NCBI GenBank assembly: GCA_022984795.1
Contig: JALIHJ010000011.1
Location: forward strand, 186,001-250,000
Origin: Fabrea salina
Taxonomy: Eukaryota; Ciliophora; Heterotrichea; Heterotrichida; Fabreidae
Length of the DNA: 64,000 nt
Reading direction: 5' to 3'
Shown one piece after another: positions 1 through 64,000 of the stretch; positions within the stretch are counted from its first letter, which is position 1, and each line of letters begins with the position of its first letter. The notes beneath the pieces are model-generated. The model was not told the origin of the DNA. It was given only the letters and a program-made list of their open reading frames with translations, and did not search any database. A program made the position numbers and the translations under genes.

Positions 1-15
1 AGAGTCGCCAAGCAT
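1..15 (-). CDS. possible start of a divergent gene cut by the window edge
   Basis: On the minus strand an ATG at 13-15 opens a frame reading M-L-G-D-S before the window ends. It would face SMC4 across about 75 bp, a layout common in this window. Five codons are too few to identify a product, and the call rests only on the ATG and its position. Confidence 0.2.
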
Positions 16-70
16 GGTTGTTGTATATTCTAAACTGTACAGACTTTGATTAAGTTTAAATTTAACAAAA

Positions 71-78
71 AACGCGCC
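71..78 (+). promoter_or_regulatory. CGCGC element upstream of SMC4
   Basis: AACGCGCC lies 13 bp before the SMC4 ATG and is followed by an A/T-rich stretch (CATATTTTAAAGG). Similar CGCGC cores sit just upstream of CDT1 and the E-type cyclin. E2F and MBF factors bind related GC-rich cores in other eukaryotes; a regulatory role here is inference. Confidence 0.3.
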
Positions 79-90
79 ATATTTTAAAGG

Positions 91-3000
91 ATGCAGCTAG
101 AAGAATTTGAAGGTCGGTTGATGATCCATAAAGTGGTTCTAGAGAATTTTAAGTCTTACGCTGGCGTTAAAGAGATTGGCCCCTTCCACAAAAACTTTAC
201 TTCAGTGGTGGGGCCCAACGGTTCAGGCAAATCTAACCTTTTGGAGTGTCTCTTGTTTGCTTTTGGAAAGCGTGCAAGGAAGATGAGACTCAAAAAAATA
301 TCTGACCTAATTCACAAGTCTCAAAGACACCCTAACCTGAGTTTTGCAAGAGTTTCGGTGTACTTCCAAAACATTCTAGATAAAGGCGATGAGTTTGAAG
401 TTGTAAGCGGTTCTGAGTTAGTACTTACACGCACAGTTCACAAAAACAACACTTCTACTTACAAGCTGGACTCAAGGGAAAGTTCCTTTGAAGAAGTTAC
501 TGCTACACTTAAGAAGCGTGGAGTGGATTTGGAACAAAACAGGTTTTTGATTTTACAAGGTGAAGTGGAGCAAATTGCTATGATGAAGCCCAAAGCTCCC
601 CCTAACGAAGAAAACAAAGTAGGACTTATGGAGTACTTAGAAGAAATCATTGGAACTAACAAGTACGTTCCACTCATAAACGACGCAGAAGCTGACTTAG
701 AAGCTTTTGGCGAAGACATTTCAGCTAAGAAAACTAGACTTGAAGAAGCTGAAAAAGCCCTAGAAGAACTGGAAGGTCCCAAGAACCAAGCTTTGGCTTA
801 CATTGACTTGGAAAAGGAGTACTACCAACTCCTGAACATAAAGTACCAGATTTCAGCCCACAACTTCTACAGAGAAGAAACCAAACTGGGAGAAGAGGTT
901 TTAGAAGTAAAGAAAAACCTAAAACAAATCGAAACTGAGTACAAAGAAAAGCAAGAAGAGTACAAAGAAGTCATAGAAGAGCACAAAGGCCTCAGCGAAA
1001 AACTTAAAAAAGACTCTTTAGAAGTGGAAGAAGTTAAAATCCAAATCGAACAAACAAGCAAAAAGCACTTCGAAGTCCAAGAAACCATTAAAAGGTCTAG
1101 CAAAAAACTCGAAAAGATCAAAGGTGACAAAAAAAGAGAACTCAACAGAATCAACACTATTGACAAAACCTTTTCAGAGTTCACTGAAGAGATTCCACAG
1201 AAACACCAAAGGCTCAGTGAAATCAAAGAAGAACTCAAAACCACTGAAACTAGGTATGAACAACTAAGCTCTGAAGCACTCACTAAAACCAAAAACCTCC
1301 AAAAAGAAAAAAACTCCATCAAAGAAAAACTCAACCCTTACCAAGACCAACTTAACGAAAACCAAAAGAACATAGACTATTCAGCTAAAAGAATCCAGGA
1401 CCTCCAAAATGAACTTGAGCAAACCGACTCTGACAAAAACAAAATACTCCAGGAAATCCAAAACTCCTCGACTGAAATCCAAAACAACCAAGAATACCTC
1501 TCCAAAACCGAACAAGCAATCTCCCAAAAACAAACTCAGCTCCAAGGAGCCAAAAACAGGTGCTCAGAAGTCAGAAAGGAACTCCAAGAAGTAAGTAACG
1601 CACTTGAGCAAGAAAGGGGAGTGCTGGCCGAAGCTGAAAACGCCGAAAAAGCCCAAGAAGCTGAAAACAGAGTTCTGAGAGAAGTAATGGCAGCTTCAAG
1701 AACAGGAGAACTGCAAGGAGTTATAGGAAGACTAGGGGACTTAGGGAGTGTGGACTCTAAGTATGATATAGCAGTTTCTTCAAGTGCAGGAGGAAGACTT
1801 GACTACATTGTTGTAGAGACTGCAAACCAAGCAACTGAACTTATTGAGTTTATCCGAAGCAAACAACTCGGTAGAGTCAACTTAATTGCACTTGACAAAA
1901 TACAACAAAACTTTTCTGAAAAATCCAATGCTAGGTTTAACTGTCCCGACAACAGATGCCAAAGACTGTTTGACTTAATTGATGTTAAGAACCCCAGACT
2001 TAAAGTAGCTTTTTACTTTGCCTTTACAGACACTTTAGTAGCTAATGATATAGAAACAGCAAGACAAATTGCTTTTGGAGGCAGGAAAAGATGGAGAGTA
2101 GTTACACTGAGCGGAGAAATCATTAACGTGTCAGGAGAAATGCAGGGGTTCTCAAAACCACTGAAGGGCAAAATGGTTCTCAACAACCAGAAAAGAGCAA
2201 GTTTGAACCCACAAGACCTTCATAATTTACACCAAACCATTCGTGAACTTGCCCAAAAAGAAAGGTCTCTTTCGCACGAACTCAAAGAACTACAAACCTT
2301 CCAGTCTGTAGAAATTAGAAACCTTGATGACCTGAAAAACACCCTTAAACGCATTGGAACTACCATAAAGGACTTAGAAGAAAAAAAGATCAACTTAAGT
2401 GTAAGGTTGGGGCAACTCGAAAACAGCAACTCAGAAAACATAAAACAAGAAATTAACGAACTCCAAGCAACTGTAGAGGGTTTGAACGCAATGAGGCCCA
2501 AAATTCAAAGTCTTATTGAAAAAGAGTCTAACAAGATCCAAGAAATCCAAAAACAAATTGACGAAATTGCAGGCGAAGAGTTCAAAGAACTAAGACTCAA
2601 AAGAGAAAGTTTGCGCAAAGAACAAGAAACTACTGAAAACGAACTAATGAAAATGGAAAAACAACTAGAAAACCACGAAACAGATAAACAAAAAAGCAAA
2701 CTTAACCTTGAAAAACTAGAAAAAGAAAAACTGGAAGAAACCAACTACATTGAAGAACTAAAAACCACAAAAGAAAGACTTGAAAAAGAAGCTGAAGTTA
2801 AAGCCCAAACCATGGGGTCTTTGATCGAAGAAATCGAAAACTTACAAGAAAGAACCAAACAACTAACTGACAAAGAAATAGCAACCAAAGAAGTTTTTGA
2901 TGAAATCATGCAAAAAAGAGTTAGTCTCAAACAAAAAAAGTTCAAAATACAAGAAAAGCAAAAAGAAGCCCAGAAAGAGTACTCCAAGTGCTTCAAAGTT

Positions 3001-3918
3001 ATTGAAAAAAACAGAGAAAAGTATAACCAAATCCAGTCTGAGTACAACGAACTAATGGGGAGCATGATGGAGATTGAAGAAGAGCCAAAAGAAGAAGAAG
3101 AAGCAACCCAACCCATCACTAAGAAAAAGAAAAAAGAAACCGAAAGACAAAACTTAAGGTACCAAGTAGACAAAGACTTTACGCCTGAAGAACTACTTGA
3201 ACTAGAACCTAAAGCCCAAGTGATTGAAACCATGATTCAAGAAGTGAATAGTGAACTTGAAGAAGCCAAGCCCAACTTAAAGATCATTTCAGACTACCGA
3301 GACAAAAAACAGGACAAAGACGAAAAAGTCCAAATGCTCGAAGACTCCAGAGAAGCTGAAATCGAAAAAAGGAAGCTTTACAACGAACTCAAAAGCAAAA
3401 GACTGCACGAGTTCACGGTTGGATTCACTTTGATTTCCCAGAAACTAAAAGAAATGTACAGAATGATTACTAGAGGAGGAGACGCTGAGTTAGAGTTTGC
3501 AGACTCTACTGACCCTTTCGCAGAGGGAATCATCTTTACTGTAAGACCTCCTTCAAAGTCCTGGAAAAAAATGGCTAACCTAAGTGGCGGAGAAAAAACT
3601 CTGAGTTCTTTAGCTTTGGTGTTTGCTCTGCACCACTACAAACCCAACGCTTTGTACGTTATGGACGAGGTTGACGCTGCACTTGACTTCCAAAACGTCA
3701 GCGTAATTGCCAACTACATCAAGTCCCGGACTAAAGATGCCCAGTTCGTTATAGTGAGTTTAAGGTACCAAATGTTTGAGTTAGCTGACAGGCTAGTTGG
3801 CGTGTACAAGACCGAAGACGTTTCTCACAGCATAGCCATTAGTCCTTGCTTGCTAGAGTCTACCTCGCCCAATCCTATCATCAGACAAACAGTTAACAAC
3901 ATAACAGTTCCTAACTAA
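91..3918 (+). CDS. SMC4: SMC4, condensin ATPase subunit
   Basis: Structural maintenance of chromosomes protein 4 (1275 aa), partner of SMC2 in condensin, which compacts and resolves chromosomes in the nucleus. The N-terminal head has NFKSYAG followed by GPFHK, typical of SMC4, and Walker A GPNGSGKSN at residues 41-49. A long coiled coil runs to about 1100, interrupted near 545-720 by the hinge (GVIGRLGDLG). The C-terminal head carries signature LSGGEKT near 1164 and Walker B YVMDEVDAALD near 1187. Length fits the family and the frame is intact. An in-frame ATG at residue 11 (MIHKVV) is an alternative start, because homology begins there. SMC2 lies about 33 kb downstream on the other strand. 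Confidence 0.96.
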   Translation: MQLEEFEGRLMIHKVVLENFKSYAGVKEIGPFHKNFTSVVGPNGSGKSNLLECLLFAFGKRARKMRLKKISDLIHKSQRHPNLSFARVSVYFQNILDKGDEFEVVSGSELVLTRTVHKNNTSTYKLDSRESSFEEVTATLKKRGVDLEQNRFLILQGEVEQIAMMKPKAPPNEENKVGLMEYLEEIIGTNKYVPLINDAEADLEAFGEDISAKKTRLEEAEKALEELEGPKNQALAYIDLEKEYYQLLNIKYQISAHNFYREETKLGEEVLEVKKNLKQIETEYKEKQEEYKEVIEEHKGLSEKLKKDSLEVEEVKIQIEQTSKKHFEVQETIKRSSKKLEKIKGDKKRELNRINTIDKTFSEFTEEIPQKHQRLSEIKEELKTTETRYEQLSSEALTKTKNLQKEKNSIKEKLNPYQDQLNENQKNIDYSAKRIQDLQNELEQTDSDKNKILQEIQNSSTEIQNNQEYLSKTEQAISQKQTQLQGAKNRCSEVRKELQEVSNALEQERGVLAEAENAEKAQEAENRVLREVMAASRTGELQGVIGRLGDLGSVDSKYDIAVSSSAGGRLDYIVVETANQATELIEFIRSKQLGRVNLIALDKIQQNFSEKSNARFNCPDNRCQRLFDLIDVKNPRLKVAFYFAFTDTLVANDIETARQIAFGGRKRWRVVTLSGEIINVSGEMQGFSKPLKGKMVLNNQKRASLNPQDLHNLHQTIRELAQKERSLSHELKELQTFQSVEIRNLDDLKNTLKRIGTTIKDLEEKKINLSVRLGQLENSNSENIKQEINELQATVEGLNAMRPKIQSLIEKESNKIQEIQKQIDEIAGEEFKELRLKRESLRKEQETTENELMKMEKQLENHETDKQKSKLNLEKLEKEKLEETNYIEELKTTKERLEKEAEVKAQTMGSLIEEIENLQERTKQLTDKEIATKEVFDEIMQKRVSLKQKKFKIQEKQKEAQKEYSKCFKVIEKNREKYNQIQSEYNELMGSMMEIEEEPKEEEEATQPITKKKKKETERQNLRYQVDKDFTPEELLELEPKAQVIETMIQEVNSELEEAKPNLKIISDYRDKKQDKDEKVQMLEDSREAEIEKRKLYNELKSKRLHEFTVGFTLISQKLKEMYRMITRGGDAELEFADSTDPFAEGIIFTVRPPSKSWKKMANLSGGEKTLSSLALVFALHHYKPNALYVMDEVDAALDFQNVSVIANYIKSRTKDAQFVIVSLRYQMFELADRLVGVYKTEDVSHSIAISPCLLESTSPNPIIRQTVNNITVPN

Positions 3919-3934
3919 CTTTAAAAGGTATTAT

Positions 3935-4690
3935 TTATTTCTTCTTGCCGTGAATAGGACCAGTTCTACGGGCAGCAATAAGACCAACCTTTTTCCCAGG
4001 AGGAGCGTCACGTCTAACTGTGGATGGGTGACCAATGTGCTGGTGATTACCACCACCATGAGGATGCTCTACGGGGTTCATGGCAACACCTCTAACCTTA
4101 GGCCAGCAGTTCCTCTTAACTCTGAACTTGTGGTAGGCCCTTCCAGCTTTGAGCAAAGGCTTCTCGTCTCTTCCACCTCCAGCAATAACTCCAATCATAG
4201 CCCTGCAATTGCTTGATAAAGGCTTAATAGTTCCGCTGGGCATCTTGACACGAGTGGTTTTTCCGTCGTCTGAGTGGCCAATAATAGTGATGGCGGCTCC
4301 TGAAGTCCTGCCTACAGATCCTCTGTCCATGGGCTTCTCTTCCAAGTTACAGACTTCAGTTCCTTCGGGGAGACCGCCTATAGGAAGAACATTTCCTGTG
4401 ACTACCTGAGCTTTAGAGCCGCAGTAAACGTACTGACCTGTGTACATGCCTTCTATAGCAATGAAAGTTTCGGTTTGTCTCTTGTAGCTATAGCGGTCTC
4501 TGAATTCTACGCGAGCGAGGGGTGCTCCTCTACCAGGGTCGTGGATGATTTCTTTAACAACACCTCTGATATAACCTTCACGCTCTGCATAGTCCAGGTT
4601 CCTAAGTTTAGCTTCTCCAACTCTGTGTTTAACGTGGGCTCTGAAAACACTTCCCCTACCTTTCCTCTGACCTCGGATTCTTCGGCCCAT
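3935..4690 (-). CDS. RPL8: 60S ribosomal protein uL2 (L8)
   Basis: Cytosolic large-subunit protein uL2 (251 aa), an rRNA-binding protein next to the peptidyl-transferase centre. It starts [19 protein letters not shown] and keeps the near-invariant [17 protein letters not shown] stretch close to the C terminus and a basic tail ending HGKKK. Length and sequence match eukaryotic L8 from end to end, with no intron. It is convergent with SMC4, 16 bp between stop codons. The short A/T-rich stretch upstream of its ATG ends at the stop of the PIG-Y gene. Confidence 0.98.
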
Positions 4691-4723
4691 ATTTAATTAT
4701 GACCATTACACACTTCTAGTAGT

Positions 4724-4960
4724 TTAATTGTGACGAAAGAACTTCATAGCTAGCCAGTTCGCGTACACTATAATAAATGATGTAGGGATCATGAGGGGAA
4801 CTAAGTAACAGTAGTACTTGTCCTTCTGAATCCAGTTAAGCACCTGATTTTCTTCTTCGTCAACTATCAGTCTTGCTCCAAACCAAACGAAAGTCAGAAT
4901 CCAAAGACCAGAGCTTCCCACAATTAACCCATAGCCTGCTGCCAGTGTTGCTATTCCCAT
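4724..4960 (-). CDS. PIGY: PIG-Y-like subunit of GPI-GlcNAc transferase
   Basis: A 78-aa protein with two hydrophobic segments (about 5-30 and 50-70) joined by an acidic loop (VDEEENQ). It ends AMKFFRHN, almost the same as the GIKLFRHN end of human PIG-Y, and its length is close to the 71 aa of that protein. PIG-Y is a small ER subunit of the complex that moves GlcNAc to phosphatidylinositol, the first step of GPI-anchor synthesis. The call rests on the C-terminal motif, size and topology, since the family is too short for stronger signals. Ciliates carry many GPI-anchored surface proteins, which fits. Confidence 0.75.
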   Translation of the reverse strand: MGIATLAAGYGLIVGSSGLWILTFVWFGARLIVDEEENQVLNWIQKDKYYCYLVPLMIPTSFIIVYANWLAMKFFRHN

Positions 4961-4990
4961 TACAGAATTTCCATTTACTCAAGACAATTA

Positions 4991-6754
4991 CTAGTTAAGT
5001 GGCTTCTTTTTGTAAAGGAAGTTTTTGATGTTGTGGATGTGTGTGTGGAGGTCTCCGTAGTCAACACTTCTGTTGTCGCTGTCTTTGAGGAGTAGAACAG
5101 ACACTCTTTGCAACGAAAAAAACATACTTTTAACTTTTTCTAAGTTCTGGTGCATGTTTAAGTGAACTATCATTCCAGAGTACACCTTTAGAAAGGCTTC
5201 TAGTGCAGCTTGGTCCTTTTTGCTCCAGTTGCCTTGAGTTTTGTTGATGAGTCCCACTGCTCCAAGGCAAACTTTATTTGAAACTACAGCTCCGTATAAC
5301 AGGTTTCTGGTAGTTTCTTCTTGAGGGTCGTCTACTTCTTTTTTAAAGTTCTTTTCAAGAGCAATGTCGTTGCTTAAAACTGAAGTTTGGGACGAAATGC
5401 AAAGTCCAGCTAAGCCTTTGGACATTTGGAAGTATTCTAGTTTCTCAGAGGACCTTTTGTAAATCTTGTTTTTGTCTCTGTCCACGTAAAGGATGTTTAC
5501 TCTTGAAGCACTGAACAACGAACAGAGGTAAGTCTTCAGTACTTCAGTAAACTCGTGCAGGGACTTCTTTTCGAAAAGGCTGATTTGGCAGTCCAGAAGG
5601 TCCTGGACTTTTTTTTGTTCCTTCAAAAACTTCTCTTCGAACTCCCACTTGCTCATGAACGCAGAGAATATATTTAACACAAAAAGAAATTCTTTTTCAA
5701 ACAGGATTTCAGGTCGCTTTCTTAAAACAACAAGCACGTAGTTAACTCTGTTGGATTCAGTATATATAGGACCTGCTTGCATAGCTGAGTACTTAGCTCC
5801 AATGGCATGCTCAATTCTTTCGTCATACTCTTGTTCTTCTGACTTAGCACTCACTACTGACTTTTGTGAGCTCACAAGTGACAAAACACTTTTGCTAAAA
5901 GAAACTTTTACTTCTCTTCCGTGCAAAGTAGAAACCCACTTGTTTTGGAGTTTGTCAAGGTGAAAAACTAACAAGGTGTCTGCTTGGAGTTGGCACCTTG
6001 ACTCGGAAATAAGGATTTTGTTAGCTTTATCCTTGTCTTTGGTCCGTATGCAGCTGTCCATGATTTTTTCAAACTCTTCTTTGACTCCCGTAGACTTCCT
6101 GGCTGACAACTTGACTGAGGTTTTTTGTCTGGTTATTTTGGGAACAGACGAAAATATTGAAAGTTGTTTGGAAAAGTTTTTCTAAATATCTCTTACTTGG
6201 AGTTTTTCTTGGTTCTTGGAACTTATAATTATGTTGTTTAGGTCTTTTTTGTCAGTTCTTTCTCTTTCCAAACAGTTTTTAAGGTAGTTAATGGTGTTTT
6301 GTTTTTCTTGGTTGTTGGTTTTTAGTATGTCAATGATTTGTTCGTTGTAGGCTTTAGACTGAGTTCCAGGTTTCAGCGAATTTACCAAAGAAGTCAGTCG
6401 GTCTGGAATAATAGTAATTTGCTGCAGCTTACTAACAATTTCTTCAGTGATAAAAGTCTCTATGGAAGGCAGCATCAGGATCTCCAGAAGCATTTGTCTG
6501 TGCAAAGATAAAAACCTGTCTGAACTAAAGTTGTCACCTCTTAAGTGGGACTTGTTCCTATGAAAGGGTTCAGGAGTTCTCAAGCCAAAGCGACTTTGTT
6601 CGTTAGTAACTTTTTTAGTTGAAAGGCTTCTTTGGGGGTTGATTTTGCACTCTGGAAGTTTCTTCACAGTGTAAGAGTCTTGCTTGAGAAAAGAAGGGGA
6701 TGGAGAACTTTCCTCAAACTCTAGTTTCTTAGCTACTTTTCTTCTTAACTGCAT
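4991..6754 (-). CDS. GAF-domain protein, two exons
   Basis: Two reading frames join across a 15-nt intron at 6182-6196, giving about 582 aa. Exon 1 (6754-6197) encodes a basic, Ser-rich region; exon 2 (6181-4991) encodes GAF-like folds, clearest near the C terminus (VNILYVDRDKNKIYKRSS, then KGLAGLCISSQ and CLGAVGLINK). GAF domains bind cyclic nucleotides or other small ligands, or act as dimer modules. No catalytic domain follows, so this is not a phosphodiesterase or cyclase. The ATG at 6752-6754 is the first in frame; a TTG two codons upstream is not a credible start. Ligand and role are unknown. Confidence 0.8.
6182..6196 (-). other. 15-nt spliceosomal intron
   Basis: GTAAGAGATATTTAG, with A at position 10. 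It contains the only in-frame stop (TAG) between the two halves of the GAF gene; removing it leaves one open frame reading LQ then KNFSKQ. Confidence 0.85.
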
Positions 6755-6774
6755 TATCAAATTATTAACTACAA

Positions 6775-7920
6775 TTAAAGCGAGTTATACTTCTTTAGTA
6801 TTAAATTACGTTGGTGAATTAGAGATAAGTCGGCTTCTTTGTTCATCCTGATAACTTCGCCTGAGTTCGTTTTCACGCTTAAAAGCCAATTAGGAAACAG
6901 TTCAAGTAGTTCTTTCAAGTCTTCTTGAATGTCTTTTTCTTGCGAAAAGAAGTTGTGGGAGTTAAGGACTTTTTTAACCAAAGAGTGAAAGAAAACACTG
7001 GGCATGCGCATAGAGTTGAAAGTAGCCCTTAGTACCTCACACAGTTTTACTAGTCTCAAAGCCCTTGCTTTCAATCGGGGGTTTTTTTGAGCTGGTTCTT
7101 TGTTGCCAGAAATTTCTCCAAGCACGCATTTGCTTGAATTATCAGAGTTAATTAAAGCTTTTGGGACCTCTGGAACTCTTTGGAGGTCAAACTCCCAGTG
7201 CCAGCACATCAACTTTTCAGGGTCGAGCTCCAAGCCTTTTTCCTGCAAAAACTCAGCATGTTTTTCCTTGACAATTTCAATTAAGAGTTTCCTGAGTTTG
7301 TTTTTCCGCATTTCTAACACACTTTTTGGAAGGGGCAAAGTGCAGTCTTGAAACTCTTTGGGAAAGTCAAGGTAAAGTCCACTTTCTATTGAGTAAGCTT
7401 CGGGAAACAAGTGCAGTACCTGTTGTAGGTGAGTCACTTCAAGTCCAGGCAAGGCTTTTTGCAAGGTTTCAAAAAAAGTAGGTATGTTTCTGTACTTGGC
7501 TTTGTTGAGTGTAGTGTCTAAGGACTCAAACACTTCTAAGAGTTTTTTAAAGCGGTAAGGCAGTTGCAAAACTCTGCTTGAGTTAAGCAGTTCCTGGTAC
7601 TTTTCTTTGGCGGGAACTGAATGCAAAATTTGTTCAGTTGAAGAATCACTGCCTGAGGAGGAGAGGCCTTGGACTATCTTGGATGTGGTGGCTGAGACCT
7701 CAGGAATTGGAGTCAGGGACGCCAGGAGCTCCTCCAGTTTGTTTTCGGACTTTGTGTTTGGAGTCTGCGCGGGAAACACTCTACTTGAAGAGTCGAGTTT
7801 CAGGGCTTTTGTGATTGAGGGGTCTGCAGTGTCATCTAGTTTCCGCTTGCGTTTGGTTGCAGTTGACTGTAAATCTGGTTTTTTGCACAAGTAATGATTT
7901 GAAATAAGTGTTTGTTTCAT
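6775..7920 (-). CDS. CDT1: CDT1-like DNA replication licensing factor
   Basis: A 381-aa protein matching CDT1, which works with CDC6 and ORC to load MCM2-7 at origins in G1. After a disordered basic/Ser-rich N terminus, residues 120-190 carry the family core (LPYRFKKLLEVFESLDTTL, then IPTFFETLQ and a LQQVLHLFPEAY-like helix), where MCM/geminin-binding winged helices lie. The C-terminal third (VFFHSLVKKVL to ELFPNWLLSV) fits the second winged helix. ATG at 7918-7920 is preferred over an upstream TTG of the same frame. It faces the WD40 gene across 165 bp holding a CGCGC element next to its ATG. Confidence 0.85.
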   Translation of the reverse strand: MKQTLISNHYLCKKPDLQSTATKRKRKLDDTADPSITKALKLDSSSRVFPAQTPNTKSENKLEELLASLTPIPEVSATTSKIVQGLSSSGSDSSTEQILHSVPAKEKYQELLNSSRVLQLPYRFKKLLEVFESLDTTLNKAKYRNIPTFFETLQKALPGLEVTHLQQVLHLFPEAYSIESGLYLDFPKEFQDCTLPLPKSVLEMRKNKLRKLLIEIVKEKHAEFLQEKGLELDPEKLMCWHWEFDLQRVPEVPKALINSDNSSKCVLGEISGNKEPAQKNPRLKARALRLVKLCEVLRATFNSMRMPSVFFHSLVKKVLNSHNFFSQEKDIQEDLKELLELFPNWLLSVKTNSGEVIRMNKEADLSLIHQRNLILKKYNSL

Positions 7921-7921
7921 T

Positions 7922-7926
7922 GCGCG
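7922..7926 (-). promoter_or_regulatory. CGCGC element touching the CDT1 start
   Basis: On the minus strand the sequence before the ATG reads ATTTACGCGCA. Like the SMC4 and cyclin elements it has a CGCGC core. A second, E2F-like TTTCCCGCGC lies inside the CDT1 coding region at 7767-7776. Function is inferred from resemblance only. Confidence 0.3.
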
Positions 7927-8085
7927 TAAATATGTTTTCAAGGGGCCAACTACCTTTTTAATACAGAATTTATGCAAATTAAGTTATAACTTATAGGTTG
8001 AAATACATTTTTTATTTTCAATAAAGAAGTTACTTAAGTTAAGTTTCTATGGAAACTGAGTAAAGCAATATTGTTGAAGTATAAA

Positions 8086-9369
8086 ATGGAAAGTTACCAA
8101 AGCAGTGACGAAGAATTTTACGATGCACTTGAGTTCGAAGAGTCTGAGGACCAGTCTTGCAGACTAGAGTCCCAGTCAATGATTCTAACTCACGAGGTTA
8201 GTTACCACAAAACCTCTGAAGATTACAACTCTACTTCTTTTTTTGGGAACCATAAGACCTTGGATTTTTCTTCAGTGAATAACTTGAGAACTTACAAAAA
8301 GCCACAATCGGACTTTGACGGCTTGAAACTAGTGCAGGAAATCGAACTGACTTGCAGGGGCAACTGTGCAAGGTGGGTGACTAAGTTCAGTCCGGATAGT
8401 AGATTTTTAGTTGTATCAGGTGACTGTGGCTACATGGCTTTGTTTGAAGTGCTTGGCCACAGAGGCAGTCACTCTACACTCCTTAGGTCTGTGCCTTCTC
8501 TCACTGTGCCAACTCCTCCTATTTCCGAAATTGCTTGGAACTACCAAGGAACCCAGTTCTTGACTGCTTGTTTAGACGGTAGCGTCAAACTGTGGCGTCC
8601 AGACAAAGAATCCCACTTGTTTGTGTTTCCTCATGCCTTTCCAGTGAACTCTGTTGTGTTCCATCCCCACAACTCAGATTACTTCGTGACTGCTTCTCAA
8701 GATAAGATTCTGAGACTGTTTAAGTTGTCAGAAAAAAGGATAGACGGGTTTTACATGGCTAGTGACGAGGTAAACACAATTGAGTACTCGCCCAACGGAA
8801 ACTATTTAGCAGCTGGACTGGTAAAAGGACAAGTACTTATTTACGAGTCAAGGTCTACAGACTTCAAGCTGCGCCTGAATAATGAACTACTCTGCAGAAA
8901 CAGGTACGGCTTCAAAAGAAGAGGCAGAAAGGTAACTGGGCTTAGCTTTCTCAACGACGAACTCCTGCTAATCACTACAAATGACTCCAGGATGAGACTT
9001 TACAAGTTCCTTGAAGGAGAAATGCTCCAGAAGTACAAAGGAACCTACAACAGTCGCTTTCCTCTAAGAGGAAGCTTTTCTCACGACTTTAAGCACATTC
9101 TTTGCGGTTCTGAAAAGGGCAAAGTGTTTATTTGGAACACCTTAGCAGACAAGCCTGACAAAAAGAACGACAGCTACGAAGTTTTTGACGTCAGAAAAAG
9201 AAAAGTAGTGGAGTACGCAATGTTTGCGCCTGAAAACACAGTAAACTTGATCAACAACGCTATGAGTGGCCAGAAGCAAGAAATCAAGCACATCATTCTG
9301 TGTTTAGGCCTTAAAGAGAAACTTAGAGTGTTTTACAACTTACCTGATAATGCTATAAGTAACCATTAA
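8086..9369 (+). CDS. WD40-repeat protein, WDR44-like
   Basis: A 427-aa protein with an acidic N terminus and about seven WD40 blades (for example FSPDSRFLVVSGDCGYMALF, then GTQFLTACLDGSVKLWRP and SDYFVTASQDKILRLF). Insertion pattern and the phrase GRKVTGLSFLNDELLLITTNDSRMRL split over the middle blades resemble WDR44, a Rab11 effector in endosome recycling. Human WDR44 is about twice as long because of its N terminus, which is nearly absent here. Start is the ATG in ATAAAATGG; an upstream TTG is not used. The next gene follows after 25 bp in the same direction. Confidence 0.75.
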   Translation: MESYQSSDEEFYDALEFEESEDQSCRLESQSMILTHEVSYHKTSEDYNSTSFFGNHKTLDFSSVNNLRTYKKPQSDFDGLKLVQEIELTCRGNCARWVTKFSPDSRFLVVSGDCGYMALFEVLGHRGSHSTLLRSVPSLTVPTPPISEIAWNYQGTQFLTACLDGSVKLWRPDKESHLFVFPHAFPVNSVVFHPHNSDYFVTASQDKILRLFKLSEKRIDGFYMASDEVNTIEYSPNGNYLAAGLVKGQVLIYESRSTDFKLRLNNELLCRNRYGFKRRGRKVTGLSFLNDELLLITTNDSRMRLYKFLEGEMLQKYKGTYNSRFPLRGSFSHDFKHILCGSEKGKVFIWNTLADKPDKKNDSYEVFDVRKRKVVEYAMFAPENTVNLINNAMSGQKQEIKHIILCLGLKEKLRVFYNLPDNAISNH

Positions 9370-9394
9370 ATGTTCAACAATACTTGTTGAAAAA

Positions 9395-12300
9395 ATGAAA
9401 ACCCGTACTGCAAAGGTTTTGATGATAGTCTTTTTGGTAGTAGGGCTCCTCATCCTTGCTGCTGGCATAATCGTGCCTATCATAATCCTCAACTCCATTA
9501 ACGACAATCTAGACAATTTATGGATGAGTCCTGATAGTTACGAAACATGGGGCCTCACTCCGGGTAAAAGTGACTCTAAAGTGGTTACCTCCTTCAAGAT
9601 ATTCAATTACACTAACCCTGAGGAAATCCTTTTGGGCGCTAAGCCTGTTTTGGTGGAATTACCAGAAAAACCTTTCCAAGAGCACACCAAATACAAAAAC
9701 TGGTACTACACTGACGAAAACGGGAATAACTTTGGTCAAGAAGACGGAACTGACCTTGTTGCTTACAACTACCAGCTGGACTACGTTCCTTTAAAGAACA
9801 ACGGAACTTACATCAATGAAAGCACCCCTGTGACTTCTTTTAACGTGCCGCTTTATCTAACTTTTCTGGGGCTTACTAACAACCAACCTCCTCTGTACGT
9901 TGTGCCTAACCTTTATGACGTTGTCATGGCTTTCGAAAACGACCTTCCTGACATGGTGATTGCTTATGGCATATATAAAAATTACTTGGAAAATAGCACT
10001 AGTGTGGAAGAAAAACTTGAAAAAAACGACGGACTGGAAAAAACACTAGCAGAAAAGCTAGTGGGGGATAGTACTTACGGCTGGGGAAGTTGGAAGTCCT
10101 TGCGAAAGTGGGTGACTTCTATTTTTGAGTACAGAAAAACCAAAAGTATTTGGAACGGTGCTTTCGAAAACATTATGGACTACTTTGACAACGTTAATGA
10201 GTTAAAAGGATTGTTGCATGACAACAGCACCTTCAGTAATTGGGTAGATGAAGCTATAAGTGATATAAAAACTACTTGCAATATTTCCACTTTTGACCGA
10301 AGTGAACTAGCCAGCATTCAGTGGTCAACTGCTTTGGTGACTAGAAACCTTCCGTTTGGCTTAGGACCAGTTAATGGTACCCAAACAGCCCCTTTCCCTT
10401 CGTTTCTTGCTATGAATGAGACTTTTAACTTTCTTCCCGAAATTCCTTTTCTACTAAAGTACTTAAAGTTGCCAGAAGCTGACTATACTCAAAAAGCCTC
10501 CAAACTGCTTGAGTATTGCTTGACTTACCCCAAAAATAACACTCAGTCCATGCTCAACATCAACAACATTGCCAACTTCTTCATAAATTGGCTTAGTTGC
10601 GAAAAAAATAAGACTCGCCAAGAAAAAGAGGCTTGCCAACAACTAGAGCGTGACTATGGTCTTAATCAAATCCAGTCGATGGGCTTATTTTACTACTTAG
10701 GATCCCTTGCTAACTTGCCCATAGAGTGGGAAGGCAACTATAGAATGACTGACGGGTACTCAATGATGCTTTCCAGGTGGACTAGGCGTTCCATTGTGAC
10801 TGAAACCAACCACTTGAGAAACGACGCTGTTTGGGGACTTTACTCTAAAATGCTATACTGCAACTACCAAAATGAATCCTTAAGCTGTGAAGACTTGGTT
10901 GGAACAAGCGCTAGCAAGGTTTGCAGTGATCCTACTATTGGCTGGTCAATAACAGACTCAGACACCTGGACTAACTTGGAAGTGTGGATTAAAGCTTCTA
11001 AGAAAGGCCCAGACTCATTGGAGTACCAAAGTATTTATGATTCTGGGTACCTAAGTAAGCAAGAGTTAACTGAAACTCTAGACAAATTTTCCAATGCTAC
11101 CTCTGAGATTGAAAAAACCGTTGCAGAGTTTTACGGGTGCTTAGGCAGGTGCACCTATGACGAGTTGTTTTTTATGCAGTGGGGAATGTCTAGTTTAACC
11201 TTGAACCTACCAGAGAATCTTACTCAGTGCGGAGTGAAATCCTCCAAAACTATGAAGGACTGGTACAAGTCAAGGTACCAAGTCCCTATTGAATGGACTT
11301 ACTACTCAGAGATCGAACTGTCTCCTTTTCTTGGAGAACAGTTCATTAACTACGAAGCGTTTTTAAACCCCACTCCACTTAGACTTTTCTACAACTACTA
11401 CTTCCTAGGAAACCTTACAAAGACTGCAGAGTTCTTTGGACTTCCCAACATTGACTTAGTGCCTATGCTTTACAACTACTTCACAAAAATCATTCCTGGG
11501 TTTTCGTTTTTCGTGACAGCTCCTTACAGCGAAGCTATCGTAAATAGAATAGACCCCTTTTTAAGTTTTGTCCACAACCTTAACTTCTACGAAGGAGGGT
11601 ACATAGCTGCAAATCCTAACACAACACTTGTGTCGCCTACTAGAGACACAATAGACACTCCTCCAGATGTTATGCACACTGGCAAAAGCGACAGCTCCGA
11701 CACAAGACTCTACTACAAGTACTATGGCTCGGAAATCCTCAACATGTACTCAAAAGGTCTAAATGCGTATGCAGAGGGCGGCCTTTCTGACCAGTACTTC
11801 GATATCTGGGCTGAAAACATAACTCTCAAAGGCACTGACGGGGGGTACTTCGGGCCTAGAGTTGACCAAGAAGACGAACTAAAAGTATTCATCAGCAGTA
11901 TACTAAGGTACGGGTCAATTGTTTACAAAGACAAAACTAAGTATGACGACCTGGACGTTTACCACTTTGTTTTGGATCCTGAAGACTTGAAGACTGAAGA
12001 AGAAGTTCCTGAAAACGCTAAGTTTTACCAACTCAAAAACGGGTTCAACGGGTTTATGAACATTACTGCACAGATAGGAGGGCCTTTCTTTCTGAGTTTG
12101 CCAAGGTGCTTGTACTGTGATGAAAAGGCTAAAGATATGATAGAATACTACGCTTACTCTGATTCTAACGAATCTTACCTTTCAACTAGAATTTACCCCC
12201 ACCAGTCTGACGGAGATTCCTATGCAGAAATTGAGCCTTTAACTGGTGTTTCAGTGGGACTTATGCTGCAACTTCAAACTTACGCTGGCATTTACAGAGA

Positions 12301-12604
12301 CTACTTTTTCAAAAACATTTACGAAACTGTTCCTGGAAAAGGGCTTTACATGCCTTACTATACACTTAGAAGATCTTCTAACTACACCCAGTCCCAGATA
12401 GACGACACTTTCAAAACACTAAAGTTAGCTTTAGCAGCTAAAAAGTGGGTGTTCTTTGGCGGAATAATAGGTGGGTCTGCTTTTATGCTAACGAGCATAA
12501 TGCTTGGGATTTACATATACAGGAAAAGAAAGTTTGGAGGGTGGAAGTCCCCAAGAACTTCTAAGGACTTTTCTGAAGAGCCTTTGACAAAAGAAGTTTA
12601 TTAA
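9395..12604 (+). CDS. expanded CD36/LIMP-2-family scavenger receptor
   Basis: A 1069-aa membrane protein of the CD36 family (lipid and particle receptors of plasma membrane or lysosome). Family signs: N-terminal TM at about 8-33, then FKIFNYTNPEEILLGAKP (the FxxxNxxEFxxGxKP-type start) and a C-terminal TM near 1013-1037 with a short cytosolic tail (SEEPLTKEVY). The luminal part holds many N-X-S/T sites and Cys. It is about double the usual 470-550 aa. The extra length includes at least three spaced segments with a related pattern: QWSTALVTRNLP, then IQSMGLFYYLGSLANLP, then QWGMSSLTLNLP. This points to internal duplication. Ligand unknown; phagocytic or lysosomal use is a guess. Confidence 0.88.
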   Translation: MKTRTAKVLMIVFLVVGLLILAAGIIVPIIILNSINDNLDNLWMSPDSYETWGLTPGKSDSKVVTSFKIFNYTNPEEILLGAKPVLVELPEKPFQEHTKYKNWYYTDENGNNFGQEDGTDLVAYNYQLDYVPLKNNGTYINESTPVTSFNVPLYLTFLGLTNNQPPLYVVPNLYDVVMAFENDLPDMVIAYGIYKNYLENSTSVEEKLEKNDGLEKTLAEKLVGDSTYGWGSWKSLRKWVTSIFEYRKTKSIWNGAFENIMDYFDNVNELKGLLHDNSTFSNWVDEAISDIKTTCNISTFDRSELASIQWSTALVTRNLPFGLGPVNGTQTAPFPSFLAMNETFNFLPEIPFLLKYLKLPEADYTQKASKLLEYCLTYPKNNTQSMLNINNIANFFINWLSCEKNKTRQEKEACQQLERDYGLNQIQSMGLFYYLGSLANLPIEWEGNYRMTDGYSMMLSRWTRRSIVTETNHLRNDAVWGLYSKMLYCNYQNESLSCEDLVGTSASKVCSDPTIGWSITDSDTWTNLEVWIKASKKGPDSLEYQSIYDSGYLSKQELTETLDKFSNATSEIEKTVAEFYGCLGRCTYDELFFMQWGMSSLTLNLPENLTQCGVKSSKTMKDWYKSRYQVPIEWTYYSEIELSPFLGEQFINYEAFLNPTPLRLFYNYYFLGNLTKTAEFFGLPNIDLVPMLYNYFTKIIPGFSFFVTAPYSEAIVNRIDPFLSFVHNLNFYEGGYIAANPNTTLVSPTRDTIDTPPDVMHTGKSDSSDTRLYYKYYGSEILNMYSKGLNAYAEGGLSDQYFDIWAENITLKGTDGGYFGPRVDQEDELKVFISSILRYGSIVYKDKTKYDDLDVYHFVLDPEDLKTEEEVPENAKFYQLKNGFNGFMNITAQIGGPFFLSLPRCLYCDEKAKDMIEYYAYSDSNESYLSTRIYPHQSDGDSYAEIEPLTGVSVGLMLQLQTYAGIYRDYFFKNIYETVPGKGLYMPYYTLRRSSNYTQSQIDDTFKTLKLALAAKKWVFFGGIIGGSAFMLTSIMLGIYIYRKRKFGGWKSPRTSKDFSEEPLTKEVY

Positions 12605-12697
12605 ATGGTTAACAATTAAGATTAACACTTCAAAAGCATAGCTGGTACAAGTACACTTGCTTAGAAACTAACTATTTATAAATATTCAAACGTTAAC
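12605..12697. other. short A/T-rich spacer
   Basis: About 93 bp between the CD36-like gene and the next gene, ending TTTATAAATATTCAAACGTTAAC before the ATG. No frame, RNA gene or repeat is visible; the TATAAATA-like string is a plausible core-promoter element. Confidence 0.3.
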
Positions 12698-14242
12698 ATG
12701 AAAAACGAGTCATCAGAAACCTTAAGGATTCTGGAGTCCTTAACTAAGTCAATCAGAAATATTGAAGAAAACAGAAGCCGAACTCCCAACCAAAACCCTA
12801 AAAGACTAGCAGGAGCAGGAGGTTCATACGCAGCTACTTTAAGAAAAAATCCACAGCACAGGTACTCCAACTCCCTCAGAGACATAGAAAGACGCCTTCA
12901 AGAAAGCGAAGCCTATCTGCACCAGCACACAGCCTTTTTAGAAAAGCGCCACAAAGTAAAACAAAGCCAAGACACTGAAAACATTCTGATGCAGCTGCAA
13001 ACAAGGGGTTTGGAACTTTTCCAACTAGAACAACAACTCACCTCCAAAGAAGACTCTGTTAACCAAACCCTAATAGAAGTCTCCCAAAAAGAACAAAAGA
13101 TTTCCAACGAAAAGTACGCTTTGAAGGCCAAGGAAAAAGAACTCAATCAACTGAAAAACTTCTATGAAAAAGAACTGAATCACATCCAAAAGAAACAACA
13201 AAGAAACATCTGTGAAGACTTAGTAAAAGAAGTAGTTTACAAAGCCTTTGGAGAAATCTACAGAAGGGACGAACTAATGCTTCTGAACAGAAAACAAGCT
13301 TGCCAAATCGCTTATGAAAAGATGAAAAAGTCTATAGACCAAGTTGAAGACCTTAAGAAAAAACTTCAACAAGAGGCTTTGAATGTAATCGACACCAAGT
13401 ACAAACTAGAACAAGAAGAAAAAGAAATACACTCCACACAGTCCCAAATAAAAACCCAGTCTAAACTAGCTCGCGAAGGAAAGTCCGAGCAGCTACTCCG
13501 TAAAAGAGAAGAAATGCTTAGGATCAAAGAACAAGCTTTCAACGAAAAACTCAAACAACTCCAGTCCAAAGAACAAGAACTCAAGGGTTCACTTACTCAG
13601 AGAACTCCTAAAAGCAAATCCCCTGTTAGAGTTTCTAAGTCCCCTGTTAGAGTTTCTAAGTCCCCTGTTAGTGTTTCTAAGTCGCCTGTAAGAGAAAACT
13701 CACTTAAAAAAAAAGAAATCGAACTTAAAGACAGGGAAAAACAAATTAAACTCAAAGAAGAAAAACTAAACCAAGAAATCCAGTCTTTAGAAGCCAGAAA
13801 AAAAGAAGTTTCCCAGCAGTGGTCGAGTTTAATCACTCGAATGGACAACATCCGCAAACTCGAAAACAAAGCTGAATCTGCAAAAGCCCAAGTTTCTGAA
13901 CAACAAAATGAGTTTATGAAGTTCAAACAAGAAGAAGAAGCTCGTTTAAGCACATGGGAAGCCTCTCTTAAAAACCAAGAAGCAACTCTGCAGTCTAGGA
14001 AGAAACAACTCCAACAAAAAGAACAAGAACTCAAAACCCGCGAAGAAGAACTAAAGACCAAAGAAGAAGAGCCCAGAATCCAGTCTGAAGAAATCTACGA
14101 CAGTCTTGCTAGTGACTTTGGAGACTTCACTGAAAAGTACCAAAAGAGACAGCAGTCCAGACTTAAGAACTACGAAGAACTCAACAAAGAAAAAAGGGAG
14201 ATATCAGAAAAACTTTCAAGCATTCTTTCTGAGTTAGGTTAA
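12698..14242 (+). CDS. coiled-coil protein with SPVRVSK repeats
   Basis: A 514-aa Glu/Lys/Gln-rich protein, predicted coiled coil from about 60 to 300 and 325 to 505, broken near 305-330 by four near-identical SPVRVSK units (a 21-nt tandem repeat). SP pairs in the linker could be proline-directed phosphorylation sites. Nothing identifies a family; a cytoskeletal or basal-body role is only suggested by composition. The next gene, also coiled coil, starts 16 bp after its stop. Start ATG follows AACGTTAAC. Confidence 0.8.
   Translation: MKNESSETLRILESLTKSIRNIEENRSRTPNQNPKRLAGAGGSYAATLRKNPQHRYSNSLRDIERRLQESEAYLHQHTAFLEKRHKVKQSQDTENILMQLQTRGLELFQLEQQLTSKEDSVNQTLIEVSQKEQKISNEKYALKAKEKELNQLKNFYEKELNHIQKKQQRNICEDLVKEVVYKAFGEIYRRDELMLLNRKQACQIAYEKMKKSIDQVEDLKKKLQQEALNVIDTKYKLEQEEKEIHSTQSQIKTQSKLAREGKSEQLLRKREEMLRIKEQAFNEKLKQLQSKEQELKGSLTQRTPKSKSPVRVSKSPVRVSKSPVSVSKSPVRENSLKKKEIELKDREKQIKLKEEKLNQEIQSLEARKKEVSQQWSSLITRMDNIRKLENKAESAKAQVSEQQNEFMKFKQEEEARLSTWEASLKNQEATLQSRKKQLQQKEQELKTREEELKTKEEEPRIQSEEIYDSLASDFGDFTEKYQKRQQSRLKNYEELNKEKREISEKLSSILSELG
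13616..13692 (+). repeat. 21-nt in-frame tandem repeat
   Basis: About 3.5 copies of a 21-nt unit (CCTGTTAGAGTTTCTAAGTC-like) encoding SPVRVSK. The first copies are almost identical in DNA, indicating recent duplication by slippage. Confidence 0.85.
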
Positions 14243-14258
14243 ATGTAATATAGTTAAC

Positions 14259-15272
14259 ATGGAAGCAGAAGTACTGGAAATAAAACTAGAAGACTCTAGG
14301 TCACTGGGCAGTTTAGCACTGAAGTCCTTTGAATTTAAGTTAAATGCTTCTTTTTTAACACGAGAAAAGTCTTTGAAAACTGAAAATAACCTTTTTGAAA
14401 ACCTGGAACCTGACTTTGGAGATACTAGTATACTGCAGGTTTCTGGGATTGGCAAACTAGACCATTCTCCTTTGTTTACTGAAGACTCTGGGTTTGAAAA
14501 CTTACTAGACAGTTTTGAAAGTCCTAAGTCGCCCTTAAACCAAACTGTGATCCTCCACAGTAAAAAATCTAGCTGCCACAAGTACCAAGAAGAGTTTTTA
14601 AGCAGACTAGAAGAGATGAGTCAAGAAGTAACTGAACTCAAAAAGCAAAAACTCAAGAAGTCTGAAGAAATCAAAAAGTTCAAAAGAAACATGGTGCTTA
14701 AAAGAGAGTCCCTTGAGAGCGAAAAAAAAGAACTACTTGAAAAAATCGAAAAATCCAAGAACTTCGCTCAAAACTACCAAAACAACAACTTTACTAGAGA
14801 GGACTTAGAAACTGAACTGAAACACCTCAGGATCAAAGAAGAAGAAACAAAGAAAGAACTTTCTAGACTCAAAAACTCAGTAGAAAGCATTCAGCAAGAA
14901 ATACACTCAGTAAGTTACCAGTCCAGGAACTCCAGAATCACCTCTAAAGTTATGCTAAAGTCTCTTGAAACCAAAATAAGCAGCCAAAAAACTAAGAACC
15001 TTTTGCTTGAACAAGAAATAAGTAAACTAGAAAACACTTCACTATTTAAAAACCTTCCTAATGAGTCAGATAAGTCAGTTGACTTAATAAAACAAAGTTT
15101 AAACAACAAGCTCCAAACTCTTTACAGCCAAAAACTAAGTTTCGAAAAAGAACTCAAGGCAATCCCAAACCCCAAAAACTGGGAAAACAGAAGAAGAATT
15201 CTTTTGCTAGAGCTTGAAATCGACCTACTCAATCCCAAGATTACTAAGTTAGAAAGCTTTTTGAATAAGTAA
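14259..15272 (+). CDS. coiled-coil protein of unknown function
   Basis: A 337-aa protein: an acidic, Ser/Phe-rich first 110 residues, then heptad-rich coiled coil (about 110-300) and a short C-terminal helical end (RRRILLLELEIDLLNP). No recognised domain. Its stop codon (15270-15272) touches the stop of the convergent PIERCE-like gene with no base between. It follows another coiled-coil gene on the same strand, but the two share no obvious sequence. Confidence 0.75.
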   Translation: MEAEVLEIKLEDSRSLGSLALKSFEFKLNASFLTREKSLKTENNLFENLEPDFGDTSILQVSGIGKLDHSPLFTEDSGFENLLDSFESPKSPLNQTVILHSKKSSCHKYQEEFLSRLEEMSQEVTELKKQKLKKSEEIKKFKRNMVLKRESLESEKKELLEKIEKSKNFAQNYQNNNFTREDLETELKHLRIKEEETKKELSRLKNSVESIQQEIHSVSYQSRNSRITSKVMLKSLETKISSQKTKNLLLEQEISKLENTSLFKNLPNESDKSVDLIKQSLNNKLQTLYSQKLSFEKELKAIPNPKNWENRRRILLLELEIDLLNPKITKLESFLNK

Positions 15273-15506
15273 TTAATTTATTTTATCCATCCAGTCTTTA
15301 CTGCCGTCTAGGAAAGGGTCAGTGTCTACTCTAGTGTTAAGTCCGTTGTTGCGCCACATTCCAGAATTCAGTAAGTGGTTTGTGAACTTGCCGTTTATTC
15401 CGTTCTTAGTTTCGTATTTTACCTCCTGAGCCCTTTCGCCGACCCTTGAGTTGGCAGTTTTGTAAAACAGTTGTTTGGCTCTTCTTTGAAACTCTTCTTC
15501 GTCCAT
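15273..15506 (-). CDS. PIERCE1/2-like microtubule inner protein
   Basis: A 77-aa protein. The stretch FYKTANSRVGERAQEV followed by KFTNHLLNSGMWRNNGLNT matches the PIERCE1/PIERCE2 (DUF4490) pattern, in which YxTSN..YGSR is followed by KFS..L..GMFRNN.LN. These small proteins sit in the lumen of axonemal doublet microtubules and help dock outer dynein arms. Human PIERCE1 is longer at the N terminus. A ciliary role suits a ciliate. The ATG faces that of phosphoglucomutase across 25 bp of A/T-rich DNA. Confidence 0.75.
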   Translation of the reverse strand: MDEEEFQRRAKQLFYKTANSRVGERAQEVKYETKNGINGKFTNHLLNSGMWRNNGLNTRVDTDPFLDGSKDWMDKIN

Positions 15507-15531
15507 TTCTAATTTCTAATACTCAGAAAAT

Positions 15532-17196
15532 ATGTCCACGATCCAGTCAGTCCAAACCACTCCTATTGCTGGTCAAAAACCTGGCACTTCTGGTGTGCGC
15601 AAAAAGGTTTCAGAGGTTTCCCAGCCCAACTACATTGAAAACTTCACTCAAGCTGTGTTCAACACTATCAAAGAAAAGGAGAACTTAGAAGGCTGCACAC
15701 TTGTGGTTGGTGGTGACGGAAGGTACTACAACAAAACTGCTATCCAAGCAATACTTAAAGTTGCAGCTGGGAACAAAGTAGGCAGAGTTTGGGTAGGCCA
15801 AAATGGAATACTGTCTACTCCTGCAGTGTCTGTGATCATTAGGGAAAGGGAAGCAGGAGTAGCTTTGGGAGGACTTATACTTACTGCCAGTCACAATCCA
15901 GGTGGCCCCGACCAGGATTTTGGAATCAAGTACAACTCCTCTAACGGAGGACCTGCTAACGAAGAACTGACTAACCGAATTTACGAGCATACTCTTAACA
16001 TACAGTCTTACTATGTTTCTGACTTGCCGGAAATAGACTTGAGTTCATTGGGGTCCAAGAGTTTTAACATTGAAGACAGGCAATTCACAGTTGAAGTTAT
16101 TGACTCAACTGAAGATTACGTGAAGAAGCTGCAGGGTATCTTTGACTTTGACTCCTTAAGGAGCTTCGTGGGTAGAGAAGACTTTAAAATGATTTACGAC
16201 TGCATGCACGGAGTTGCAGGGCCTTATGCTAGGAAAATAGTTGGAGAGCTCCTTGGAGTGGACTCTAGTTGCATTCTTAACTCAGAACCACTTGAGGACT
16301 TTGGAGGAGGCCACCCAGACCCCAACTTAGCTTATGCAGAGGACTTGGTTAAAGCTATGGGAATCGGCCAAGAAAAGTCTGGAAACTTCCCTAACTTTGG
16401 AGTTGCTAACGACGGAGACGCTGATAGAAACATGGTTTTAGGGTCCCAGTTCTTTGTGACTCCTTCTGACTCAGTAGCTTTGATAGCAGCTAACTCGGAA
16501 GCCATTCCTTACTTTAGAGAAGGCCTTAGAGGAGTAGCTAGAAGCATGCCTACAAGTGCTGCTGTTGACTGCGTTGCTCAAAAGCTAGGAATTGAGTGCT
16601 TTGAAGTTCCAACTGGCTGGAAGTTCTTTGGGAACTTAATGGACGCAGGAAGGTTGAGTTTGTGTGGAGAAGAAAGTTTCGGAACAGGGTCTGACCACAT
16701 CAGGGAAAAAGACGGCGTTTGGGCAGTTTTGGCTTGGCTAAGCATTCTTGAGTACAAAAACAGGAACTCAGACAGACTGGTTGGTGTGGAAGAAATAGTC
16801 AGAGCTCACTGGGCTGAGTTCGGGCGCCATTACTACATGAGGTACGACTATGAAAACGTGGACTCTGAAAAGGCAAACAACCTAATGAGGCACTTAGAAA
16901 GTAAGTTTGGAGAGTTCGAAGGAAAGGCAGACAACTTTGAATACAACGACCCAGTGGACGGGTCTGTGACAAAGAACCAAGGACTTAGGTTCATGACTAA
17001 CGAGTTCAGAGTGGTTTATAGGCTTTCTGGAACAGGGTCTGTTGGAGCTACTATCAGAGTGTACTATGAAAAATTTGAAAGGGAAAACTTTGACCTGAGC
17101 AATGAAGAAGCACTCCAAAGCATTGTTGATTGGTCTTTGGGCTTTTCAAACATCAACCAGATGGTTGAGAGAGAAGGCCCCACCGTAATTACTTAA
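15532..17196 (+). CDS. PGM1: phosphoglucomutase (PGM1/parafusin type)
   Basis: A 554-aa alpha-D-phosphohexomutase that interconverts glucose 1- and 6-phosphate in the cytosol. Visible motifs: substrate loop start TPIAGQKPGTSGVRKKV, active-site phosphoserine loop LTASHNPGG, metal loop NDGDADRN, sugar-binding loop CGEESFGTGSDHIREKDG, and the C-terminal phosphate-binding loop RLSGTGSVGATIRVY. All catalytic elements are present and length is normal for eukaryotic PGM1. In Paramecium and Tetrahymena a close paralogue, parafusin, is tied to exocytosis; the sequence alone does not tell which role applies here. Confidence 0.95.
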   Translation: MSTIQSVQTTPIAGQKPGTSGVRKKVSEVSQPNYIENFTQAVFNTIKEKENLEGCTLVVGGDGRYYNKTAIQAILKVAAGNKVGRVWVGQNGILSTPAVSVIIREREAGVALGGLILTASHNPGGPDQDFGIKYNSSNGGPANEELTNRIYEHTLNIQSYYVSDLPEIDLSSLGSKSFNIEDRQFTVEVIDSTEDYVKKLQGIFDFDSLRSFVGREDFKMIYDCMHGVAGPYARKIVGELLGVDSSCILNSEPLEDFGGGHPDPNLAYAEDLVKAMGIGQEKSGNFPNFGVANDGDADRNMVLGSQFFVTPSDSVALIAANSEAIPYFREGLRGVARSMPTSAAVDCVAQKLGIECFEVPTGWKFFGNLMDAGRLSLCGEESFGTGSDHIREKDGVWAVLAWLSILEYKNRNSDRLVGVEEIVRAHWAEFGRHYYMRYDYENVDSEKANNLMRHLESKFGEFEGKADNFEYNDPVDGSVTKNQGLRFMTNEFRVVYRLSGTGSVGATIRVYYEKFERENFDLSNEEALQSIVDWSLGFSNINQMVEREGPTVIT

Positions 17197-17221
17197 TTAA
17201 CCAAGCCAGTTTAAATATAAC

Positions 17222-17822
17222 TTAACTACTAAAAGCAAACCCACTAGTTTCTCTTAAATTCTCCCCGAAAGCAAAGTACCTTGGGTTAGCGTTTTCAACA
17301 GTGTTGTTTGAAAGGTTGGTTTCGTTTGTATTCAACGTGCTTCTCGGGAACACTTTTAATTTCTTCACCAGTTTGAAGCCAAGCAACTTTTTTAACAGAG
17401 TAATAAGTCACGGATATAAGAATCATACTAGAAACCAGACAGATGCACAGCAAAATTCCACTGTAAATTTTGTCTTCGACACTCACATCTTCGTCTAGCA
17501 TGTTGATGAACAGAAAATACCCAATTAGGTACAAAACGCTTTGGAGAGCTAACAGTAAGACAGGCAAAGCAAACTGGTAGCAGTCAGAGTCACCTCTAAG
17601 ATTGCATTGGCAAGACCTTTTGTATTCGACTGCTATTGAAAACGGAGCATTGCAGATCTCACACTTGATGTTTTGCAAATCCTGCGATAAAAGAATCCAA
17701 GTCTTCAAACAGTCAGAATGGACATACCTAACTGATCCTGTGCAATTGCAAGGAGCTATTAAGTCATCTCCACTTTCAAAACAAATCCTGCAAGTAGCTT
17801 CGGTGCCTATTTTTAGTTTCAT
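17222..17822 (-). CDS. membrane RING-CH (MARCH-type) E3 ligase, two exons
   Basis: About 194 aa after removing a 16-nt intron (17353-17368). The N terminus is a RING-CH finger: CRICFESGDDLIAPCNC, then HSDCLKTW and CEIC. Two hydrophobic segments follow, as in MARCH ubiquitin ligases, which act on membrane proteins. Without the intron the frame stops at 17295; with it, the frame runs on through TVFPRSTL to a tail ending GFAFSS and a TAA at 17222-17224. The ATG at 17820-17822 is chosen because homology starts right after it; the frame is open further upstream. It faces the kinase gene across 77 bp. Confidence 0.8.
17353..17368 (-). other. 16-nt spliceosomal intron
   Basis: GTGAAGAAATTAAAAG. Removing it switches to a frame that continues for about 40 more codons to a TAA close to the neighbouring gene. 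Its sequence fits the GTAAG...TAG consensus less well than the 15-nt introns, so it needs cDNA support. Confidence 0.55.
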
Positions 17823-17899
17823 TAATGTTGAAAACCCATTCGAATTATGATTAAAATATGTTGGCAGTAATATACTTAAATGCTTTAAATTAAAATATA

Positions 17900-19513
17900 A
17901 TGGGAGTCTGCTGTTCGTCTTCTGGTAAGAAAGTTGCTCAAAAAGACCGGAAAAAGATCTATGCAAACCTAAGTGTCCAAGAAACTCCTTTAACTAAAGA
18001 AGTAGGCGTTCTAGTTAAAGAAAAAAGTTTAGACCTAAACAAATCTCCCCCTAAATCGCACTCTAAAAGTCCTAGTCCTGTGCCTAGACTTGACCTTAGC
18101 AAACTAACTTCCCAGCAAACCTTGTCCCGCGAAACTGTGGAAAATAGAAAGTCAGTGTTCCAAAAAAGGAGACAAATAGGACTCAAAAGCCTGAGCATGA
18201 ATACCAGTCCTCTGCCCTTAGGCAAACCCTCTGCTAAAATTTTACCTCCTATTTTAAAAACTAGCTACTCAAGAGACCTTTTCGAACTCATTCCAAAAGA
18301 GTCAAACGCAAGAGACAGGAACCAAATATCACAAGAAATACTTGAAAAAAGCTGGACTTCAAACAAAGCTTTGCTGGTGCCCATTGACAACTCTAGGTTC
18401 CTGAATCCCTTTGAAGGCAAATCTCCGGAAACTATAGTTACTGAAGAAAGCCAAGAAATATCTGATGAGAGTTCTTACGACTTCTCTCCTTCTAATTTGG
18501 ACTCAATGAAGAGTTCCCCCAGAAGTACCTTGGTAGCTTTTAAAAAAACAGGAACTTTTACCCCTTCTGAAGCACGCACTGAAGACACCCAAAAAAACTT
18601 AAAGCTGTTCAGTAGCCTTCATCCCGAACTCACTGGGTTCGAGTCAGCAAAGTTAAACTCAGGCACAGTAACAACTAACACCATTCACAAAAAGAAACTT
18701 TCAGGAAAGAGAGTGCAGATTAATCAGTATACTTTAGAAAAACTACTAGGCAAGGGTGCTTTTGGGAAGGTGTTCAAAGCTACTGACCACAACGGAAGTT
18801 TCTTTGCTGTAAAGACTTACAATAAAAAGATTCTAAGACACAGGTGGATTGGGAAGGGAAAAACTGCTATGTACTCTGTAAAAGCTGAAATAAACACTAT
18901 GAAAGCTCTAGACCACCCTAATGCTTTGAAGCTGTACGAAGTCATTGACAATGAAACCTCCAAAAAGCTTTATATGGTTATTGAGTTTGCTCAAGGAGGA
19001 ACTCTTGAAAGCAAGTGCCCTATGAGTGAGCCAGCGGCCAAAAAGTACTTTAAGGAACTAGTTGAAGGTTTGGAGTACCTCCACTGTGTAAGCAAAGTTG
19101 TACATAGAGACATCAAACCCCAAAACATACTTATTGGAAAGAACTCACAGCTTAAAATATCTGACTTCGGCTCAGCACAGTCAATAGGAGAAGGCAAGCA
19201 AGAGTTTGGAAACACTGCTGGAACCTACGCATTTATGGCGCCAGAACTCCATGGAGGTTACAAGTCCTTTAAAGGAAAGCCTTTAGACATGTGGGCAGCT
19301 GGAATTACACTTTACTACATGTTGGAAGCCAAAACTCCTTTTAAGTCAAAGAAACTTATGGAGCTTTCCGAAGAAGTGAAAAGTAACGAAGTGGCTATTC
19401 CAGAGGAGTACTCAAGTGGACTTAGGGACCTTCTTTCTAAGCTCTTGTGCAAAAATCCAGACTGCAGGATCTCAGTGGAAGAAACCAAAAACCACCCTTG
19501 GCTTAATAATTAA
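17900..19513 (+). CDS. acylated Ser/Thr kinase, CaMKK/LKB1-like
   Basis: A 537-aa protein. It begins MGVCCSSS, a strong N-myristoylation plus palmitoylation signal, so it is probably membrane-tethered. A Ser/Pro-rich linker of about 270 residues leads to a kinase domain (about 275-537): glycine loop LGKGAFGKVFKA, VAIK-type Lys in FAVKTYNKK, catalytic HRDIKPQN, DFG in ISDFGSA, and APE as MAPELHGG. The insertion after the first Lys and the phrase KALDHPNALKLYEVID resemble CaMKK and SnRK1-activating kinases, which phosphorylate AMPK-type kinases. No calmodulin-binding tail is visible; the domain ends at the stop codon. The next gene starts 3 bp after its stop. Confidence 0.88.
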   Translation: MGVCCSSSGKKVAQKDRKKIYANLSVQETPLTKEVGVLVKEKSLDLNKSPPKSHSKSPSPVPRLDLSKLTSQQTLSRETVENRKSVFQKRRQIGLKSLSMNTSPLPLGKPSAKILPPILKTSYSRDLFELIPKESNARDRNQISQEILEKSWTSNKALLVPIDNSRFLNPFEGKSPETIVTEESQEISDESSYDFSPSNLDSMKSSPRSTLVAFKKTGTFTPSEARTEDTQKNLKLFSSLHPELTGFESAKLNSGTVTTNTIHKKKLSGKRVQINQYTLEKLLGKGAFGKVFKATDHNGSFFAVKTYNKKILRHRWIGKGKTAMYSVKAEINTMKALDHPNALKLYEVIDNETSKKLYMVIEFAQGGTLESKCPMSEPAAKKYFKELVEGLEYLHCVSKVVHRDIKPQNILIGKNSQLKISDFGSAQSIGEGKQEFGNTAGTYAFMAPELHGGYKSFKGKPLDMWAAGITLYYMLEAKTPFKSKKLMELSEEVKSNEVAIPEEYSSGLRDLLSKLLCKNPDCRISVEETKNHPWLNN

Positions 19514-19516
19514 ATA

Positions 19517-20852
19517 ATGAAGTTTGAAAAGACCGTTGAAAAAGCCAAAAACTTCATGAAAAAACACAATTATGAGCACCCCAGTATTTTAAAGGTGTGT
19601 TCGGATCTAAAACTAAGTCCAGAAGAACTCAAAGAAAAAACACCAGAAGAATTCAGAGAAAAGTGCACTAGTTCCGAAATCCAAAAGTTAAGGTTCAACC
19701 ACTTCGAAGCTCGCAGAAGAGGCAAAGTAGAAATAGTAGCTAAAACCTTAGCTAACAACTGCGAACCAAAGAAGTTGTCCTCTACCACGCCTAAACCCAG
19801 AAAAATGCCTAGCTTGTTGTCAATTGACGAAATGACACAACTCAGAATTCAAAACCAAAAAACTAAGCTCAAAAAGTACTTGAAGTTCCAAGAAAACCTT
19901 AAGAACCTAAAAATAAGCGAAGAACAGAAAAAAGCCCAAATACTCAAAAAAGAAATACAAAAGTTCAAAAAGTTAGAAGTTGAAAAGAAAAACACTGAAG
20001 ATCAAAGACTCAAAAAGGTCATGGAAAGCAACTCTAAACGACAAGAAAAACTAGGGCTAAAGCACCTAGCTAACTTAGAACGAGAAAACCGAGCTTTAAG
20101 TCAACGTGTCCAACCTGTACTTAAGACTAAAAGAAGTTCAACTATGTCAATGTCAAGAAAAGCTGTTGAGTAATTTCTAGAGAGGTGAAGTAGACAACTC
20201 TGAAGAACTCCTTAAAAGCATCCAACTCAAACTTGAACAGAAGTCCCAAAGAGCAAGCAAGTTCAAAGAAGTGCCCCAAAAAGACACTCTAAAAGTCAAA
20301 GCTAGAAAAGAACAACTAGAAAAGCAAAAACAAAAACAAAGCATCCAGCTCTGCCAAAACTTGAAAAACTCCTTAGAAGCCAAAACAGTAAGCTTTACTT
20401 AGAAAAAAAAAGCCCAAAACACCCAACAGATTTCTAGTTATTTTTCCCAAAAAAACCAAAAAGTACAAGAAAAGCACCAAAAATACACCCAAAAAGAAAA
20501 AGAAATCGAAGAAATCAAGCACAAACAACTAGATGAAAGGGAAAAACAAATACAACAAGCCAAACTGAACAAACAAAGACTCCACCAAGAAGAGTCTCGG
20601 TTTTTCTCAGAGTGGAACAGACTTAGAAAAGAAGACCAAATGCACAACTACAACAAAATTTACACTGAAAACAAAGAAAAAGCACAGAAACTGTTTAAAA
20701 AGTTTGTGAAAAACCAAGAAAAACTCAGAAAAATCAAACAACTGCAAGAAAAAACTCACAGAACCAAACACAAAGTTGAACAAAGAATTAGAAACGTCAA
20801 AGAAAAAACCATCCAAGACACGTTAGCTGCTATTGAAGCTATTAAGAAATAA
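19517..20852 (+). CDS. Lys/Glu-rich coiled-coil protein, three exons
   Basis: Exons 19517-20164, 20181-20387 and 20403-20852 give 434 aa, joined across 16- and 15-nt introns. Each intron removes an in-frame stop and the downstream frame stays open. The N terminus (HPSILKVCSDLKLSPEELKEKTPEEF) is globular; the rest is highly charged helix and coiled coil. No domain recognised; composition resembles ciliary or centriolar structural proteins. It starts 3 bp after the kinase stop and ends 3 bp before the next ATG, so its promoter must lie in the kinase coding region. Confidence 0.8.
20165..20180 (+). other. 16-nt spliceosomal intron
   Basis: GTTGAGTAATTTCTAG. It contains the TAA that ends the first frame. 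The overlapping 15-nt GTAATTTCTAGAGAG at 20170-20184 leaves a TGA and was rejected. Confidence 0.65.
20388..20402 (+). other. 15-nt spliceosomal intron
   Basis: GTAAGCTTTACTTAG, with A at position 10. Removal joins EAKT to an AAA-rich exon and keeps one frame to 20852. Confidence 0.85.
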
Positions 20853-20855
20853 TAA

Positions 20856-22226
20856 ATGGCATTGATCCGTAGAAAGTTTGGCTGGCTAAATAACTTGTTT
20901 GGAATAGTTGAAAAGTTCCAAGAACAAGCCCCTAAAATCGATCCTGCTTACGAAGAAATAGCTGAACAACTTCCTATCATGAAAATGAACGTTCCGCCTA
21001 AGACTGAAGTGTCCACTTTAACAAATGGAGTGACAGTTCTTACAGAAACTCCAGCTTTTCCTGGAATGGTGCACTTAGGAATCATGTGCAACCTAGGAGC
21101 AAGGGACGAAACCCCAGAAAACTCAGGGTCTTTAATGGCCCTTAAACACACTTACTTGCGCACTAACTCTAAAGAACAAGTTAACTACGGGATGATTCAA
21201 ATGTCAGCTGGAAGCTTTTCTATGGACTTCGACCACGAAAAAACTTACCTGCAAGCTTCATGTTTCGAAAACCACATTTACGAGTACATGCAAATGATGG
21301 CAGAGTCCTTTCTTAACGAAAAAACTCAAGAAGACTGCCAAGTAGCCAAGATCCGACTTGAAGAGTTTTGGAGCACCCGAGAGTACTCTGTAAGCCCTGA
21401 AGAAATACTTAGAGAACTAGTGCTGCCTACAGCTTTTGGGGGCAGTGGACTAGGAATGCCACTGCAAGGCTTAAAAAAGAACATTGAAAACATTAACTCA
21501 CTACAACTCAACTCACTCATAAGCCAACTTAAAGATCCAAACGGAATAATAGTTTGCTGCTCAGGTTTGGAAAACCACAAAGAATTCACACAACTCGCAA
21601 AAACTTACTTTGAAAATTTGCCTAAAAAAGAAACTAGAGTTAGAGAACCCTGCAGGTACAAAGGAGGCGAAGTCAAAGAAAAAATCAACTCTGACACTAC
21701 TTATGTTAACTTATCTTTCGAAGGAGGATCCTGGAACAACATGGGAACCTTTTTAGTAATGAAAACTATTTTGGAAGCAGGAAAGTCTAAAGCTGCCAAT
21801 GTGGGTTTGAACTACCCTTACTTGGAGTTAGTTGAACCCAGTAACTCTTGCTTTAGCGAAACTGGAGTGTTTGGGCTGAGCTTAAGCGGGCCTTCTCAGT
21901 TCGGAGGACAGTTTGGAGACATACTTACTAAAACTTTCCAGGCACTCACTAACGTTTCTGAAGAAGAAGTTGCTTTTGCCAAGAACTACCTCAAGTACCA
22001 GGTACTTTTTGCTACAGAAAAAGCCAAGCCACGCTTAGAAGAAACAGTTAGGACTTACATTACTATTGGGAAGCTCAGTGCCTTGAACACAATAGAAAGC
22101 GTGAAAACTGAAGACATTAAGAAAACTGCAACCAGTATGCTTAAAACCAGACCAACACTAGTAGCTTTAGGACCAGACCTTAACTCAATTCCAAGTTCTG
22201 ACGGTTTCCACTCTAGACTTAATTAA
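20856..22226 (+). CDS. mitochondrial processing peptidase alpha-like (M16 family)
   Basis: A 456-aa M16-family protein closest in layout to the alpha subunit of mitochondrial processing peptidase or the related core protein of complex III. After a short basic presequence (MALIRRKFGW) come LTNGVTVLTET, LGIMCNLGARDE and the gly-rich substrate loop region (GGSWNNMG). The zinc-binding HxxEH of catalytic beta subunits is replaced by LMALKHTYL, as expected for the non-catalytic subunit, which binds presequences. Its TAA overlaps by two bases the TAA of the convergent lipid-enzyme gene. Confidence 0.85.
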   Translation: MALIRRKFGWLNNLFGIVEKFQEQAPKIDPAYEEIAEQLPIMKMNVPPKTEVSTLTNGVTVLTETPAFPGMVHLGIMCNLGARDETPENSGSLMALKHTYLRTNSKEQVNYGMIQMSAGSFSMDFDHEKTYLQASCFENHIYEYMQMMAESFLNEKTQEDCQVAKIRLEEFWSTREYSVSPEEILRELVLPTAFGGSGLGMPLQGLKKNIENINSLQLNSLISQLKDPNGIIVCCSGLENHKEFTQLAKTYFENLPKKETRVREPCRYKGGEVKEKINSDTTYVNLSFEGGSWNNMGTFLVMKTILEAGKSKAANVGLNYPYLELVEPSNSCFSETGVFGLSLSGPSQFGGQFGDILTKTFQALTNVSEEEVAFAKNYLKYQVLFATEKAKPRLEETVRTYITIGKLSALNTIESVKTEDIKKTATSMLKTRPTLVALGPDLNSIPSSDGFHSRLN

Positions 22227-22957
22227 AAGTTTCTGTTATAAGTCTTTTTGTAACCTGTTTTAGCATCAACATAAGCTGAGACTTGTCCACTAAGTATCCA
22301 GAAGTAGTGTGCAAAAAGAATTCCACACACTAAGTCAATTGTGTAGTGGGTTCTTAAAACCATCATTGCAAAGAACTCCAAAGCCACTGCAAAGACTGAA
22401 AGCACAGTCATGAGTTTGCTTTTAGTTTTGTAGTTAAACAAAGCACAAAACGACACTATTCCTACGTGTCCTGAGAAAAAAAAGTCCGAAGACTCAAAGT
22501 AAGGAATTGCAAAAGAAGGAAACCCTGGGTAGTCCCAAATAAACCCTTCAGGGTACTTCAAGTGGAATAGTTGTTGTATGCAGTATCTAAATGCAAAAAA
22601 AGATACTATGAAAAAGGGTTCCTGCCAAGAATCACCCCAAATTAGGTACTTAACTAGAAAGTGCAGCAGCAACACATCAACTAGCAAAGAAGATACTATC
22701 AGTAAAGTGTGTCTTTCTGGTTCGTTTTCTCGAAAGTAGGTGTTTAGTTCTTCTGTCCAGTCAAGCAAATAATCCTTTACACAAGGAACTGAGTTACTTG
22801 GAATCAGTAGTCCAAACACTGAGTTCACAAGAGTAAACAACACAGTTCCAAAGACAAACCCAAAACGAACCCAAAAAAGCACTTTTCTGTGTTTGTGTGT
22901 GAAGTTGTGTTCTAAAAGTTTCAAGTTGTTACTAGGTCTTAAAAAGGGTTCATTCAT
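22223..22957 (-). CDS. PAP2/sphingomyelin-synthase-type membrane transferase
   Basis: A 244-aa protein with about five to six TM segments and the lipid phosphatase/phosphotransferase catalytic motifs FFFSGHVG (first His) and THYTIDLVCG (second His and Asp). This arrangement is shared by sphingomyelin synthases and plant phosphatidylcholine:diacylglycerol cholinephosphotransferase (ROD1 type), which exchange phospho-head groups in ER or Golgi membranes. Donor and acceptor lipid cannot be told from the sequence. The SAM domain of animal SMS1 is absent. Confidence 0.78.
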   Translation of the reverse strand: MNEPFLRPSNNLKLLEHNFTHKHRKVLFWVRFGFVFGTVLFTLVNSVFGLLIPSNSVPCVKDYLLDWTEELNTYFRENEPERHTLLIVSSLLVDVLLLHFLVKYLIWGDSWQEPFFIVSFFAFRYCIQQLFHLKYPEGFIWDYPGFPSFAIPYFESSDFFFSGHVGIVSFCALFNYKTKSKLMTVLSVFAVALEFFAMMVLRTHYTIDLVCGILFAHYFWILSGQVSAYVDAKTGYKKTYNRNF

Positions 22958-22978
22958 ATTTATGAGTTAACACTATGG

Positions 22979-23851
22979 TTAAAAGTTGGGGTGAGGCATT
23001 CTTACTCTAGTGGGTTGGTTTGACATCCAGTCTGCAAAGGATCCTAGCTTACTTACTTGTTCACGCGAAGCCGTGCCAATTTTAACGTTAGGCTTAGTCT
23101 TTTTGCTCGAGACCACTTGGTTTCCGCAAGAAGAAGCCGTGTAGTAAGTTTGGTTCTTAGTAACTGACTTGGGCATACGGCCTAGTTTGTCTCCTTTGCC
23201 AATAGTCCACTTGGAACTGTTTTTATGGTAGCTAGTGTAGGCACTAGCCTCAGGCACGTACCTTCCAGGTCCACAAATGCCAGGAGTGGAAACCTGGTTC
23301 TTAAGTACGTCAGGCTGGGGTCTGCGGACTCCTAAGCTGTACTGGGGGCTTTTTTTGATTTCAGGTCGGTGGGGAGGAAGGTACTGGGGACCTGGAGTTC
23401 CCTGGACTTCAGGTGCTGGAAGTCTAGGTTCAGTTCCAAATTTAGTGTTGCCGTAGTTTTTTTGGGTGTAGTTTTTGGAGTGTATAGGGTCAGTAAAGGG
23501 GTCGTATATTTCATAGTAGTCGTATTTTGTATTGCGGCCAAGCGTTACTCGCTTATCTGTTCCAAAAGAAAAGTTAGGAGCTGTTTTAAAGTTGATGTTG
23601 TCCTTAACCTGGTACTTAGGTCCTGGGGAGTTGCGGGCAGGGACGTTGAGTTCTTCGTCGTAGTAAACTTTTTGCATCTTTTCCCTGTTGCCGGTGCCAA
23701 AGCCGTAAATTGGGTTGGTTTTTTCCTTGGACAAAGGAACCTTGCCAAAAGAAGTGTGGGCTTGAGGAGAGTCCAAAGCCGTAGCTATTATTGAACTAGT
23801 GAGTTTAGCTGTTCCAGCCTTCTTCTTTTTACCTCTCTGTGAGTCTTCCAT
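22979..23851 (-). CDS. SHIPPO-repeat (ODF3/CIMAP-like) axonemal protein
   Basis: A 290-aa basic protein with repeated Pro-Gly-Pro motifs: SPGPKYQV near 75, TPGPQYLPP near 155, and CGPGRYVP near 195, each followed by an FG/LG motif (FSFGTDK, YSLGVRR, WTIGKGD). This spacing is the STPG/SHIPPO repeat of ODF3 and STPG proteins, several of which are microtubule inner or tip proteins of cilia. Length is typical of ODF3. The ATG faces the Myb gene across 29 bp. Confidence 0.82.
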   Translation of the reverse strand: MEDSQRGKKKKAGTAKLTSSIIATALDSPQAHTSFGKVPLSKEKTNPIYGFGTGNREKMQKVYYDEELNVPARNSPGPKYQVKDNINFKTAPNFSFGTDKRVTLGRNTKYDYYEIYDPFTDPIHSKNYTQKNYGNTKFGTEPRLPAPEVQGTPGPQYLPPHRPEIKKSPQYSLGVRRPQPDVLKNQVSTPGICGPGRYVPEASAYTSYHKNSSKWTIGKGDKLGRMPKSVTKNQTYYTASSCGNQVVSSKKTKPNVKIGTASREQVSKLGSFADWMSNQPTRVRMPHPNF

Positions 23852-23880
23852 TTTAACTGTCTTAAAGGGGGCAATTATTT

Positions 23881-24570
23881 ATGAACCAAAATCAACTTAG
23901 AGACTTTGCTTACCACTACTACTTGCAGTGTGAACTAGACAGTAACCACAAACCCAAAAAAAGATTTAAAACTTCTAAGTGGACTATTTCTTTAAAAGAA
24001 CAACTTTTAGAACACTCAAACTTACTCAGTGAGAAACTAGGAAAGCCTCTAGAGGAACTAACAGTGGAAGACATTCAACCAGTTTCTAAGAACTTACGCA
24101 AGTTCCCTAAAGACTGTTTGCAGAAACTCCAAGAAGTAATGTCTACAGGGACTGTTAAAAACAACAACTGGCTCGAAACCGAAGACAAAATCGTTCTTCA
24201 GTTTCCTGGAGAAAAATGGGCCAAGATAGCTAATATCATTAACGAAACCTGCCACAAAGGCAAAAAAGTAAGGAACGGAAGAAGCGTAAAACAAAGGTGG
24301 TTCAACCACTTGAACCCAGAACTCAAGAAAGGACCCTGGACCCTAAATGAAGACATAAAGTTGATTAAACTGTACCTTAAGTTTGGGAAAGCTTGGCATA
24401 ACTACACCGAGGAAGTAAAGAACCGCAGCAGAAGCTCAATAATCAGTCGAGTAGGTAGTTTGGAGAGTTCTGCAAGAAGCAAAGTAACGCCTGAAGAAGA
24501 TGAAACAAGTCTTTTTTTGGCCTTGCTTAAAGATAAACAGGAAGAGCTAAAAGCTTTAAGCACTGGGTGA
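23881..24570 (+). CDS. Myb/SANT-like DNA-binding protein
   Basis: A 229-aa protein with two Myb-type helices in tandem: NNWLETEDKIVLQFPGEKWAKIANII (about 99-125, followed by RSVKQRWFNHLNPELKKG) and GPWTLNEDIKLIKLYLKFGKAWHNYTEEV (about 151-180), then KNRSRSSIISRV. The pattern of spaced Trp and the RW.NHLNP link are those of R2R3 Myb repeats, which bind DNA. Target genes are unknown. The frame ends in TGA, and the last 15 bp overlap the 3' end of the convergent gene. Confidence 0.8.
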   Translation: MNQNQLRDFAYHYYLQCELDSNHKPKKRFKTSKWTISLKEQLLEHSNLLSEKLGKPLEELTVEDIQPVSKNLRKFPKDCLQKLQEVMSTGTVKNNNWLETEDKIVLQFPGEKWAKIANIINETCHKGKKVRNGRSVKQRWFNHLNPELKKGPWTLNEDIKLIKLYLKFGKAWHNYTEEVKNRSRSSIISRVGSLESSARSKVTPEEDETSLFLALLKDKQEELKALSTG

Positions 24571-25326
24571 CTCATCCTTACTTAAAATTAAGTTGTTGCG
24601 TCTGAAGTTCAGCAAATTGTTATCGTATTGAAGCACTTTGCCTTTAGGAATCATCATCCTAGTAAGGGTCTCTCCTTTCTTCCACTTGGAGTTTTCTAGG
24701 TGCTTAAGAACTAGTCTGTAGTGGTACTTTTTGTCTTCCCACTTGTCTGTGAACTTCACACTGTACATGTACCAGTCGTAGCTAAATATCATCCCTATGT
24801 CTTCCAAATCGCACTCAAACAAACACTCTGGAAACATGTGGTTAACTCTTACTTGCAGAAAGTAAGAGTCACTTAACTCGCAATAACTCACTCTGTGCTG
24901 GTTGCGCCAAGACCCGTACTTATCGTTAAAGGCTATTTGTGTGGTTTTAGCGTCTTCAAAGGCTTTTTCTCGGCTGCCTGAGTCTTCCCAGGGGAACTTT
25001 AGAGATAAAGGTGGGTTGTAGGCTTTCATGACAAGGCGGTGTTTGTACTGTTTAATGTCCAGTCGAGTGTGTTTGAGTTCAGGAATTTCTTTGATTCTGC
25101 CTACTGGGACTCCACCTTCCCAGGGTTTTTCTTGAGGAGGGTGGAGACTTCTGTAGAGTTGAGACTTGTCTGGAGGTTTTTCTGGAAACTTTTCAGGAGT
25201 AATTTCTATTGTTTGTTTGTACAAAAGCGGAACGTAGGGGTTGTAAGGTATTTGGTGGGAGGTCACTGCATCTATGCAGGCAATTGTGTACTTCCATGGC
25301 TCTGTAAAGGGCTTTTTAAGCAGCAT
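24556..25326 (-). CDS. uncharacterised protein
   Basis: A 256-aa protein without a recognised domain, signal peptide or TM. The N terminus is Pro-rich (KFPEKPPDKSQ, HPPQEKPWEGG). The middle is aromatic-rich (DIGMIFSYDWYMYSVKF), and the end reads PKGKVLQYDNNLLNFRRNNLIL, loosely like the basic end of AP2 or HNH-type modules (N.L.NRR.NL), too weak for a call. It starts 8 bp from the stop of the RING gene upstream on the same strand. Confidence 0.7.
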   Translation of the reverse strand: MLLKKPFTEPWKYTIACIDAVTSHQIPYNPYVPLLYKQTIEITPEKFPEKPPDKSQLYRSLHPPQEKPWEGGVPVGRIKEIPELKHTRLDIKQYKHRLVMKAYNPPLSLKFPWEDSGSREKAFEDAKTTQIAFNDKYGSWRNQHRVSYCELSDSYFLQVRVNHMFPECLFECDLEDIGMIFSYDWYMYSVKFTDKWEDKKYHYRLVLKHLENSKWKKGETLTRMMIPKGKVLQYDNNLLNFRRNNLILSKDESPSA

Positions 25327-25334
25327 TTATTAAT

Positions 25335-26969
25335 TTATTTTCTGAAACTTCTAATGGAACTCCAGTACGACCTAGAGGGACCTCTTTTATTCCCTGGAAA
25401 CTTCAATGACTTTGGTTTTTCGTTGAGTATTTCTTGAATTATGCTTTCGCAGACCCGAGCTCTGCAATAGGGGCAGTACTTTATAGGAGCATCATTGTAC
25501 CTAAAGTACTGCCGAATGCACTCAATGTGGTATATATGTCCGCACTTCAGTGAAGTTTTAAAAAGACCTTCTATTTCTTCAATGCAAATCACACAGGTTT
25601 CTTCATCAGCGTTTATTTCTTTTAGTCTAGCTTTGTCATTTCTCACTTTTACAGATTCAAAGGACCCCACTAGTTGCTTCCAGTTGAAGTACCCTAAAAA
25701 GTCTAAGTTTAAAACTTTAGGCTGCACGGTAAACTTAACTTTATCTTTGAGGAGTGTTAGTTCAACTTCATCTTTGGCTTGCCTTAGGTGCTCAACTACA
25801 ATAGGTTTAATTTCAGATACACTGGCAAACTGGGCTTCTTGCTGTTTAGAGTAAACTTTTTTTAAACTCTGAGCTGAAACAGGTCTAGCGTTCATTCCGT
25901 CTTTGTAGAGTTTTTCTAGCGCTTCGTAGATTTCTGAAATAAAGAATTTCTTAATGGCTTTATTAGTACCAAACAACAAAAACAAACACAAGGAGTAAAG
26001 CCCTTGCGGAGCTTCAGGGTGAGTTTCTAGAAGCCCCTGGATTACCATTGATAAACTTTGGATTTGAGGGATTGACCTTTGAGAGGTACTTTTAGGAGCA
26101 CTGTAAATCTCGTATAGGTAGATTTCTCCTTCTTGGGAAGACTCAAACGACAACTCTCCCCCAGGGACGTTTCTGAGTATTTGGAGTATTTTTTCTTCGG
26201 AAACACTTAAGTCATAAACTTCTTCAAGCAGGTTCTTAATTCTGTACAAGTAAGCTTTCAGTCTAGACTTTTTAAAAAAGTTCAGCACATTCTTGACTAC
26301 TTCAGTGTCAAAGTCCTTTACAACTGAAAAAACTTCGAGTTTTTTTGACATGTAGTGGAAAGTGACTCTTTTTACAAGGTTCATTGCTTCAGCTTTTTCA
26401 ATAGCTTTTTCCAAACATTCTATTTTTCTGCTTTTTTCAATTTGCTTTTTAGTAGCTAAAAGGGTTCCACTTGAAGCAAAGGAGTTTAGCACCTCTACTA
26501 ATTCAAGGTATGAATCGTCGTCGTGGAAGAATTCTACTAAACTAAACTGGAAACGGCTTCTCCTTACAGAAACCAGAACTATTTCAAAGCAGCCTTTGTT
26601 CAAAATTGCTTTTAAAACCTGTTCTAGTTTCCGAGTGAATTGGGTTGCCTTTACAAAAATCAAACTAGCACCCTTTATTGCAGCTTCTTGGATATCAGTT
26701 TGCAGTTCATTAGTTAAGTCTTCTCCATAGATGATTCCTTGTTCCAAAACTAAGTCTTCTTTTGCATACAGCAAAGTTTTTGCAAGCTTGACTCCAAACG
26801 TAGACTCTATAGTTGTTCTGGTTGAAGCAGGGTCAAATCCTTCACCTTGAGTAATTTCACAGTAAAGAAAACACTTTTGGTTTCTGAGTTCTAAGGAAGC
26901 ACATTCTCTACAGACTCCTTTGATAACTAGCTTTTGGGAGGTCACTTGACTAGCACAGGAACAAACCAT
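25335..26969 (-). CDS. C-terminal RING-finger protein
   Basis: A 544-aa protein. Near 465-515 it has a RING-H2 finger: CVICIEEIEG, CGHIYHIECI and CPYCRARV, so a ubiquitin E3 ligase role is likely. The N terminus has paired cysteines (CSC, CRECASLELRNQKC), possibly a second zinc site. The 400 residues between are alpha/beta and match nothing I recognise. The last 25 residues are basic and Ser-rich (RGPSRSYWSSIRSFRK). No TM segment is seen. Confidence 0.78.
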   Translation of the reverse strand: MVCSCASQVTSQKLVIKGVCRECASLELRNQKCFLYCEITQGEGFDPASTRTTIESTFGVKLAKTLLYAKEDLVLEQGIIYGEDLTNELQTDIQEAAIKGASLIFVKATQFTRKLEQVLKAILNKGCFEIVLVSVRRSRFQFSLVEFFHDDDSYLELVEVLNSFASSGTLLATKKQIEKSRKIECLEKAIEKAEAMNLVKRVTFHYMSKKLEVFSVVKDFDTEVVKNVLNFFKKSRLKAYLYRIKNLLEEVYDLSVSEEKILQILRNVPGGELSFESSQEGEIYLYEIYSAPKSTSQRSIPQIQSLSMVIQGLLETHPEAPQGLYSLCLFLLFGTNKAIKKFFISEIYEALEKLYKDGMNARPVSAQSLKKVYSKQQEAQFASVSEIKPIVVEHLRQAKDEVELTLLKDKVKFTVQPKVLNLDFLGYFNWKQLVGSFESVKVRNDKARLKEINADEETCVICIEEIEGLFKTSLKCGHIYHIECIRQYFRYNDAPIKYCPYCRARVCESIIQEILNEKPKSLKFPGNKRGPSRSYWSSIRSFRK

Positions 26970-26987
26970 ATTTACCTCTCGGATTAA

Positions 26988-27569
26988 CTAAATATCGATT
27001 ATTTCTTCATCTTGACTGGAAGCTCCATCTGAACCACTTACGTCAATAGGTATTCCTTTGAAAACGTTCTGCATAACTTCTTTTTCTAGTATTGTACTGG
27101 TGGGGGAAACTAAGTACATCTGGCCAGTCCTAGTGATTACAGTCCAGGAGTTCAAGTGCATCATGAGGAGTTTTTGGTTTTGGTTATCTTCAGGATTCAC
27201 AATGTCACTGATTCTCACTGTTTCTGTTTTGTTTATCGTGTAAGCCCCTGTAATCCCTAGTTCGATTTCCTTTCCATTTTCCAGCAAGTTGATTTCGTAA
27301 ACCATTTTCTCGGTCAAAGGCACCAAATCCCTAAAGAACTTCCAAAGCCCTAAGGCAATGATTCCTTGGAATGAAAAAGAAAGCCAAGACATCTCCGAGT
27401 AGTACCTCAAAATCCGGTATAGGAAGTACCCAGCTCCTGCTCCTGTTCCCAAGTAAACGTTTCTGCACGCAGTGCTGACCCCTCTAGCTTCCAGCAGTTT
27501 ATGTTTGCCGTCTGTGAACTTCAAAGGAGTTTCTGGCTTAAAACTAAATCTTCTAAAAAGCTTCAGCAT
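26988..27569 (-). CDS. small two-TM membrane protein, possibly mitochondrial
   Basis: A 193-aa protein with a basic, Phe/Arg-rich N terminus (MLKLFRRFSFK) that could serve as a mitochondrial presequence, two hydrophobic segments (about 38-55 and 62-80), and a soluble C-terminal domain. The layout resembles the TMEM70/TMEM186/TMEM223 group of mitochondrial assembly factors, but sequence similarity is not clear enough to name it. The acidic end reads SQDEEIIDI. Confidence 0.65.
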   Translation of the reverse strand: MLKLFRRFSFKPETPLKFTDGKHKLLEARGVSTACRNVYLGTGAGAGYFLYRILRYYSEMSWLSFSFQGIIALGLWKFFRDLVPLTEKMVYEINLLENGKEIELGITGAYTINKTETVRISDIVNPEDNQNQKLLMMHLNSWTVITRTGQMYLVSPTSTILEKEVMQNVFKGIPIDVSGSDGASSQDEEIIDI

Positions 27570-27591
27570 AATTATGCCATTCCTGATTTAT

Positions 27592-29139
27592 TTAAACTTT
27601 TACGAATTGGAACACTACTACGGCAAGTCCAAACACACAAATCAAACAATGCACTCCTACGCTAAACTTCCACTTACTGCGTGCTCCTGGGGATTGCTGC
27701 ACGCTGTTCAGCATGTCTTCTTCTTTTTCAGCCATCCTCATTCCTCCTGGACTTTCCAGTACTTTTCTTATCATTTCTGGTTTCGTGTACTCTGCGTGGA
27801 GCACCACTGGAATCACGTATATGAAGTACAGACCACAAACAGCTCCTGCCACCCCAGCTATAGAACCCACTTTAGGGTATACACTTGCTATGAGTGTTGT
27901 GATGGAAGCCACTCCTAAAGAGTACAAAAAGACTATTTTTCTGTTGGGAGAGTCAGAGTTGAAAAAGAACCCTAGAAGTTGCGCCCTCACTAAGTAAGCC
28001 ACCATAGGGTACACAGTCATCATTTGGGTGAACAACACAAACCTAATAATAAAAGCTAAAACGTTGTCTGCAGAAAACATGTCAAGTGCATTTTGCTTTA
28101 TGGAGCCCTGGGGAAACCCATTCCCCTTAAACCCAAGATACCCCAGAATGCCTATTAAGAAGTAACTCAGTCCCACTGCAAAGTAACCCAGTACTAAGTC
28201 CCTGGTGTTTTTTTCTTGCTTTTCGTTGTTTTTCAAAATAATTGCAATACAATTGTGTATGAAGAACGAAAGCGAAAGGATCCCTGCAAAACTCAAACAC
28301 CCAGGCTCAATCAAGCTCAAGTTCACGTCCCTGTCGTGCTTCAAGCAGTTCCAGTTGTCACTACACTTTTTATCGGAGTCAGGAATACTGTTGGACCCAG
28401 AAGTTGTAAAAGTGTTAATAGCCAAAGCTCTAATGCCTACTGCTATTATAAAAAAAGTAATAATCAACACGAAAAATATCCCCCCTGAGTTAAGTTTGAT
28501 GTACGTTCTCTTGTCCTTGAAGTTAAGGAACACCAACAGTACTCCAAACAAAATAAAAGGAGTGTAACGCGAGGAAAAGGTATCCCAGCAGTCTGAACAG
28601 TCAGAAAATTTACTTCCACTGATCCAAATAGACAGTCCTTCTAGGATGTTGAAAAACGCACTGTTGAGCAAAACATTAAAAGCCATCAATGCACCTAACA
28701 AAACCAAACAACTCATGACCAGAGTCAAGTACCTCCCTTTGTCCCCCCACATTCTCCCAATCAACTCCATGATGTTTTCTTCGCCTGCAGCTTCACTGTA
28801 CTTAGCAATCAAGTGACAGGTGTAGCAGGCTATGAATCCCACGATGACAATGACTATTGACCCCATAACTAACCCAGCTTGGTCTATTCCCCAAGGAATG
28901 GCTAAAACGGTTGACCCTATCATAGTGTTCCAGATGCTAAACACAGTCATCCAAGACTTTTGTGTTGTGTTAGAAAAAGGAACAAGTTCTAAAGGGTTCA
29001 CTATGTGGTTGGGCACTTTGAGGTCCAAGTTGTTGTTGCTGGTCATAAGTTTGTCGTAAAGCTTCATTCTCTGGTACATAGTCCGGCGCAAGTTAGGGTT
29101 GTAAGGGTTCCTTGCTTCTGAATTCCCTGTTTCAGCCAT
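27592..29139 (-). CDS. amino-acid transporter, SLC38A9-like (AAAP family)
   Basis: A 515-aa polytopic protein with about 11 TM segments. TM1 (VFSIWNTMIGSTVLAIPWGIDQAG) is close to the matching segment of SLC38A9, the lysosomal arginine sensor of the mTORC1 pathway. The hydrophilic N terminus of about 60 residues and a Cys-rich luminal loop (about 180-275, with N-glycosylation sites) also fit that subfamily. Transport of amino acids across a lysosome-like membrane is expected; whether it signals to TOR is inference. The ATG faces the next gene across 37 bp. Confidence 0.88.
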   Translation of the reverse strand: MAETGNSEARNPYNPNLRRTMYQRMKLYDKLMTSNNNLDLKVPNHIVNPLELVPFSNTTQKSWMTVFSIWNTMIGSTVLAIPWGIDQAGLVMGSIVIVIVGFIACYTCHLIAKYSEAAGEENIMELIGRMWGDKGRYLTLVMSCLVLLGALMAFNVLLNSAFFNILEGLSIWISGSKFSDCSDCWDTFSSRYTPFILFGVLLVFLNFKDKRTYIKLNSGGIFFVLIITFFIIAVGIRALAINTFTTSGSNSIPDSDKKCSDNWNCLKHDRDVNLSLIEPGCLSFAGILSLSFFIHNCIAIILKNNEKQEKNTRDLVLGYFAVGLSYFLIGILGYLGFKGNGFPQGSIKQNALDMFSADNVLAFIIRFVLFTQMMTVYPMVAYLVRAQLLGFFFNSDSPNRKIVFLYSLGVASITTLIASVYPKVGSIAGVAGAVCGLYFIYVIPVVLHAEYTKPEMIRKVLESPGGMRMAEKEEDMLNSVQQSPGARSKWKFSVGVHCLICVFGLAVVVFQFVKV

Positions 29140-29176
29140 AATTTTTTAAGTCAACTCCACAAGACTAAACATTTAA

Positions 29177-29470
29177 ATGTTAACAAATAAATCAATGCCA
29201 GGTCCTTGGATAGCAATTGGAGTGTTTGGGCTGACTGTTTCAGGAATAATAGCTATTCCCCATGTTAAAAGGTGGATTTACAGAAAGCAAAGACTCAAAC
29301 AAATCAAGAAGCAGTTGGCTTCTCTGCGAAAAGAAAAGAAAGAAATTAAGTACCATCAGAACTGGGCTTATTCCAGAGGAGAAACTCAGGAAGCCCAGAA
29401 CTTCGACACTGACATCGAAATAGTTGACGGAAGAATCTTCCAACTCCTAAACGAACAGAAAAACATATAG
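29177..29470 (+). CDS. small single-TM protein
   Basis: A 97-aa protein: one hydrophobic segment (about 10-28), then a basic and charged helix (KRWIYRKQRLKQIKKQ). A second ATG at codon 7 is an equal candidate start. It ends in TAG. No family recognised. The size and single N-terminal membrane helix recall small respiratory or translocase subunits, but nothing proves this. Confidence 0.6.
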   Translation: MLTNKSMPGPWIAIGVFGLTVSGIIAIPHVKRWIYRKQRLKQIKKQLASLRKEKKEIKYHQNWAYSRGETQEAQNFDTDIEIVDGRIFQLLNEQKNI

Positions 29471-29526
29471 TGTGCATATGTAAATAAGTAACTTTAATAC
29501 TGACTTAGAGTTTAAAACGGATATAA

Positions 29527-30108
29527 ATGGAAAAGGTTCTAGTAGCTTTGCTAGTTGCAGGGGCTTTTGCGGGAGTGGAACACTTTCCCTACGACTTGAA
29601 GTTGGAGTGGGAATTTCCAGACCAAGAAACAGTAGACTTTTTCTTGCACGTGCCTAAAGTAGTTGTGGATACCTTTGGGTGGTGCGGAGTAGGGTTTAAA
29701 CTAGGCGATGAAGAGGATCTTACTATGGCCCACTCAGACCTTTTTACTTTAAGAATTCAGTCTAACCTTTTGGACGACAGAGTAGGTTTAGGGAACATAA
29801 CTCCTCCTCATGACTACAAAAAAGGCTGTGAAAACAACTTAGAACTTGATGACAACTACTCTATGGACGGAGACACTCGGATTTATAAGTTTTCCAGGAA
29901 ACTAGACACTGAAGACGAATGCGACATTCCTTTGAAACAAGGAGACGCTTTCATAATGATGTGGGCAGTTGGGCAGCTGTACCAAGGAGACTGCATTGCC
30001 CACACCCACTACAACAGAGGAAGGGAGTTTGGGTGGCTTACTGAAGACTATGTGGATGATGGCTCTGACGACTACCTAGGAGACGGAGGCTATGTCCAAA
30101 CTAATTAA
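29527..30108 (+). CDS. secreted DOMON-domain protein
   Basis: A 193-aa protein with a cleavable signal peptide (MEKVLVALLVAGAFAGVEH). The body follows the DOMON beta-sandwich pattern: GWCGVGFKLG near 52, HSDLFTLRI near 70, a SRKLDTEDECDIPLKQGD strand pair, and MMWAVGQ. DOMON domains bind heme or sugar and often work in redox or adhesion. Here there is no cytochrome b561 or other partner domain, so it is a free secreted or luminal protein. Ligand unknown. Confidence 0.75.
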   Translation: MEKVLVALLVAGAFAGVEHFPYDLKLEWEFPDQETVDFFLHVPKVVVDTFGWCGVGFKLGDEEDLTMAHSDLFTLRIQSNLLDDRVGLGNITPPHDYKKGCENNLELDDNYSMDGDTRIYKFSRKLDTEDECDIPLKQGDAFIMMWAVGQLYQGDCIAHTHYNRGREFGWLTEDYVDDGSDDYLGDGGYVQTN

Positions 30109-30129
30109 CACTCTGAGATAATCTTTACA

Positions 30130-30735
30130 TTAACTGCAGCACCAAGAACCCCCAGTCTTAATGACTTTGCCTTCAGAAACGCGGGTAGCTGAGTAACTAG
30201 GTTGCGGAATGGAGCTGAGTGAGTTAAAAATACTTCGAGCCATCATCTCGAAAGCTTCCTTAACTCCAGTTCCATTTTTAGCTGAAGTTTCAATGAATTC
30301 CATTCCGTAGCTTTCTGCGAGTTCGGCTCCTTGTTCATGCGAGATTTCACGCGAAGAGTTGAGGTCAGCTTTGTTGCCTATCAAGAGTTTAGGAATTGAC
30401 TCTGAAAGGTACTTATTGGATTCTTCGTGCCACTTAGTGATGCTTTGGAAACTGGAAGTTGTAGTGATATCGTACAACAGACAGATTCCTTGAGCACCCC
30501 TATAGTAAGAGGACACTATGTTTCTGAACCTGTCTTGACCTGCAGTGTCCCAAAGTTGTAGCTTAATTACCTTTCCTTCTATTTCGAAAGTTGAGATTTT
30601 AAAGTCTACGCCAATAGTGGTTTGGAACTCTGGAGTAAATTTGTCGTCAACAAATCTCAGGAGGAGCGAAGTTTTGCCTACTGAGCTGTCTCCTATTAAA
30701 AGGATTTTGAAGGTGTAGTCATATTCTGAGTCCAT
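30130..30735 (-). CDS. Rab GTPase, Rab1/Rab35-like
   Basis: A 201-aa small GTPase. P-loop GDSSVGKT at 15-22, switch I FTPEFQTTIGVDFKI, switch II WDTAGQDRFR, base-binding NKAD and ETSAK are all present, so it should bind and hydrolyse GTP. The RabF-type string GVDFKISTFE and YYRGAQGI place it in the Rab1/8/35 group, which controls ER-Golgi or recycling traffic. It ends WCCS, a double-Cys site for geranylgeranylation. A TBC-type Rab-GAP is encoded at 40155-41000. Confidence 0.93.
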   Translation of the reverse strand: MDSEYDYTFKILLIGDSSVGKTSLLLRFVDDKFTPEFQTTIGVDFKISTFEIEGKVIKLQLWDTAGQDRFRNIVSSYYRGAQGICLLYDITTTSSFQSITKWHEESNKYLSESIPKLLIGNKADLNSSREISHEQGAELAESYGMEFIETSAKNGTGVKEAFEMMARSIFNSLSSIPQPSYSATRVSEGKVIKTGGSWCCS

Positions 30736-31033
30736 TTTCCAGAGATAATTATAAATGTCTGGTGCGGTATGCTCGGACAGATAGCAAAAGAAGATTTAGC
30801 CGTGCTCAACAGTTTAAAGCACGCGTCGCCCTTCTGACACCCAATACTCACAAAACTCCTAAAACACTAATTTAACACCTAACTAAACTATGCAAGCATT
30901 TGAAAGTTTACTTCAAATAATCGCTATTTATAAATGAACTACTTTCCCAAGAGTAGAGTAGTTCAAAAAAACCTTCTAACCGAAAATAACTTTCCCAGTA
31001 ACCCATAATATTTCTAACTACTATAATTTAGTT
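30736..31033. other. 298-bp stretch without a confident gene
   Basis: This is one of the longest spacers in the window. It holds an ATG in a promoter-like setting (GATAATTATAAATG, ATG at 30755) whose frame stops after nine codons and cannot be extended with a 15- or 16-nt intron. It also has a 24-codon frame at 30934-31008 and an inverted repeat TGAACTACT...AGTAGTTCA near 30935-30965. No tRNA or snRNA signature was found. It may hold the Rab and downstream promoters or a small non-coding RNA. Confidence 0.4.
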
Positions 31034-31999
31034 ATGACCGACAGAGACATAAGTGACGTTGAAAAAGGCCTTACTGACTTATTTAAATACGCGTTTACAA
31101 CGAACTGCGAACTGGACGAAGCAAGTATGACCTCCGAAGAAGCCAGGACTTTAGAAGAATTAGATATCCTTGAAATTCTTGAGAACTTCAAAGACCTTGT
31201 TGTTGACCTTCTGAATTTCAAAAAGAACTATAAATCCTCAGACAAGGCCAAACTCACTAAAAAGTGCGAGCAGTTCGAAAACATGCTGCAGAAACTCGAA
31301 AGTGATGTCCGAAAACACATCCGAGTTGAGCACCAACTTAAACTCCACATTGACACAACTCAAAGCAGAGTTGATGAACTAGAGAAAATAAACGAAAAAG
31401 CCAAAAAGCACATTGCGCAGCTCGAAGGCGAACTGGCTGGCAAAGAAAACAACTCTGAAGACGTCTCTGAAAAACTCAAAAACTTAGAAAACAAATTTTT
31501 CGAAGAACTCCAAAGAGCCAAAAAAGATTCTAAAAAAGATAAACTCAAAGAGCACTACGACAATAAAGTGTCGAAGTTAATGGACATAATAGAAAAACGC
31601 GAAAAACAAATACAAGAACTCAAAAGCGAAAACTCTAAACTAAGAGGCGTGTGCGACGAAACTCTTAGACAGAACGAAAAGCTCAAAAAAGGACTTGAAA
31701 AAGACAAAAGAATCGACAACAGAAGTGGCAACATGGACAACCTCAAGAAAAAACTCGAAGAAAAAGCAGCCCAACTCAACAGCATGCAAAAACGCACTTT
31801 CTTGCCTGTGAAGTCTCCAGGAAGGAAACCCAAAAGGTGCACTAGACGGTCCATGGGAGAAGTTGAGCTTAGAGCTGCTTCAACTTTTACGTCCAAAAAA
31901 GAGGACAAGTCCAGGAAACGGTCAGTTTCCCGCAGACACATGCGAAGCTACTCAGACTACACTCAGTGCAACGTAGCTAAAAGGACTCCTTCTCGTTAA
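31034..31999 (+). CDS. coiled-coil protein with basic tail
   Basis: A 321-aa protein: acidic first 40 residues, coiled coil from about 55 to 240, then a strongly basic Ser/Arg-rich tail (KSPGRKPKRCTRRS, KSRKRSVSRRHMRSYS). The tail may bind microtubules or nucleic acid or carry phosphorylation sites. No family recognised. The last base of its TAA is the first base of an ATG (TAATG) in the leader of the eL28 gene. Confidence 0.75.
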   Translation: MTDRDISDVEKGLTDLFKYAFTTNCELDEASMTSEEARTLEELDILEILENFKDLVVDLLNFKKNYKSSDKAKLTKKCEQFENMLQKLESDVRKHIRVEHQLKLHIDTTQSRVDELEKINEKAKKHIAQLEGELAGKENNSEDVSEKLKNLENKFFEELQRAKKDSKKDKLKEHYDNKVSKLMDIIEKREKQIQELKSENSKLRGVCDETLRQNEKLKKGLEKDKRIDNRSGNMDNLKKKLEEKAAQLNSMQKRTFLPVKSPGRKPKRCTRRSMGEVELRAASTFTSKKEDKSRKRSVSRRHMRSYSDYTQCNVAKRTPSR

Positions 32000-32046
32000 T
32001 GCTAAACTTAATTTTGTTTGAAAAGGTTCCATTTTGTAATAAACAA

Positions 32047-32457
32047 ATGGCGACAGTGTCCTCTGACGTATTGTGGGAACTCACCAAAAACCACAACTCA
32101 TTCCAAGTTCGCAGAGACAGAAAGGACTTCTCTAGCGACCCTTATAACTTAGCTAACGCCCAAACAAAGAGGTTCGCAGGAATTGCCAGGGAAGACGGAA
32201 TTGGAGTTGAGCACAAAAAGAAGGACGGGTCTGTGGTGATCCGCCTCAAAAAAAGAAGAAAGTACGGAGAAAAGGGAAAAACTCATCACGAAACTACCAT
32301 AGAAGTCAAGCGAGGCGGCTTTGCAGGAAGAGCCAAAAACACTTTGGCTAGTTTGGCTGAAAACAGAGATGCTTCTTTGGTGGCTGCTGCTAGACAAAAG
32401 ATGGCTAAACTCCACTCCACTGAGGTTCCCAAGAAAACGATTTCAAGAAAGAAGTAA
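32047..32457 (+). CDS. RPL28: 60S ribosomal protein eL28
   Basis: A 136-aa basic protein of the cytosolic large subunit. The start (SSDVLWELTKNHNSFQVRRD), the middle GIGVEHKKKDGSVVIRLKKRR and the C-terminal SLVAAARQKMAKL helix follow the eL28 pattern. An in-frame ATG at 31999 would add 16 residues (MLNLILFEKV...) not found in the family, so the ATG at 32047 in AAACAAATGG is preferred. It is convergent with the WNK gene, 39 bp apart. Confidence 0.88.
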   Translation: MATVSSDVLWELTKNHNSFQVRRDRKDFSSDPYNLANAQTKRFAGIAREDGIGVEHKKKDGSVVIRLKKRRKYGEKGKTHHETTIEVKRGGFAGRAKNTLASLAENRDASLVAAARQKMAKLHSTEVPKKTISRKK

Positions 32458-32496
32458 TCTAATTTAGTTACACACTAACTTGCTTAATTATGTATA

Positions 32497-33588
32497 TCAA
32501 CCTTTGGTTGAGGCAAACCTAGACCTAACTATCTTTGAAATCTCAGAAGCCAAAATGCTTTCTAAAGCAACGTTCAGCCCAAGTTCTTTAATCATTTCTG
32601 TGGCTACGCTGTTGGGTGTGTCTGAGTCAAAATAAAAGTTGAACTTGATCAGTTGGGGATTCCCCAGTAAGTCTTGAACGTTCATGCTGATTTCTATTGA
32701 CTCAGAAGTTGTTGGGTCTACTTGTTTATTTTGGGGTTGTTTGTCCAGACAAATAGGCTCTTTGTCTAGGTGGTGACTGGTGTTTAAAAAGGGTTCCTGC
32801 AGTAACTGGTAAGCAGTGGGTCTGGTTTCCTTTGGACTTAAAGTTTTTAAAAGGAATCTATGTATTTCTAGGTCGCCAACTTGATCAAGGCAACTTGGAG
32901 GCATCCCTTCGATTATTTTTCTGTACACACTTGCAGTTGTTCCGCACTCAGAATAAGGAGTTTCCATAGTGCACATTTCTAACAAGCACATTCCAAAGGC
33001 GTAAATGTCTACTTCTTTTCCATAGTTTTCATCGTACATCTCAGGAGCCATGAAGCAGGGCGTCCCTGCAAAAGAACTTGAGTGCGAAGTCATAAGGACT
33101 GTAGACAGCCCCAAGTCCCCAATTCTAGCTTTGCCAGTTGAGGAGTCAATGAACACGTTCTCAGTTTTAATGTCTCTGTGGATAATGGGGGGACTTTGTG
33201 TGTGCAAGTAGTGCAAACCTGAAAGAATGTCTCTGCACCAGTTCTTAACTACACACCTCCGAGGAGCGTGAATTCTGTGCAAGTAAGATTTAAGGTCTCC
33301 TCCTGAAAGTAGTTCTGTAATAAATACTAAATGGTGCCTTCCTGAGACCCAAGCTCCTCGGCACTGAATTATGTTAGGGTGCTTGAGTTGCTTTATAAGT
33401 GTAATTTCCTTTTGGAGCGAAGTTAGTTCTTTTTCTGATAAAGTTTGCAAGTTAATTGCGTTCCAAGCTACTTCACAACCTTGCTCTCTGTCCTGGCCTT
33501 TATAAACTACTTTTTGAGAACCTGAGCCTATTACTTCATTTGACCTTACAAACCTTCCGCGTGGGGACTTTTCCACTACTGACTTCAT
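32497..33588 (-). CDS. WNK-type kinase
   Basis: A 363-aa kinase. The usual catalytic Lys of beta-strand 3 is replaced (VAWNAI), and the Lys sits in the glycine loop (GSGSQKVVYKG), the defining mark of WNK (with no lysine) kinases. HRDIKTENVFI, GDLGLS and APEMYDE complete the active site, so it should be active. After the kinase domain (about 18-275) comes one fold starting KFNFYFDSDTPNSVATEMIKELGL, which fits the autoinhibitory PF2-like domain of WNKs. In animals WNKs sense chloride and volume. Its ATG is only 8 bp from that of the divergent ankyrin gene. Confidence 0.9.
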   Translation of the reverse strand: MKSVVEKSPRGRFVRSNEVIGSGSQKVVYKGQDREQGCEVAWNAINLQTLSEKELTSLQKEITLIKQLKHPNIIQCRGAWVSGRHHLVFITELLSGGDLKSYLHRIHAPRRCVVKNWCRDILSGLHYLHTQSPPIIHRDIKTENVFIDSSTGKARIGDLGLSTVLMTSHSSSFAGTPCFMAPEMYDENYGKEVDIYAFGMCLLEMCTMETPYSECGTTASVYRKIIEGMPPSCLDQVGDLEIHRFLLKTLSPKETRPTAYQLLQEPFLNTSHHLDKEPICLDKQPQNKQVDPTTSESIEISMNVQDLLGNPQLIKFNFYFDSDTPNSVATEMIKELGLNVALESILASEISKIVRSRFASTKG

Positions 33589-33596
33589 TAATTATA

Positions 33597-34313
33597 ATGA
33601 GGAGACTCAACAGAGGTGCTAGAAGAGCTAGAAACGGGGCTTTCAACGGGCTTATGCAAACTAAAGAGTTCAATTCAGCTTATGCAAACTTAGAAAACTT
33701 AATTTCGGAGTACCAAAACATAGACAACCCCCTTTCACAACTCCCCAGAACTCAACAGGTAAAAAAGATTTTAGACTCTATAACTTCACAAAACTTAGAA
33801 GTCTTAACTTCAATTGTAAACTTAGAAAGCGAAATACTTCCTGGTTTACTGAACCAAACCCAGAACTTCTTCCCTTTGCATGAAGCTGTTAAAACTATGA
33901 ATGCTGAAGTTGTTCAGCTTTTGTTAAAAGGAGGAGCGTTTCCGAATGCCACTGACTCCTCTAAAAAAACTCCTTTGCACTACGGGTTCATGAACATAGA
34001 CATTTTAAAGTTACTTGTGAGTTATGGAGCTGACCCTAACCTTAAAGACGAAGAAGGATTTACTGCTTTTGGTTTGGCTTCAAAAGCAAAGTTGCCTTTG
34101 AATGTGCTGCGTGAGTATGTTAACTTAGGAGCTGACATACACTTATACAACCAAGAAGGCACTTGTTATATAAACTACCTTGACTCCCAGGTTCTTGAGT
34201 CTTTAGAAAACTTGTTTACCTGGAGCAAAAGTAAAGCTTTTTTGTTTATATCCAGAAAAGTTTACAACTCACTTCCTAAAAGCCTCGTTAGAGAGGTAGT
34301 TAACTTTCTTTAA
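33597..34313 (+). CDS. ankyrin-repeat protein
   Basis: A 238-aa protein with a basic start (MRRLNRGARRARNG) and about three to four ankyrin repeats, for example FFPLHEAVKTMNAEVVQLLLKGGA, KKTPLHYGFMNIDILKLLVSYGADPN and GFTAFGLASKAKLPLNVLREYVNLGADI. The C terminus (SKAFLFISRKVYNSLPKSLVREVVNFL) resembles a SOCS-box-like or short helical end, uncertain. Binding partner unknown. Only TAATTATA separates its ATG from that of the WNK gene. Confidence 0.82.
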   Translation: MRRLNRGARRARNGAFNGLMQTKEFNSAYANLENLISEYQNIDNPLSQLPRTQQVKKILDSITSQNLEVLTSIVNLESEILPGLLNQTQNFFPLHEAVKTMNAEVVQLLLKGGAFPNATDSSKKTPLHYGFMNIDILKLLVSYGADPNLKDEEGFTAFGLASKAKLPLNVLREYVNLGADIHLYNQEGTCYINYLDSQVLESLENLFTWSKSKAFLFISRKVYNSLPKSLVREVVNFL

Positions 34314-34322
34314 CAAAAATTA

Positions 34323-36626
34323 TTAGTCTATAACAATGATCTTCATCGACTTTTGAGGCTCAACAGAATCTTCAAAGTCTCTTTTGCGTTTTCCCAGTTC
34401 ATTCCGGATTTCTTCTATCCTACTGAAGGTTGAGATGCTGAAAGGTTTCCAAACTTGGCTCTTCCATCCTTCTGAGTTGATCCAGTGTTTGTAGTTGCTA
34501 GACTTGCTTTTTGCATCTTCTAGAAACTCAAAAGCTTTAATGGCTCCTTTTATAGTGATTTCTTTTTCCTGGATTTTAGTGCTTAAAACCTTAGCAGCGT
34601 AAGCAAAAGCTAAGTAAGAAGGGTATTTGTTTCTTCGGCAGTAGTCTAGGTACGTTTTAGGTTCAAAAACAATGTTATAGTGAATGTCGAACTTATACTG
34701 CAGCTTTAAGTCAGGGTCTTCGTCAGGGTCGTCGTCAAAAGAAGGACATTCTAAGAAAAAACCTAAACCCTCAGCCTTGGCTAGTAACTTTCCCCTCCAA
34801 CTTTGATCAGCCAAAAACTTTTTCCTTTCCTTGATTTCACTCCAACTGAAGTCAGTGAATTCAGGAGGCATTCCTAAAGAGTAAGGTTCTAAGTTCACAT
34901 AGAGGAACCTTCTTCGGAAGGCTTGGTAAACGCACTGCTGCTCAGGTTTTAGGTGCTTTTCAATTGTTTCTAAAGGCGTGTTGGTTATGACTAAAACAAC
35001 AGGTTTGTACATTCTGCCTGTTCCGTACTTAATGTTGTAAACGTACTCTTGACTAGTAGTCATTCCGTTCCAGTCCACTAAGTTAGAAATGATTTGTCCA
35101 AATGTCAAAGAGTCGTCGTATATAAATAAGTCTCCTGTTTCAGCACTGAAGAAACTGCTGCCCTTGGTGTGGAAAACTGGCGAAAAGAACTTTTGGATCC
35201 AGTTGCAAAACATTGTTTTCCCTTTTGAAGGAGGCCCACAAAGGTACATAGCTATAGGGTCTGACTGCTTTTCTTTGTAGTTAAGTCTAGTCATGAAGTC
35301 ACCTATCTTCAAACACACTTCGTTTCGGTAATTTGCAAAATCAACTCCCATTTCACTGCACATCTTTTTAGACTCACTAAAGTTGTCGACTGGAATGTAA
35401 GGAATTTTATGTTCGCTCCAGGCAACTCCGTTTTGCATTGGTCTAAAAGGAGGCACTAGTAAAGGGTTTACTTTGCCTTTGTCGAAAAGAGTGTCTAGGA
35501 TGTAACCTTTCCTTTTAGCGTAATTGTAAATATTACTCCTGTCACTGCGGTTCCAGCAAAACTCTTTGTAGCGTTGGCTTAGAAACTCGTTGTTTTTCAA
35601 GCCTTCGGCAAACTCGTCTAGTTTTATGACGCAGTTAAGTTTTTTGTTAAGTTTTTCCACAGCTGCTTTACTGAGTTGTATTCTTTCTGCTGTTCGTTTG
35701 AAGTTAATGTCTTCTTTAAAGCAGTCAAACAGTGGTTTGGTTATCTTGATTCTTTCAATATGCACTTTTTCGATTTCAGCATCAATGTTCAAACCTTCTT
35801 CAGTGAGTTTAGGTACTTTTTCTTGGGGTTTTGGAGTGGTTTCATTGGAATTATGTACCTTTTCTTGGGGTTTTGGAGTGTTTTCATTGGACTTAGGTAC
35901 CTTTTCTTGGGGTTTTGGAGTGTTTTCATTGGAATTATGTACTTTTTCTTGGGGTTTTGGAGTGTCTTTAAGTGGAAACTTAGGGGGGGGTTTAACCGCG
36001 AAAAACTGGGGGTTTCCAGGAAAAAGTGCTTGGTAGCACTGAGTGCAGTAAATCTTTCCAGTTTGGAGTTCTTTCACTTGGGACCACTGAAACTCGCCTC
36101 CACAATGTGCACAGTCCACTTTAGTTTCAATGTCAGTTCTTTGGTTGCACCTAGCACAGTTATAGTAAAAGTGCTTCCCGTTAGGGTCTATATTTCCTTT
36201 TTCGTTTAAGCACTTTTCATGAACGTACTCGTTACAGCTGCAGGAAAGTTTTAACCCACCAGTTAAAAGAAAGTCTTTGCAAATCTGACACCTGACGTAT
36301 AACAAGCTGTAAATGTTATTCAGCAAATCAGGAGGAAGAAGTGTGTCTAAGTGCACCTGAATTTCCTCCTGAGATGACCTCAGAATTTCTTGAATATGCG
36401 TTTGGTACGAAGCGTTGTCTAAGTCGCTTTGTATAGTCTGGTAAATCATTATGTGCTCTTGAATACACATCAACACTTCTGCGACTTTTGGAGCATCTAC
36501 TTGGTTTTCCCGCATCCTAGTTTGAATCTGGCTTTCAAAAGACTCCAGCTCAGAAATCTTTCTCTCAATCTGGGCCTTAACAGCCTCAGCCTGTGAATTG
36601 AAGTTGTTTGGAAGATAAAGTTCCAT
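34323..36626 (-). CDS. zinc-finger protein with virus-type superfamily 3 helicase
   Basis: A 767-aa protein in one intact frame. N-terminal coiled coil (1-100), a Cys/His zinc region (about 112-205: CQICKDFLL, CSCNEYVHEKC, CARCNQR, CAHCGGEF, CTQCYQ), four 14-aa TPKPQEKV repeats, then a linker and an SF3 helicase (about 455-600) with Walker A GPPSKGKT, Walker B LFIYDD, motif C VLVITNTP and a likely arginine finger AFRRRF. SF3 helicases belong to small DNA and some RNA viruses; order and spacing look most like Rep proteins of CRESS-DNA viruses. No HUH endonuclease or capsid gene is seen. It appears whole, sits among host genes with host-like base use, and is probably an old capture kept by the host. 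Exact virus family is uncertain. Confidence 0.8.
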   Translation of the reverse strand: MELYLPNNFNSQAEAVKAQIERKISELESFESQIQTRMRENQVDAPKVAEVLMCIQEHIMIYQTIQSDLDNASYQTHIQEILRSSQEEIQVHLDTLLPPDLLNNIYSLLYVRCQICKDFLLTGGLKLSCSCNEYVHEKCLNEKGNIDPNGKHFYYNCARCNQRTDIETKVDCAHCGGEFQWSQVKELQTGKIYCTQCYQALFPGNPQFFAVKPPPKFPLKDTPKPQEKVHNSNENTPKPQEKVPKSNENTPKPQEKVHNSNETTPKPQEKVPKLTEEGLNIDAEIEKVHIERIKITKPLFDCFKEDINFKRTAERIQLSKAAVEKLNKKLNCVIKLDEFAEGLKNNEFLSQRYKEFCWNRSDRSNIYNYAKRKGYILDTLFDKGKVNPLLVPPFRPMQNGVAWSEHKIPYIPVDNFSESKKMCSEMGVDFANYRNEVCLKIGDFMTRLNYKEKQSDPIAMYLCGPPSKGKTMFCNWIQKFFSPVFHTKGSSFFSAETGDLFIYDDSLTFGQIISNLVDWNGMTTSQEYVYNIKYGTGRMYKPVVLVITNTPLETIEKHLKPEQQCVYQAFRRRFLYVNLEPYSLGMPPEFTDFSWSEIKERKKFLADQSWRGKLLAKAEGLGFFLECPSFDDDPDEDPDLKLQYKFDIHYNIVFEPKTYLDYCRRNKYPSYLAFAYAAKVLSTKIQEKEITIKGAIKAFEFLEDAKSKSSNYKHWINSEGWKSQVWKPFSISTFSRIEEIRNELGKRKRDFEDSVEPQKSMKIIVID
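35800..35968 (-). repeat. 42-nt in-frame tandem repeat
   Basis: Four copies of a 42-nt unit encoding TPKPQEKV plus a six-residue spacer (HNSNEN, PKSNEN). Copies are nearly identical in DNA, so the array is young compared with the gene around it. It forms the flexible linker between zinc region and helicase part. Confidence 0.88.
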
Positions 36627-36659
36627 TTTTTATAAGGGGATCTATAATTATCAGAAATT

Positions 36660-39600
36660 TTAATTGTAAAGTTTTCTGCTTCTTAGTTGTTCGTCAGCTG
36701 AATTCTTGCACAAAGCTCTGCGCTCAACTATACTGCGTCCTTCTAAGAACTGAGTTTTGAACAGCACGTTGGCGTTAGTAAACATTCCTTCTTTCAAACT
36801 CACTACAATAAACTGGGACTCCGAAAAGTGCTCTTTAACCATCTTGCCAATGTTTTGAGTGTGCGATATGTCCAAAGCAGCGTCTATTTCGTCCAAAATG
36901 TAAATAGGAGCTGGCTTGTACTTAAGTAAAGACAAAATAAAAGACAGAGCTAGCAAACTGCGTTGGCCTCCACTTAGTTCACTTAAGTTAGTTTTCCAAA
37001 CATTTCCAAAAGCTACTTTAAGTTCCAAGCCTACAAGGGAGTTGTCTTCTTTGTGGTAAACAGGTCCTAAAGCAGCAGTGGCTCCTGGAAGTATTGACTG
37101 GAAGATTCTTTGTAAGTTAAGGTCCACAGCTTCCCAAGTGTTGATGATGCACTCTTGCTTTTTGGAGTCGAGTTCTTGAATGACTTCTTGGAGTTTGTTT
37201 TTGTCACTTAGCACTATGGACCTTTTTCTCCACTAGTTCAGTGTACCTTTGTTCTTGGTCGTCAAGAGTGGACATTACTTTGGTGTTGATGCGTTTTTTT
37301 TCTTGGTCACATTCGTACTTGAGTTTGTCTAGTTTTTGTTTTTCGAGTTCAGTGTCTATGTCTGGGATTTCCATTTCAGCTTCCAGAATCCATTTGTTTT
37401 CTTCTATGATTTTTTTGGAGTCTTCTTTGGCCTTTTTGGAGTCTTCTTTCATGTGTTTGAGCTTTCTTTCTAAGTCTTCAATTTCTTTTTTGGTGTGTTT
37501 TAAGTATTCGTACTGTTTGGAGATTTCTTCTTTGATTTCTTTGAGTTTTTGGTGGTTTCTGTTTTCTTCTTCTCTCAAAGTTTCGTACTCGTTTTTCTTT
37601 TCTTGGTAAACAGAGTCCTTTGCTTTAATAGACTCTTTTAAGTTCTGGATTTCGTGCTCGAGTTTCTGGACGTTTTGTTTGTTCTGTGAAAAGTCTTCAC
37701 TTAAGTTGTTGGTAGTTTCTTCTAAGCTTGAAAGTTTGACTTTGGATTCTTCAAGTTGTTGTTTGAGGGTTTTGAGTTCTTGGGTTATGCAATTGTACTC
37801 TTCTTGGGTTTTGTTTAAGGCTTTTGAAAGGCTTTCTTTAGAGTTGCTTTTTGGCTCGGCTTGGATGTTCCTGAGGTCTTCTTCTATAGCCTGATAGCTT
37901 CTCTGGTACTCTTCGAGTTGGATATTGAGGTTTTCTAGTTCGTTTTCTAGCTGGTTGATTTCTTCACTGAGTCTTTGAGCATTTCCTTCCCTTAAAAAGG
38001 ACTCTTTGGCTTTAAGGGTTTGGGCTTTGATTTGGAGTTCGTTTTGCATTTCCATGAGTTTTCGGTCAGTTTCCCTGTAAGCTTCGAGTTCTTTAGAGAG
38101 TTTTCTATGGTTTTCTTTTAAGCTTTCGTATCTGTTTTGAATTTCAACTAGTTTTTTGTAGAGTTCAAGGTAGCTTTGGCTTTGTCTAGAAGCTCCTCCT
38201 GAAATAACTCCTGAAGGGTCGTAGACATCTCCCTCTAGAGTTATGGCTTTTTGTTTGAACTCGTAAGCTACTCTTTTAGCTATTTCAGTGTTTTCGCATA
38301 CGTAAAATCCTCCGAAAACGTACCCAACTGAGTTGTAGAACTCTGACTGGTACTCTATTAAGTCAAGGCCTCTAAAGACTCTGTCTCCGTAAGTCTGTTT
38401 AATTCTCATTTCAATGTTAGGGTTCACTTCAAAAGGTTTCATCCGGTTGTTAGCAAAGATCCTTACATTTCCAAAAGTTTTCCTTTTAAGAAGCAGTTGG
38501 CCAGTAGTGTCAGTGTCAACTACAAGCCCAAAAAGACCTGAACCAGCTCCTACGTCTAAAGCTTTGGAGTACTTAAAGTCTTTCACTTTTATCAAGTGAA
38601 TTATTCTGCCTTTGACTTTGGATCGGTTAAAGTTGGGTTCGGGGTCTTGGTAAGACAACTTGAACCTGGAGTACTCAGGGTCCCTTAGTTGTCTTTCTAA
38701 GTCTTGAATTTCAGTTTGGATGTTTCTAATTTGTGTCCCAAGTGTGCTTTTTTGAGGGTTTGCTTGTTGGCCTTCTTGTATAGAGCGGTCTAAGGCTGAG
38801 ATTTCTTGTTTGAGCTTTTCCACAGCTTGTTCTTCGTTCACAGAAGAACTTTTGGCTTCTTCGAGTTTTTTTAGTTTTGAAGAAAGGAACTCGTTGGTGT
38901 TTTTGATCTTTTTTTGCAAGCTTTGGATTTCTTGTTTGGTTTTAGAGAGTTCTCTTTGTTTGGAGTTAACTATGCTTTCAGTGAAGTTTTCAGTTTCTAT
39001 TCCTTGTTCAAGTGCCTGCAGAGAGGTTTTTAAGTTCTCTAGCTGAGATGACTTTTCTGAAACTTGTTGCTCTTTTCTTTGTTTGTTGGACTCTAAGTAC
39101 TGGATTCTTTGAGTGAGTCTTTTTTGGTTGGTGGAGTTTTCGAGTAGTTCTTTTTCTTGGGTTTGTATTTCTTGAGTGGTTTCTTTGAGTTCTTTTTGTT
39201 TGCTGTCTAGGTTAGCTTTTTCTTGGTTTATTTCGTTTTTGGCTTTTTCTAGTTCTTCATTGAGTTTGCTAGAAGTGTCACTAGTGCCTAAGGTTTCGGC
39301 CTCTTGTTTTTTGAGTTCTTCTAGTTTTTCGTGGGTTTTTTCTTTTTTCTCTTCAGCTTTTTTAAGTTGTTTTAGGTAGTCCTCAGTGATGTCTTCGTTT
39401 TGCTGGCATTTTTCTAAGCAGTTGTAGTACTCAACTATGAGTAGTTTCTTCTCTAGTTCTTCAGTTTCGTCCTTTTTGCTTTTCCAGATCAAGTAGTCTT
39501 CTTTTTCTTTTTGGAGTCTTTCTAGCATGGGGTTAACGTCTTCATTCAGGATCTTGTCAATCTCAGCTAGCTTAAGGTCTTTTTTCTGCATAAGGTTCTC

Positions 39601-40143
39601 TGCTTTGCGTCTTTCAGACTCGTAAATGTTAATTCCTGCAGTTTCTTCAACTAAGCTCAGTATTTCTTTAGGCTTCATTCCAGTAACCTGAGTTATTCTT
39701 CCTTGCATGATCAGAAAGTTAGCGTTATTCACGTTAAGACCTGCCATGCAAAACAGTTGCTTGACCTTCTCGCCTGTAGCTTTGGTCCCGTTGATTGTGT
39801 ACTTAGTAGTGCCTCCAACGGCAATTTCCCGCCTAACTGAAATGGTGTCTCTTTCTTTGTACACTTCGTGTGAACGCGACTTGTCTGAGTTGTCAAACAA
39901 AATAGTTACGTTGGCTTTAGTCACTCCAGCTTGTCCGTTCTTGTAAATCAGTTCCTGCAAGCTTGTAACTCGGACTGTAGTTAAGTTGGTGATTCCTAAC
40001 ACAAAACAAATTGCGTCTAAAATGTTGGACTTTCCTGACCCGTTGAACCCTGTGATTGCGTTGAAGTGACTATCAAACCCAGCAATCACAGTCCGCTTAG
40101 CGTAAGACTTGAAGCCTTCCAAAACGATTTCTTTGATATGCAT
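36660..40143 (-). CDS. SMC2: SMC2, condensin ATPase subunit, with one apparent frameshift
   Basis: Partner of SMC4 in condensin. The N-terminal head reads [20 protein letters not shown] with Walker [20 protein letters not shown]; hinge near 530-680 ([14 protein letters not shown]); C-terminal head with signature [13 protein letters not shown] and Walker [12 protein letters not shown]. The frame breaks at 37204. Homology stays in the first frame through RYTELVEK and resumes as [10 protein letters not shown] in another frame, so the switch lies in a run of five T (37223-37227). Leaving one base out gives 1160 aa, a normal length. This looks like an assembly or read error in a homopolymer; a true mutation or slippage is less likely in a needed gene. 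Confidence 0.93.
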
Positions 40144-40154
40144 ATTATTTGAAT

Positions 40155-41000
40155 TTAATTAGGCGAACTTAAAAGTGAAACAGCACTGTAGAGACTGTGG
40201 CATTCGTAAACTAACTCGTTGTTTAAGTAAGTGTAAAGGTCGAAGTACTTGAGTTTCAGAATTTTGTCTTTTTGGAACTCAAGCATCCTCAGTATCAAGT
40301 TCAAAATAACTTGTTCTCCTTCTAACAAAAACATGTCAAAAACCCTCACTGAGAGTTCCAAAGGAAATTTGTAAACGCAAACTGTAAAGAAAAAGTGCGA
40401 AAACACAGAAATGTCAACGCACTCCTGAGCAAGGTGCAAGTGAATATCTTTCAAACGCAGTTCAATAAGACGGTCTAACTGCTGCAGCATGTTCAACAGT
40501 TTAGGAGTGCCTTCTGAGTAAACTTCTTTCCAGTTCAAAACAGTCATTACGTAGACAAAAGCTTTAAAAGCGTCTTCGTAAGAAAACATATGCATTAACA
40601 AGAACCCTGCAATGTAGTTCATTCCTTGACAGTACTCAAAAGAACTATCGTACCTGCTGTAGGCCCCCAATACCTTCAACAAACCTTTTTGTCCCCAACT
40701 TTTAGGGTGCTTGAAGTTAGGGTCGAGAGGGAAAGTTCTGCACGCATCTTTTAAAACTAAGTTGCAAGGAACCTCTTTTAGAGAGAAGTCAAACCTTGGT
40801 TCAAGTGTGAGTCTAGTTAAGTAACTCCAAATTTCAGCTCTGAGGTGGCTTGGAATTCCTTTTAGTATACTTATGAGGAGTTTGGGGTAAGAAGGTTTGC
40901 GCGTTTTTTGGTAAAGGATGGATTCCCACTCTGCTGCTGAGTACTCTATGTAAGGAGTATCCTGAGGGTTGTGTGCTCTAAAAAGCAGTTCCTTTGACAT
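40155..41000 (-). CDS. TBC-domain Rab GTPase-activating protein
   Basis: A 281-aa protein that is nearly all TBC domain. The dual-finger residues are in place: the Arg in VLKDACRTFP and the Gln in FEYCQGMNYIAGFLL, so it should stimulate GTP hydrolysis by a Rab. GIPSHLRAEIWSYL opens the domain and FDMFLLEGEQVILNLIL lies near its end. Small stand-alone TBC proteins like this resemble TBC1D10/GRTP1 types; the Rab target is unknown. Its stop is 11 bp from the SMC2 ATG, so the SMC2 promoter must overlap this gene. Confidence 0.9.
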   Translation of the reverse strand: MSKELLFRAHNPQDTPYIEYSAAEWESILYQKTRKPSYPKLLISILKGIPSHLRAEIWSYLTRLTLEPRFDFSLKEVPCNLVLKDACRTFPLDPNFKHPKSWGQKGLLKVLGAYSRYDSSFEYCQGMNYIAGFLLMHMFSYEDAFKAFVYVMTVLNWKEVYSEGTPKLLNMLQQLDRLIELRLKDIHLHLAQECVDISVFSHFFFTVCVYKFPLELSVRVFDMFLLEGEQVILNLILRMLEFQKDKILKLKYFDLYTYLNNELVYECHSLYSAVSLLSSPN

Positions 41001-41088
41001 TATTATTTAAGCAGAGTGCTTGAAGCTTACATTGTTCTGTTATAATATGAAATTTAAATTAAAAGCTTATGATGTAATTATAAAATAA

Positions 41089-41511
41089 ATGAACTCAGTG
41101 TTCAGTCCAGTATTTGAAACCACAGACGACGACAGAAAAGACATAGAAGGCTTTATGGCTTTAATTCACTCGCATTTGAACTCAGAGTACACCGACAAAT
41201 CTCAGTTTTACGGCTTCGACTTTGTTGAAGAAGTGCCCATTCAGTCAATGGTGGAGGAAAGATTCGCATGGGAACCTACAGACAAAACACAAAGAAGATC
41301 CACCTTGAGTTCAGTGGCTTCCACCAGACCGACTCTTGAGCACGACCAGCACTTAGGGGACTTGGAACTTGTTAGGGCTTCGTTTGAAGAGCGCAGAAGT
41401 AGAGTTTCATTTTCTTCTCCTACAGTTGAACCCAACCAAGATTTCCAGGAAATCCCTCAAATCCTTCCGACACGCACCAACAGTTCCTGTTTGGAAAAAC
41501 GCGATATTTAA
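41089..41511 (+). CDS. short acidic protein of unknown function
   Basis: A 140-aa protein without recognised domain, signal peptide or TM. It is rich in Glu, Asp, Ser and Arg and looks largely disordered (TDKTQRRSTLSSVASTRP). A 13-codon upstream frame (MKFKLKAYDVIIK) ends in TAA directly against its ATG, a possible translational control element. It faces the TBC gene across 88 bp. Confidence 0.55.
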   Translation: MNSVFSPVFETTDDDRKDIEGFMALIHSHLNSEYTDKSQFYGFDFVEEVPIQSMVEERFAWEPTDKTQRRSTLSSVASTRPTLEHDQHLGDLELVRASFEERRSRVSFSSPTVEPNQDFQEIPQILPTRTNSSCLEKRDI

Positions 41512-41587
41512 TATATTTGAACAATGCATTTTTGTGTTTCCGCCATTTTCGTGGTTGGCTTTTAAGTCTTTAGATAATACATAAGAG

Positions 41588-42133
41588 CTAATAAGTGGTT
41601 AAATTTACTTTTTCTACGAGTTTGTAAATGTTGAGTTTCAAAAGACTTACTGTAAGTCCAAAACTTAAAATGAACCCAGGCCCTCTCAAGGGCTGGAAAC
41701 CCACTAAAACTCCTAAGGGGTAACTCAAGTAGTACAGAAGTCTGCTTGAAACAAACAACAACCCAACTAAAGCTAGTGTTTCATTACTCAGTTCAGTTGC
41801 AGCTGAGAAATAATTCACCAAAAACAAAAAGGTTTGTTCTAAGTTGTTTTGGAGTATGTTTTTCTGAACAACTAAAAATTGGGTATCGGTAGACTCCAGA
41901 GTGTTTCCAGCAGAAGTAAACATTCTTGTGAACATCACAGTCAACACTGAAATCACCAAAGGCACAGTTGCCAGCCCAGAGTACCTCATTACAACCTCTT
42001 GTGGAGATCCACTGTACCAGGACTCCTCAAGCACTCCCTTAGTCTCCCAAAACTTCCTGAAAAACCACACTGTAAATGCTCCCATAAATACCAAGTACAC
42101 AAGCAACAGAGAGTAAAAAGCCTTCTTCCTCAT
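41588..42133 (-). CDS. MAPEG-like membrane protein
   Basis: A 181-aa protein with four TM segments. [18 protein letters not shown] and [17 protein letters not shown] match the MAPEG signatures (N.LEq...F and (G/S)R..YY..Y), the fold of microsomal glutathione transferases and leukotriene C4 synthase. The catalytic Arg of the true glutathione enzymes cannot be placed with confidence, so it may be one of the non-enzymatic members. ATG at 42131-42133 is chosen: the frame stays open upstream but runs into the neighbouring eS31 gene, 25 bp away. Confidence 0.78.
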
Positions 42134-42158
42134 TTTAATTACAAACCTTCCATTTATA

Positions 42159-42590
42159 ATGCGCATATTCGTCCAAAGCGCCACAGGGATCCACAACGTC
42201 GAAGCATCAGAGGAGACTTCAATTAGTTCGTTAAAGTGCATGACAGGTGCAAGCTCATTGCAATGGGGAGGACGCATCCTCAGAGAGGAACTCACAGTAG
42301 GAGACTACGGAATTATGGAAGAAAGCACTTTGGAAGCTCTAGAGGCCCTTCTTGGAGGCAAGAAGAAAAGGAAGAAGAAGGTTCACACAACTCCTAAAAA
42401 GAAGAAGCATGTGAAGAAGAAGGTCAAGCTTGCCACTCTCAACATCTACAAGGTTGACAAGAGCGAAAAGGTCAACCGCACAAAAAGGGTGTGTGACAAG
42501 TGTGGCCCTGGCACCTTTATGGCAAAGCACTTCGACAGACACTACTGCGGAAAGTGCCACTTGACTGTTATGTTCGCACAGGCGGCTTAA
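42159..42590 (+). CDS. RPS27A: ubiquitin-like/ribosomal protein eS31 (S27a) fusion
   Basis: A 143-aa fusion. Residues 68-143 are eS31: Lys-rich head, then [26 protein letters not shown] with the C4-type zinc finger. Residues 1-67 align to ubiquitin ([35 protein letters not shown]) but are about nine residues short, lack nearly all ubiquitin lysines, including the K48 and K63 positions, and end LLGG in place of LRGG. So this leader cannot act as normal ubiquitin; like FUBI in front of eS30, it may only help the ribosomal part fold before removal. Confidence 0.9.
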
Positions 42591-42612
42591 GTAATCTTTG
42601 GGGTTGCTAAAT

Positions 42613-44460
42613 ATGAGTTGCTATATAATAGCAGGAGTAGCTGGAGACCCAGCTTTTGCTTTGTGCCAGCACTTAGGTGAAAAGCTCCAAAAGAGTGCTC
42701 CTAGTGTTTCTGTGCGCTGCGTCATGAAGCACCCTTCGGAGTGGGAACCTTTTCTGAAATCTGTGTGCAACGGGTACGGATTTTCAAGCCCAAGTTCCCC
42801 CATAGTTTTCACAGTGGACGGTAAGTTAATAGGTGGGAAGAGTGAGTTCAAAAGACACGTTTTGTTCACCTACGGACTTAAAAGCAACTTAGGTTTGAGT
42901 GAAAAAACTGAAAGGGCTGAATTTGACATTTCAAACTTAGAAGAACAAAGAAAACTCCAAGCAAGGGGTCCTTTGTACCACGAAACTGTGCTTAAACAGT
43001 TCCAAGAAGCCAAACAAAAAGCTGTGATAGACAAACTCGACGGGTTCTTTGAAAGCAGAGTTATTGAAGGCATTGAGTGGTTTGTGAAAGTGACTGAGAA
43101 GTACTCTCCTTTCGGCAACGACAACTTTCAGGGCTTCGGAGAGGACTTGGAGTTTGTAAACATTCCTGAAATTGAAACTTCAGAAGAAATAGCTATTGAG
43201 GAAGAAGTTAATGCAGAGGAAACTCAAGAAACCCAAGAAGCTAAGGAAGAAGAGCAAAACTCACAGGCAACTGACAACGAAGAACTGGAAGAAGACCAAG
43301 AAGACCAAGAAGGCCAAGAAGACCAAGAACCTCAAGGAGAAAACCAAGAAGGCTCAGCCTCTGAGGAGCAAACCACTGACGAAGAAGACAGTCTCATTAA
43401 CTTCGAAATCAACGAAAGAAACATCCAAAGGTTCATTGAGAAGTTCAAAGGCATCAGAACTGACTACAACCCTAGTGTAGCTGAACCTGAGTACAAACCC
43501 TCCTCTGTAAAAACAGTGGTAGTTCCCAAGGCTAACTTAGTTACGAAGCTTGAAGATAACTATTTGGTTGTCCTGCATCCTTATCCCTTGATTGAAAACA
43601 ACCTGATTGTTTTCCAAGAAGACCAAAATGAAGAGGAGTTCTGGATGGTGAGAGACAGCTCTATGGCTCCCAACTGGCTGAAATTACTCAGCATACCCCC
43701 CCAAAGACCTGTTTACAAGGACGGAGAAATAGTTGAGCCTAAGGTTCCTAAAGAACCTGTTTACATCAAGGGAACCAGTGGGAACCTTTTGAGTAGTCGC
43801 GGCTTTTCGAGTAGTGAAATTGACTTTGGACTGGAGTGTTCAAGGAACTCTTCTTTGAGGCTTAACACTATCAATGTAAGGGTCCAGCACTTGCTTACTG
43901 AAAGTGACTGGGAAAAGTGGTATCAAGTTGTTAAAGAACTCAACGGTGTGGGATTTTATCAAGTGCTGCCTTATAAAGAAAGGGGCTATCAACCCTTGTC
44001 TTTAGGGCACTTGAACTTATTTATTCCGCCAGCCGAAGACATTCCTCATATTCCACTTCAAAAACTCTTTGGAGAAGTAACTTCGCCTGACTCCTTTTTC
44101 ACTTTAGAAGAGTATGAGTTTGACCACGTGATTCACTTACTCAAAGAAGACTTGAAAGGAGAAGACTTTTCCCAGGCTTACATAGAATGCATATCCCAGT
44201 TAGGAATCACTGGTGGAAACTTTGAAAAGTATGAAGCTGGAATGGTGATACTGCTGTTTCCTAAGTTTATGTTTGTAGCACCTATGTACAGGCCTTTTGA
44301 AGAATGCAGAGGTAGAAAAGTCTTTCCCGACCCACTTTGGTATGCAGGGATCTTCAACTTGCCCGTGCTCCCTCCACAGTACCCCCAAACTTTAGGAGTC
44401 CCCAAAGAAGAAAACCCCATTCAGCTGCTAAAAAGAGTTTCTAAGTTTAGCATTTCTTAA
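42613..44460 (+). CDS. MDH1B N-domain fused to an Ap4A-phosphorylase-like pseudoenzyme
   Basis: A 615-aa protein. Residues 1-100 (IAGVAGDPAFALCQHLGEKL, then HPSEWEPFLKSVC and SPIVFTVDGKLIGG) resemble the thioredoxin-like N-terminal domain of malate dehydrogenase 1B. An acidic linker (about 190-260, EDQEDQEG type) follows. The C-terminal half follows ATP adenylyltransferase/Ap4A phosphorylase: LVTKLEDNYLVVLHPYPLIENNLIVF, then LTESDWEKWYQVVKEL and GVGFYQVLP. But the HxHxQ-type catalytic stretch (SQPHKHLQ in the family) reads QPLSLGHLNLFIP, so catalysis is probably lost. MDH1B-type proteins in ciliated cells hint at a cilium role. ATG at 42613 is chosen over an upstream TTG. Confidence 0.75.
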   Translation: MSCYIIAGVAGDPAFALCQHLGEKLQKSAPSVSVRCVMKHPSEWEPFLKSVCNGYGFSSPSSPIVFTVDGKLIGGKSEFKRHVLFTYGLKSNLGLSEKTERAEFDISNLEEQRKLQARGPLYHETVLKQFQEAKQKAVIDKLDGFFESRVIEGIEWFVKVTEKYSPFGNDNFQGFGEDLEFVNIPEIETSEEIAIEEEVNAEETQETQEAKEEEQNSQATDNEELEEDQEDQEGQEDQEPQGENQEGSASEEQTTDEEDSLINFEINERNIQRFIEKFKGIRTDYNPSVAEPEYKPSSVKTVVVPKANLVTKLEDNYLVVLHPYPLIENNLIVFQEDQNEEEFWMVRDSSMAPNWLKLLSIPPQRPVYKDGEIVEPKVPKEPVYIKGTSGNLLSSRGFSSSEIDFGLECSRNSSLRLNTINVRVQHLLTESDWEKWYQVVKELNGVGFYQVLPYKERGYQPLSLGHLNLFIPPAEDIPHIPLQKLFGEVTSPDSFFTLEEYEFDHVIHLLKEDLKGEDFSQAYIECISQLGITGGNFEKYEAGMVILLFPKFMFVAPMYRPFEECRGRKVFPDPLWYAGIFNLPVLPPQYPQTLGVPKEENPIQLLKRVSKFSIS

Positions 44461-45526
44461 TTAAGTATGTGGTTAGTGAAGCTGGAAGAGGGGAGTATGT
44501 TTGAGTTGCAAGTTCTTTGTAGTGGGACGCCAAAGAGTCTACTTCTTCAGCAGAGCAAGAGACTTCGGGCAGTTCAAGCATAAATTCATGAATAAATTCC
44601 ATGTGACTAATTAAAGTGTGCAGGTCAACACTTGGAGTTGTAGTGTAAACAAATTCTGAAAACATTTCATATAGGATCAAAGCTCCTTGGGCTATTTCTT
44701 CGTTCAGGGACTCTTGAGGGTTACAGAAGTAACTTGCCATGTAGTCACTCAACAACCCATACTGCGTTTCTTCAAAAAACCTTTTGGTAACCATAAACAG
44801 CAAAGCCACTGCTAGTTCCCCCACTTGAAAGTTCTTTGAGTAGTAGTGCATGTTCAAGCTGTCCAGCAAAAGCATTGAGTAGTGGTAACGCCTGTTAGAA
44901 GTAGAGTTGGGCTGAAGGTAAACCACAGCTTTTTTCTGCAGAGTTATGTCTCTCAAAGCTTCTCTCTTCAATGATGGTTCTTTGAGGCTTTTGCATTCAA
45001 ACTTCTCCATTAAAAACAGGTCCCACTCCCACATAAGCCAACTCAGGTACGAGTAAGGCGTAGTTGAGTACACTTTCCAGTCTAGCTTAAAAAGCATATC
45101 AAGTTCCATAACTACCAATTGTTCCTGAGTAAAAGCAAAGTCAGTTGTGCGGCACATGTCGTAAAGACTCACAACTTCTGTGTCTTCGCACTTCAAAGAA
45201 ATATACAACGCAGCTGCCCCCACAAGCTGGAGCTTGTCGTTCCCAACTTGTGATGTTTCTAGATAGCGGTCAATCAGGTCCACTGCAAGGTAGTAACTTT
45301 GCCTTTTGAGACAAAAAGAAGCTGCTACCTCCATAACCCACTGAAGCAGTATACAGCGTTTAAAGGGGTGGACTGAAGTAACCCGGGAAAGCAGTTGGGG
45401 AGGAGCAGGCAAGGAAGGAGGCTCAATTACAGGCCTAGAAGGTAACTCTAGGCATTCATTGCACAGCAAACTGGACTCGTCAGTTGAGGCGGAGTGGAGG
45501 GAAAAGTGAGGCTTAGCAGAAAACAT
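44447..45526 (-). CDS. E-type cyclin
   Basis: A 359-aa cyclin. The N-terminal cyclin box spans about 55-165: RCILLQWVMEVAASFCLKRQ with the MRxILxDW-like core, YLAVDLIDRYL, LVGAAALYISLKCED, and MELDMLFKLDWKV. ILLQWVMEV and YLAVDLIDRYL are nearest to cyclin E, which drives G1/S entry with a CDK. A C-terminal cyclin fold is present but diverged. No destruction box stands out. The last 14 bp overlap the convergent Ap4A-phosphorylase-like gene, and the short upstream spacer holds a CGCGC element. Confidence 0.85.
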   Translation of the reverse strand: MFSAKPHFSLHSASTDESSLLCNECLELPSRPVIEPPSLPAPPQLLSRVTSVHPFKRCILLQWVMEVAASFCLKRQSYYLAVDLIDRYLETSQVGNDKLQLVGAAALYISLKCEDTEVVSLYDMCRTTDFAFTQEQLVVMELDMLFKLDWKVYSTTPYSYLSWLMWEWDLFLMEKFECKSLKEPSLKREALRDITLQKKAVVYLQPNSTSNRRYHYSMLLLDSLNMHYYSKNFQVGELAVALLFMVTKRFFEETQYGLLSDYMASYFCNPQESLNEEIAQGALILYEMFSEFVYTTTPSVDLHTLISHMEFIHEFMLELPEVSCSAEEVDSLASHYKELATQTYSPLPASLTTYLIKKC

Positions 45527-45613
45527 ATGATTATAGAGTGCCTAAATCCCTACGAATCTGCCCGCACCACCTACTTTTCATTCTTATTTTATTAGAGGGA
45601 AATGTATGAAAAA

Positions 45614-45618
45614 GCGCG
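45614..45618 (-). promoter_or_regulatory. CGCGC element in the cyclin upstream spacer
   Basis: Minus strand TCTTCGCGCTTTTT, about 90 bp before the cyclin ATG, in the 96-bp gap to the p24 gene. TTCGCGC is close to the E2F consensus. Third case of a CGCGC core upstream of a cell-cycle gene in this window; function is inferred. Confidence 0.3.
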
Positions 45619-45622
45619 AAGA

Positions 45623-46210
45623 TTAAATCATTTTCTTAGACTTAAAGAATTTTTTGAGGTAAAGCATCTGCACTACAGCAAGTCCGCCCAAAAGTGCCAA
45701 GGTGCAGATTGAGTAAGCTATCACCCGCATGTGGATAGTTTCGTTAGTACTGCGCATCTGCTCTTCTCGTTCCCTTATGTACTGGATTTCTTTGTGGATT
45801 TGTTTGGTGCTGTCTTGGATTCTTTTGAGTCTAACTTCGCTTTCACGGAGGTCTTTGGTGGAAGCCATAGCACTGTAGTCTTTAGCTGCAGCTCCCGTTT
45901 GGACTTTTACGTTCACATTCTGCTCAAAGTTAGACTTGTTCTCTATGCACAGGTTGTGAACTCCACTTTGGAGCGAAGTGAAGCTAAACTTAGCTGAGTT
46001 AACGCCGAGCTTCTCAACTAAAGGAGCGCCTTCTTTATCGGTCACGCGAATGTTGAGGTGTCTGAAGTCGGGACGTTTTTCTTTCATGCTAACGTCTCCT
46101 ACGTACAGGGTTCCTTCGCTTAGTTCCTGGCCGAAGCACTGAGCTCCGAATTTTTTAATAGAAACTTCAAAGCCTAAGCACCCAATTCCTAGCAAAAGCA
46201 ACAACTTCAT
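45623..46210 (-). CDS. p24/TMED cargo receptor (GOLD domain)
   Basis: A 195-aa type I membrane protein of the p24 family, which cycles between ER and Golgi in COPII and COPI vesicles and sorts GPI-anchored cargo. Signal peptide 1-14, GOLD domain with the expected Cys pair (CFGQEL and HNLCIENKS), a luminal coiled coil near 125-155, a TM near 160-182, and a tail KKFFKSKKMI with the FF and dilysine KKxx signals. Length and layout are standard. It faces the TMEM245-like gene across 11 bp. Confidence 0.93.
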   Translation of the reverse strand: MKLLLLLGIGCLGFEVSIKKFGAQCFGQELSEGTLYVGDVSMKEKRPDFRHLNIRVTDKEGAPLVEKLGVNSAKFSFTSLQSGVHNLCIENKSNFEQNVNVKVQTGAAAKDYSAMASTKDLRESEVRLKRIQDSTKQIHKEIQYIREREEQMRSTNETIHMRVIAYSICTLALLGGLAVVQMLYLKKFFKSKKMI

Positions 46211-46221
46211 ATTATACCAAA

Positions 46222-47739
46222 ATGGAATCGCAACTTATAGACCCTAAGCTTTTCAGAACGTTCTTTGCAAGTTTCTTGGCAAGTATACTGGGTTACTACG
46301 TTTTGTACTTAGTGTACATGCTTTTAGAAAACTACATGGATATCTTTATACTGAGTGTGCTTTCTTCCTTAGCAATCAAGCCTTTAAAAGACTATGCACT
46401 TTCTTCAATTAAGCACCACTTGGAGAACCCCTACTCGTTTTCCTACACTAGTAACTCTTTTTGCTCTGCTGCTTTAAAGTTCTTTTTGGACTTTAAGAAC
46501 TACAAGTTTTCTCTTGAGTCTTACTACTTGCCTTTGATCCTTGTGATGTACTTAATTGTTTTCAAGATACAGCTGAAGTTCCAGCCCATCATCATCGGAG
46601 TGTTTTGCCTGATGGACCTTTTCTTTAGGTTCTTAGCTGACCTAGCTCTGCTCATCAACAACAAAAAGTTTATAAACGAAAACTCAGAAGTTTTGGTTTC
46701 GATAGTTACCATAGGAACGATTCTAGGAGTTATTTTGGGAGTGTTTGTAATCCACTCTTTGGCTTTTGGGTGCATGATTCTAGAAATCTCGCAAGAAAGC
46801 CAAACACTCTACTATCAACTTTCCAAGCTCACAGGGTCTGAACTGGTCCAACAACTCATAGACCAAGTGAACGAAAGACTGGGCCAGGACGAGTTGGTGG
46901 ATATAACTAACAGTTTGCTAGAAGACGTGCCTATGGGCGAAGACCTAGAGTGTTCCTACATACTAGACACATTAGTAGACACTCCTTACATAGGTCCTCT
47001 TGCTGAGAGCTACAGAGGCTTAGTTGACGAGTGGCTAGCTTACGGTGGAATTTCAAGTGCCCAAATCATAGAAGTTTACACTTTTTACAGCGACAGAATT
47101 AACAACGCTGTTTTAAAAGCAGCAATGTTTTTGAGCAACCAACTCTACTTAAACATTTTCTCACTAACAATGTCTATATCTTCTACCTTCGAAAAAGCAA
47201 TTATATTTGTGACCCTGCTTTACTTGTTGTTGCGGGAAGAAAAAACCTTTATTTCCAAGCTGTTTGATGCGATTCCTTTTCCTGAAAACATAGAAGAAGA
47301 AATCAGCAACACTTTCACTGCTTCTGTGGTAGGTTTGTTTTCGGCAATAAGTAAGTGTGCAGTGTCGCATTTCATTATAACTTGGGTTATATATGATTTG
47401 CTGGACTTGTCGCTCAAGTATACCTTTGCAGCCTTTTCTGCGGGCATAGCTTTGTTCCCAGTGTTTCCGGCTTGGGTTATAAACATCCCTACAATAGTTT
47501 ACTTGTGCATAGGAGGAGAGTATGTTAAAGCTTGCGTTCTTTTGAGTGTAGAGTGGTTCTTACAAGACTATATTGACAGTTCTTTTTACGAAAAAGATGT
47601 TAGAGAAGTTAACCCTGACTTAGTAGCTATTGCTATTGGTTTGGGACTTTATGAGTTCGGAAGCTTAGGAATTATATACGGGCCTTTAATTGCCTGTGCA
47701 GGTGTGCTTCTTTACAAGATAGGCAGTAAATGGGTTTAA
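46222..47739 (+). CDS. TMEM245-like protein (AI-2E/PerM superfamily)
   Basis: A 505-aa polytopic membrane protein. About four TM segments at the N terminus, a soluble helical part (about 190-290), and a C-terminal set of TM segments with TASVVGLFSAISKCAVSHF, then SAGIALFPVFPAWVINIP and GSLGIIYGPLIACAG. The last two match the conserved core of AI-2E family transporters, which in eukaryotes is represented by TMEM245. Substrate is not known for the eukaryotic members. Confidence 0.8.
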   Translation: MESQLIDPKLFRTFFASFLASILGYYVLYLVYMLLENYMDIFILSVLSSLAIKPLKDYALSSIKHHLENPYSFSYTSNSFCSAALKFFLDFKNYKFSLESYYLPLILVMYLIVFKIQLKFQPIIIGVFCLMDLFFRFLADLALLINNKKFINENSEVLVSIVTIGTILGVILGVFVIHSLAFGCMILEISQESQTLYYQLSKLTGSELVQQLIDQVNERLGQDELVDITNSLLEDVPMGEDLECSYILDTLVDTPYIGPLAESYRGLVDEWLAYGGISSAQIIEVYTFYSDRINNAVLKAAMFLSNQLYLNIFSLTMSISSTFEKAIIFVTLLYLLLREEKTFISKLFDAIPFPENIEEEISNTFTASVVGLFSAISKCAVSHFIITWVIYDLLDLSLKYTFAAFSAGIALFPVFPAWVINIPTIVYLCIGGEYVKACVLLSVEWFLQDYIDSSFYEKDVREVNPDLVAIAIGLGLYEFGSLGIIYGPLIACAGVLLYKIGSKWV

Positions 47740-47746
47740 GTCATAA

Positions 47747-48460
47747 ATGGAGGACGACTTTTCAATAAGTTTATCATCCCAGTTTGAAAACAACCACATC
47801 AAAGAAATGATTGAACTCAAGCAGTACAGAGCTGAAAGAGAAAACCTCATAAAAAACAACCACTACTTCATTACGCAACTTTCAAATTTACAAGTTGAGT
47901 TCACAGAACTAAAAGCCCAACTTGAAGCAAAAGACTCAGAAAACGCCAAACTCCGCAAAAAAGTCAAAAGTTTACAGGATACCCGGGACTCTTCTGAAGA
48001 TATTAAAGAAGAACCAGAGTGCTCCAAACAAGACTTGCAGCAAAAACTGGAACTCTACGAAAGTGCTTACAAAGAACTACTTACTGAAAGAGACCACTTA
48101 AAAGAAGAAGTAGTTCCTAAGTTGCAAAAGTCTTTGAATGAGTGCAAAACTGAAAACCAAAACCTGAAAAAACAGGCTGAAAGCCTCCAAAAGCAGTTAG
48201 AAAACCATTGCTTTGAAACACACGACAACCCTGTTGCTTACTTGCTCCCTGAAGCCTCTAGTAGCCAAGAAATGACTGAAACAAAACCTGGAATACTGCC
48301 TGCGCCTAGAATTAAAAAGAAAGTAACTTCTCCCCCAATGACTCCTAGAACTAGGCCTAACCTTACCAAAAAAAACAAGTCTGACACCAAAAACTACGTG
48401 CCTAGTTTTTTAAGAAAAGCCAAAGGTAAGCACTTGCAGTACAAAGTTTCAGGTGAGTAA
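47747..48460 (+). CDS. coiled-coil protein of unknown function
   Basis: A 237-aa protein with coiled coil from about 15 to 155 and a basic, Pro/Ser/Thr-rich tail (KKKVTSPPMTPRTRPNLTKK) with several TP/SP sites. No family recognised. It begins 7 bp after the TMEM245-like stop on the same strand. The end GKHLQYKVSGE is followed directly by TAA. Confidence 0.7.
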   Translation: MEDDFSISLSSQFENNHIKEMIELKQYRAERENLIKNNHYFITQLSNLQVEFTELKAQLEAKDSENAKLRKKVKSLQDTRDSSEDIKEEPECSKQDLQQKLELYESAYKELLTERDHLKEEVVPKLQKSLNECKTENQNLKKQAESLQKQLENHCFETHDNPVAYLLPEASSSQEMTETKPGILPAPRIKKKVTSPPMTPRTRPNLTKKNKSDTKNYVPSFLRKAKGKHLQYKVSGE

Positions 48461-48509
48461 TTTTGCATGTTTATATGATTTAATTAAGCTTCTACCGATT
48501 ATAATAAAT

Positions 48510-50627
48510 ATGCCTTATGGAACTTATTGGGTACAGACAGAGACTTTTAGAACCTTTAGAGAACTGAGGAACGTGCTTTCAACTTTACAAGTTGGAGTCG
48601 GAATAATAGTGATTGTTGGAGTAGTATACGGGTTCATAGACCCTGTAAAAAACTTAACACTGCTTGTGATGTTTATGCTGACAACTGGACTATGCTGGAA
48701 AATCAACAGTAAATCAATAAAATACCAGAAGTTCTTTGTAGTCTTTTTTTGCGAATACTTTACAATAGTCAACCTAGTTATGAAAAACGAATTGTTTCCT
48801 GGGCAAAGTCGGGAACTGATGATCGCTTCTACTCTGTTTTTGATCATATTTGAAGTCAGGGTTATCCACAACAAAGCAATACTTTTTGCTTTGCTCTTAA
48901 AGCATGCTTTGCTATGGTTTGGCCAAAACCTAGTTAGAACTATCACTGAAAGCCCTAGAGAAATCCCGGTGTCTTACTGTGCTTTTATTTTTGTGTACTT
49001 AGTTTACTCAAACGAAAAAGCCCGCAAAGAAGAAAGTTTTAACTTATACAGGAAGAAAACCAAGCTTGAAAGCATGAGGAAAAGACTTTCGGTACTTATT
49101 GAAAACATGCCTGGAGGGCTTATTCTGTTTTCGTCTTCGTTTGAAGTTGTACTCAAAAACATCAATGTAGTAAGTATATTTCAAACTGATGATGTGTTAG
49201 AAGCTGTAAGGACATTGGAGTACTCACAAGGACGCAGGTTCTACTTCAGAGATTCCGAAAGCTTACTTTTTGGAGATATAAAACGCTGCTTTGAGCTAGA
49301 ACTCAACCAAGAAGTGACTTTGGGAATTACTTTGTACGATCATAGTTACTTAGAATGGAAAGCTAAAAAGGTCGAGTGGGGTTCTGAACACGCTTTGATT
49401 CTGATTGTTAAAAACGTTGATGAAATAATCAAGTACGAACAAGTTTCCTCTGAAAACCGGTGCAAAAACGCTATTTTGCGTTCAGTGTCCCATGAGTTGC
49501 GCACTCCAACTAACTCTATTTGTTGTCTCACAGACAAACTTATGGAGCAGGAATTAGAGCCTGAAGTTTACCAGAACTTACAAATCATCAAAATATCTTC
49601 TAACTTGTTACTTTCATTAATCAACGACCTACTCGACTACTCCAGGATGCTAGCTGGAGTGTTTAACGTAGAAAAAACTGAGTTTAGCATCGGCAGAGCA
49701 ATTGAAGAAGTAGTGAAACTAGTTGAAGTCCAAGCTGCTAAAAAAGGAGTGCGTGTGTTTTCTAGAATAGACTCACTAGTTCCTGAAGTTGGGTTCAGTG
49801 ACGACAAAAGGTTCCGACAAGTACTGCTGAACTTACTAAGCAACGCAGTTAAGTTTACTTTTAAAGGAGAAATAGAAGTTTGCTTGTGGATGAACTGCAG
49901 AAACAAGCTGAGTGTTTCAGTAAAAGACTCAGGAATAGGGATTCCTTTAGAAAGGCAAAGACAACTTTTCAGACTCTTCAGCAGAGTGCATACTTCAGAA
50001 GTAAGTGCAGAAGGTTGTGGACTAGGACTGCATATTTCTAACTTGTTAGTTAAAGAACTTGGGGGACAGCAAATCCAAGTTAAGTCAAGGCAAGGAGTTG
50101 GGTCAGTGTTTTCTTTCGAAATAGAAATATTCAGAGAGTCCAGTGCTTTGGAGTACGACTTAGAGTTCAGTGACAGCGAAGAAATAGACAGTCCGGTCCG
50201 TGTTTACGAGTTTTGCACCAATGTGAAGTCTGAAAGGAAGGTAGAGGTACTAGTAGTTGACGACGAATCATTCAACAGACACATTGTGGTTACTGTGCTG
50301 AAGTCACTCAATATAAGCATTGCTGAAGCCTATAACGGAAAACAAGCTGTTGAAAAGGTAAAGCAGTTCGACAAAGTAGGAAGCTCGCTCAAAGTAGTGA
50401 TTATGGACTGCAGCATGCCTGAAATGAACGGCTGGGAAGCCACAGAAGCTATCAAAACTATGCACACTAACGGAGAGATCACCCGAATGCCAGTAGTGCT
50501 TGGCTATACAGCCTTCACAGGAGCAACGGAAACAGCTGAGTGCTACAGGTCAGGAATGACGAAAGTGCTTTCAAAACCAGTGAACGCAGAGATACTTCTT
50601 AAAACAGTGGCATCGTTCCTTTACTAA
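48510..50627 (+). CDS. membrane hybrid histidine kinase
   Basis: A 705-aa two-component sensor. The first 175 residues hold five to six hydrophobic segments. A PAS-like part follows, then the phospho-acceptor helix RSVSHELRTPTNSI (His near 328), the ATPase domain with N-box LLNLLSNAVKFT, DSGIGI and GCGLGLHISN, and a C-terminal receiver with VVDDESFNR, phospho-Asp in VIMDCSMPEMNGW and Lys in VLSKPV. All key residues are present. Phosphate would pass His to Asp and on to an unlinked HPt protein. Hybrid kinases occur in ciliates but not animals. The signal sensed is unknown. ATG 48510 is chosen over an upstream GTG. Confidence 0.93.
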   Translation: MPYGTYWVQTETFRTFRELRNVLSTLQVGVGIIVIVGVVYGFIDPVKNLTLLVMFMLTTGLCWKINSKSIKYQKFFVVFFCEYFTIVNLVMKNELFPGQSRELMIASTLFLIIFEVRVIHNKAILFALLLKHALLWFGQNLVRTITESPREIPVSYCAFIFVYLVYSNEKARKEESFNLYRKKTKLESMRKRLSVLIENMPGGLILFSSSFEVVLKNINVVSIFQTDDVLEAVRTLEYSQGRRFYFRDSESLLFGDIKRCFELELNQEVTLGITLYDHSYLEWKAKKVEWGSEHALILIVKNVDEIIKYEQVSSENRCKNAILRSVSHELRTPTNSICCLTDKLMEQELEPEVYQNLQIIKISSNLLLSLINDLLDYSRMLAGVFNVEKTEFSIGRAIEEVVKLVEVQAAKKGVRVFSRIDSLVPEVGFSDDKRFRQVLLNLLSNAVKFTFKGEIEVCLWMNCRNKLSVSVKDSGIGIPLERQRQLFRLFSRVHTSEVSAEGCGLGLHISNLLVKELGGQQIQVKSRQGVGSVFSFEIEIFRESSALEYDLEFSDSEEIDSPVRVYEFCTNVKSERKVEVLVVDDESFNRHIVVTVLKSLNISIAEAYNGKQAVEKVKQFDKVGSSLKVVIMDCSMPEMNGWEATEAIKTMHTNGEITRMPVVLGYTAFTGATETAECYRSGMTKVLSKPVNAEILLKTVASFLY

Positions 50628-50639
50628 GACTTAATAAAA

Positions 50640-50906
50640 ATGAGAGGAATAAACGCGTGCAGAGGAATGATGCGTCTCTCACGACAAGTAACCACTGTGC
50701 ACATGGCAAGGGCCCAGATGTACCGAGCTAGGTCTCAATAGTAAACTACACTTAGTTTGTCATTGCAGATTTCGAAAGTAAAGGTTTCTTTCAGTCCTCT
50801 TTACAACTTGTCAGTGTCCCAAGCACTCACACTAAGTTCCAGCGAAGAACCTGACTCAGAGACAAACGGTATTGCTTACACAGAAATTGAAGACGATGGA
50901 AGGTAA
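50640..50906 (+). CDS. hidden small two-exon gene, presequence-like N terminus
   Basis: ATG at 50640 opens a frame of 33 codons ending in TAG. Removing the 15-nt consensus intron at 50741-50755 joins it to a second exon, giving 83 aa with stop at 50904-50906. The N terminus is rich in Arg, Met and Ser without acids (MRLSRQ, MARAQMYRARSQ), like a mitochondrial presequence. The rest (KVKVSFSPLYN, then SSSEEPDSETNG and YTEIEDDG) is loosely like mitochondrial ribosomal protein mL53, but this is weak. It begins 12 bp after the histidine kinase stop. Confidence 0.55.
50741..50755 (+). other. 15-nt spliceosomal intron
   Basis: GTAAACTACACTTAG with A at position 10, a full match to the heterotrich pattern. 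It removes the TAG that would end the first exon. Confidence 0.75.
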
Positions 50907-50976
50907 GAAATAATTATGCATGCTGATAGTTGAACGTGTAAAGACGTCGGGCGCGAGCCCAATAGACTTTAAATAA

Positions 50977-52461
50977 CTACTCTTTAGAGTTCATTTTTTC
51001 TTTAAGAGACTGCAAGTCTTTGGCTAGGCGCTTCACTTCCATTTTGCTGAAGTTGAACCTTCGGCCGAAGTCACTGGCGACTTTAGAAGGGTTTTCATCG
51101 CGGTTCATCATAACTTCCTCAACTTTGTTGGGACCCATGTTGAGTTTAAGGACGATTTCTTTTCTTTCTTGGGGTTCAGGAGCTTGCTTAACTTGTGGAG
51201 TTTTTTTGAATGTGAAGTTTTGTTGTCTAGGAGTTTTGGCTTGTGGAGTTTTTCCAAATTGGATGGTGCGGGCTCCTTGGGTGATTGACCTGGAAATAGT
51301 TGGTCTGGCTGAGTTGGGTTGGCTTTTTTTCATGTCAATTGTTTTTTTCTTCATGAGTGTTTTGTAAACAACTTCGTTTTCTTCGTCTTTAATGTCAGTT
51401 CTGAGCTTCAAGAGTTTCTTTTGAGGAACTCTTTTTTCGAAAGTTTCTAGTAAAGGCTTTTGGGTTACTTGTAAGGCAATACACTGGATTGCTGAGACTA
51501 GGGGTTTGGAATCGGCTTTGAAACTTAAAAGTATTTGGGGCTCTAATAGGGGTTTGGGTTCAAAAGTGTTTTGGGTCAGTTGGGAGTAAGTTGCTAATAG
51601 TGGAATGTTTGGTTTAGTGTATTGAGTGCAAGTTATATAATAAATAGACAAACACAAAGGCTTTTGTAAGGAGTAAAACACTTGGCTTTGGGAATATTCT
51701 AAAACAGGAGGGTAAACAGACTTCTTTAGGCAGAAAAACACTTGGCTTTGGGAATATTCTAAAACAGGCAGGCAAATAGGTCTTTGTAGGGAGTCAAACA
51801 TTCGGTTTGCAGTAGAGAGAAAATGGTACTCTAAGTGTGTGAGTGGTTTGCACACTGCTTCACAAAAAACTTTCTTACAAAACTCTGGAGTAATTGATTC
51901 AATCCAAGTTTCTATTTCTTTCAAGCTGAGTGCATTCAGTAGTTCACTGTGCTTAGAAAACCTTTGAATAAACTCTTCCCGAGTTAACTTCCCTCCTAGC
52001 AACTTTTTAAGTCTTAGCAGCACCTTTTGGTAGCTAACTTCTAATTCTTCTTTGGGAGTAAGCAGTTCTCCTTTTATATGTGCGTTCTCAGCAACTGCAT
52101 TAACTAAGCTGTAAGCAAGTTTCTCAGTGCTAGTAAAACTTAAACCATCTGAAAACAAATCAAAAATCAAATTGATTTTTTGAGTAATATGGGCTTTTCC
52201 CTCAACAATGCCGATGTAAGATATTGCATAGTAGTCGAATTCATTGCTACTTTTCAAAGAAGTAGTTTGGTACAAACTCGAAAAGCCACCTAACGACGAA
52301 ATCGCTTCTTGGAATTTTTTTACAGAAATTGTGCCGCCAGAAGCACAGGAACTGAAAGCTCCAAGTAGTTGTTCCGACTTGAACCTTGAAAAAGGATGGA
52401 TAAAGCTCTTAGGCTTACTCAGCTCACTAGGAGTTTCTAGGTGTGAGTTGCAGCAACCCAT
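50977..52461 (-). CDS. acylated protein with internal repeats
   Basis: A 494-aa protein starting MGCCNSH, a signal for N-myristoylation and Cys acylation. The first 200 residues look like a degenerate EF-hand array (FSRFKSEQLLGAFSSCASGGTISVKKFQEAI and KINLIFDLFSDGLSF). The middle has 20-aa tandem repeats (VLEYSQSQVFF type). The last 60 residues (KEIVLKLNMGPNKVEEVMMN, then DENPSKVASDFGRRF) form a beta-rich then helical module seen in several coiled-coil scaffold proteins. It is probably a membrane-attached scaffold. Its ATG is 16 bp from that of the VAP gene. Confidence 0.72.
   Translation of the reverse strand: MGCCNSHLETPSELSKPKSFIHPFSRFKSEQLLGAFSSCASGGTISVKKFQEAISSLGGFSSLYQTTSLKSSNEFDYYAISYIGIVEGKAHITQKINLIFDLFSDGLSFTSTEKLAYSLVNAVAENAHIKGELLTPKEELEVSYQKVLLRLKKLLGGKLTREEFIQRFSKHSELLNALSLKEIETWIESITPEFCKKVFCEAVCKPLTHLEYHFLSTANRMFDSLQRPICLPVLEYSQSQVFFCLKKSVYPPVLEYSQSQVFYSLQKPLCLSIYYITCTQYTKPNIPLLATYSQLTQNTFEPKPLLEPQILLSFKADSKPLVSAIQCIALQVTQKPLLETFEKRVPQKKLLKLRTDIKDEENEVVYKTLMKKKTIDMKKSQPNSARPTISRSITQGARTIQFGKTPQAKTPRQQNFTFKKTPQVKQAPEPQERKEIVLKLNMGPNKVEEVMMNRDENPSKVASDFGRRFNFSKMEVKRLAKDLQSLKEKMNSKE
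51661..51805 (-). repeat. 60-nt in-frame tandem repeat
   Basis: Two full copies (51661-51720, 51721-51780) and a decayed partial copy of a 60-nt unit; about 34 nt in the middle (ACTTGGCTTTGGGAATATTC) are identical. It encodes the LEYSQSQVF repeat. Such identity means recent duplication or gene conversion. Confidence 0.88.
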
Positions 52462-52477
52462 AAATAATTATTAGAAA

Positions 52478-53116
52478 ATGGAAAAGTAAGTTCTATACAG
52501 ACAGCAATTGGTGACTTTGGACCCTTCTGAGAAGCTAGAATTTAAGTACGATGACTCAAACCCAACTCCTCTTGTGCTGCAAAACACAACGCAAAGCACC
52601 CTTTCCTTCAAGATTAAAACTACTTCCCCCACGCACTTTAATATTGCTCCTTGCCAAGGAACACTTTCTCCCAACTCGCAAACAACAGTTAACTTTAGTT
52701 TAGTCCGCACAGAAGAAGCCCTTAAAAAAGTCCACAAGTTCCAAGTACTGATTGTTGAAGGAGAAATCAGTTCTGCTGATTGGGCAAAGTACAAAGAAGC
52801 CCACAAACTAAGGTCAGAAATAGTAAAGTCTGAGTCTCCCCAAAAGTCGTTTAACGAGTCTTTTTACTTCGAAACAAGCAATGACGCTGAAAAAGACTTA
52901 GAAGAAGAAAGACAAAGACTCACCAAAAAAAGCAGTGAAATCACCCAGCAAATCGACAGACTTAAAGTCGACATTGAAAAAGCCAACCATAAACTTAGGT
53001 TTTCAAAGGACTTAGAGTCCTTTATGAAAGGTGAAGCTGTCCAGGGGTACTCCTTGTTTCACTTAGGCATTAGCTTTTTAGTTGGCATGTGCTTGGGTTA
53101 CTTCTTTTTAAGCTAA
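52478..53116 (+). CDS. VAP-like MSP-domain tail-anchored protein, two exons
   Basis: Exons 52478-52485 and 52501-53116 join across a 15-nt intron to give 207 aa. The MSP domain (LDPSEKLEFKYDDSNPTPLVLQN, then LSFKIKTTSPTHFNIAPCQG) matches VAP, the ER protein that recruits FFAT-motif partners to membrane contact sites. The family's K-T-T contact residues are present (KIKTTSP). A coiled coil (about 125-165) and one C-terminal TM (FHLGISFLVGMCLGYFFL) follow. The first exon is only eight bases. Confidence 0.9.
52486..52500 (+). other. 15-nt spliceosomal intron after an 8-base first coding exon
   Basis: GTAAGTTCTATACAG with A at position 10. Without it the ATG at 52478 reads two codons and stops. 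With it, MEKQQL leads straight into the conserved MSP start VTLDPSEKL. Confidence 0.88.
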
Positions 53117-53140
53117 CATCTATAAATTACTAGAATTAAT

Positions 53141-54565
53141 ATGGTATCTCGCCAAAACTCTAGTAGTCGAGGTCTGACTTCTCAAAGACTTTTACAGTCC
53201 CTCTTCTTTCTGAACCGAGACCCCAAGTTTATCATAGAACTCCTCAAAAAGACCCAAAACAAATGGTACGAGTACCCAGAAGGGTTGGTTTGGTGCATCC
53301 TTTCTGGAAACTTGGAAGTGGCTCAGTACTTGCTAGAAAACAAAGTTTCTCTTGACTACCCTCCTGCTTCAGTTTCTGAAGGTTTCACCAACAACTCCTT
53401 TGTGGACGGCTTCCTCAAAAACTACAAACCCACTCCTTACATTGCAATGGCTGCTGTGGCTGGACAAGTCAATATGCTGGAGTTCCTTCTTGCTCAAGGA
53501 AGAAGTCTTCACGAAACTGGGCACATTGGGTACTCAAAGTTTAAACAGAACTCAGTCATTGGGAATGTGCTTTGCGCAGCCATTATGAACGAAAGAACCG
53601 AAGTAGTTACTTGGCTTCTTGAGAACTTTTCTGAAGTAGGAAAAGATTACAGAGTCCAAGAAGAGAAGGCAAAAGGAGGAAGAGGAGGCCTCAACAAAGA
53701 GTACTCAGGATGCACCCCCCTTTTGCTCGCTGCTCACTGTGCAAACTTAGAAATTATCCAGCACTTACTTAACTCAGGCTTTGACTTAAAAGCCCTGGAC
53801 TGGCAGAAAAACAACATACTGCACATTGCAGTTAAACTCAACAGACTAGAACTTGTAGAGATGCTAGTAAATACAGAAGTCGAAGTTTATGCTAGAAATC
53901 AACTAGGCCAAACTCCAATAAGCCTAGCTAGGGATAGAAACTTAGTGAGCATTGAAGAGTTCCTTAGTCAGAAACTCCAAGACCCTTCGCAGCAAGCTGC
54001 AGAAGAACTTATTAACTCTTTAATGCAAGAAGAGACTCCACAGCCCAAAAAAGCAGAACCATCGCCTAAAGAAGTCAAAAAACCCCTGACAATGGTTGTG
54101 CTTAAGCCTGAGTCTTCTCTAAAAAGAACCACTGAAAAGCCCAAAGAAGAACCAAAACCCAAAGAAGAACCAAAACCTAAAGGTGAACCAAAACCCAAAG
54201 ATGAACCTAAACCCAAAGAAGAACCAAAACCCAAAGACTCCAAACCCAAAGAACCTCCCAAACCTAAAAAGCAACCCAAAGAAGAAACCAAACAACCCCA
54301 AGAAGAACCCAAGCCAGAACTACCTGTAGGACTGCCGCAACAACCAAAGAAAAAGCGCAAAAAGAGAAAAAAGACTGTAGAAACTCCAGAAGTACAAGTC
54401 TCTAACCTGCAAAACCAACTAGCACAAAAAGACCGCGAAATAGCTTTTCTGAAAACACACATTAATTTACTCAATGGTTCAGGCGACTACTCCAAACTGA
54501 CGACTGACGAAAAAGAAGAACTGAAAACGAAACTAAAACTAGCTTTACTAAGAATAGGTGATTAA
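53141..54565 (+). CDS. ankyrin-repeat protein with KPKEEP linker
   Basis: A 474-aa protein. Residues about 45-290 hold five to six ankyrin repeats (GNLEVAQYLLENKVSLDYPP, GQVNMLEFLLAQGRSL, GCTPLLLAAHCANLEIIQHLL, NNILHIAVKLNRLELVEML, GQTPISLARDRN). A Lys/Pro/Glu-rich low-complexity linker (EPKPKE repeats), a basic cluster KKKRKKRKK and a short C-terminal coiled coil follow. The basic cluster may be a nuclear signal or a lipid- or RNA-binding patch. Partner unknown. Confidence 0.85.
   Translation: MVSRQNSSSRGLTSQRLLQSLFFLNRDPKFIIELLKKTQNKWYEYPEGLVWCILSGNLEVAQYLLENKVSLDYPPASVSEGFTNNSFVDGFLKNYKPTPYIAMAAVAGQVNMLEFLLAQGRSLHETGHIGYSKFKQNSVIGNVLCAAIMNERTEVVTWLLENFSEVGKDYRVQEEKAKGGRGGLNKEYSGCTPLLLAAHCANLEIIQHLLNSGFDLKALDWQKNNILHIAVKLNRLELVEMLVNTEVEVYARNQLGQTPISLARDRNLVSIEEFLSQKLQDPSQQAAEELINSLMQEETPQPKKAEPSPKEVKKPLTMVVLKPESSLKRTTEKPKEEPKPKEEPKPKGEPKPKDEPKPKEEPKPKDSKPKEPPKPKKQPKEETKQPQEEPKPELPVGLPQQPKKKRKKRKKTVETPEVQVSNLQNQLAQKDREIAFLKTHINLLNGSGDYSKLTTDEKEELKTKLKLALLRIGD
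54133..54246 (+). repeat. 18-nt in-frame tandem repeat
   Basis: Five to six copies of an 18-nt unit (GAACCAAAACCCAAAGAA) coding EPKPKE, with single-base variants turning E to D or G. A typical slippage-grown low-complexity linker. Confidence 0.85.
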
Positions 54566-54623
54566 CTAGTGCTTAAACATTAAAGCTTTGACCATTTCTC
54601 TGTCTCAACAGTCAAAAAGTTTT

Positions 54624-54788
54624 ATGGTGTTACCATTTGCAAAGCACACGATTGATAAACTCTTATATATTTTTCATTTTGATAATTTAGTTGACCTTTT
54701 TTCTACAGTTTCACGCTTAGAGTCACTTAGTTTGGGCTCTGAGAAGTTCTTACGGGTTAAAAACCAATTTAAAGCATTTAAACACTAA
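54624..54788 (+). CDS. possible small F-box-like protein
   Basis: A 54-codon frame in the 253-bp gap between two genes. LPFAKHTIDKLLYIFHFDNLVDLFSTVSRL has the spacing of an F-box (LP...l..If..L...DL......r), the module that binds SKP1 in SCF ubiquitin ligases. There is no substrate-binding part, the frame is short and the flanks are A/T-rich, so this may be chance or the end of a gene with an unseen upstream exon. Confidence 0.3.
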   Translation: MVLPFAKHTIDKLLYIFHFDNLVDLFSTVSRLESLSLGSEKFLRVKNQFKAFKH

Positions 54789-54818
54789 AACTCTAATATT
54801 TATTTCATTTACAATTAT

Positions 54819-55405
54819 ATGGTAAAAACGCATGGACAAGAAGCAAATAAAGGCGAATATGATAATAAGAGGAGGCCTAGTGCCCTAAAAGACACTTCAG
54901 CTTCAAAAAGTAGTCGTTCTAGTAAAGCAAAAGCCAAAAGGAAGCGAACTACCAAAAAATCTGCCCCAAAGTCTAAGAAAGATTCAGAGGTCCCCACTTT
55001 TGACCCCGGCTGTTCTGTTTCTGATCTCCAAACAATGCAGAGTTTCACTGACCAGCTCCAAGCTTTCTTCAATAACGTACGCAGGTTGTTTAGGTCCCAC
55101 AAAAACTTCCCGCAAATCATGAACCAAATAGTCCGCGCTGTTAATAACTGGATTGAAAGCGATGGTAATCCACAAGCAGAGATACTGAAGACTTCTCAGA
55201 GTTCTGCAGGCCAACTCCACCAGAAGTAGTCCAAAGTCTTACCCTCGTTAACAGCTCAGTTGAAGGATGCTACATATGCTACGAAAGTTTCAGAGGGGAT
55301 CACGTCTACCAGCTTCAATGCGGACACGAGTTCCACAAGGACTGCTTGTCACCTTGGCTTTCACTCAAAAACACCTGTCCGAATTGCAGGGCGCTCATAA
55401 CTTAG
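54819..55405 (+). CDS. RING-H2 protein, two exons with an unusual intron
   Basis: Basic, Ser/Lys-rich N terminus (KAKAKRKRTTKKSAPKSKK), a helical part, and a C-terminal RING-H2 finger: CYICYESFRGDHVYQLQCGH, then HKDCLSPWL and CPNCRALIT, ending in TAG. The first frame stops at 55227, but the RING frame is open back to 55169 (TPPEVVQSL upstream of the finger), so a junction is needed near 55165. A 17-nt intron gives 189 aa. The layout (disordered region then terminal RING-H2) is that of RNF126-type E3 ligases. Confidence 0.78.
55165..55181 (+). other. probable intron of 17 nt, length uncertain
   Basis: GTAATCCACAAGCAGAG. The first 15 bases alone are a perfect 15-nt intron (A at position 10, ending CAG), but removing 15 keeps the wrong frame; 17 gives the RING frame. 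Either the second AG is used or the assembly has a two-base error nearby. Confidence 0.5.
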
Positions 55406-55435
55406 CTAGCTTCATCTTAAAAGTGTGGTATATAA

Positions 55436-55888
55436 ATGGAAGACCAAGAAGTAATAGATGCCCGTACCAGGCTTGCTGAAAAATTCGGCAACCAAACCCG
55501 CACAGGTGGAAAAGGTTCCATGCGTCGGAAGAAAAAAGTAGTCCACAAAACGTCTAGTGCAGACGACAAAAAGTTGCGTTCATCAATGAAAAAACTAGGA
55601 TCTCAGCCTTTGCCAGGAATAGAAGAGGCAAATATGTTCATGGAAAATAATAACGTTATGCACTTCACAAACCCAGAAGTCCAAGCTAACATCCGTGATA
55701 ACTTGATTGTAATCAGTGGCAACGGAGAAGTCAAAGGCATCCAGGACCTTATGCCGGGAATTCTTCCTCAGTTAGGTCCTAAAGACATGCAGTTCTTAAA
55801 AGACTTTTTGCAACAAAGTGCCAAAGAAGAAGATGTTCCTGATCTAGTAGGCGACCAGAATTTTGAAGATATTGCAGAACAAGACTAA
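55436..55888 (+). CDS. BTF3: nascent polypeptide-associated complex beta / BTF3
   Basis: A 150-aa NAC-beta subunit, which with NAC-alpha binds ribosomes at the exit tunnel and screens new chains. Basic ribosome-binding start RTGGKGSMRRKKKVVHKTSS (family RRKKK motif), then the NAC domain: LRSSMKKLGSQPLPGIEEANMF, then MHFTNPEVQANIRDNLIVISG and the terminal helical part (LPGILPQLGPKDMQFLK-like). Complete and typical in length. Confidence 0.96.
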   Translation: MEDQEVIDARTRLAEKFGNQTRTGGKGSMRRKKKVVHKTSSADDKKLRSSMKKLGSQPLPGIEEANMFMENNNVMHFTNPEVQANIRDNLIVISGNGEVKGIQDLMPGILPQLGPKDMQFLKDFLQQSAKEEDVPDLVGDQNFEDIAEQD

Positions 55889-56023
55889 CTAACTAAAAAT
55901 GAGACCCGCCCCTTAGGCACTATGATTTGTAAGGTTTTTTGTCTTTTCAGAATACTTCCAGGACAGGCCTCACTCGGTATTGCCCTGCAGGTATTAATAT
56001 TGACTATTTTCAAAAAAACTTTT

Positions 56024-57130
56024 TTAAGGGACTCTGAAAGTTTTAAAACTTAGGGACTTAGGTATGAGTTCCTTTCCGAACTTATAGTTGGAGTCGACCA
56101 CTCCGTGAGGAAAGGCTCTGTCATACAGCAGACTTATTGCTTTTTCCTTCGACAATAAAAGTTCCAAGTACTTAGTTTTGTCTATTTGACTTTGAGTGCT
56201 TTTTTGGGGCGAATGGAACTTTATGAGGTTGAAGATTTCTAAGCGTATGTCTTCGACGCTGTATTTCAGGAGTTTAGTGAGTTGGTTGCGCTTAGAGAGT
56301 TCTTGGTTTAGTAGGTTTCTGGCGTACCTGAGGTTGAGTTTTTCTTCTTTGATTTGTTTTTTGAAAGTACTTATTTGGTCAGACTGGGGGTTTTTGGGGG
56401 TGTCTTGAATTTGAGTGGGGTGCTCATTTTGGTAAGTTTGGAGTAAACTAGGAGTAGAGGACCACCCGCTTAGTTTAGTTTTGAGTCTGAGGTTAACGTT
56501 TCTGAGGTACTCTAATTGGAAGTCAAAGTTCTGTTTGTCTTTGACTATGAACTCAAGTTCTCTTTGGATGTTTTGGTTTTTTTTCTCGAGTTCAATGTAG
56601 GTGTTTTGAGCCAGTTTAAACTGGTTTATTGCTTGTTCTTTTTTGGAGGTGAGTTCTTCTTCTCGTTTTTGGGCGTTTCCTAGTTTCTTGAGGTTTTCTT
56701 CTTTGGTAAGTCCGATTTCTTGTTGTTTGGTTTGAAAGTGAGAACTGAAGTCAGTTAGCATTTCTTGTTGCTGGTCTAGCATTATTTGTCCAGTTTTGTA
56801 CTGAACTGTTTGGAGTTTTTGAATTAGTTCTGAATTCAGTGAGTCAATTGTACTTAGGTTTTGAGAGGTGCTTTCTAAAAGGTTTTTTTGTGCACTCCAG
56901 ACTTGGCCACTTAGTTTGTTTTGGTATTCTTTTATAACTCTTTGGTATTCTTTGTCGATTTTAATCAGTTTTTCTAAGTGTCTTTTTTGGTTTGTTCTTA
57001 ACTGTTCTGTGTTTTCTCTTTCAATTTGGAGTTCGTCTTGGAGGAGCTGCACTTGAAGTTCAAGTTCTGGAGTTTCTCGTTTGGGCTTTTTGGACTCTTT
57101 AAGGGTTTTTAAGTCTCTGACTTTAGCCAT
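56024..57130 (-). CDS. coiled-coil protein of unknown function
   Basis: A 368-aa, mainly helical protein with coiled coil from about 20 to 300 and a more compact C-terminal end (LLSKEKAISLLYDRAFPHGVVDSNYKFG). The overall form resembles ciliary coiled-coil proteins of basal bodies, but no family is certain. Its ATG is 10 bp from the stop of the secreted-protein gene upstream on the same strand. Confidence 0.75.
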   Translation of the reverse strand: MAKVRDLKTLKESKKPKRETPELELQVQLLQDELQIERENTEQLRTNQKRHLEKLIKIDKEYQRVIKEYQNKLSGQVWSAQKNLLESTSQNLSTIDSLNSELIQKLQTVQYKTGQIMLDQQQEMLTDFSSHFQTKQQEIGLTKEENLKKLGNAQKREEELTSKKEQAINQFKLAQNTYIELEKKNQNIQRELEFIVKDKQNFDFQLEYLRNVNLRLKTKLSGWSSTPSLLQTYQNEHPTQIQDTPKNPQSDQISTFKKQIKEEKLNLRYARNLLNQELSKRNQLTKLLKYSVEDIRLEIFNLIKFHSPQKSTQSQIDKTKYLELLLSKEKAISLLYDRAFPHGVVDSNYKFGKELIPKSLSFKTFRVP

Positions 57131-57140
57131 TTAAGGTTAA

Positions 57141-57839
57141 TTAGATAAGCTCTCTGCATTCTTTAAGGTCTTCTAGTTCGTCTGAGAGACTCACCATGTC
57201 CAGGTAGATCTTAGCGTACTCCGAGTCTTCTAAGTCGTAGACAAACAGCAAGCTGTTTAAACCCCATTTGAAGTAGTCAAGTGAGCACCACATCTTAATC
57301 ATATCTTTCGGGATTTCTTCGTCTGAGTTGCTTTGAAGCTTAAAGTGCTTTCCGAACCTTGAGTAAATGTCCAAAAGGGCAGCTACTAGGTCACTATCCA
57401 CTTCAAGGGCTTCTAGTCCAAGAATCACACTCACAATATAGGGGTCTGACATCAACTCTTTAACGATTTCATAGTACTCGTACCCTATAAGGAGCTTCTC
57501 TATGGCCTCTAGGTCGTGGAGTTCATGAGTTTTTATGAAATGACTCATATCCTTAACTACCGAAACAATGTACTTCTCCATTCTCTCGTGCCCGCAGTAC
57601 CTTGTTTCAATGAGGGTTTTTGGTGATTCGCTGCATTCTTCGTTCAAGTGAGCAAGCTGGAATGAGCTTACAAGAGACCTCGCCAAAACTAAATAAGGTT
57701 TGATAGGGGGCAACTCCAGTTCCTTGCAGTCACTGTGCCACTTATCATAACTTTCAGGGTTCAAAGTAGACTTGATGCAGTCTAGATAGTTGGCGGCCCC
57801 TAAGCAGATTCCTATGGTTAAAATAGCTACCTTCAACAT
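57141..57839 (-). CDS. secreted or luminal protein of unknown function
   Basis: A 232-aa protein with a signal peptide (MLKVAILTIGICLGAANY), six or more Cys, and an acidic helical body (EALEVDSDLVAALLDIY). No TM apart from the signal and no ER-retention end (it ends CRELI). Not recognised; it could be a heterotrich-specific surface or vacuole protein. Confidence 0.7.
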   Translation of the reverse strand: MLKVAILTIGICLGAANYLDCIKSTLNPESYDKWHSDCKELELPPIKPYLVLARSLVSSFQLAHLNEECSESPKTLIETRYCGHERMEKYIVSVVKDMSHFIKTHELHDLEAIEKLLIGYEYYEIVKELMSDPYIVSVILGLEALEVDSDLVAALLDIYSRFGKHFKLQSNSDEEIPKDMIKMWCSLDYFKWGLNSLLFVYDLEDSEYAKIYLDMVSLSDELEDLKECRELI

Positions 57840-57858
57840 TTTTTTTTCTCTCCAATTT

Positions 57859-58572
57859 TTAATTACTTACTGAAGAGTTGCCGAGCTTCTTGGCCTCATA
57901 GAATAAGGCAGTCCTCATTCCTTTGGCCCAGAGGATGTTTTTGAGGTCTTCACTTGCTTTAATCTTCTGAATGAATCCTTCCAAGTTGATTTCTTCGCCT
58001 TCTCCGGTGATCTTCTCAGTTAAGCTCCCGATGAAGCTGTCTTTGGCAGAAAGCAAAAGTTTCACGTAGCTTTCCTTAGCTTCTTCAGTCAGAACGTTCT
58101 GTATAATGGTGATTTGAGGGACCTTGTCCACACTTATTTCAATCATTTTTTCAAGCATTTGTCTGATTTCTTCTTTGTTCATCATTCCTGATGCGTCTGC
58201 ATCGAAGTGATCGAACAGGATACTTGCTTTTTCTTCAACAGTGCCTTGGCCTATCATGATTCCGTAGAGCGACAAAACAGACACGTCGTAAAGGGATCCT
58301 TCTGACCTGAAGAGGTTAAGGAACTTAAACTCAGGCTTGGAAGGGTCTTGGAAAACACTGCTGTCGATCTTGAGGTGGAAAGCTACTCTTCTCAGCTGCG
58401 GAGTGCTTAGCTTGTCCTTGGTTGACTTGGACTTGAGCTGGAGTTCCACTTCTTTGGAGTACTTGTCGAAGAAAAGCATTGTTTTTTCTTGTTGTTGGAT
58501 TTTCTTTTCTTCTTCTAAGAGTTCAATCTTAGGAAGTGGTGGTTGTTCTATGTTGCTGGCGCAGCACCCCAT
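57859..58572 (-). CDS. acylated EF-hand protein
   Basis: A 237-aa protein beginning MGCCASN, a myristoylation and palmitoylation signal. A calcineurin-B/CBL-like arrangement follows, with one clear EF-hand loop DHFDADASGMMNKEE near 120-134; the others are degenerate. It is probably a membrane-attached calcium sensor of a type abundant in ciliates. Its ATG is 12 bp from that of MPDU1. Confidence 0.82.
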   Translation of the reverse strand: MGCCASNIEQPPLPKIELLEEEKKIQQQEKTMLFFDKYSKEVELQLKSKSTKDKLSTPQLRRVAFHLKIDSSVFQDPSKPEFKFLNLFRSEGSLYDVSVLSLYGIMIGQGTVEEKASILFDHFDADASGMMNKEEIRQMLEKMIEISVDKVPQITIIQNVLTEEAKESYVKLLLSAKDSFIGSLTEKITGEGEEINLEGFIQKIKASEDLKNILWAKGMRTALFYEAKKLGNSSVSN

Positions 58573-58584
58573 ATTTTGATAGAT

Positions 58585-59307
58585 ATGAGGTTGTTGTTGC
58601 TTTTAGTAGGACTGAGTTGGGCAGTGTCTCCAGAACAGAACTGCTTCAACAAAGTCACAGCAGGCGACTACGACTTAGAGTGCTTGAAGTTGCTTTTCTC
58701 TAAAGCACTGGGTTACGGAATGGTAGTTGCGTCACTTATGCTGAAACTACCACAAATCCAAAAGATTCTAGCAAGCAAAAGTGTTGAAGGAATCTCATTG
58801 ACTTCTTTTTACTTCGAAACTTTAGGCTTCAGTTTGCAGACTTCTTACAATGTGCATATGCAGCAACCTTTCAGCACTTACGGAGAAAACGTTATAATAA
58901 CAGTGCAGTGCTTATTGCAGTGCGTGCTTTACTGGAGCTTTGCAGAAGTTTCTAAGTCACACGTTCTGAAAGCAGTGATTTTTTTCTTTGGAGGGTGGTG
59001 TTTGCCTCTTTTCCTCGAAGTGATGCCTGAGAACTTTTGGCCCTTAGTGCCCATTATAGGTTTAGGAATCAACTTGGTAGTTAAAGGCACACAGATTTAC
59101 CAAAACTTCAAAAACAAGTCCACAGGACAACTTTCTTTCATCACTAACTTTTTGAACCTTGCAGGAACTGCAGCAAGGATGCTGACTACTTTTATTGAAC
59201 TAAGCGACTCGTTCTTGTTACTAAACTACGGAGTAGGGTCGCTTCTGAACTTAACCATAGTGCTTCAGATGCTAGTCTACTGGAAAACTTCTGTGAAGCA
59301 GGAATAA
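58585..59307 (+). CDS. MPDU1: MPDU1 (mannose-P-dolichol utilisation, PQ-loop protein)
   Basis: A 240-aa ER membrane protein with seven TM segments and two PQ-loop motifs: MLKLPQIQKILASKSVEGISLTSF and LVVKGTQIYQNFKNKSTGQLSFI. The KLPQ..KIL..KS.EG.S and N..TGQLS strings are those of MPDU1, needed for use of dolichol-linked mannose and glucose in N-glycan and GPI assembly. The second loop has GTQ in place of PQ, as in other MPDU1. A signal-like N terminus (MRLLLLLVGLSWAVSP) is present. Start is the ATG at 58585. Confidence 0.9.
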   Translation: MRLLLLLVGLSWAVSPEQNCFNKVTAGDYDLECLKLLFSKALGYGMVVASLMLKLPQIQKILASKSVEGISLTSFYFETLGFSLQTSYNVHMQQPFSTYGENVIITVQCLLQCVLYWSFAEVSKSHVLKAVIFFFGGWCLPLFLEVMPENFWPLVPIIGLGINLVVKGTQIYQNFKNKSTGQLSFITNFLNLAGTAARMLTTFIELSDSFLLLNYGVGSLLNLTIVLQMLVYWKTSVKQE

Positions 59308-59323
59308 TAACCATAATCGTTAG

Positions 59324-59830
59324 TTAAAGCTGACCAGCCTTGGTGATGACAATGGGGGAGCGGGGACGACCACTTTGAGACCCTTGTTGCTCCATGGCCC
59401 TGACCACGTCCATTCCTTCAACAACCTCACCAAACACAACGTGCTTACCGTCGAGCCAGGGGCAAGGCACTGTAGTGATGAAGAACTGTGACCCGTTAGT
59501 GTTGGGGCCTGCATTAGCCATGGAGAGAAGTCCTGGCTTTGTATGCTTGCGATTGAAGTTCTCGTCCCTGAATCTTGAACCGTAGATGGACTCTCCACCA
59601 GTTCCGTCACCGCGGGTGAAGTCTCCTCCTTGGCACATAAAGTTGGGAATGATTCTGTGGAACCCTGAACCTTCGAACTTCAAAGGGCGGCCTGACTGCC
59701 CTTGGCGTTCTCCGGTGCACAAGCACCTGAAGTTTTCTGCAGTTTGGGGAACATCAGGGTAGAGTTCAAAAACAATACGTCCTGCAGTTTGTCCTCCAAT
59801 TGAGATGTCGAAGTAAGTTCTGGTGGCCAT
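59324..59830 (-). CDS. PPIA: cyclophilin A, peptidyl-prolyl isomerase
   Basis: A 168-aa single-domain cytosolic cyclophilin. [57 protein letters not shown] and [12 protein letters not shown] are all typical, including catalytic Arg (FHRI), the Phe/Met/Gln of FMCQGGDF, and the Trp of the cyclosporin site. It speeds proline isomerisation in folding. Complete, with no intron. Confidence 0.98.
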
Positions 59831-59879
59831 TGTTTATAAATGCAGGGAATTTTAGCGGGATTATGGTTATTAACAATAT

Positions 59880-60896
59880 TTAAAACTTAGACAGGGTAAC
59901 TAGCACACCTGTGAGGTTGTCGCAAGACCCCTGGAGAGCTGCTTCGAAGATAACTTTTTCTACAGATCTTTTGGGGTGGTTCTCTGAAATCATGTTTTTT
60001 AAGTCTTCGTTGCTCAAGAAGTCATAGATTCCGTCGCAGCCCAAAAACAAGTATCTGTCTTCAGCTGAAACGTTGAAGCTTTTAACTTCAGGAACAGCTG
60101 AAACCACTCCAGGAATGCCTCCAAATTCCACTAGTTTAGCGTCTATATCTCCAATAGCTCTGCTGACAGAAAGCTTACCAGGAAGCACCCTTAGAGGCCC
60201 GAGAGGTTCTTGTCTATTGCCTGCTTGGTAAAGTGTTCCTCCAAAAGCTTGGATTCTGTGTTGTTCTTTTTTGTTGGATGGTTTGTGGTCCCATGTAAGA
60301 GGGTACACACAATCCCCTGTGCAAAGAATAGCCCTTGAGTCCCCCAAGTTGGCAACATAGCACATTTCTTCCACAAACAAAGCTACCAAAGCACAACTTC
60401 CAGACCTGTCGCGAGTTTCTTTGGCAAGTAGCGTGAAGTCGTGCTCTGCTTTTTGGAAGGCCGAAGTAATGGCTTCTTGAGGGCATTCAATGAAGCTAGG
60501 GTTTTGGAATATGTAGTGGTGCAGTTTTTCTTTGAGGAACTCAGAGCAAGTAGGCCCTGCATGTCCGTCGTATACTCCGAAAAAAGAAACCTTAGGCCAC
60601 TTTCCTTCAAAAGAGTCAGGTTTTCTAACATTGAGTGAAATAGTGACTCTGTCCTCGTTCAATGACTTGAACTTTCCTTTGTTGGTGTGTGCGGCGTAAG
60701 CCTTTATGACTCCATAGCTGGTCTTAGACACCTTAGTAGGAACTCCCCTTTTGACCATACTTAGTAGTTTCCTTTCATAGAACTCAGGGAAGCTTTTTTG
60801 GGCTTTGTCAGTAGTAATCTTAGTGGCAACTTTTCCGTCAAACGAGTTAAACTTTGCAATTGGTAGTATTTTTCTGTTATTTCTGGAATAATTCAT
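59880..60896 (-). CDS. PP2C-type Ser/Thr phosphatase
   Basis: A 338-aa metal-dependent phosphatase (PPM family). Motifs: NEDRV, FFGVYDGHAGP with metal-binding Asp and Gly, GSCALVALF, NLGDSRAIL, LSVSRAIGDID, FLFLGCDGIYDF-like LGCDGIYD and CDNLTGVLV with the last metal Asp. All metal ligands are kept, so it should be active. The 75-residue basic N terminus holds no clear signal. ATG at 60894-60896 is chosen; the frame continues upstream but into the divergent selenoprotein gene 26 bp away. Confidence 0.92.
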   Translation of the reverse strand: MNYSRNNRKILPIAKFNSFDGKVATKITTDKAQKSFPEFYERKLLSMVKRGVPTKVSKTSYGVIKAYAAHTNKGKFKSLNEDRVTISLNVRKPDSFEGKWPKVSFFGVYDGHAGPTCSEFLKEKLHHYIFQNPSFIECPQEAITSAFQKAEHDFTLLAKETRDRSGSCALVALFVEEMCYVANLGDSRAILCTGDCVYPLTWDHKPSNKKEQHRIQAFGGTLYQAGNRQEPLGPLRVLPGKLSVSRAIGDIDAKLVEFGGIPGVVSAVPEVKSFNVSAEDRYLFLGCDGIYDFLSNEDLKNMISENHPKRSVEKVIFEAALQGSCDNLTGVLVTLSKF

Positions 60897-60922
60897 TCTG
60901 ACCTTTTTAAATATAAAAAATA

Positions 60923-61183
60923 ATGGAGGGGAAGAAAGCAAAAGTTTACATCTGCGGAAGGTGAGGATTTTCATCCAAGAAGCAGAAGCTAGAAACGGCC
61001 TTGGCTGAGCTGCTTCCTACTGCTAAAGATGCAGTGGAGATCCTTCCTGGAGAGTTACAACAACTTAAAGTCGAGTTCGAAAACCAAGGAAACACTCAAG
61101 TCCTTCATGAAAAGGTAGGACAAGGTTTCTGGTCCGACGAATCTCCTAGTCAGATCTGCCAGCTTTTAAGCCAACACTTTTAA
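60923..61183 (+). CDS. selenoprotein W-like (Rdx family) with in-frame UGA
   Basis: ATG at 60923 reads MEGKKAKVYICGR, then TGA at 60962-60964, and the same frame continues without another stop to TAA at 61181-61183. Read with selenocysteine, it gives 86 aa (human SELENOW has 87). C-G-R-U followed by GFSSKKQKLE matches the family's CxxU redox motif and the helix after it; LKVEFENQGNTQVLHEKVGQGFW matches the family strands FEVxVxGKLxHSKxxGDGF. Rdx proteins are small thioredoxin-fold redox proteins. A SECIS-like hairpin follows the stop. A 15-16 nt intron cannot remove this TGA: every GT-AG option leaves a stop. Confidence 0.83.
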
Positions 61184-61189
61184 ACCACA

Positions 61190-61235
61190 GAGTCATGTGA
61201 AGGTGTTACCTAAACTAGGGTGCCACTGGAGACTT
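61190..61235 (+). promoter_or_regulatory. SECIS-like element in the 3' UTR
   Basis: Just after the selenoprotein stop. A UGAA at 61198-61201 can face GGAG at 61228-61231, the non-Watson-Crick quartet (tandem G-A pairs) of eukaryotic SECIS. Between them a stem of about nine pairs with one mismatch (GGTGTTACCT with AGGGTGCCACT) closes a loop starting AAA at 61212-61214, the expected apical adenines. The lower helix is short (GAGT with ACTT). Fold drawn by hand; energy not computed. Confidence 0.6.
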
Positions 61236-61237
61236 AA

Positions 61238-61678
61238 CTAACCATTTAAATACCAAGGAGTGACTGGGTTTCTCTCTAGTTCTTTTTTGACTTCTTCGAG
61301 TTCGGAGTCTAGTTCTGACTCTTCGCAGTTTACACTGTAGTCACTAAGTCTAGCCTGGACTTGTTTAATTTGGCTTATAGTTTTTTGAGTTTCTTCAAAA
61401 ATGAGTTTGGGGTCTTCTTTTTCCATTTGCTCTTCAACTTCAAAAGACTCCTTTAAAACTTGGTTAACTTTAGCATTGAAACTCAAACTCTCCCTTTCAA
61501 ACTGACTTCTGACTAGCTCGTCTATGCTTTTTTCGTAGTTAAGTCTTTCGTTATAAACTTTTTCAAGTTTTCTCTCAAAACTTTCAGGTTTTAGTTCCCT
61601 GAGTTGTTCGATTTGTTTGTCGCACTCTTTTATTTTTGCTTGTAAGTCTGAAATTTCTTTCTCTTGACCAGTTATCAT
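61238..61678 (-). CDS. small coiled-coil protein
   Basis: A 146-aa acidic protein, almost all coiled coil (KEISDLQAKIKECDKQIEQL onward), ending in a short Pro/Trp tail (NPVTPWYLNG). No family recognised. Its ATG overlaps the stop of the upstream gene by one base (TAATG). Confidence 0.7.
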   Translation of the reverse strand: MITGQEKEISDLQAKIKECDKQIEQLRELKPESFERKLEKVYNERLNYEKSIDELVRSQFERESLSFNAKVNQVLKESFEVEEQMEKEDPKLIFEETQKTISQIKQVQARLSDYSVNCEESELDSELEEVKKELERNPVTPWYLNG

Positions 61679-62007
61679 TATTTAGGCTTAAGATAGAATA
61701 AAATCATTCCAACAGCAGCTATTGCTGCTATGTAAAAGCAAGTGTAAAGAACTAAGTGGTAGTAAGGACTGTTACTTTCAGGCTCCTTAGTCACTTCTAC
61801 AAGTTCGATTCTGTTATTGTTGTTGTCAAGCACGTATTGGTTGTACACAGGGCCTTTATTAGGGCGGAAGTGGGAAGGCTCGTCCTTAGGGTGCACTGTT
61901 TGGGTCATTTGGAGTCCTAGTGAGTTGCGAGTAAACACTGCTTTGGCTAGTTGTGGGTCTTGGGCCTTGCTTACTACTGCAAGTGCTAGTATCAGTAACA
62001 CTTTCAT
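61678..62007 (-). CDS. small type I membrane protein
   Basis: A 109-aa protein with a signal peptide (MKVLLILALAVVSKAQD), a polar luminal part (HPKDEPSHFRPNKGPVYNQYV), one TM near 83-104 and a very short tail (YLKPK). No family recognised. The layout recalls small ER or translocon-associated proteins. Its ATG is 11 bp from the divergent gene. Confidence 0.65.
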   Translation of the reverse strand: MKVLLILALAVVSKAQDPQLAKAVFTRNSLGLQMTQTVHPKDEPSHFRPNKGPVYNQYVLDNNNNRIELVEVTKEPESNSPYYHLVLYTCFYIAAIAAVGMILFYLKPK

Positions 62008-62018
62008 TTACAGTTAAT

Positions 62019-62768
62019 ATGGACTCTGTAAGCACTAGCCTGTACAACCATAGAAGGTCTACTTCTTCTCCTTGTGACGAAATGAAAGAACTCGACTCAA
62101 ACACTTCAGAGTACTTATACGCTCCGTACGGCAAAGCCCACACCTACGTAAGGCACCTCAACTCTAAGTACGAACTCGCTCAGATGCGAAATGCAGAATT
62201 TAACAGCTCTTTTACAGGGTTCAAGTATTTCCAAAACTCCAGTCCCCAAAACAACTCTAAGTTCAGAGTGTCTTACTACCCCGAAGCTAAACTTCCAGAT
62301 GAACTAGCTCAGAAGCAAAAACTAGTTACTCAGTACAACAAACCTTTCCATCACAAACCCAAAAGGAAGGTCTATAAACCCCGCCCTTCAAGTTCTTTAG
62401 AGTCCAAAATCAACTTTGACGACCCATTAGGCAAAAAGTACAAAAACTACCTAAAAGAAATCATGAAAAAAGCCAACAGGAACTGGGAAGCCCGCGGCCA
62501 CAGTCCCCACTACAAAGACGAGTTCCTTGAAGAAATCTCCAAAAGCAAAGATGAAAAGTCCAAAAAGTTTTCAAGCATAATCTCCCAACTAACTCAGTAC
62601 AAAGAAAGACCCAAACCTCTCAGGTACACTCTGGACACTACTAACCGCTCACCTTCAAGAGTTAAAAAACCTCACAAGAAACAAGAAAAGCCTAAACCTT
62701 TAGAGCGCAACTCCATGCCGCCTTACTTGACTGTAACAAGCATTTCTTTTTTCCAAAACAGTAATTAA
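62019..62768 (+). CDS. basic protein of unknown function
   Basis: A 249-aa protein, rich in Lys, Pro, Tyr and Ser (HHKPKRKVYKPRPSSSL, RGHSPHYKDEFLEEISK). It has no TM or recognised domain; scattered Tyr-Pro-Lys elements resemble microtubule-associated and microtubule-inner proteins of cilia, though this is only an impression. ATG at 62019 is chosen because the open frame upstream overlaps the divergent gene. Confidence 0.68.
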   Translation: MDSVSTSLYNHRRSTSSPCDEMKELDSNTSEYLYAPYGKAHTYVRHLNSKYELAQMRNAEFNSSFTGFKYFQNSSPQNNSKFRVSYYPEAKLPDELAQKQKLVTQYNKPFHHKPKRKVYKPRPSSSLESKINFDDPLGKKYKNYLKEIMKKANRNWEARGHSPHYKDEFLEEISKSKDEKSKKFSSIISQLTQYKERPKPLRYTLDTTNRSPSRVKKPHKKQEKPKPLERNSMPPYLTVTSISFFQNSN

Positions 62769-62771
62769 TCA

Positions 62772-64000
62772 TTAAAAGATAGTTCCTGAGCACTGCACTC
62801 TTTGTCCCCGCATTCTGGGGTCGTCTTCGTCGTCTTCTTGGTCACCGTAGTCTGAGTGGATCTTTGTGGTGTTCTCAGTAATGTGAGACTTCTCAAACGG
62901 AATAGTGCTAAAGACTTCTCCTGAAGGCTCTATTTCCATGCTTTCTCCTGGCAGTATCTGCCTTAACTCTTGCAAGTCGCTTTCGCTGAATGTGTTGGGG
63001 GCTGGAAACTCTATTTCGAAGTACACAAACAAGTTTCCAAACTTAAAAGGAGTCCTCATAAGAGGCATGCCTAGCTCTTGCACTGTTTTAACATCGCCAG
63101 GCTTCACTATTTCTCCTGGGGATGCCTTAATCAGTTTTTCACTGCCGTCTAAGTGCTTAATGGTGAAGGCAAACCCTGTCAAAGCGTCTTTCAAGTTGAT
63201 TTTTTTCTCAATAATCAAGTCGGCCTTTTTCCTTTTGAAGACTGGGTGTTTCTTCTCCCTCAAAATCACGATTAAGTCCCCAGGAAGCATTCCAGGTTGT
63301 TCGTCGCTTTCTCCGTGGAAGTTCAGTTTGTGTCCATTAGGAACTCCTTTGTCAATAGTGACTTCAATGACTTTTTTTTCTTTAATGACTTGGTTGCCTT
63401 TGCACTTTTTGCACCTGTGTTTAGGGTCTACTGACTTGCCTTTGCCTCGGCACTTGTCACAGGGCCCGGTAGATTGAGAGTACATTCCAGGTCCTATCTG
63501 AGTTACTCTTTTAACCATCCCTCTGCCTTGGCACTCGTTGCACTCGTTGACTTTGCTGCCTCCTTTTCCTTCGCACTCAGAACAGCATCTGTCTCTGTTG
63601 ATTGCGATTTTCCTGGAGCCTCCATTGTAAATCTCTTCCAAAGTCACTTCAATAGTGAACTCTGCGTCAGGGGACTTGCGTGGGCCTTCTTCACGTCTGC
63701 CACCTCCTCTGCGGCCCATGAGTAGGTCAAAAATGTCTTGGGGGTCGTCATGGCCTCCCATACCTCCCATGCCTTCTTTTATTCCTTTTTCACCGTACTT
63801 GTCGTAGATCTTTCGCTTTTCTTCGTCTGTTAAGACTTCAGCTGCTTCTGAGATTTCTTGGAATTCTTTGGGGTCGCCTCCTTTGTCGGGGTGCTTCTTG
63901 ATTGCCAATTTGCGGTAGGCCTTTTTGATTTCTGCAGTTGTAGCGTTTTTATCAACGCCAAGTATTTTGTAATACTTCTCGTTGTCTACCTCTCTAGGGT
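62772..64000 (-). CDS. type I DnaJ/Hsp40 (DNAJA/Ydj1-like), 5' end outside window
   Basis: Co-chaperone that activates Hsp70 ATPase and delivers clients in the cytosol. J-domain: [28 protein letters not shown] with the HPD motif. A Gly-rich region follows (GMGGMGGH), then four zinc-finger Cys pairs ([32 protein letters not shown]) and the C-terminal client-binding domain. It ends CSGTIF, so the CaaX prenylation site of Ydj1 is absent. The frame is open to position 64000, and the start codon lies beyond. GTAGACAACGAGAAG near the edge looks like a 15-nt intron but encodes J-domain residues, so it is kept as coding. Confidence 0.94.

Follow-up and report, generated by a model that had tools for sequence, protein, structure and literature searches.

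The window, i.e. the whole 64,000-nucleotide stretch of DNA that was analysed, contains close to its end a short reading frame that is broken by one TGA and followed directly by a hairpin. The features identified at this locus are as follows:

59880–60896, − strand: divergent protein phosphatase 2C gene (PF00481, E 6.9e-48; the start codon at 60896 is our choice, a likely ATG)
60923–61183, + strand: predicted SelW/Rdx-like selenoprotein coding sequence, 86 codons plus TAA
60953–60964, + strand: CGRU redox motif, residues 11–14 of the translation
60962–60964, + strand: in-frame UGA, codon 14, next base G, the sole TGA breaking the frame
61181–61183, + strand: TAA termination codon
61190–61235, + strand: predicted compact SECIS element, 46 nt, beginning 6 nt after the stop
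61190–61194/61231–61235, + strand: SECIS helix I, five pairs
61197–61200, + strand: SECIS GUGA
61202–61210/61219–61227, + strand: SECIS helix II, one mismatch
61212–61214, + strand: SECIS apical-loop AAA
61228–61231, + strand: SECIS GGAG
61238–61678, − strand: convergent ORF (ORF call), its stop codon 2 nt past the SECIS

The frame described in an earlier note on this DNA, from the ATG at 60923 to the TAA at 61183 with 86 codons and a single TGA in C-G-R-U, agreed with our analysis in all coordinates. Its translation reads MEGKKAKVYICGRUGFSSKKQK...QLLSQHF, and the frame stays open for 72 codons 3′ of the TGA. As in eukaryotic selenoprotein genes, the UGA occupies the catalytic position of a conserved frame. 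The hairpin fills 46 of the 54 nt between the stop and the end of the convergent ORF at 61238, for which no Pfam match was detected at E 0.01.

The predicted secondary structure of the protein places a strand at residues 6–10, the motif at 11–14 and a helix at 16–30; the CxxU thus follows the first strand close to the N-terminus, as in SelW/Rdx proteins. The predicted thioredoxin-like order of elements, E-H-E-E-E-H, is the fold order of this family, and the nearest folds in a structure comparison included SelW-related proteins. PDB sequence searches found no SelW. Rdx (PF10262) was the best Pfam match, at 16 bits against a cut-off of 22.6, and TIGR02174 scored 15.1 against 34.2; both cut-offs are detection limits of the profiles and not biological features. 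The SelW identity proposed earlier is supported by motif, length and predicted fold, but the ciliate sequence is far from the family profiles and scores below their curated cut-offs, which is the weak point of the family name.

The hairpin claimed downstream of the gene is present, with a GUGA/GGAG core and an AAA loop. Helix II has the GA/GA quartet at its base, and an AAA lies unpaired in an open apical loop, 11 nt after GUGA, both being features of type I SECIS. Its stability alone was at chance level (fold z-score 0.09; 99 of 200 shuffles were as stable), and the Rfam SECIS_1 model, at gathering and permissive thresholds, gave nothing useful in the window or the genome and no match above the gathering score. 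This model has 64 positions, and its detection limit is no biological feature. Because the hairpin gave no signal by stability or by Rfam, the claim was tested by comparison within the genome. A covariance model was built from GPx genes only, using the 3′ ends of four copies that contain UGA and leaving out the window hairpin. On the 64-kb window this model detected 61188–61239 at 39.6 bits (E 9.8e-8), and the runner-up of five matches at E ≤10 reached 12.9 bits (E 1); E-values of these models are rough. The SECIS search suggested in the earlier note was thus negative with SECIS_1 and positive with the GPx-only model, and we regard the within-genome comparison as decisive for the predicted identity of the hairpin. 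Compared with eukaryotic type I SECIS, the quartet, the apical AAA, the place after the stop and the presence of an SBP2 relative are alike, whereas the ciliate element is only 46 nt long, has a five-pair helix I, lies 6 nt from the stop and is missed by SECIS_1.

The genome searched was an 18.33-Mb assembly of 103 contigs. Six GPx matches were found: four genes with one TGA, one full-length gene with Cys (L025) and one weak partial match. L025 had no model match, and the next ATG lies 12 nt past its stop. The 3′ ends of the SelW-like gene, SPS2 and the four Sec-GPx genes share a common element, composed of a five-pair helix I, GUGA, 11 nt, AAA, 14 nt (16 in SPS2) and GAG. With two SPS2 loop bases omitted, these six elements had pairs at 50 of 54 helix II cells and at every one of the 30 helix I cells; when the 3′ halves were permuted in all 720 ways, 1 (helix II) and 24 (helix I) of the arrangements were as good. 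After four later elements were added, the counts were 86/90 and 47/50, with none of 5000 permutations as good and at most 44 (helix II) and 26 (helix I) pairs in slid registers. Since helix II was the selection criterion for the four later elements, only their helix I is independent; it was paired in 17 of 20 cells, with 2 of 24 permutations as good, and all three misses fell in one element (L090), which folds in a shifted register. A conserved core and covarying helices directly past the stop, as seen here at the sequence level, are those expected of a 3′ UTR SECIS. Three Sec-GPx genes stand in a row on one contig (C59); one of the Sec-GPx genes on this contig (L023) has Arg for Gly right after the UGA (ASEURYTE), and its helix II is the weakest of the set (6/9 pairs). 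It is possibly decaying.

We then analysed sequence patterns of the element throughout the genome. AAGTGA-N11-AAA-N14-GA was not enriched (56 places against 63 for the reversed control), but helix II pairing over these 56 places was bimodal, seven having 9/9 pairs and the other 49 six or fewer; mismated halves reach nine pairs in 0.2%. The seven comprised three known GPx elements (the fourth has 6/9) and four others, all located behind UGA frames. Nor was GTGA-N11-AAA-N14-GAG enriched (91 against 89), and the 66 places scored gave no new element: the same seven with 9/9, the SelW-like element with 8 and a contig-end repeat with 7. Among the matches listed, the looser patterns GTGA-N11-AAA-N14..16-GAG (230 against 270 reversed) and AAGTGA-N11-AAA-N14..16-GA (141 against 173) were likewise not enriched. 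For the latter, 42 longer-spaced, unfetched places among the matches listed yielded only one 9/9 element, that of SelM; nine longer-spaced places of the former were folded and none was convincing. The pattern alone is insufficient, and only pairing together with upstream frames separates the elements.

A five-element model (SelW-like and four GPx) was run on 89 loci (270,942 bases) and gave 14 matches below E 0.01: nine for the four GPx elements (in overlapping loci), four for the new elements (L090 partial) and one in L003, a locus originally fetched only for tRNA-Ser. The GPx-only model recovered the same five non-GPx elements (L087, L088, L089, L090 and SelM). The SPS2 element was missed by both models, and two weaker matches of the five-element model (L019 and L039) had no convincing UGA frame. 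Hairpin searching thereby added five UGA genes, namely, SelM, a SelS-like gene, a second SelW-like gene and two tiny double-UGA genes, those with coordinates being as follows:

L003 (G000 C54), 399–689, − strand: SelM-type UGA gene with CSGU (Pfam Sep15_SelM, 6.9e-17)
L003, 343–392, − strand: SelM SECIS, core 13 nt past the stop; helix I pairs one base off the common register
L088 (G000 C37), 917–1063, + strand: tiny double-UGA frame, 48 codons, tail EEPCQKSKUQ
L090 (G000 C19), 961–1098, + strand: tiny double-UGA frame, 45 codons, tail EESCRGGGUS

The second SelW-like protein (L089) carries CGGU at the same position as CGRU and is 25% identical to the first. L087 encodes 133 residues with one hydrophobic stretch, ends in PSGUSR and had no Pfam match; from this architecture we take it to be SelS-like. 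In both L088 and L090 the third and the last-but-one codons are UGA; the two share a hydrophobic start and the tail EE[PS]Cx4Ux. No homologue of the L090 protein was found, and the two are treated as candidate genes on the evidence of their predicted SECIS, common tail and spacing. The genome thus contains at least 11 UGA genes with the element, the SelW-like gene included; this is a lower bound.

The position of the element was nearly constant. From stop to GUGA, the distance was 13 nt in the SelW-like gene, 13 nt in each of the four GPx genes, 12 nt in SPS2 and 13 nt in the second SelW-like gene and SelM, i.e. 12–13 nt in all eight genes with an internal UGA. In the SelS-like gene, L088 and L090, which have a UGA two or three codons ahead of the stop, the stop-to-GUGA distances were 24, 27 and 26 nt, and the UGA-to-GUGA distances 33, 33 and 32 nt. 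The latter are well below the minimum UGA–SECIS distance of 51–111 nt derived from mammalian Dio1 (PMC3316567).

The genome also encodes the five components of selenocysteine insertion that were searched for. A tRNA-Sec with anticodon TCA (UCA) was detected at 74.7 bits, with ARAGORN in agreement; of the 13 matches in this search, the only other one above the cut-off was a tRNA-Ser. SepSecS was identified in the assembly at E 1.6e-128 (4.8e-132 to the solved SepSecS), together with a SelD/SPS2 that itself has one in-frame TGA. An elongation factor has eEFSec as its best solved relative (3e-122) and scores below the cut-off of the selB model. Among eight L7Ae-domain matches, one 290-codon frame has SBP2 as its best solved relative (1.5e-24). 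A genome devoid of Sec machinery, named earlier as the finding that would speak against the gene, is not what we observed; the machinery and the other UGA genes support the working Sec system that had been claimed for a standard-code heterotrich.

As regards other uses of UGA, we counted the stop codons of window ORFs that reach a length of 100 codons. After overlapping shorter ORFs were removed, 52 remained: 41 end with TAA, 7 with TAG and 4 with TGA (17295–17297, −; 24568–24570, +; 32497–32499, −; 37204–37206, −). TGA therefore also ends normal genes nearby, as had been claimed with reference to 24568–24570. If only TAA and TAG are read as stops, no TGA occurs in 48 of the 52, and four contain one each, located 2, 2, 4 and 28 codons ahead of the next stop; an in-frame TAA or TAG follows within four codons in three of these four TGA-ended ORFs. 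UGA is stop or Sec here and no general sense codon. Four contig ends were inspected: three, all of them contig starts, consist nearly throughout of CCCTAACA repeats, and the fourth, which closes the contig of the window, carries a degenerate form of CCCTAACA; the available text of PMC9942806 reports this repeat for Blepharisma. A standard code and a heterotrich origin are consistent with these contig ends and with TGA as a rare stop, and a canonical code is given for Fabrea salina in the accessible part of PMC10553269, which, as regards selenocysteine, covers another ciliate only. Many contigs carry, a few kb from their ends, a repeat containing GTGAAAGGTTCCAAGAAACTTTTAGCAACCTTGAG that is probably subtelomeric.

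In protein searches, each SelW-like gene had a single near-identical relative and none more distant; the viral contig and genome contig collections gave no relative. P0002 is 97% identical to the SelW-like protein, with two other residues changed and the frame kept; P0003 is 93% identical to the second SelW-like protein, its frame being kept through the UGA codon. Both were compared at the protein level, and both show a W where Sec is expected, which is what TGA would give if translated under another code. Since this W is found in both predictions, P0002 and P0003 are probably mistranslated in the source databases.

The same W could be taken to mean that UGA is a Trp codon in this genome and residue 14 a plain Trp, as in Blepharisma stoltei, for which the text available of PMC9942806 describes reassignment of UGA to Trp. 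We consider this highly improbable: TGA is missing from 48 of the 52 window ORFs and otherwise occurs once, 2 to 28 codons before the stop, while TGG is used 167 times in their 19,190 codons, and W is simply what TGA gives under some other codes. Moreover, the UGAs of the GPx, SPS2, SelM and SelW-like genes sit on the Sec/Cys position of their families; for GPx this position was observed against L025. Termination at the TGA, leaving a pseudogene or a 13-residue peptide, or an assembly error is just as improbable. TGA does end four of the 52 long ORFs, but here 72 open codons follow, the relative altered at two other residues keeps the frame, and a TGA with a similar downstream element is common to eleven genes.

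The least probable alternative, which we hardly credit, is an intron that removes the TGA, proposed in the earlier note as a refutation. Frame-keeping GT–AG pairs exist at 36 nt or more, but all begin at 60944 and would remove ICGRU, none has the 15–16 nt reported as the predominant intron size of Blepharisma (PMC9942806, text available in part), and pairs beginning at 60961 break the frame. Among GT–AG introns of 10–120 nt, none would excise the TGA and leave the frame and the redox motif both intact. Slightly less remote, although still very unlikely, is recoding in which mainly Cys is inserted through the thiophosphate route. The same machinery would serve, and Cys insertion at UGA is known in mammals at low selenium. 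Against this, SPS2 also contains a UGA, and in the GPx paralogue L025 the residue is encoded by a normal Cys codon and the hairpin is absent; both points suggest, indirectly, that the UGA sites are kept for Sec.

We conclude that 60923–61183 is a working selenoprotein gene (probability approximately 0.94). The UGA at 60962–60964 almost certainly encodes selenocysteine rather than a stop, because the same genome has the Sec machinery, and in it no fewer than ten further genes of this sort carry a similarly spaced hairpin. By computation we established the reading frame, the hairpin with its covariation among the UGA genes, the presence of the machinery genes and the lack of general sense use of UGA in the window; from these we infer transcription through the hairpin, binding, Sec insertion and redox activity. 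The mRNA would extend at least to 61235, and the stretch directly past the stop would fold into the 46-nt SECIS. An SBP2-type L7Ae protein would bind the GUGA/GGAG kink-turn core and recruit eEFSec with Sec-tRNA(UCA), and the ribosome at the UGA would insert Sec to give an 86-residue thioredoxin-like CGRU redox protein. In genes without the hairpin, UGA would end translation.

Selenocysteine in heterotrichs, and a Sec UGA very near the SECIS, are already published. According to the available text of Swart et al. (PMC4967479), Condylostoma magnum has tRNA-Sec(UCA), and the thioredoxin reductases of Condylostoma and Parduczia, with a Sec UGA shortly before the SECIS, already break the Dio1-based minimum; a short UGA–SECIS distance as such is therefore not new. 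In contrast to Fabrea, where UGA is only stop or Sec, UGA is also Trp there, and that part of the text describes no spacing that is constant across several genes. In another heterotrich, Stentor coeruleus, tRNA-Sec is present and UGA stops are few (9%); the portion available of PMC6879139 names no selenoprotein genes or SECIS. No report of constant SECIS spacings was found in a literature search mostly of the opening parts of abstracts.

Two results deserve most attention: the constant spacing and the pair of tiny double-UGA genes. As a whole, the proposal of two rulers (12–13 nt from the stop, and a Sec UGA never under 32–33 nt from the core), together with a maybe-new family of tiny membrane selenoproteins, is tentative and somewhat more likely to fail than to hold. 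The 12–13 nt ruler would correspond to the front edge of the ribosome at termination; ribosome footprints of Condylostoma reach 11–12 nt past the stop (PMC4967479, text available in part). A 13-nt spacer would hold the SECIS core just outside this ribosome, which would open helix I and spare the SBP2 site. The 32–33 nt ruler would be the true Sec-decoding minimum, well under the mammalian value, and approximately 32 nt would be the least distance that leaves the whole element free with the UGA in the A site. The membrane selenoproteins of 45–48 residues, with Sec at residue 3 and the penultimate residue, may be a new family.

These results point to at least 11 UGA genes, served by one kind of SECIS, in an apparently standard-code heterotrich with genes separated by only a few bases. 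The accessible part of PMC4967479 gives median lengths of 21–23 nt for heterotrich 3′ UTRs, which therefore leave little room for a SECIS. The hairpin model now finds such elements where that of Rfam does not, and the constant spacings make the minimal distance of a SECIS to UGA or stop directly testable.
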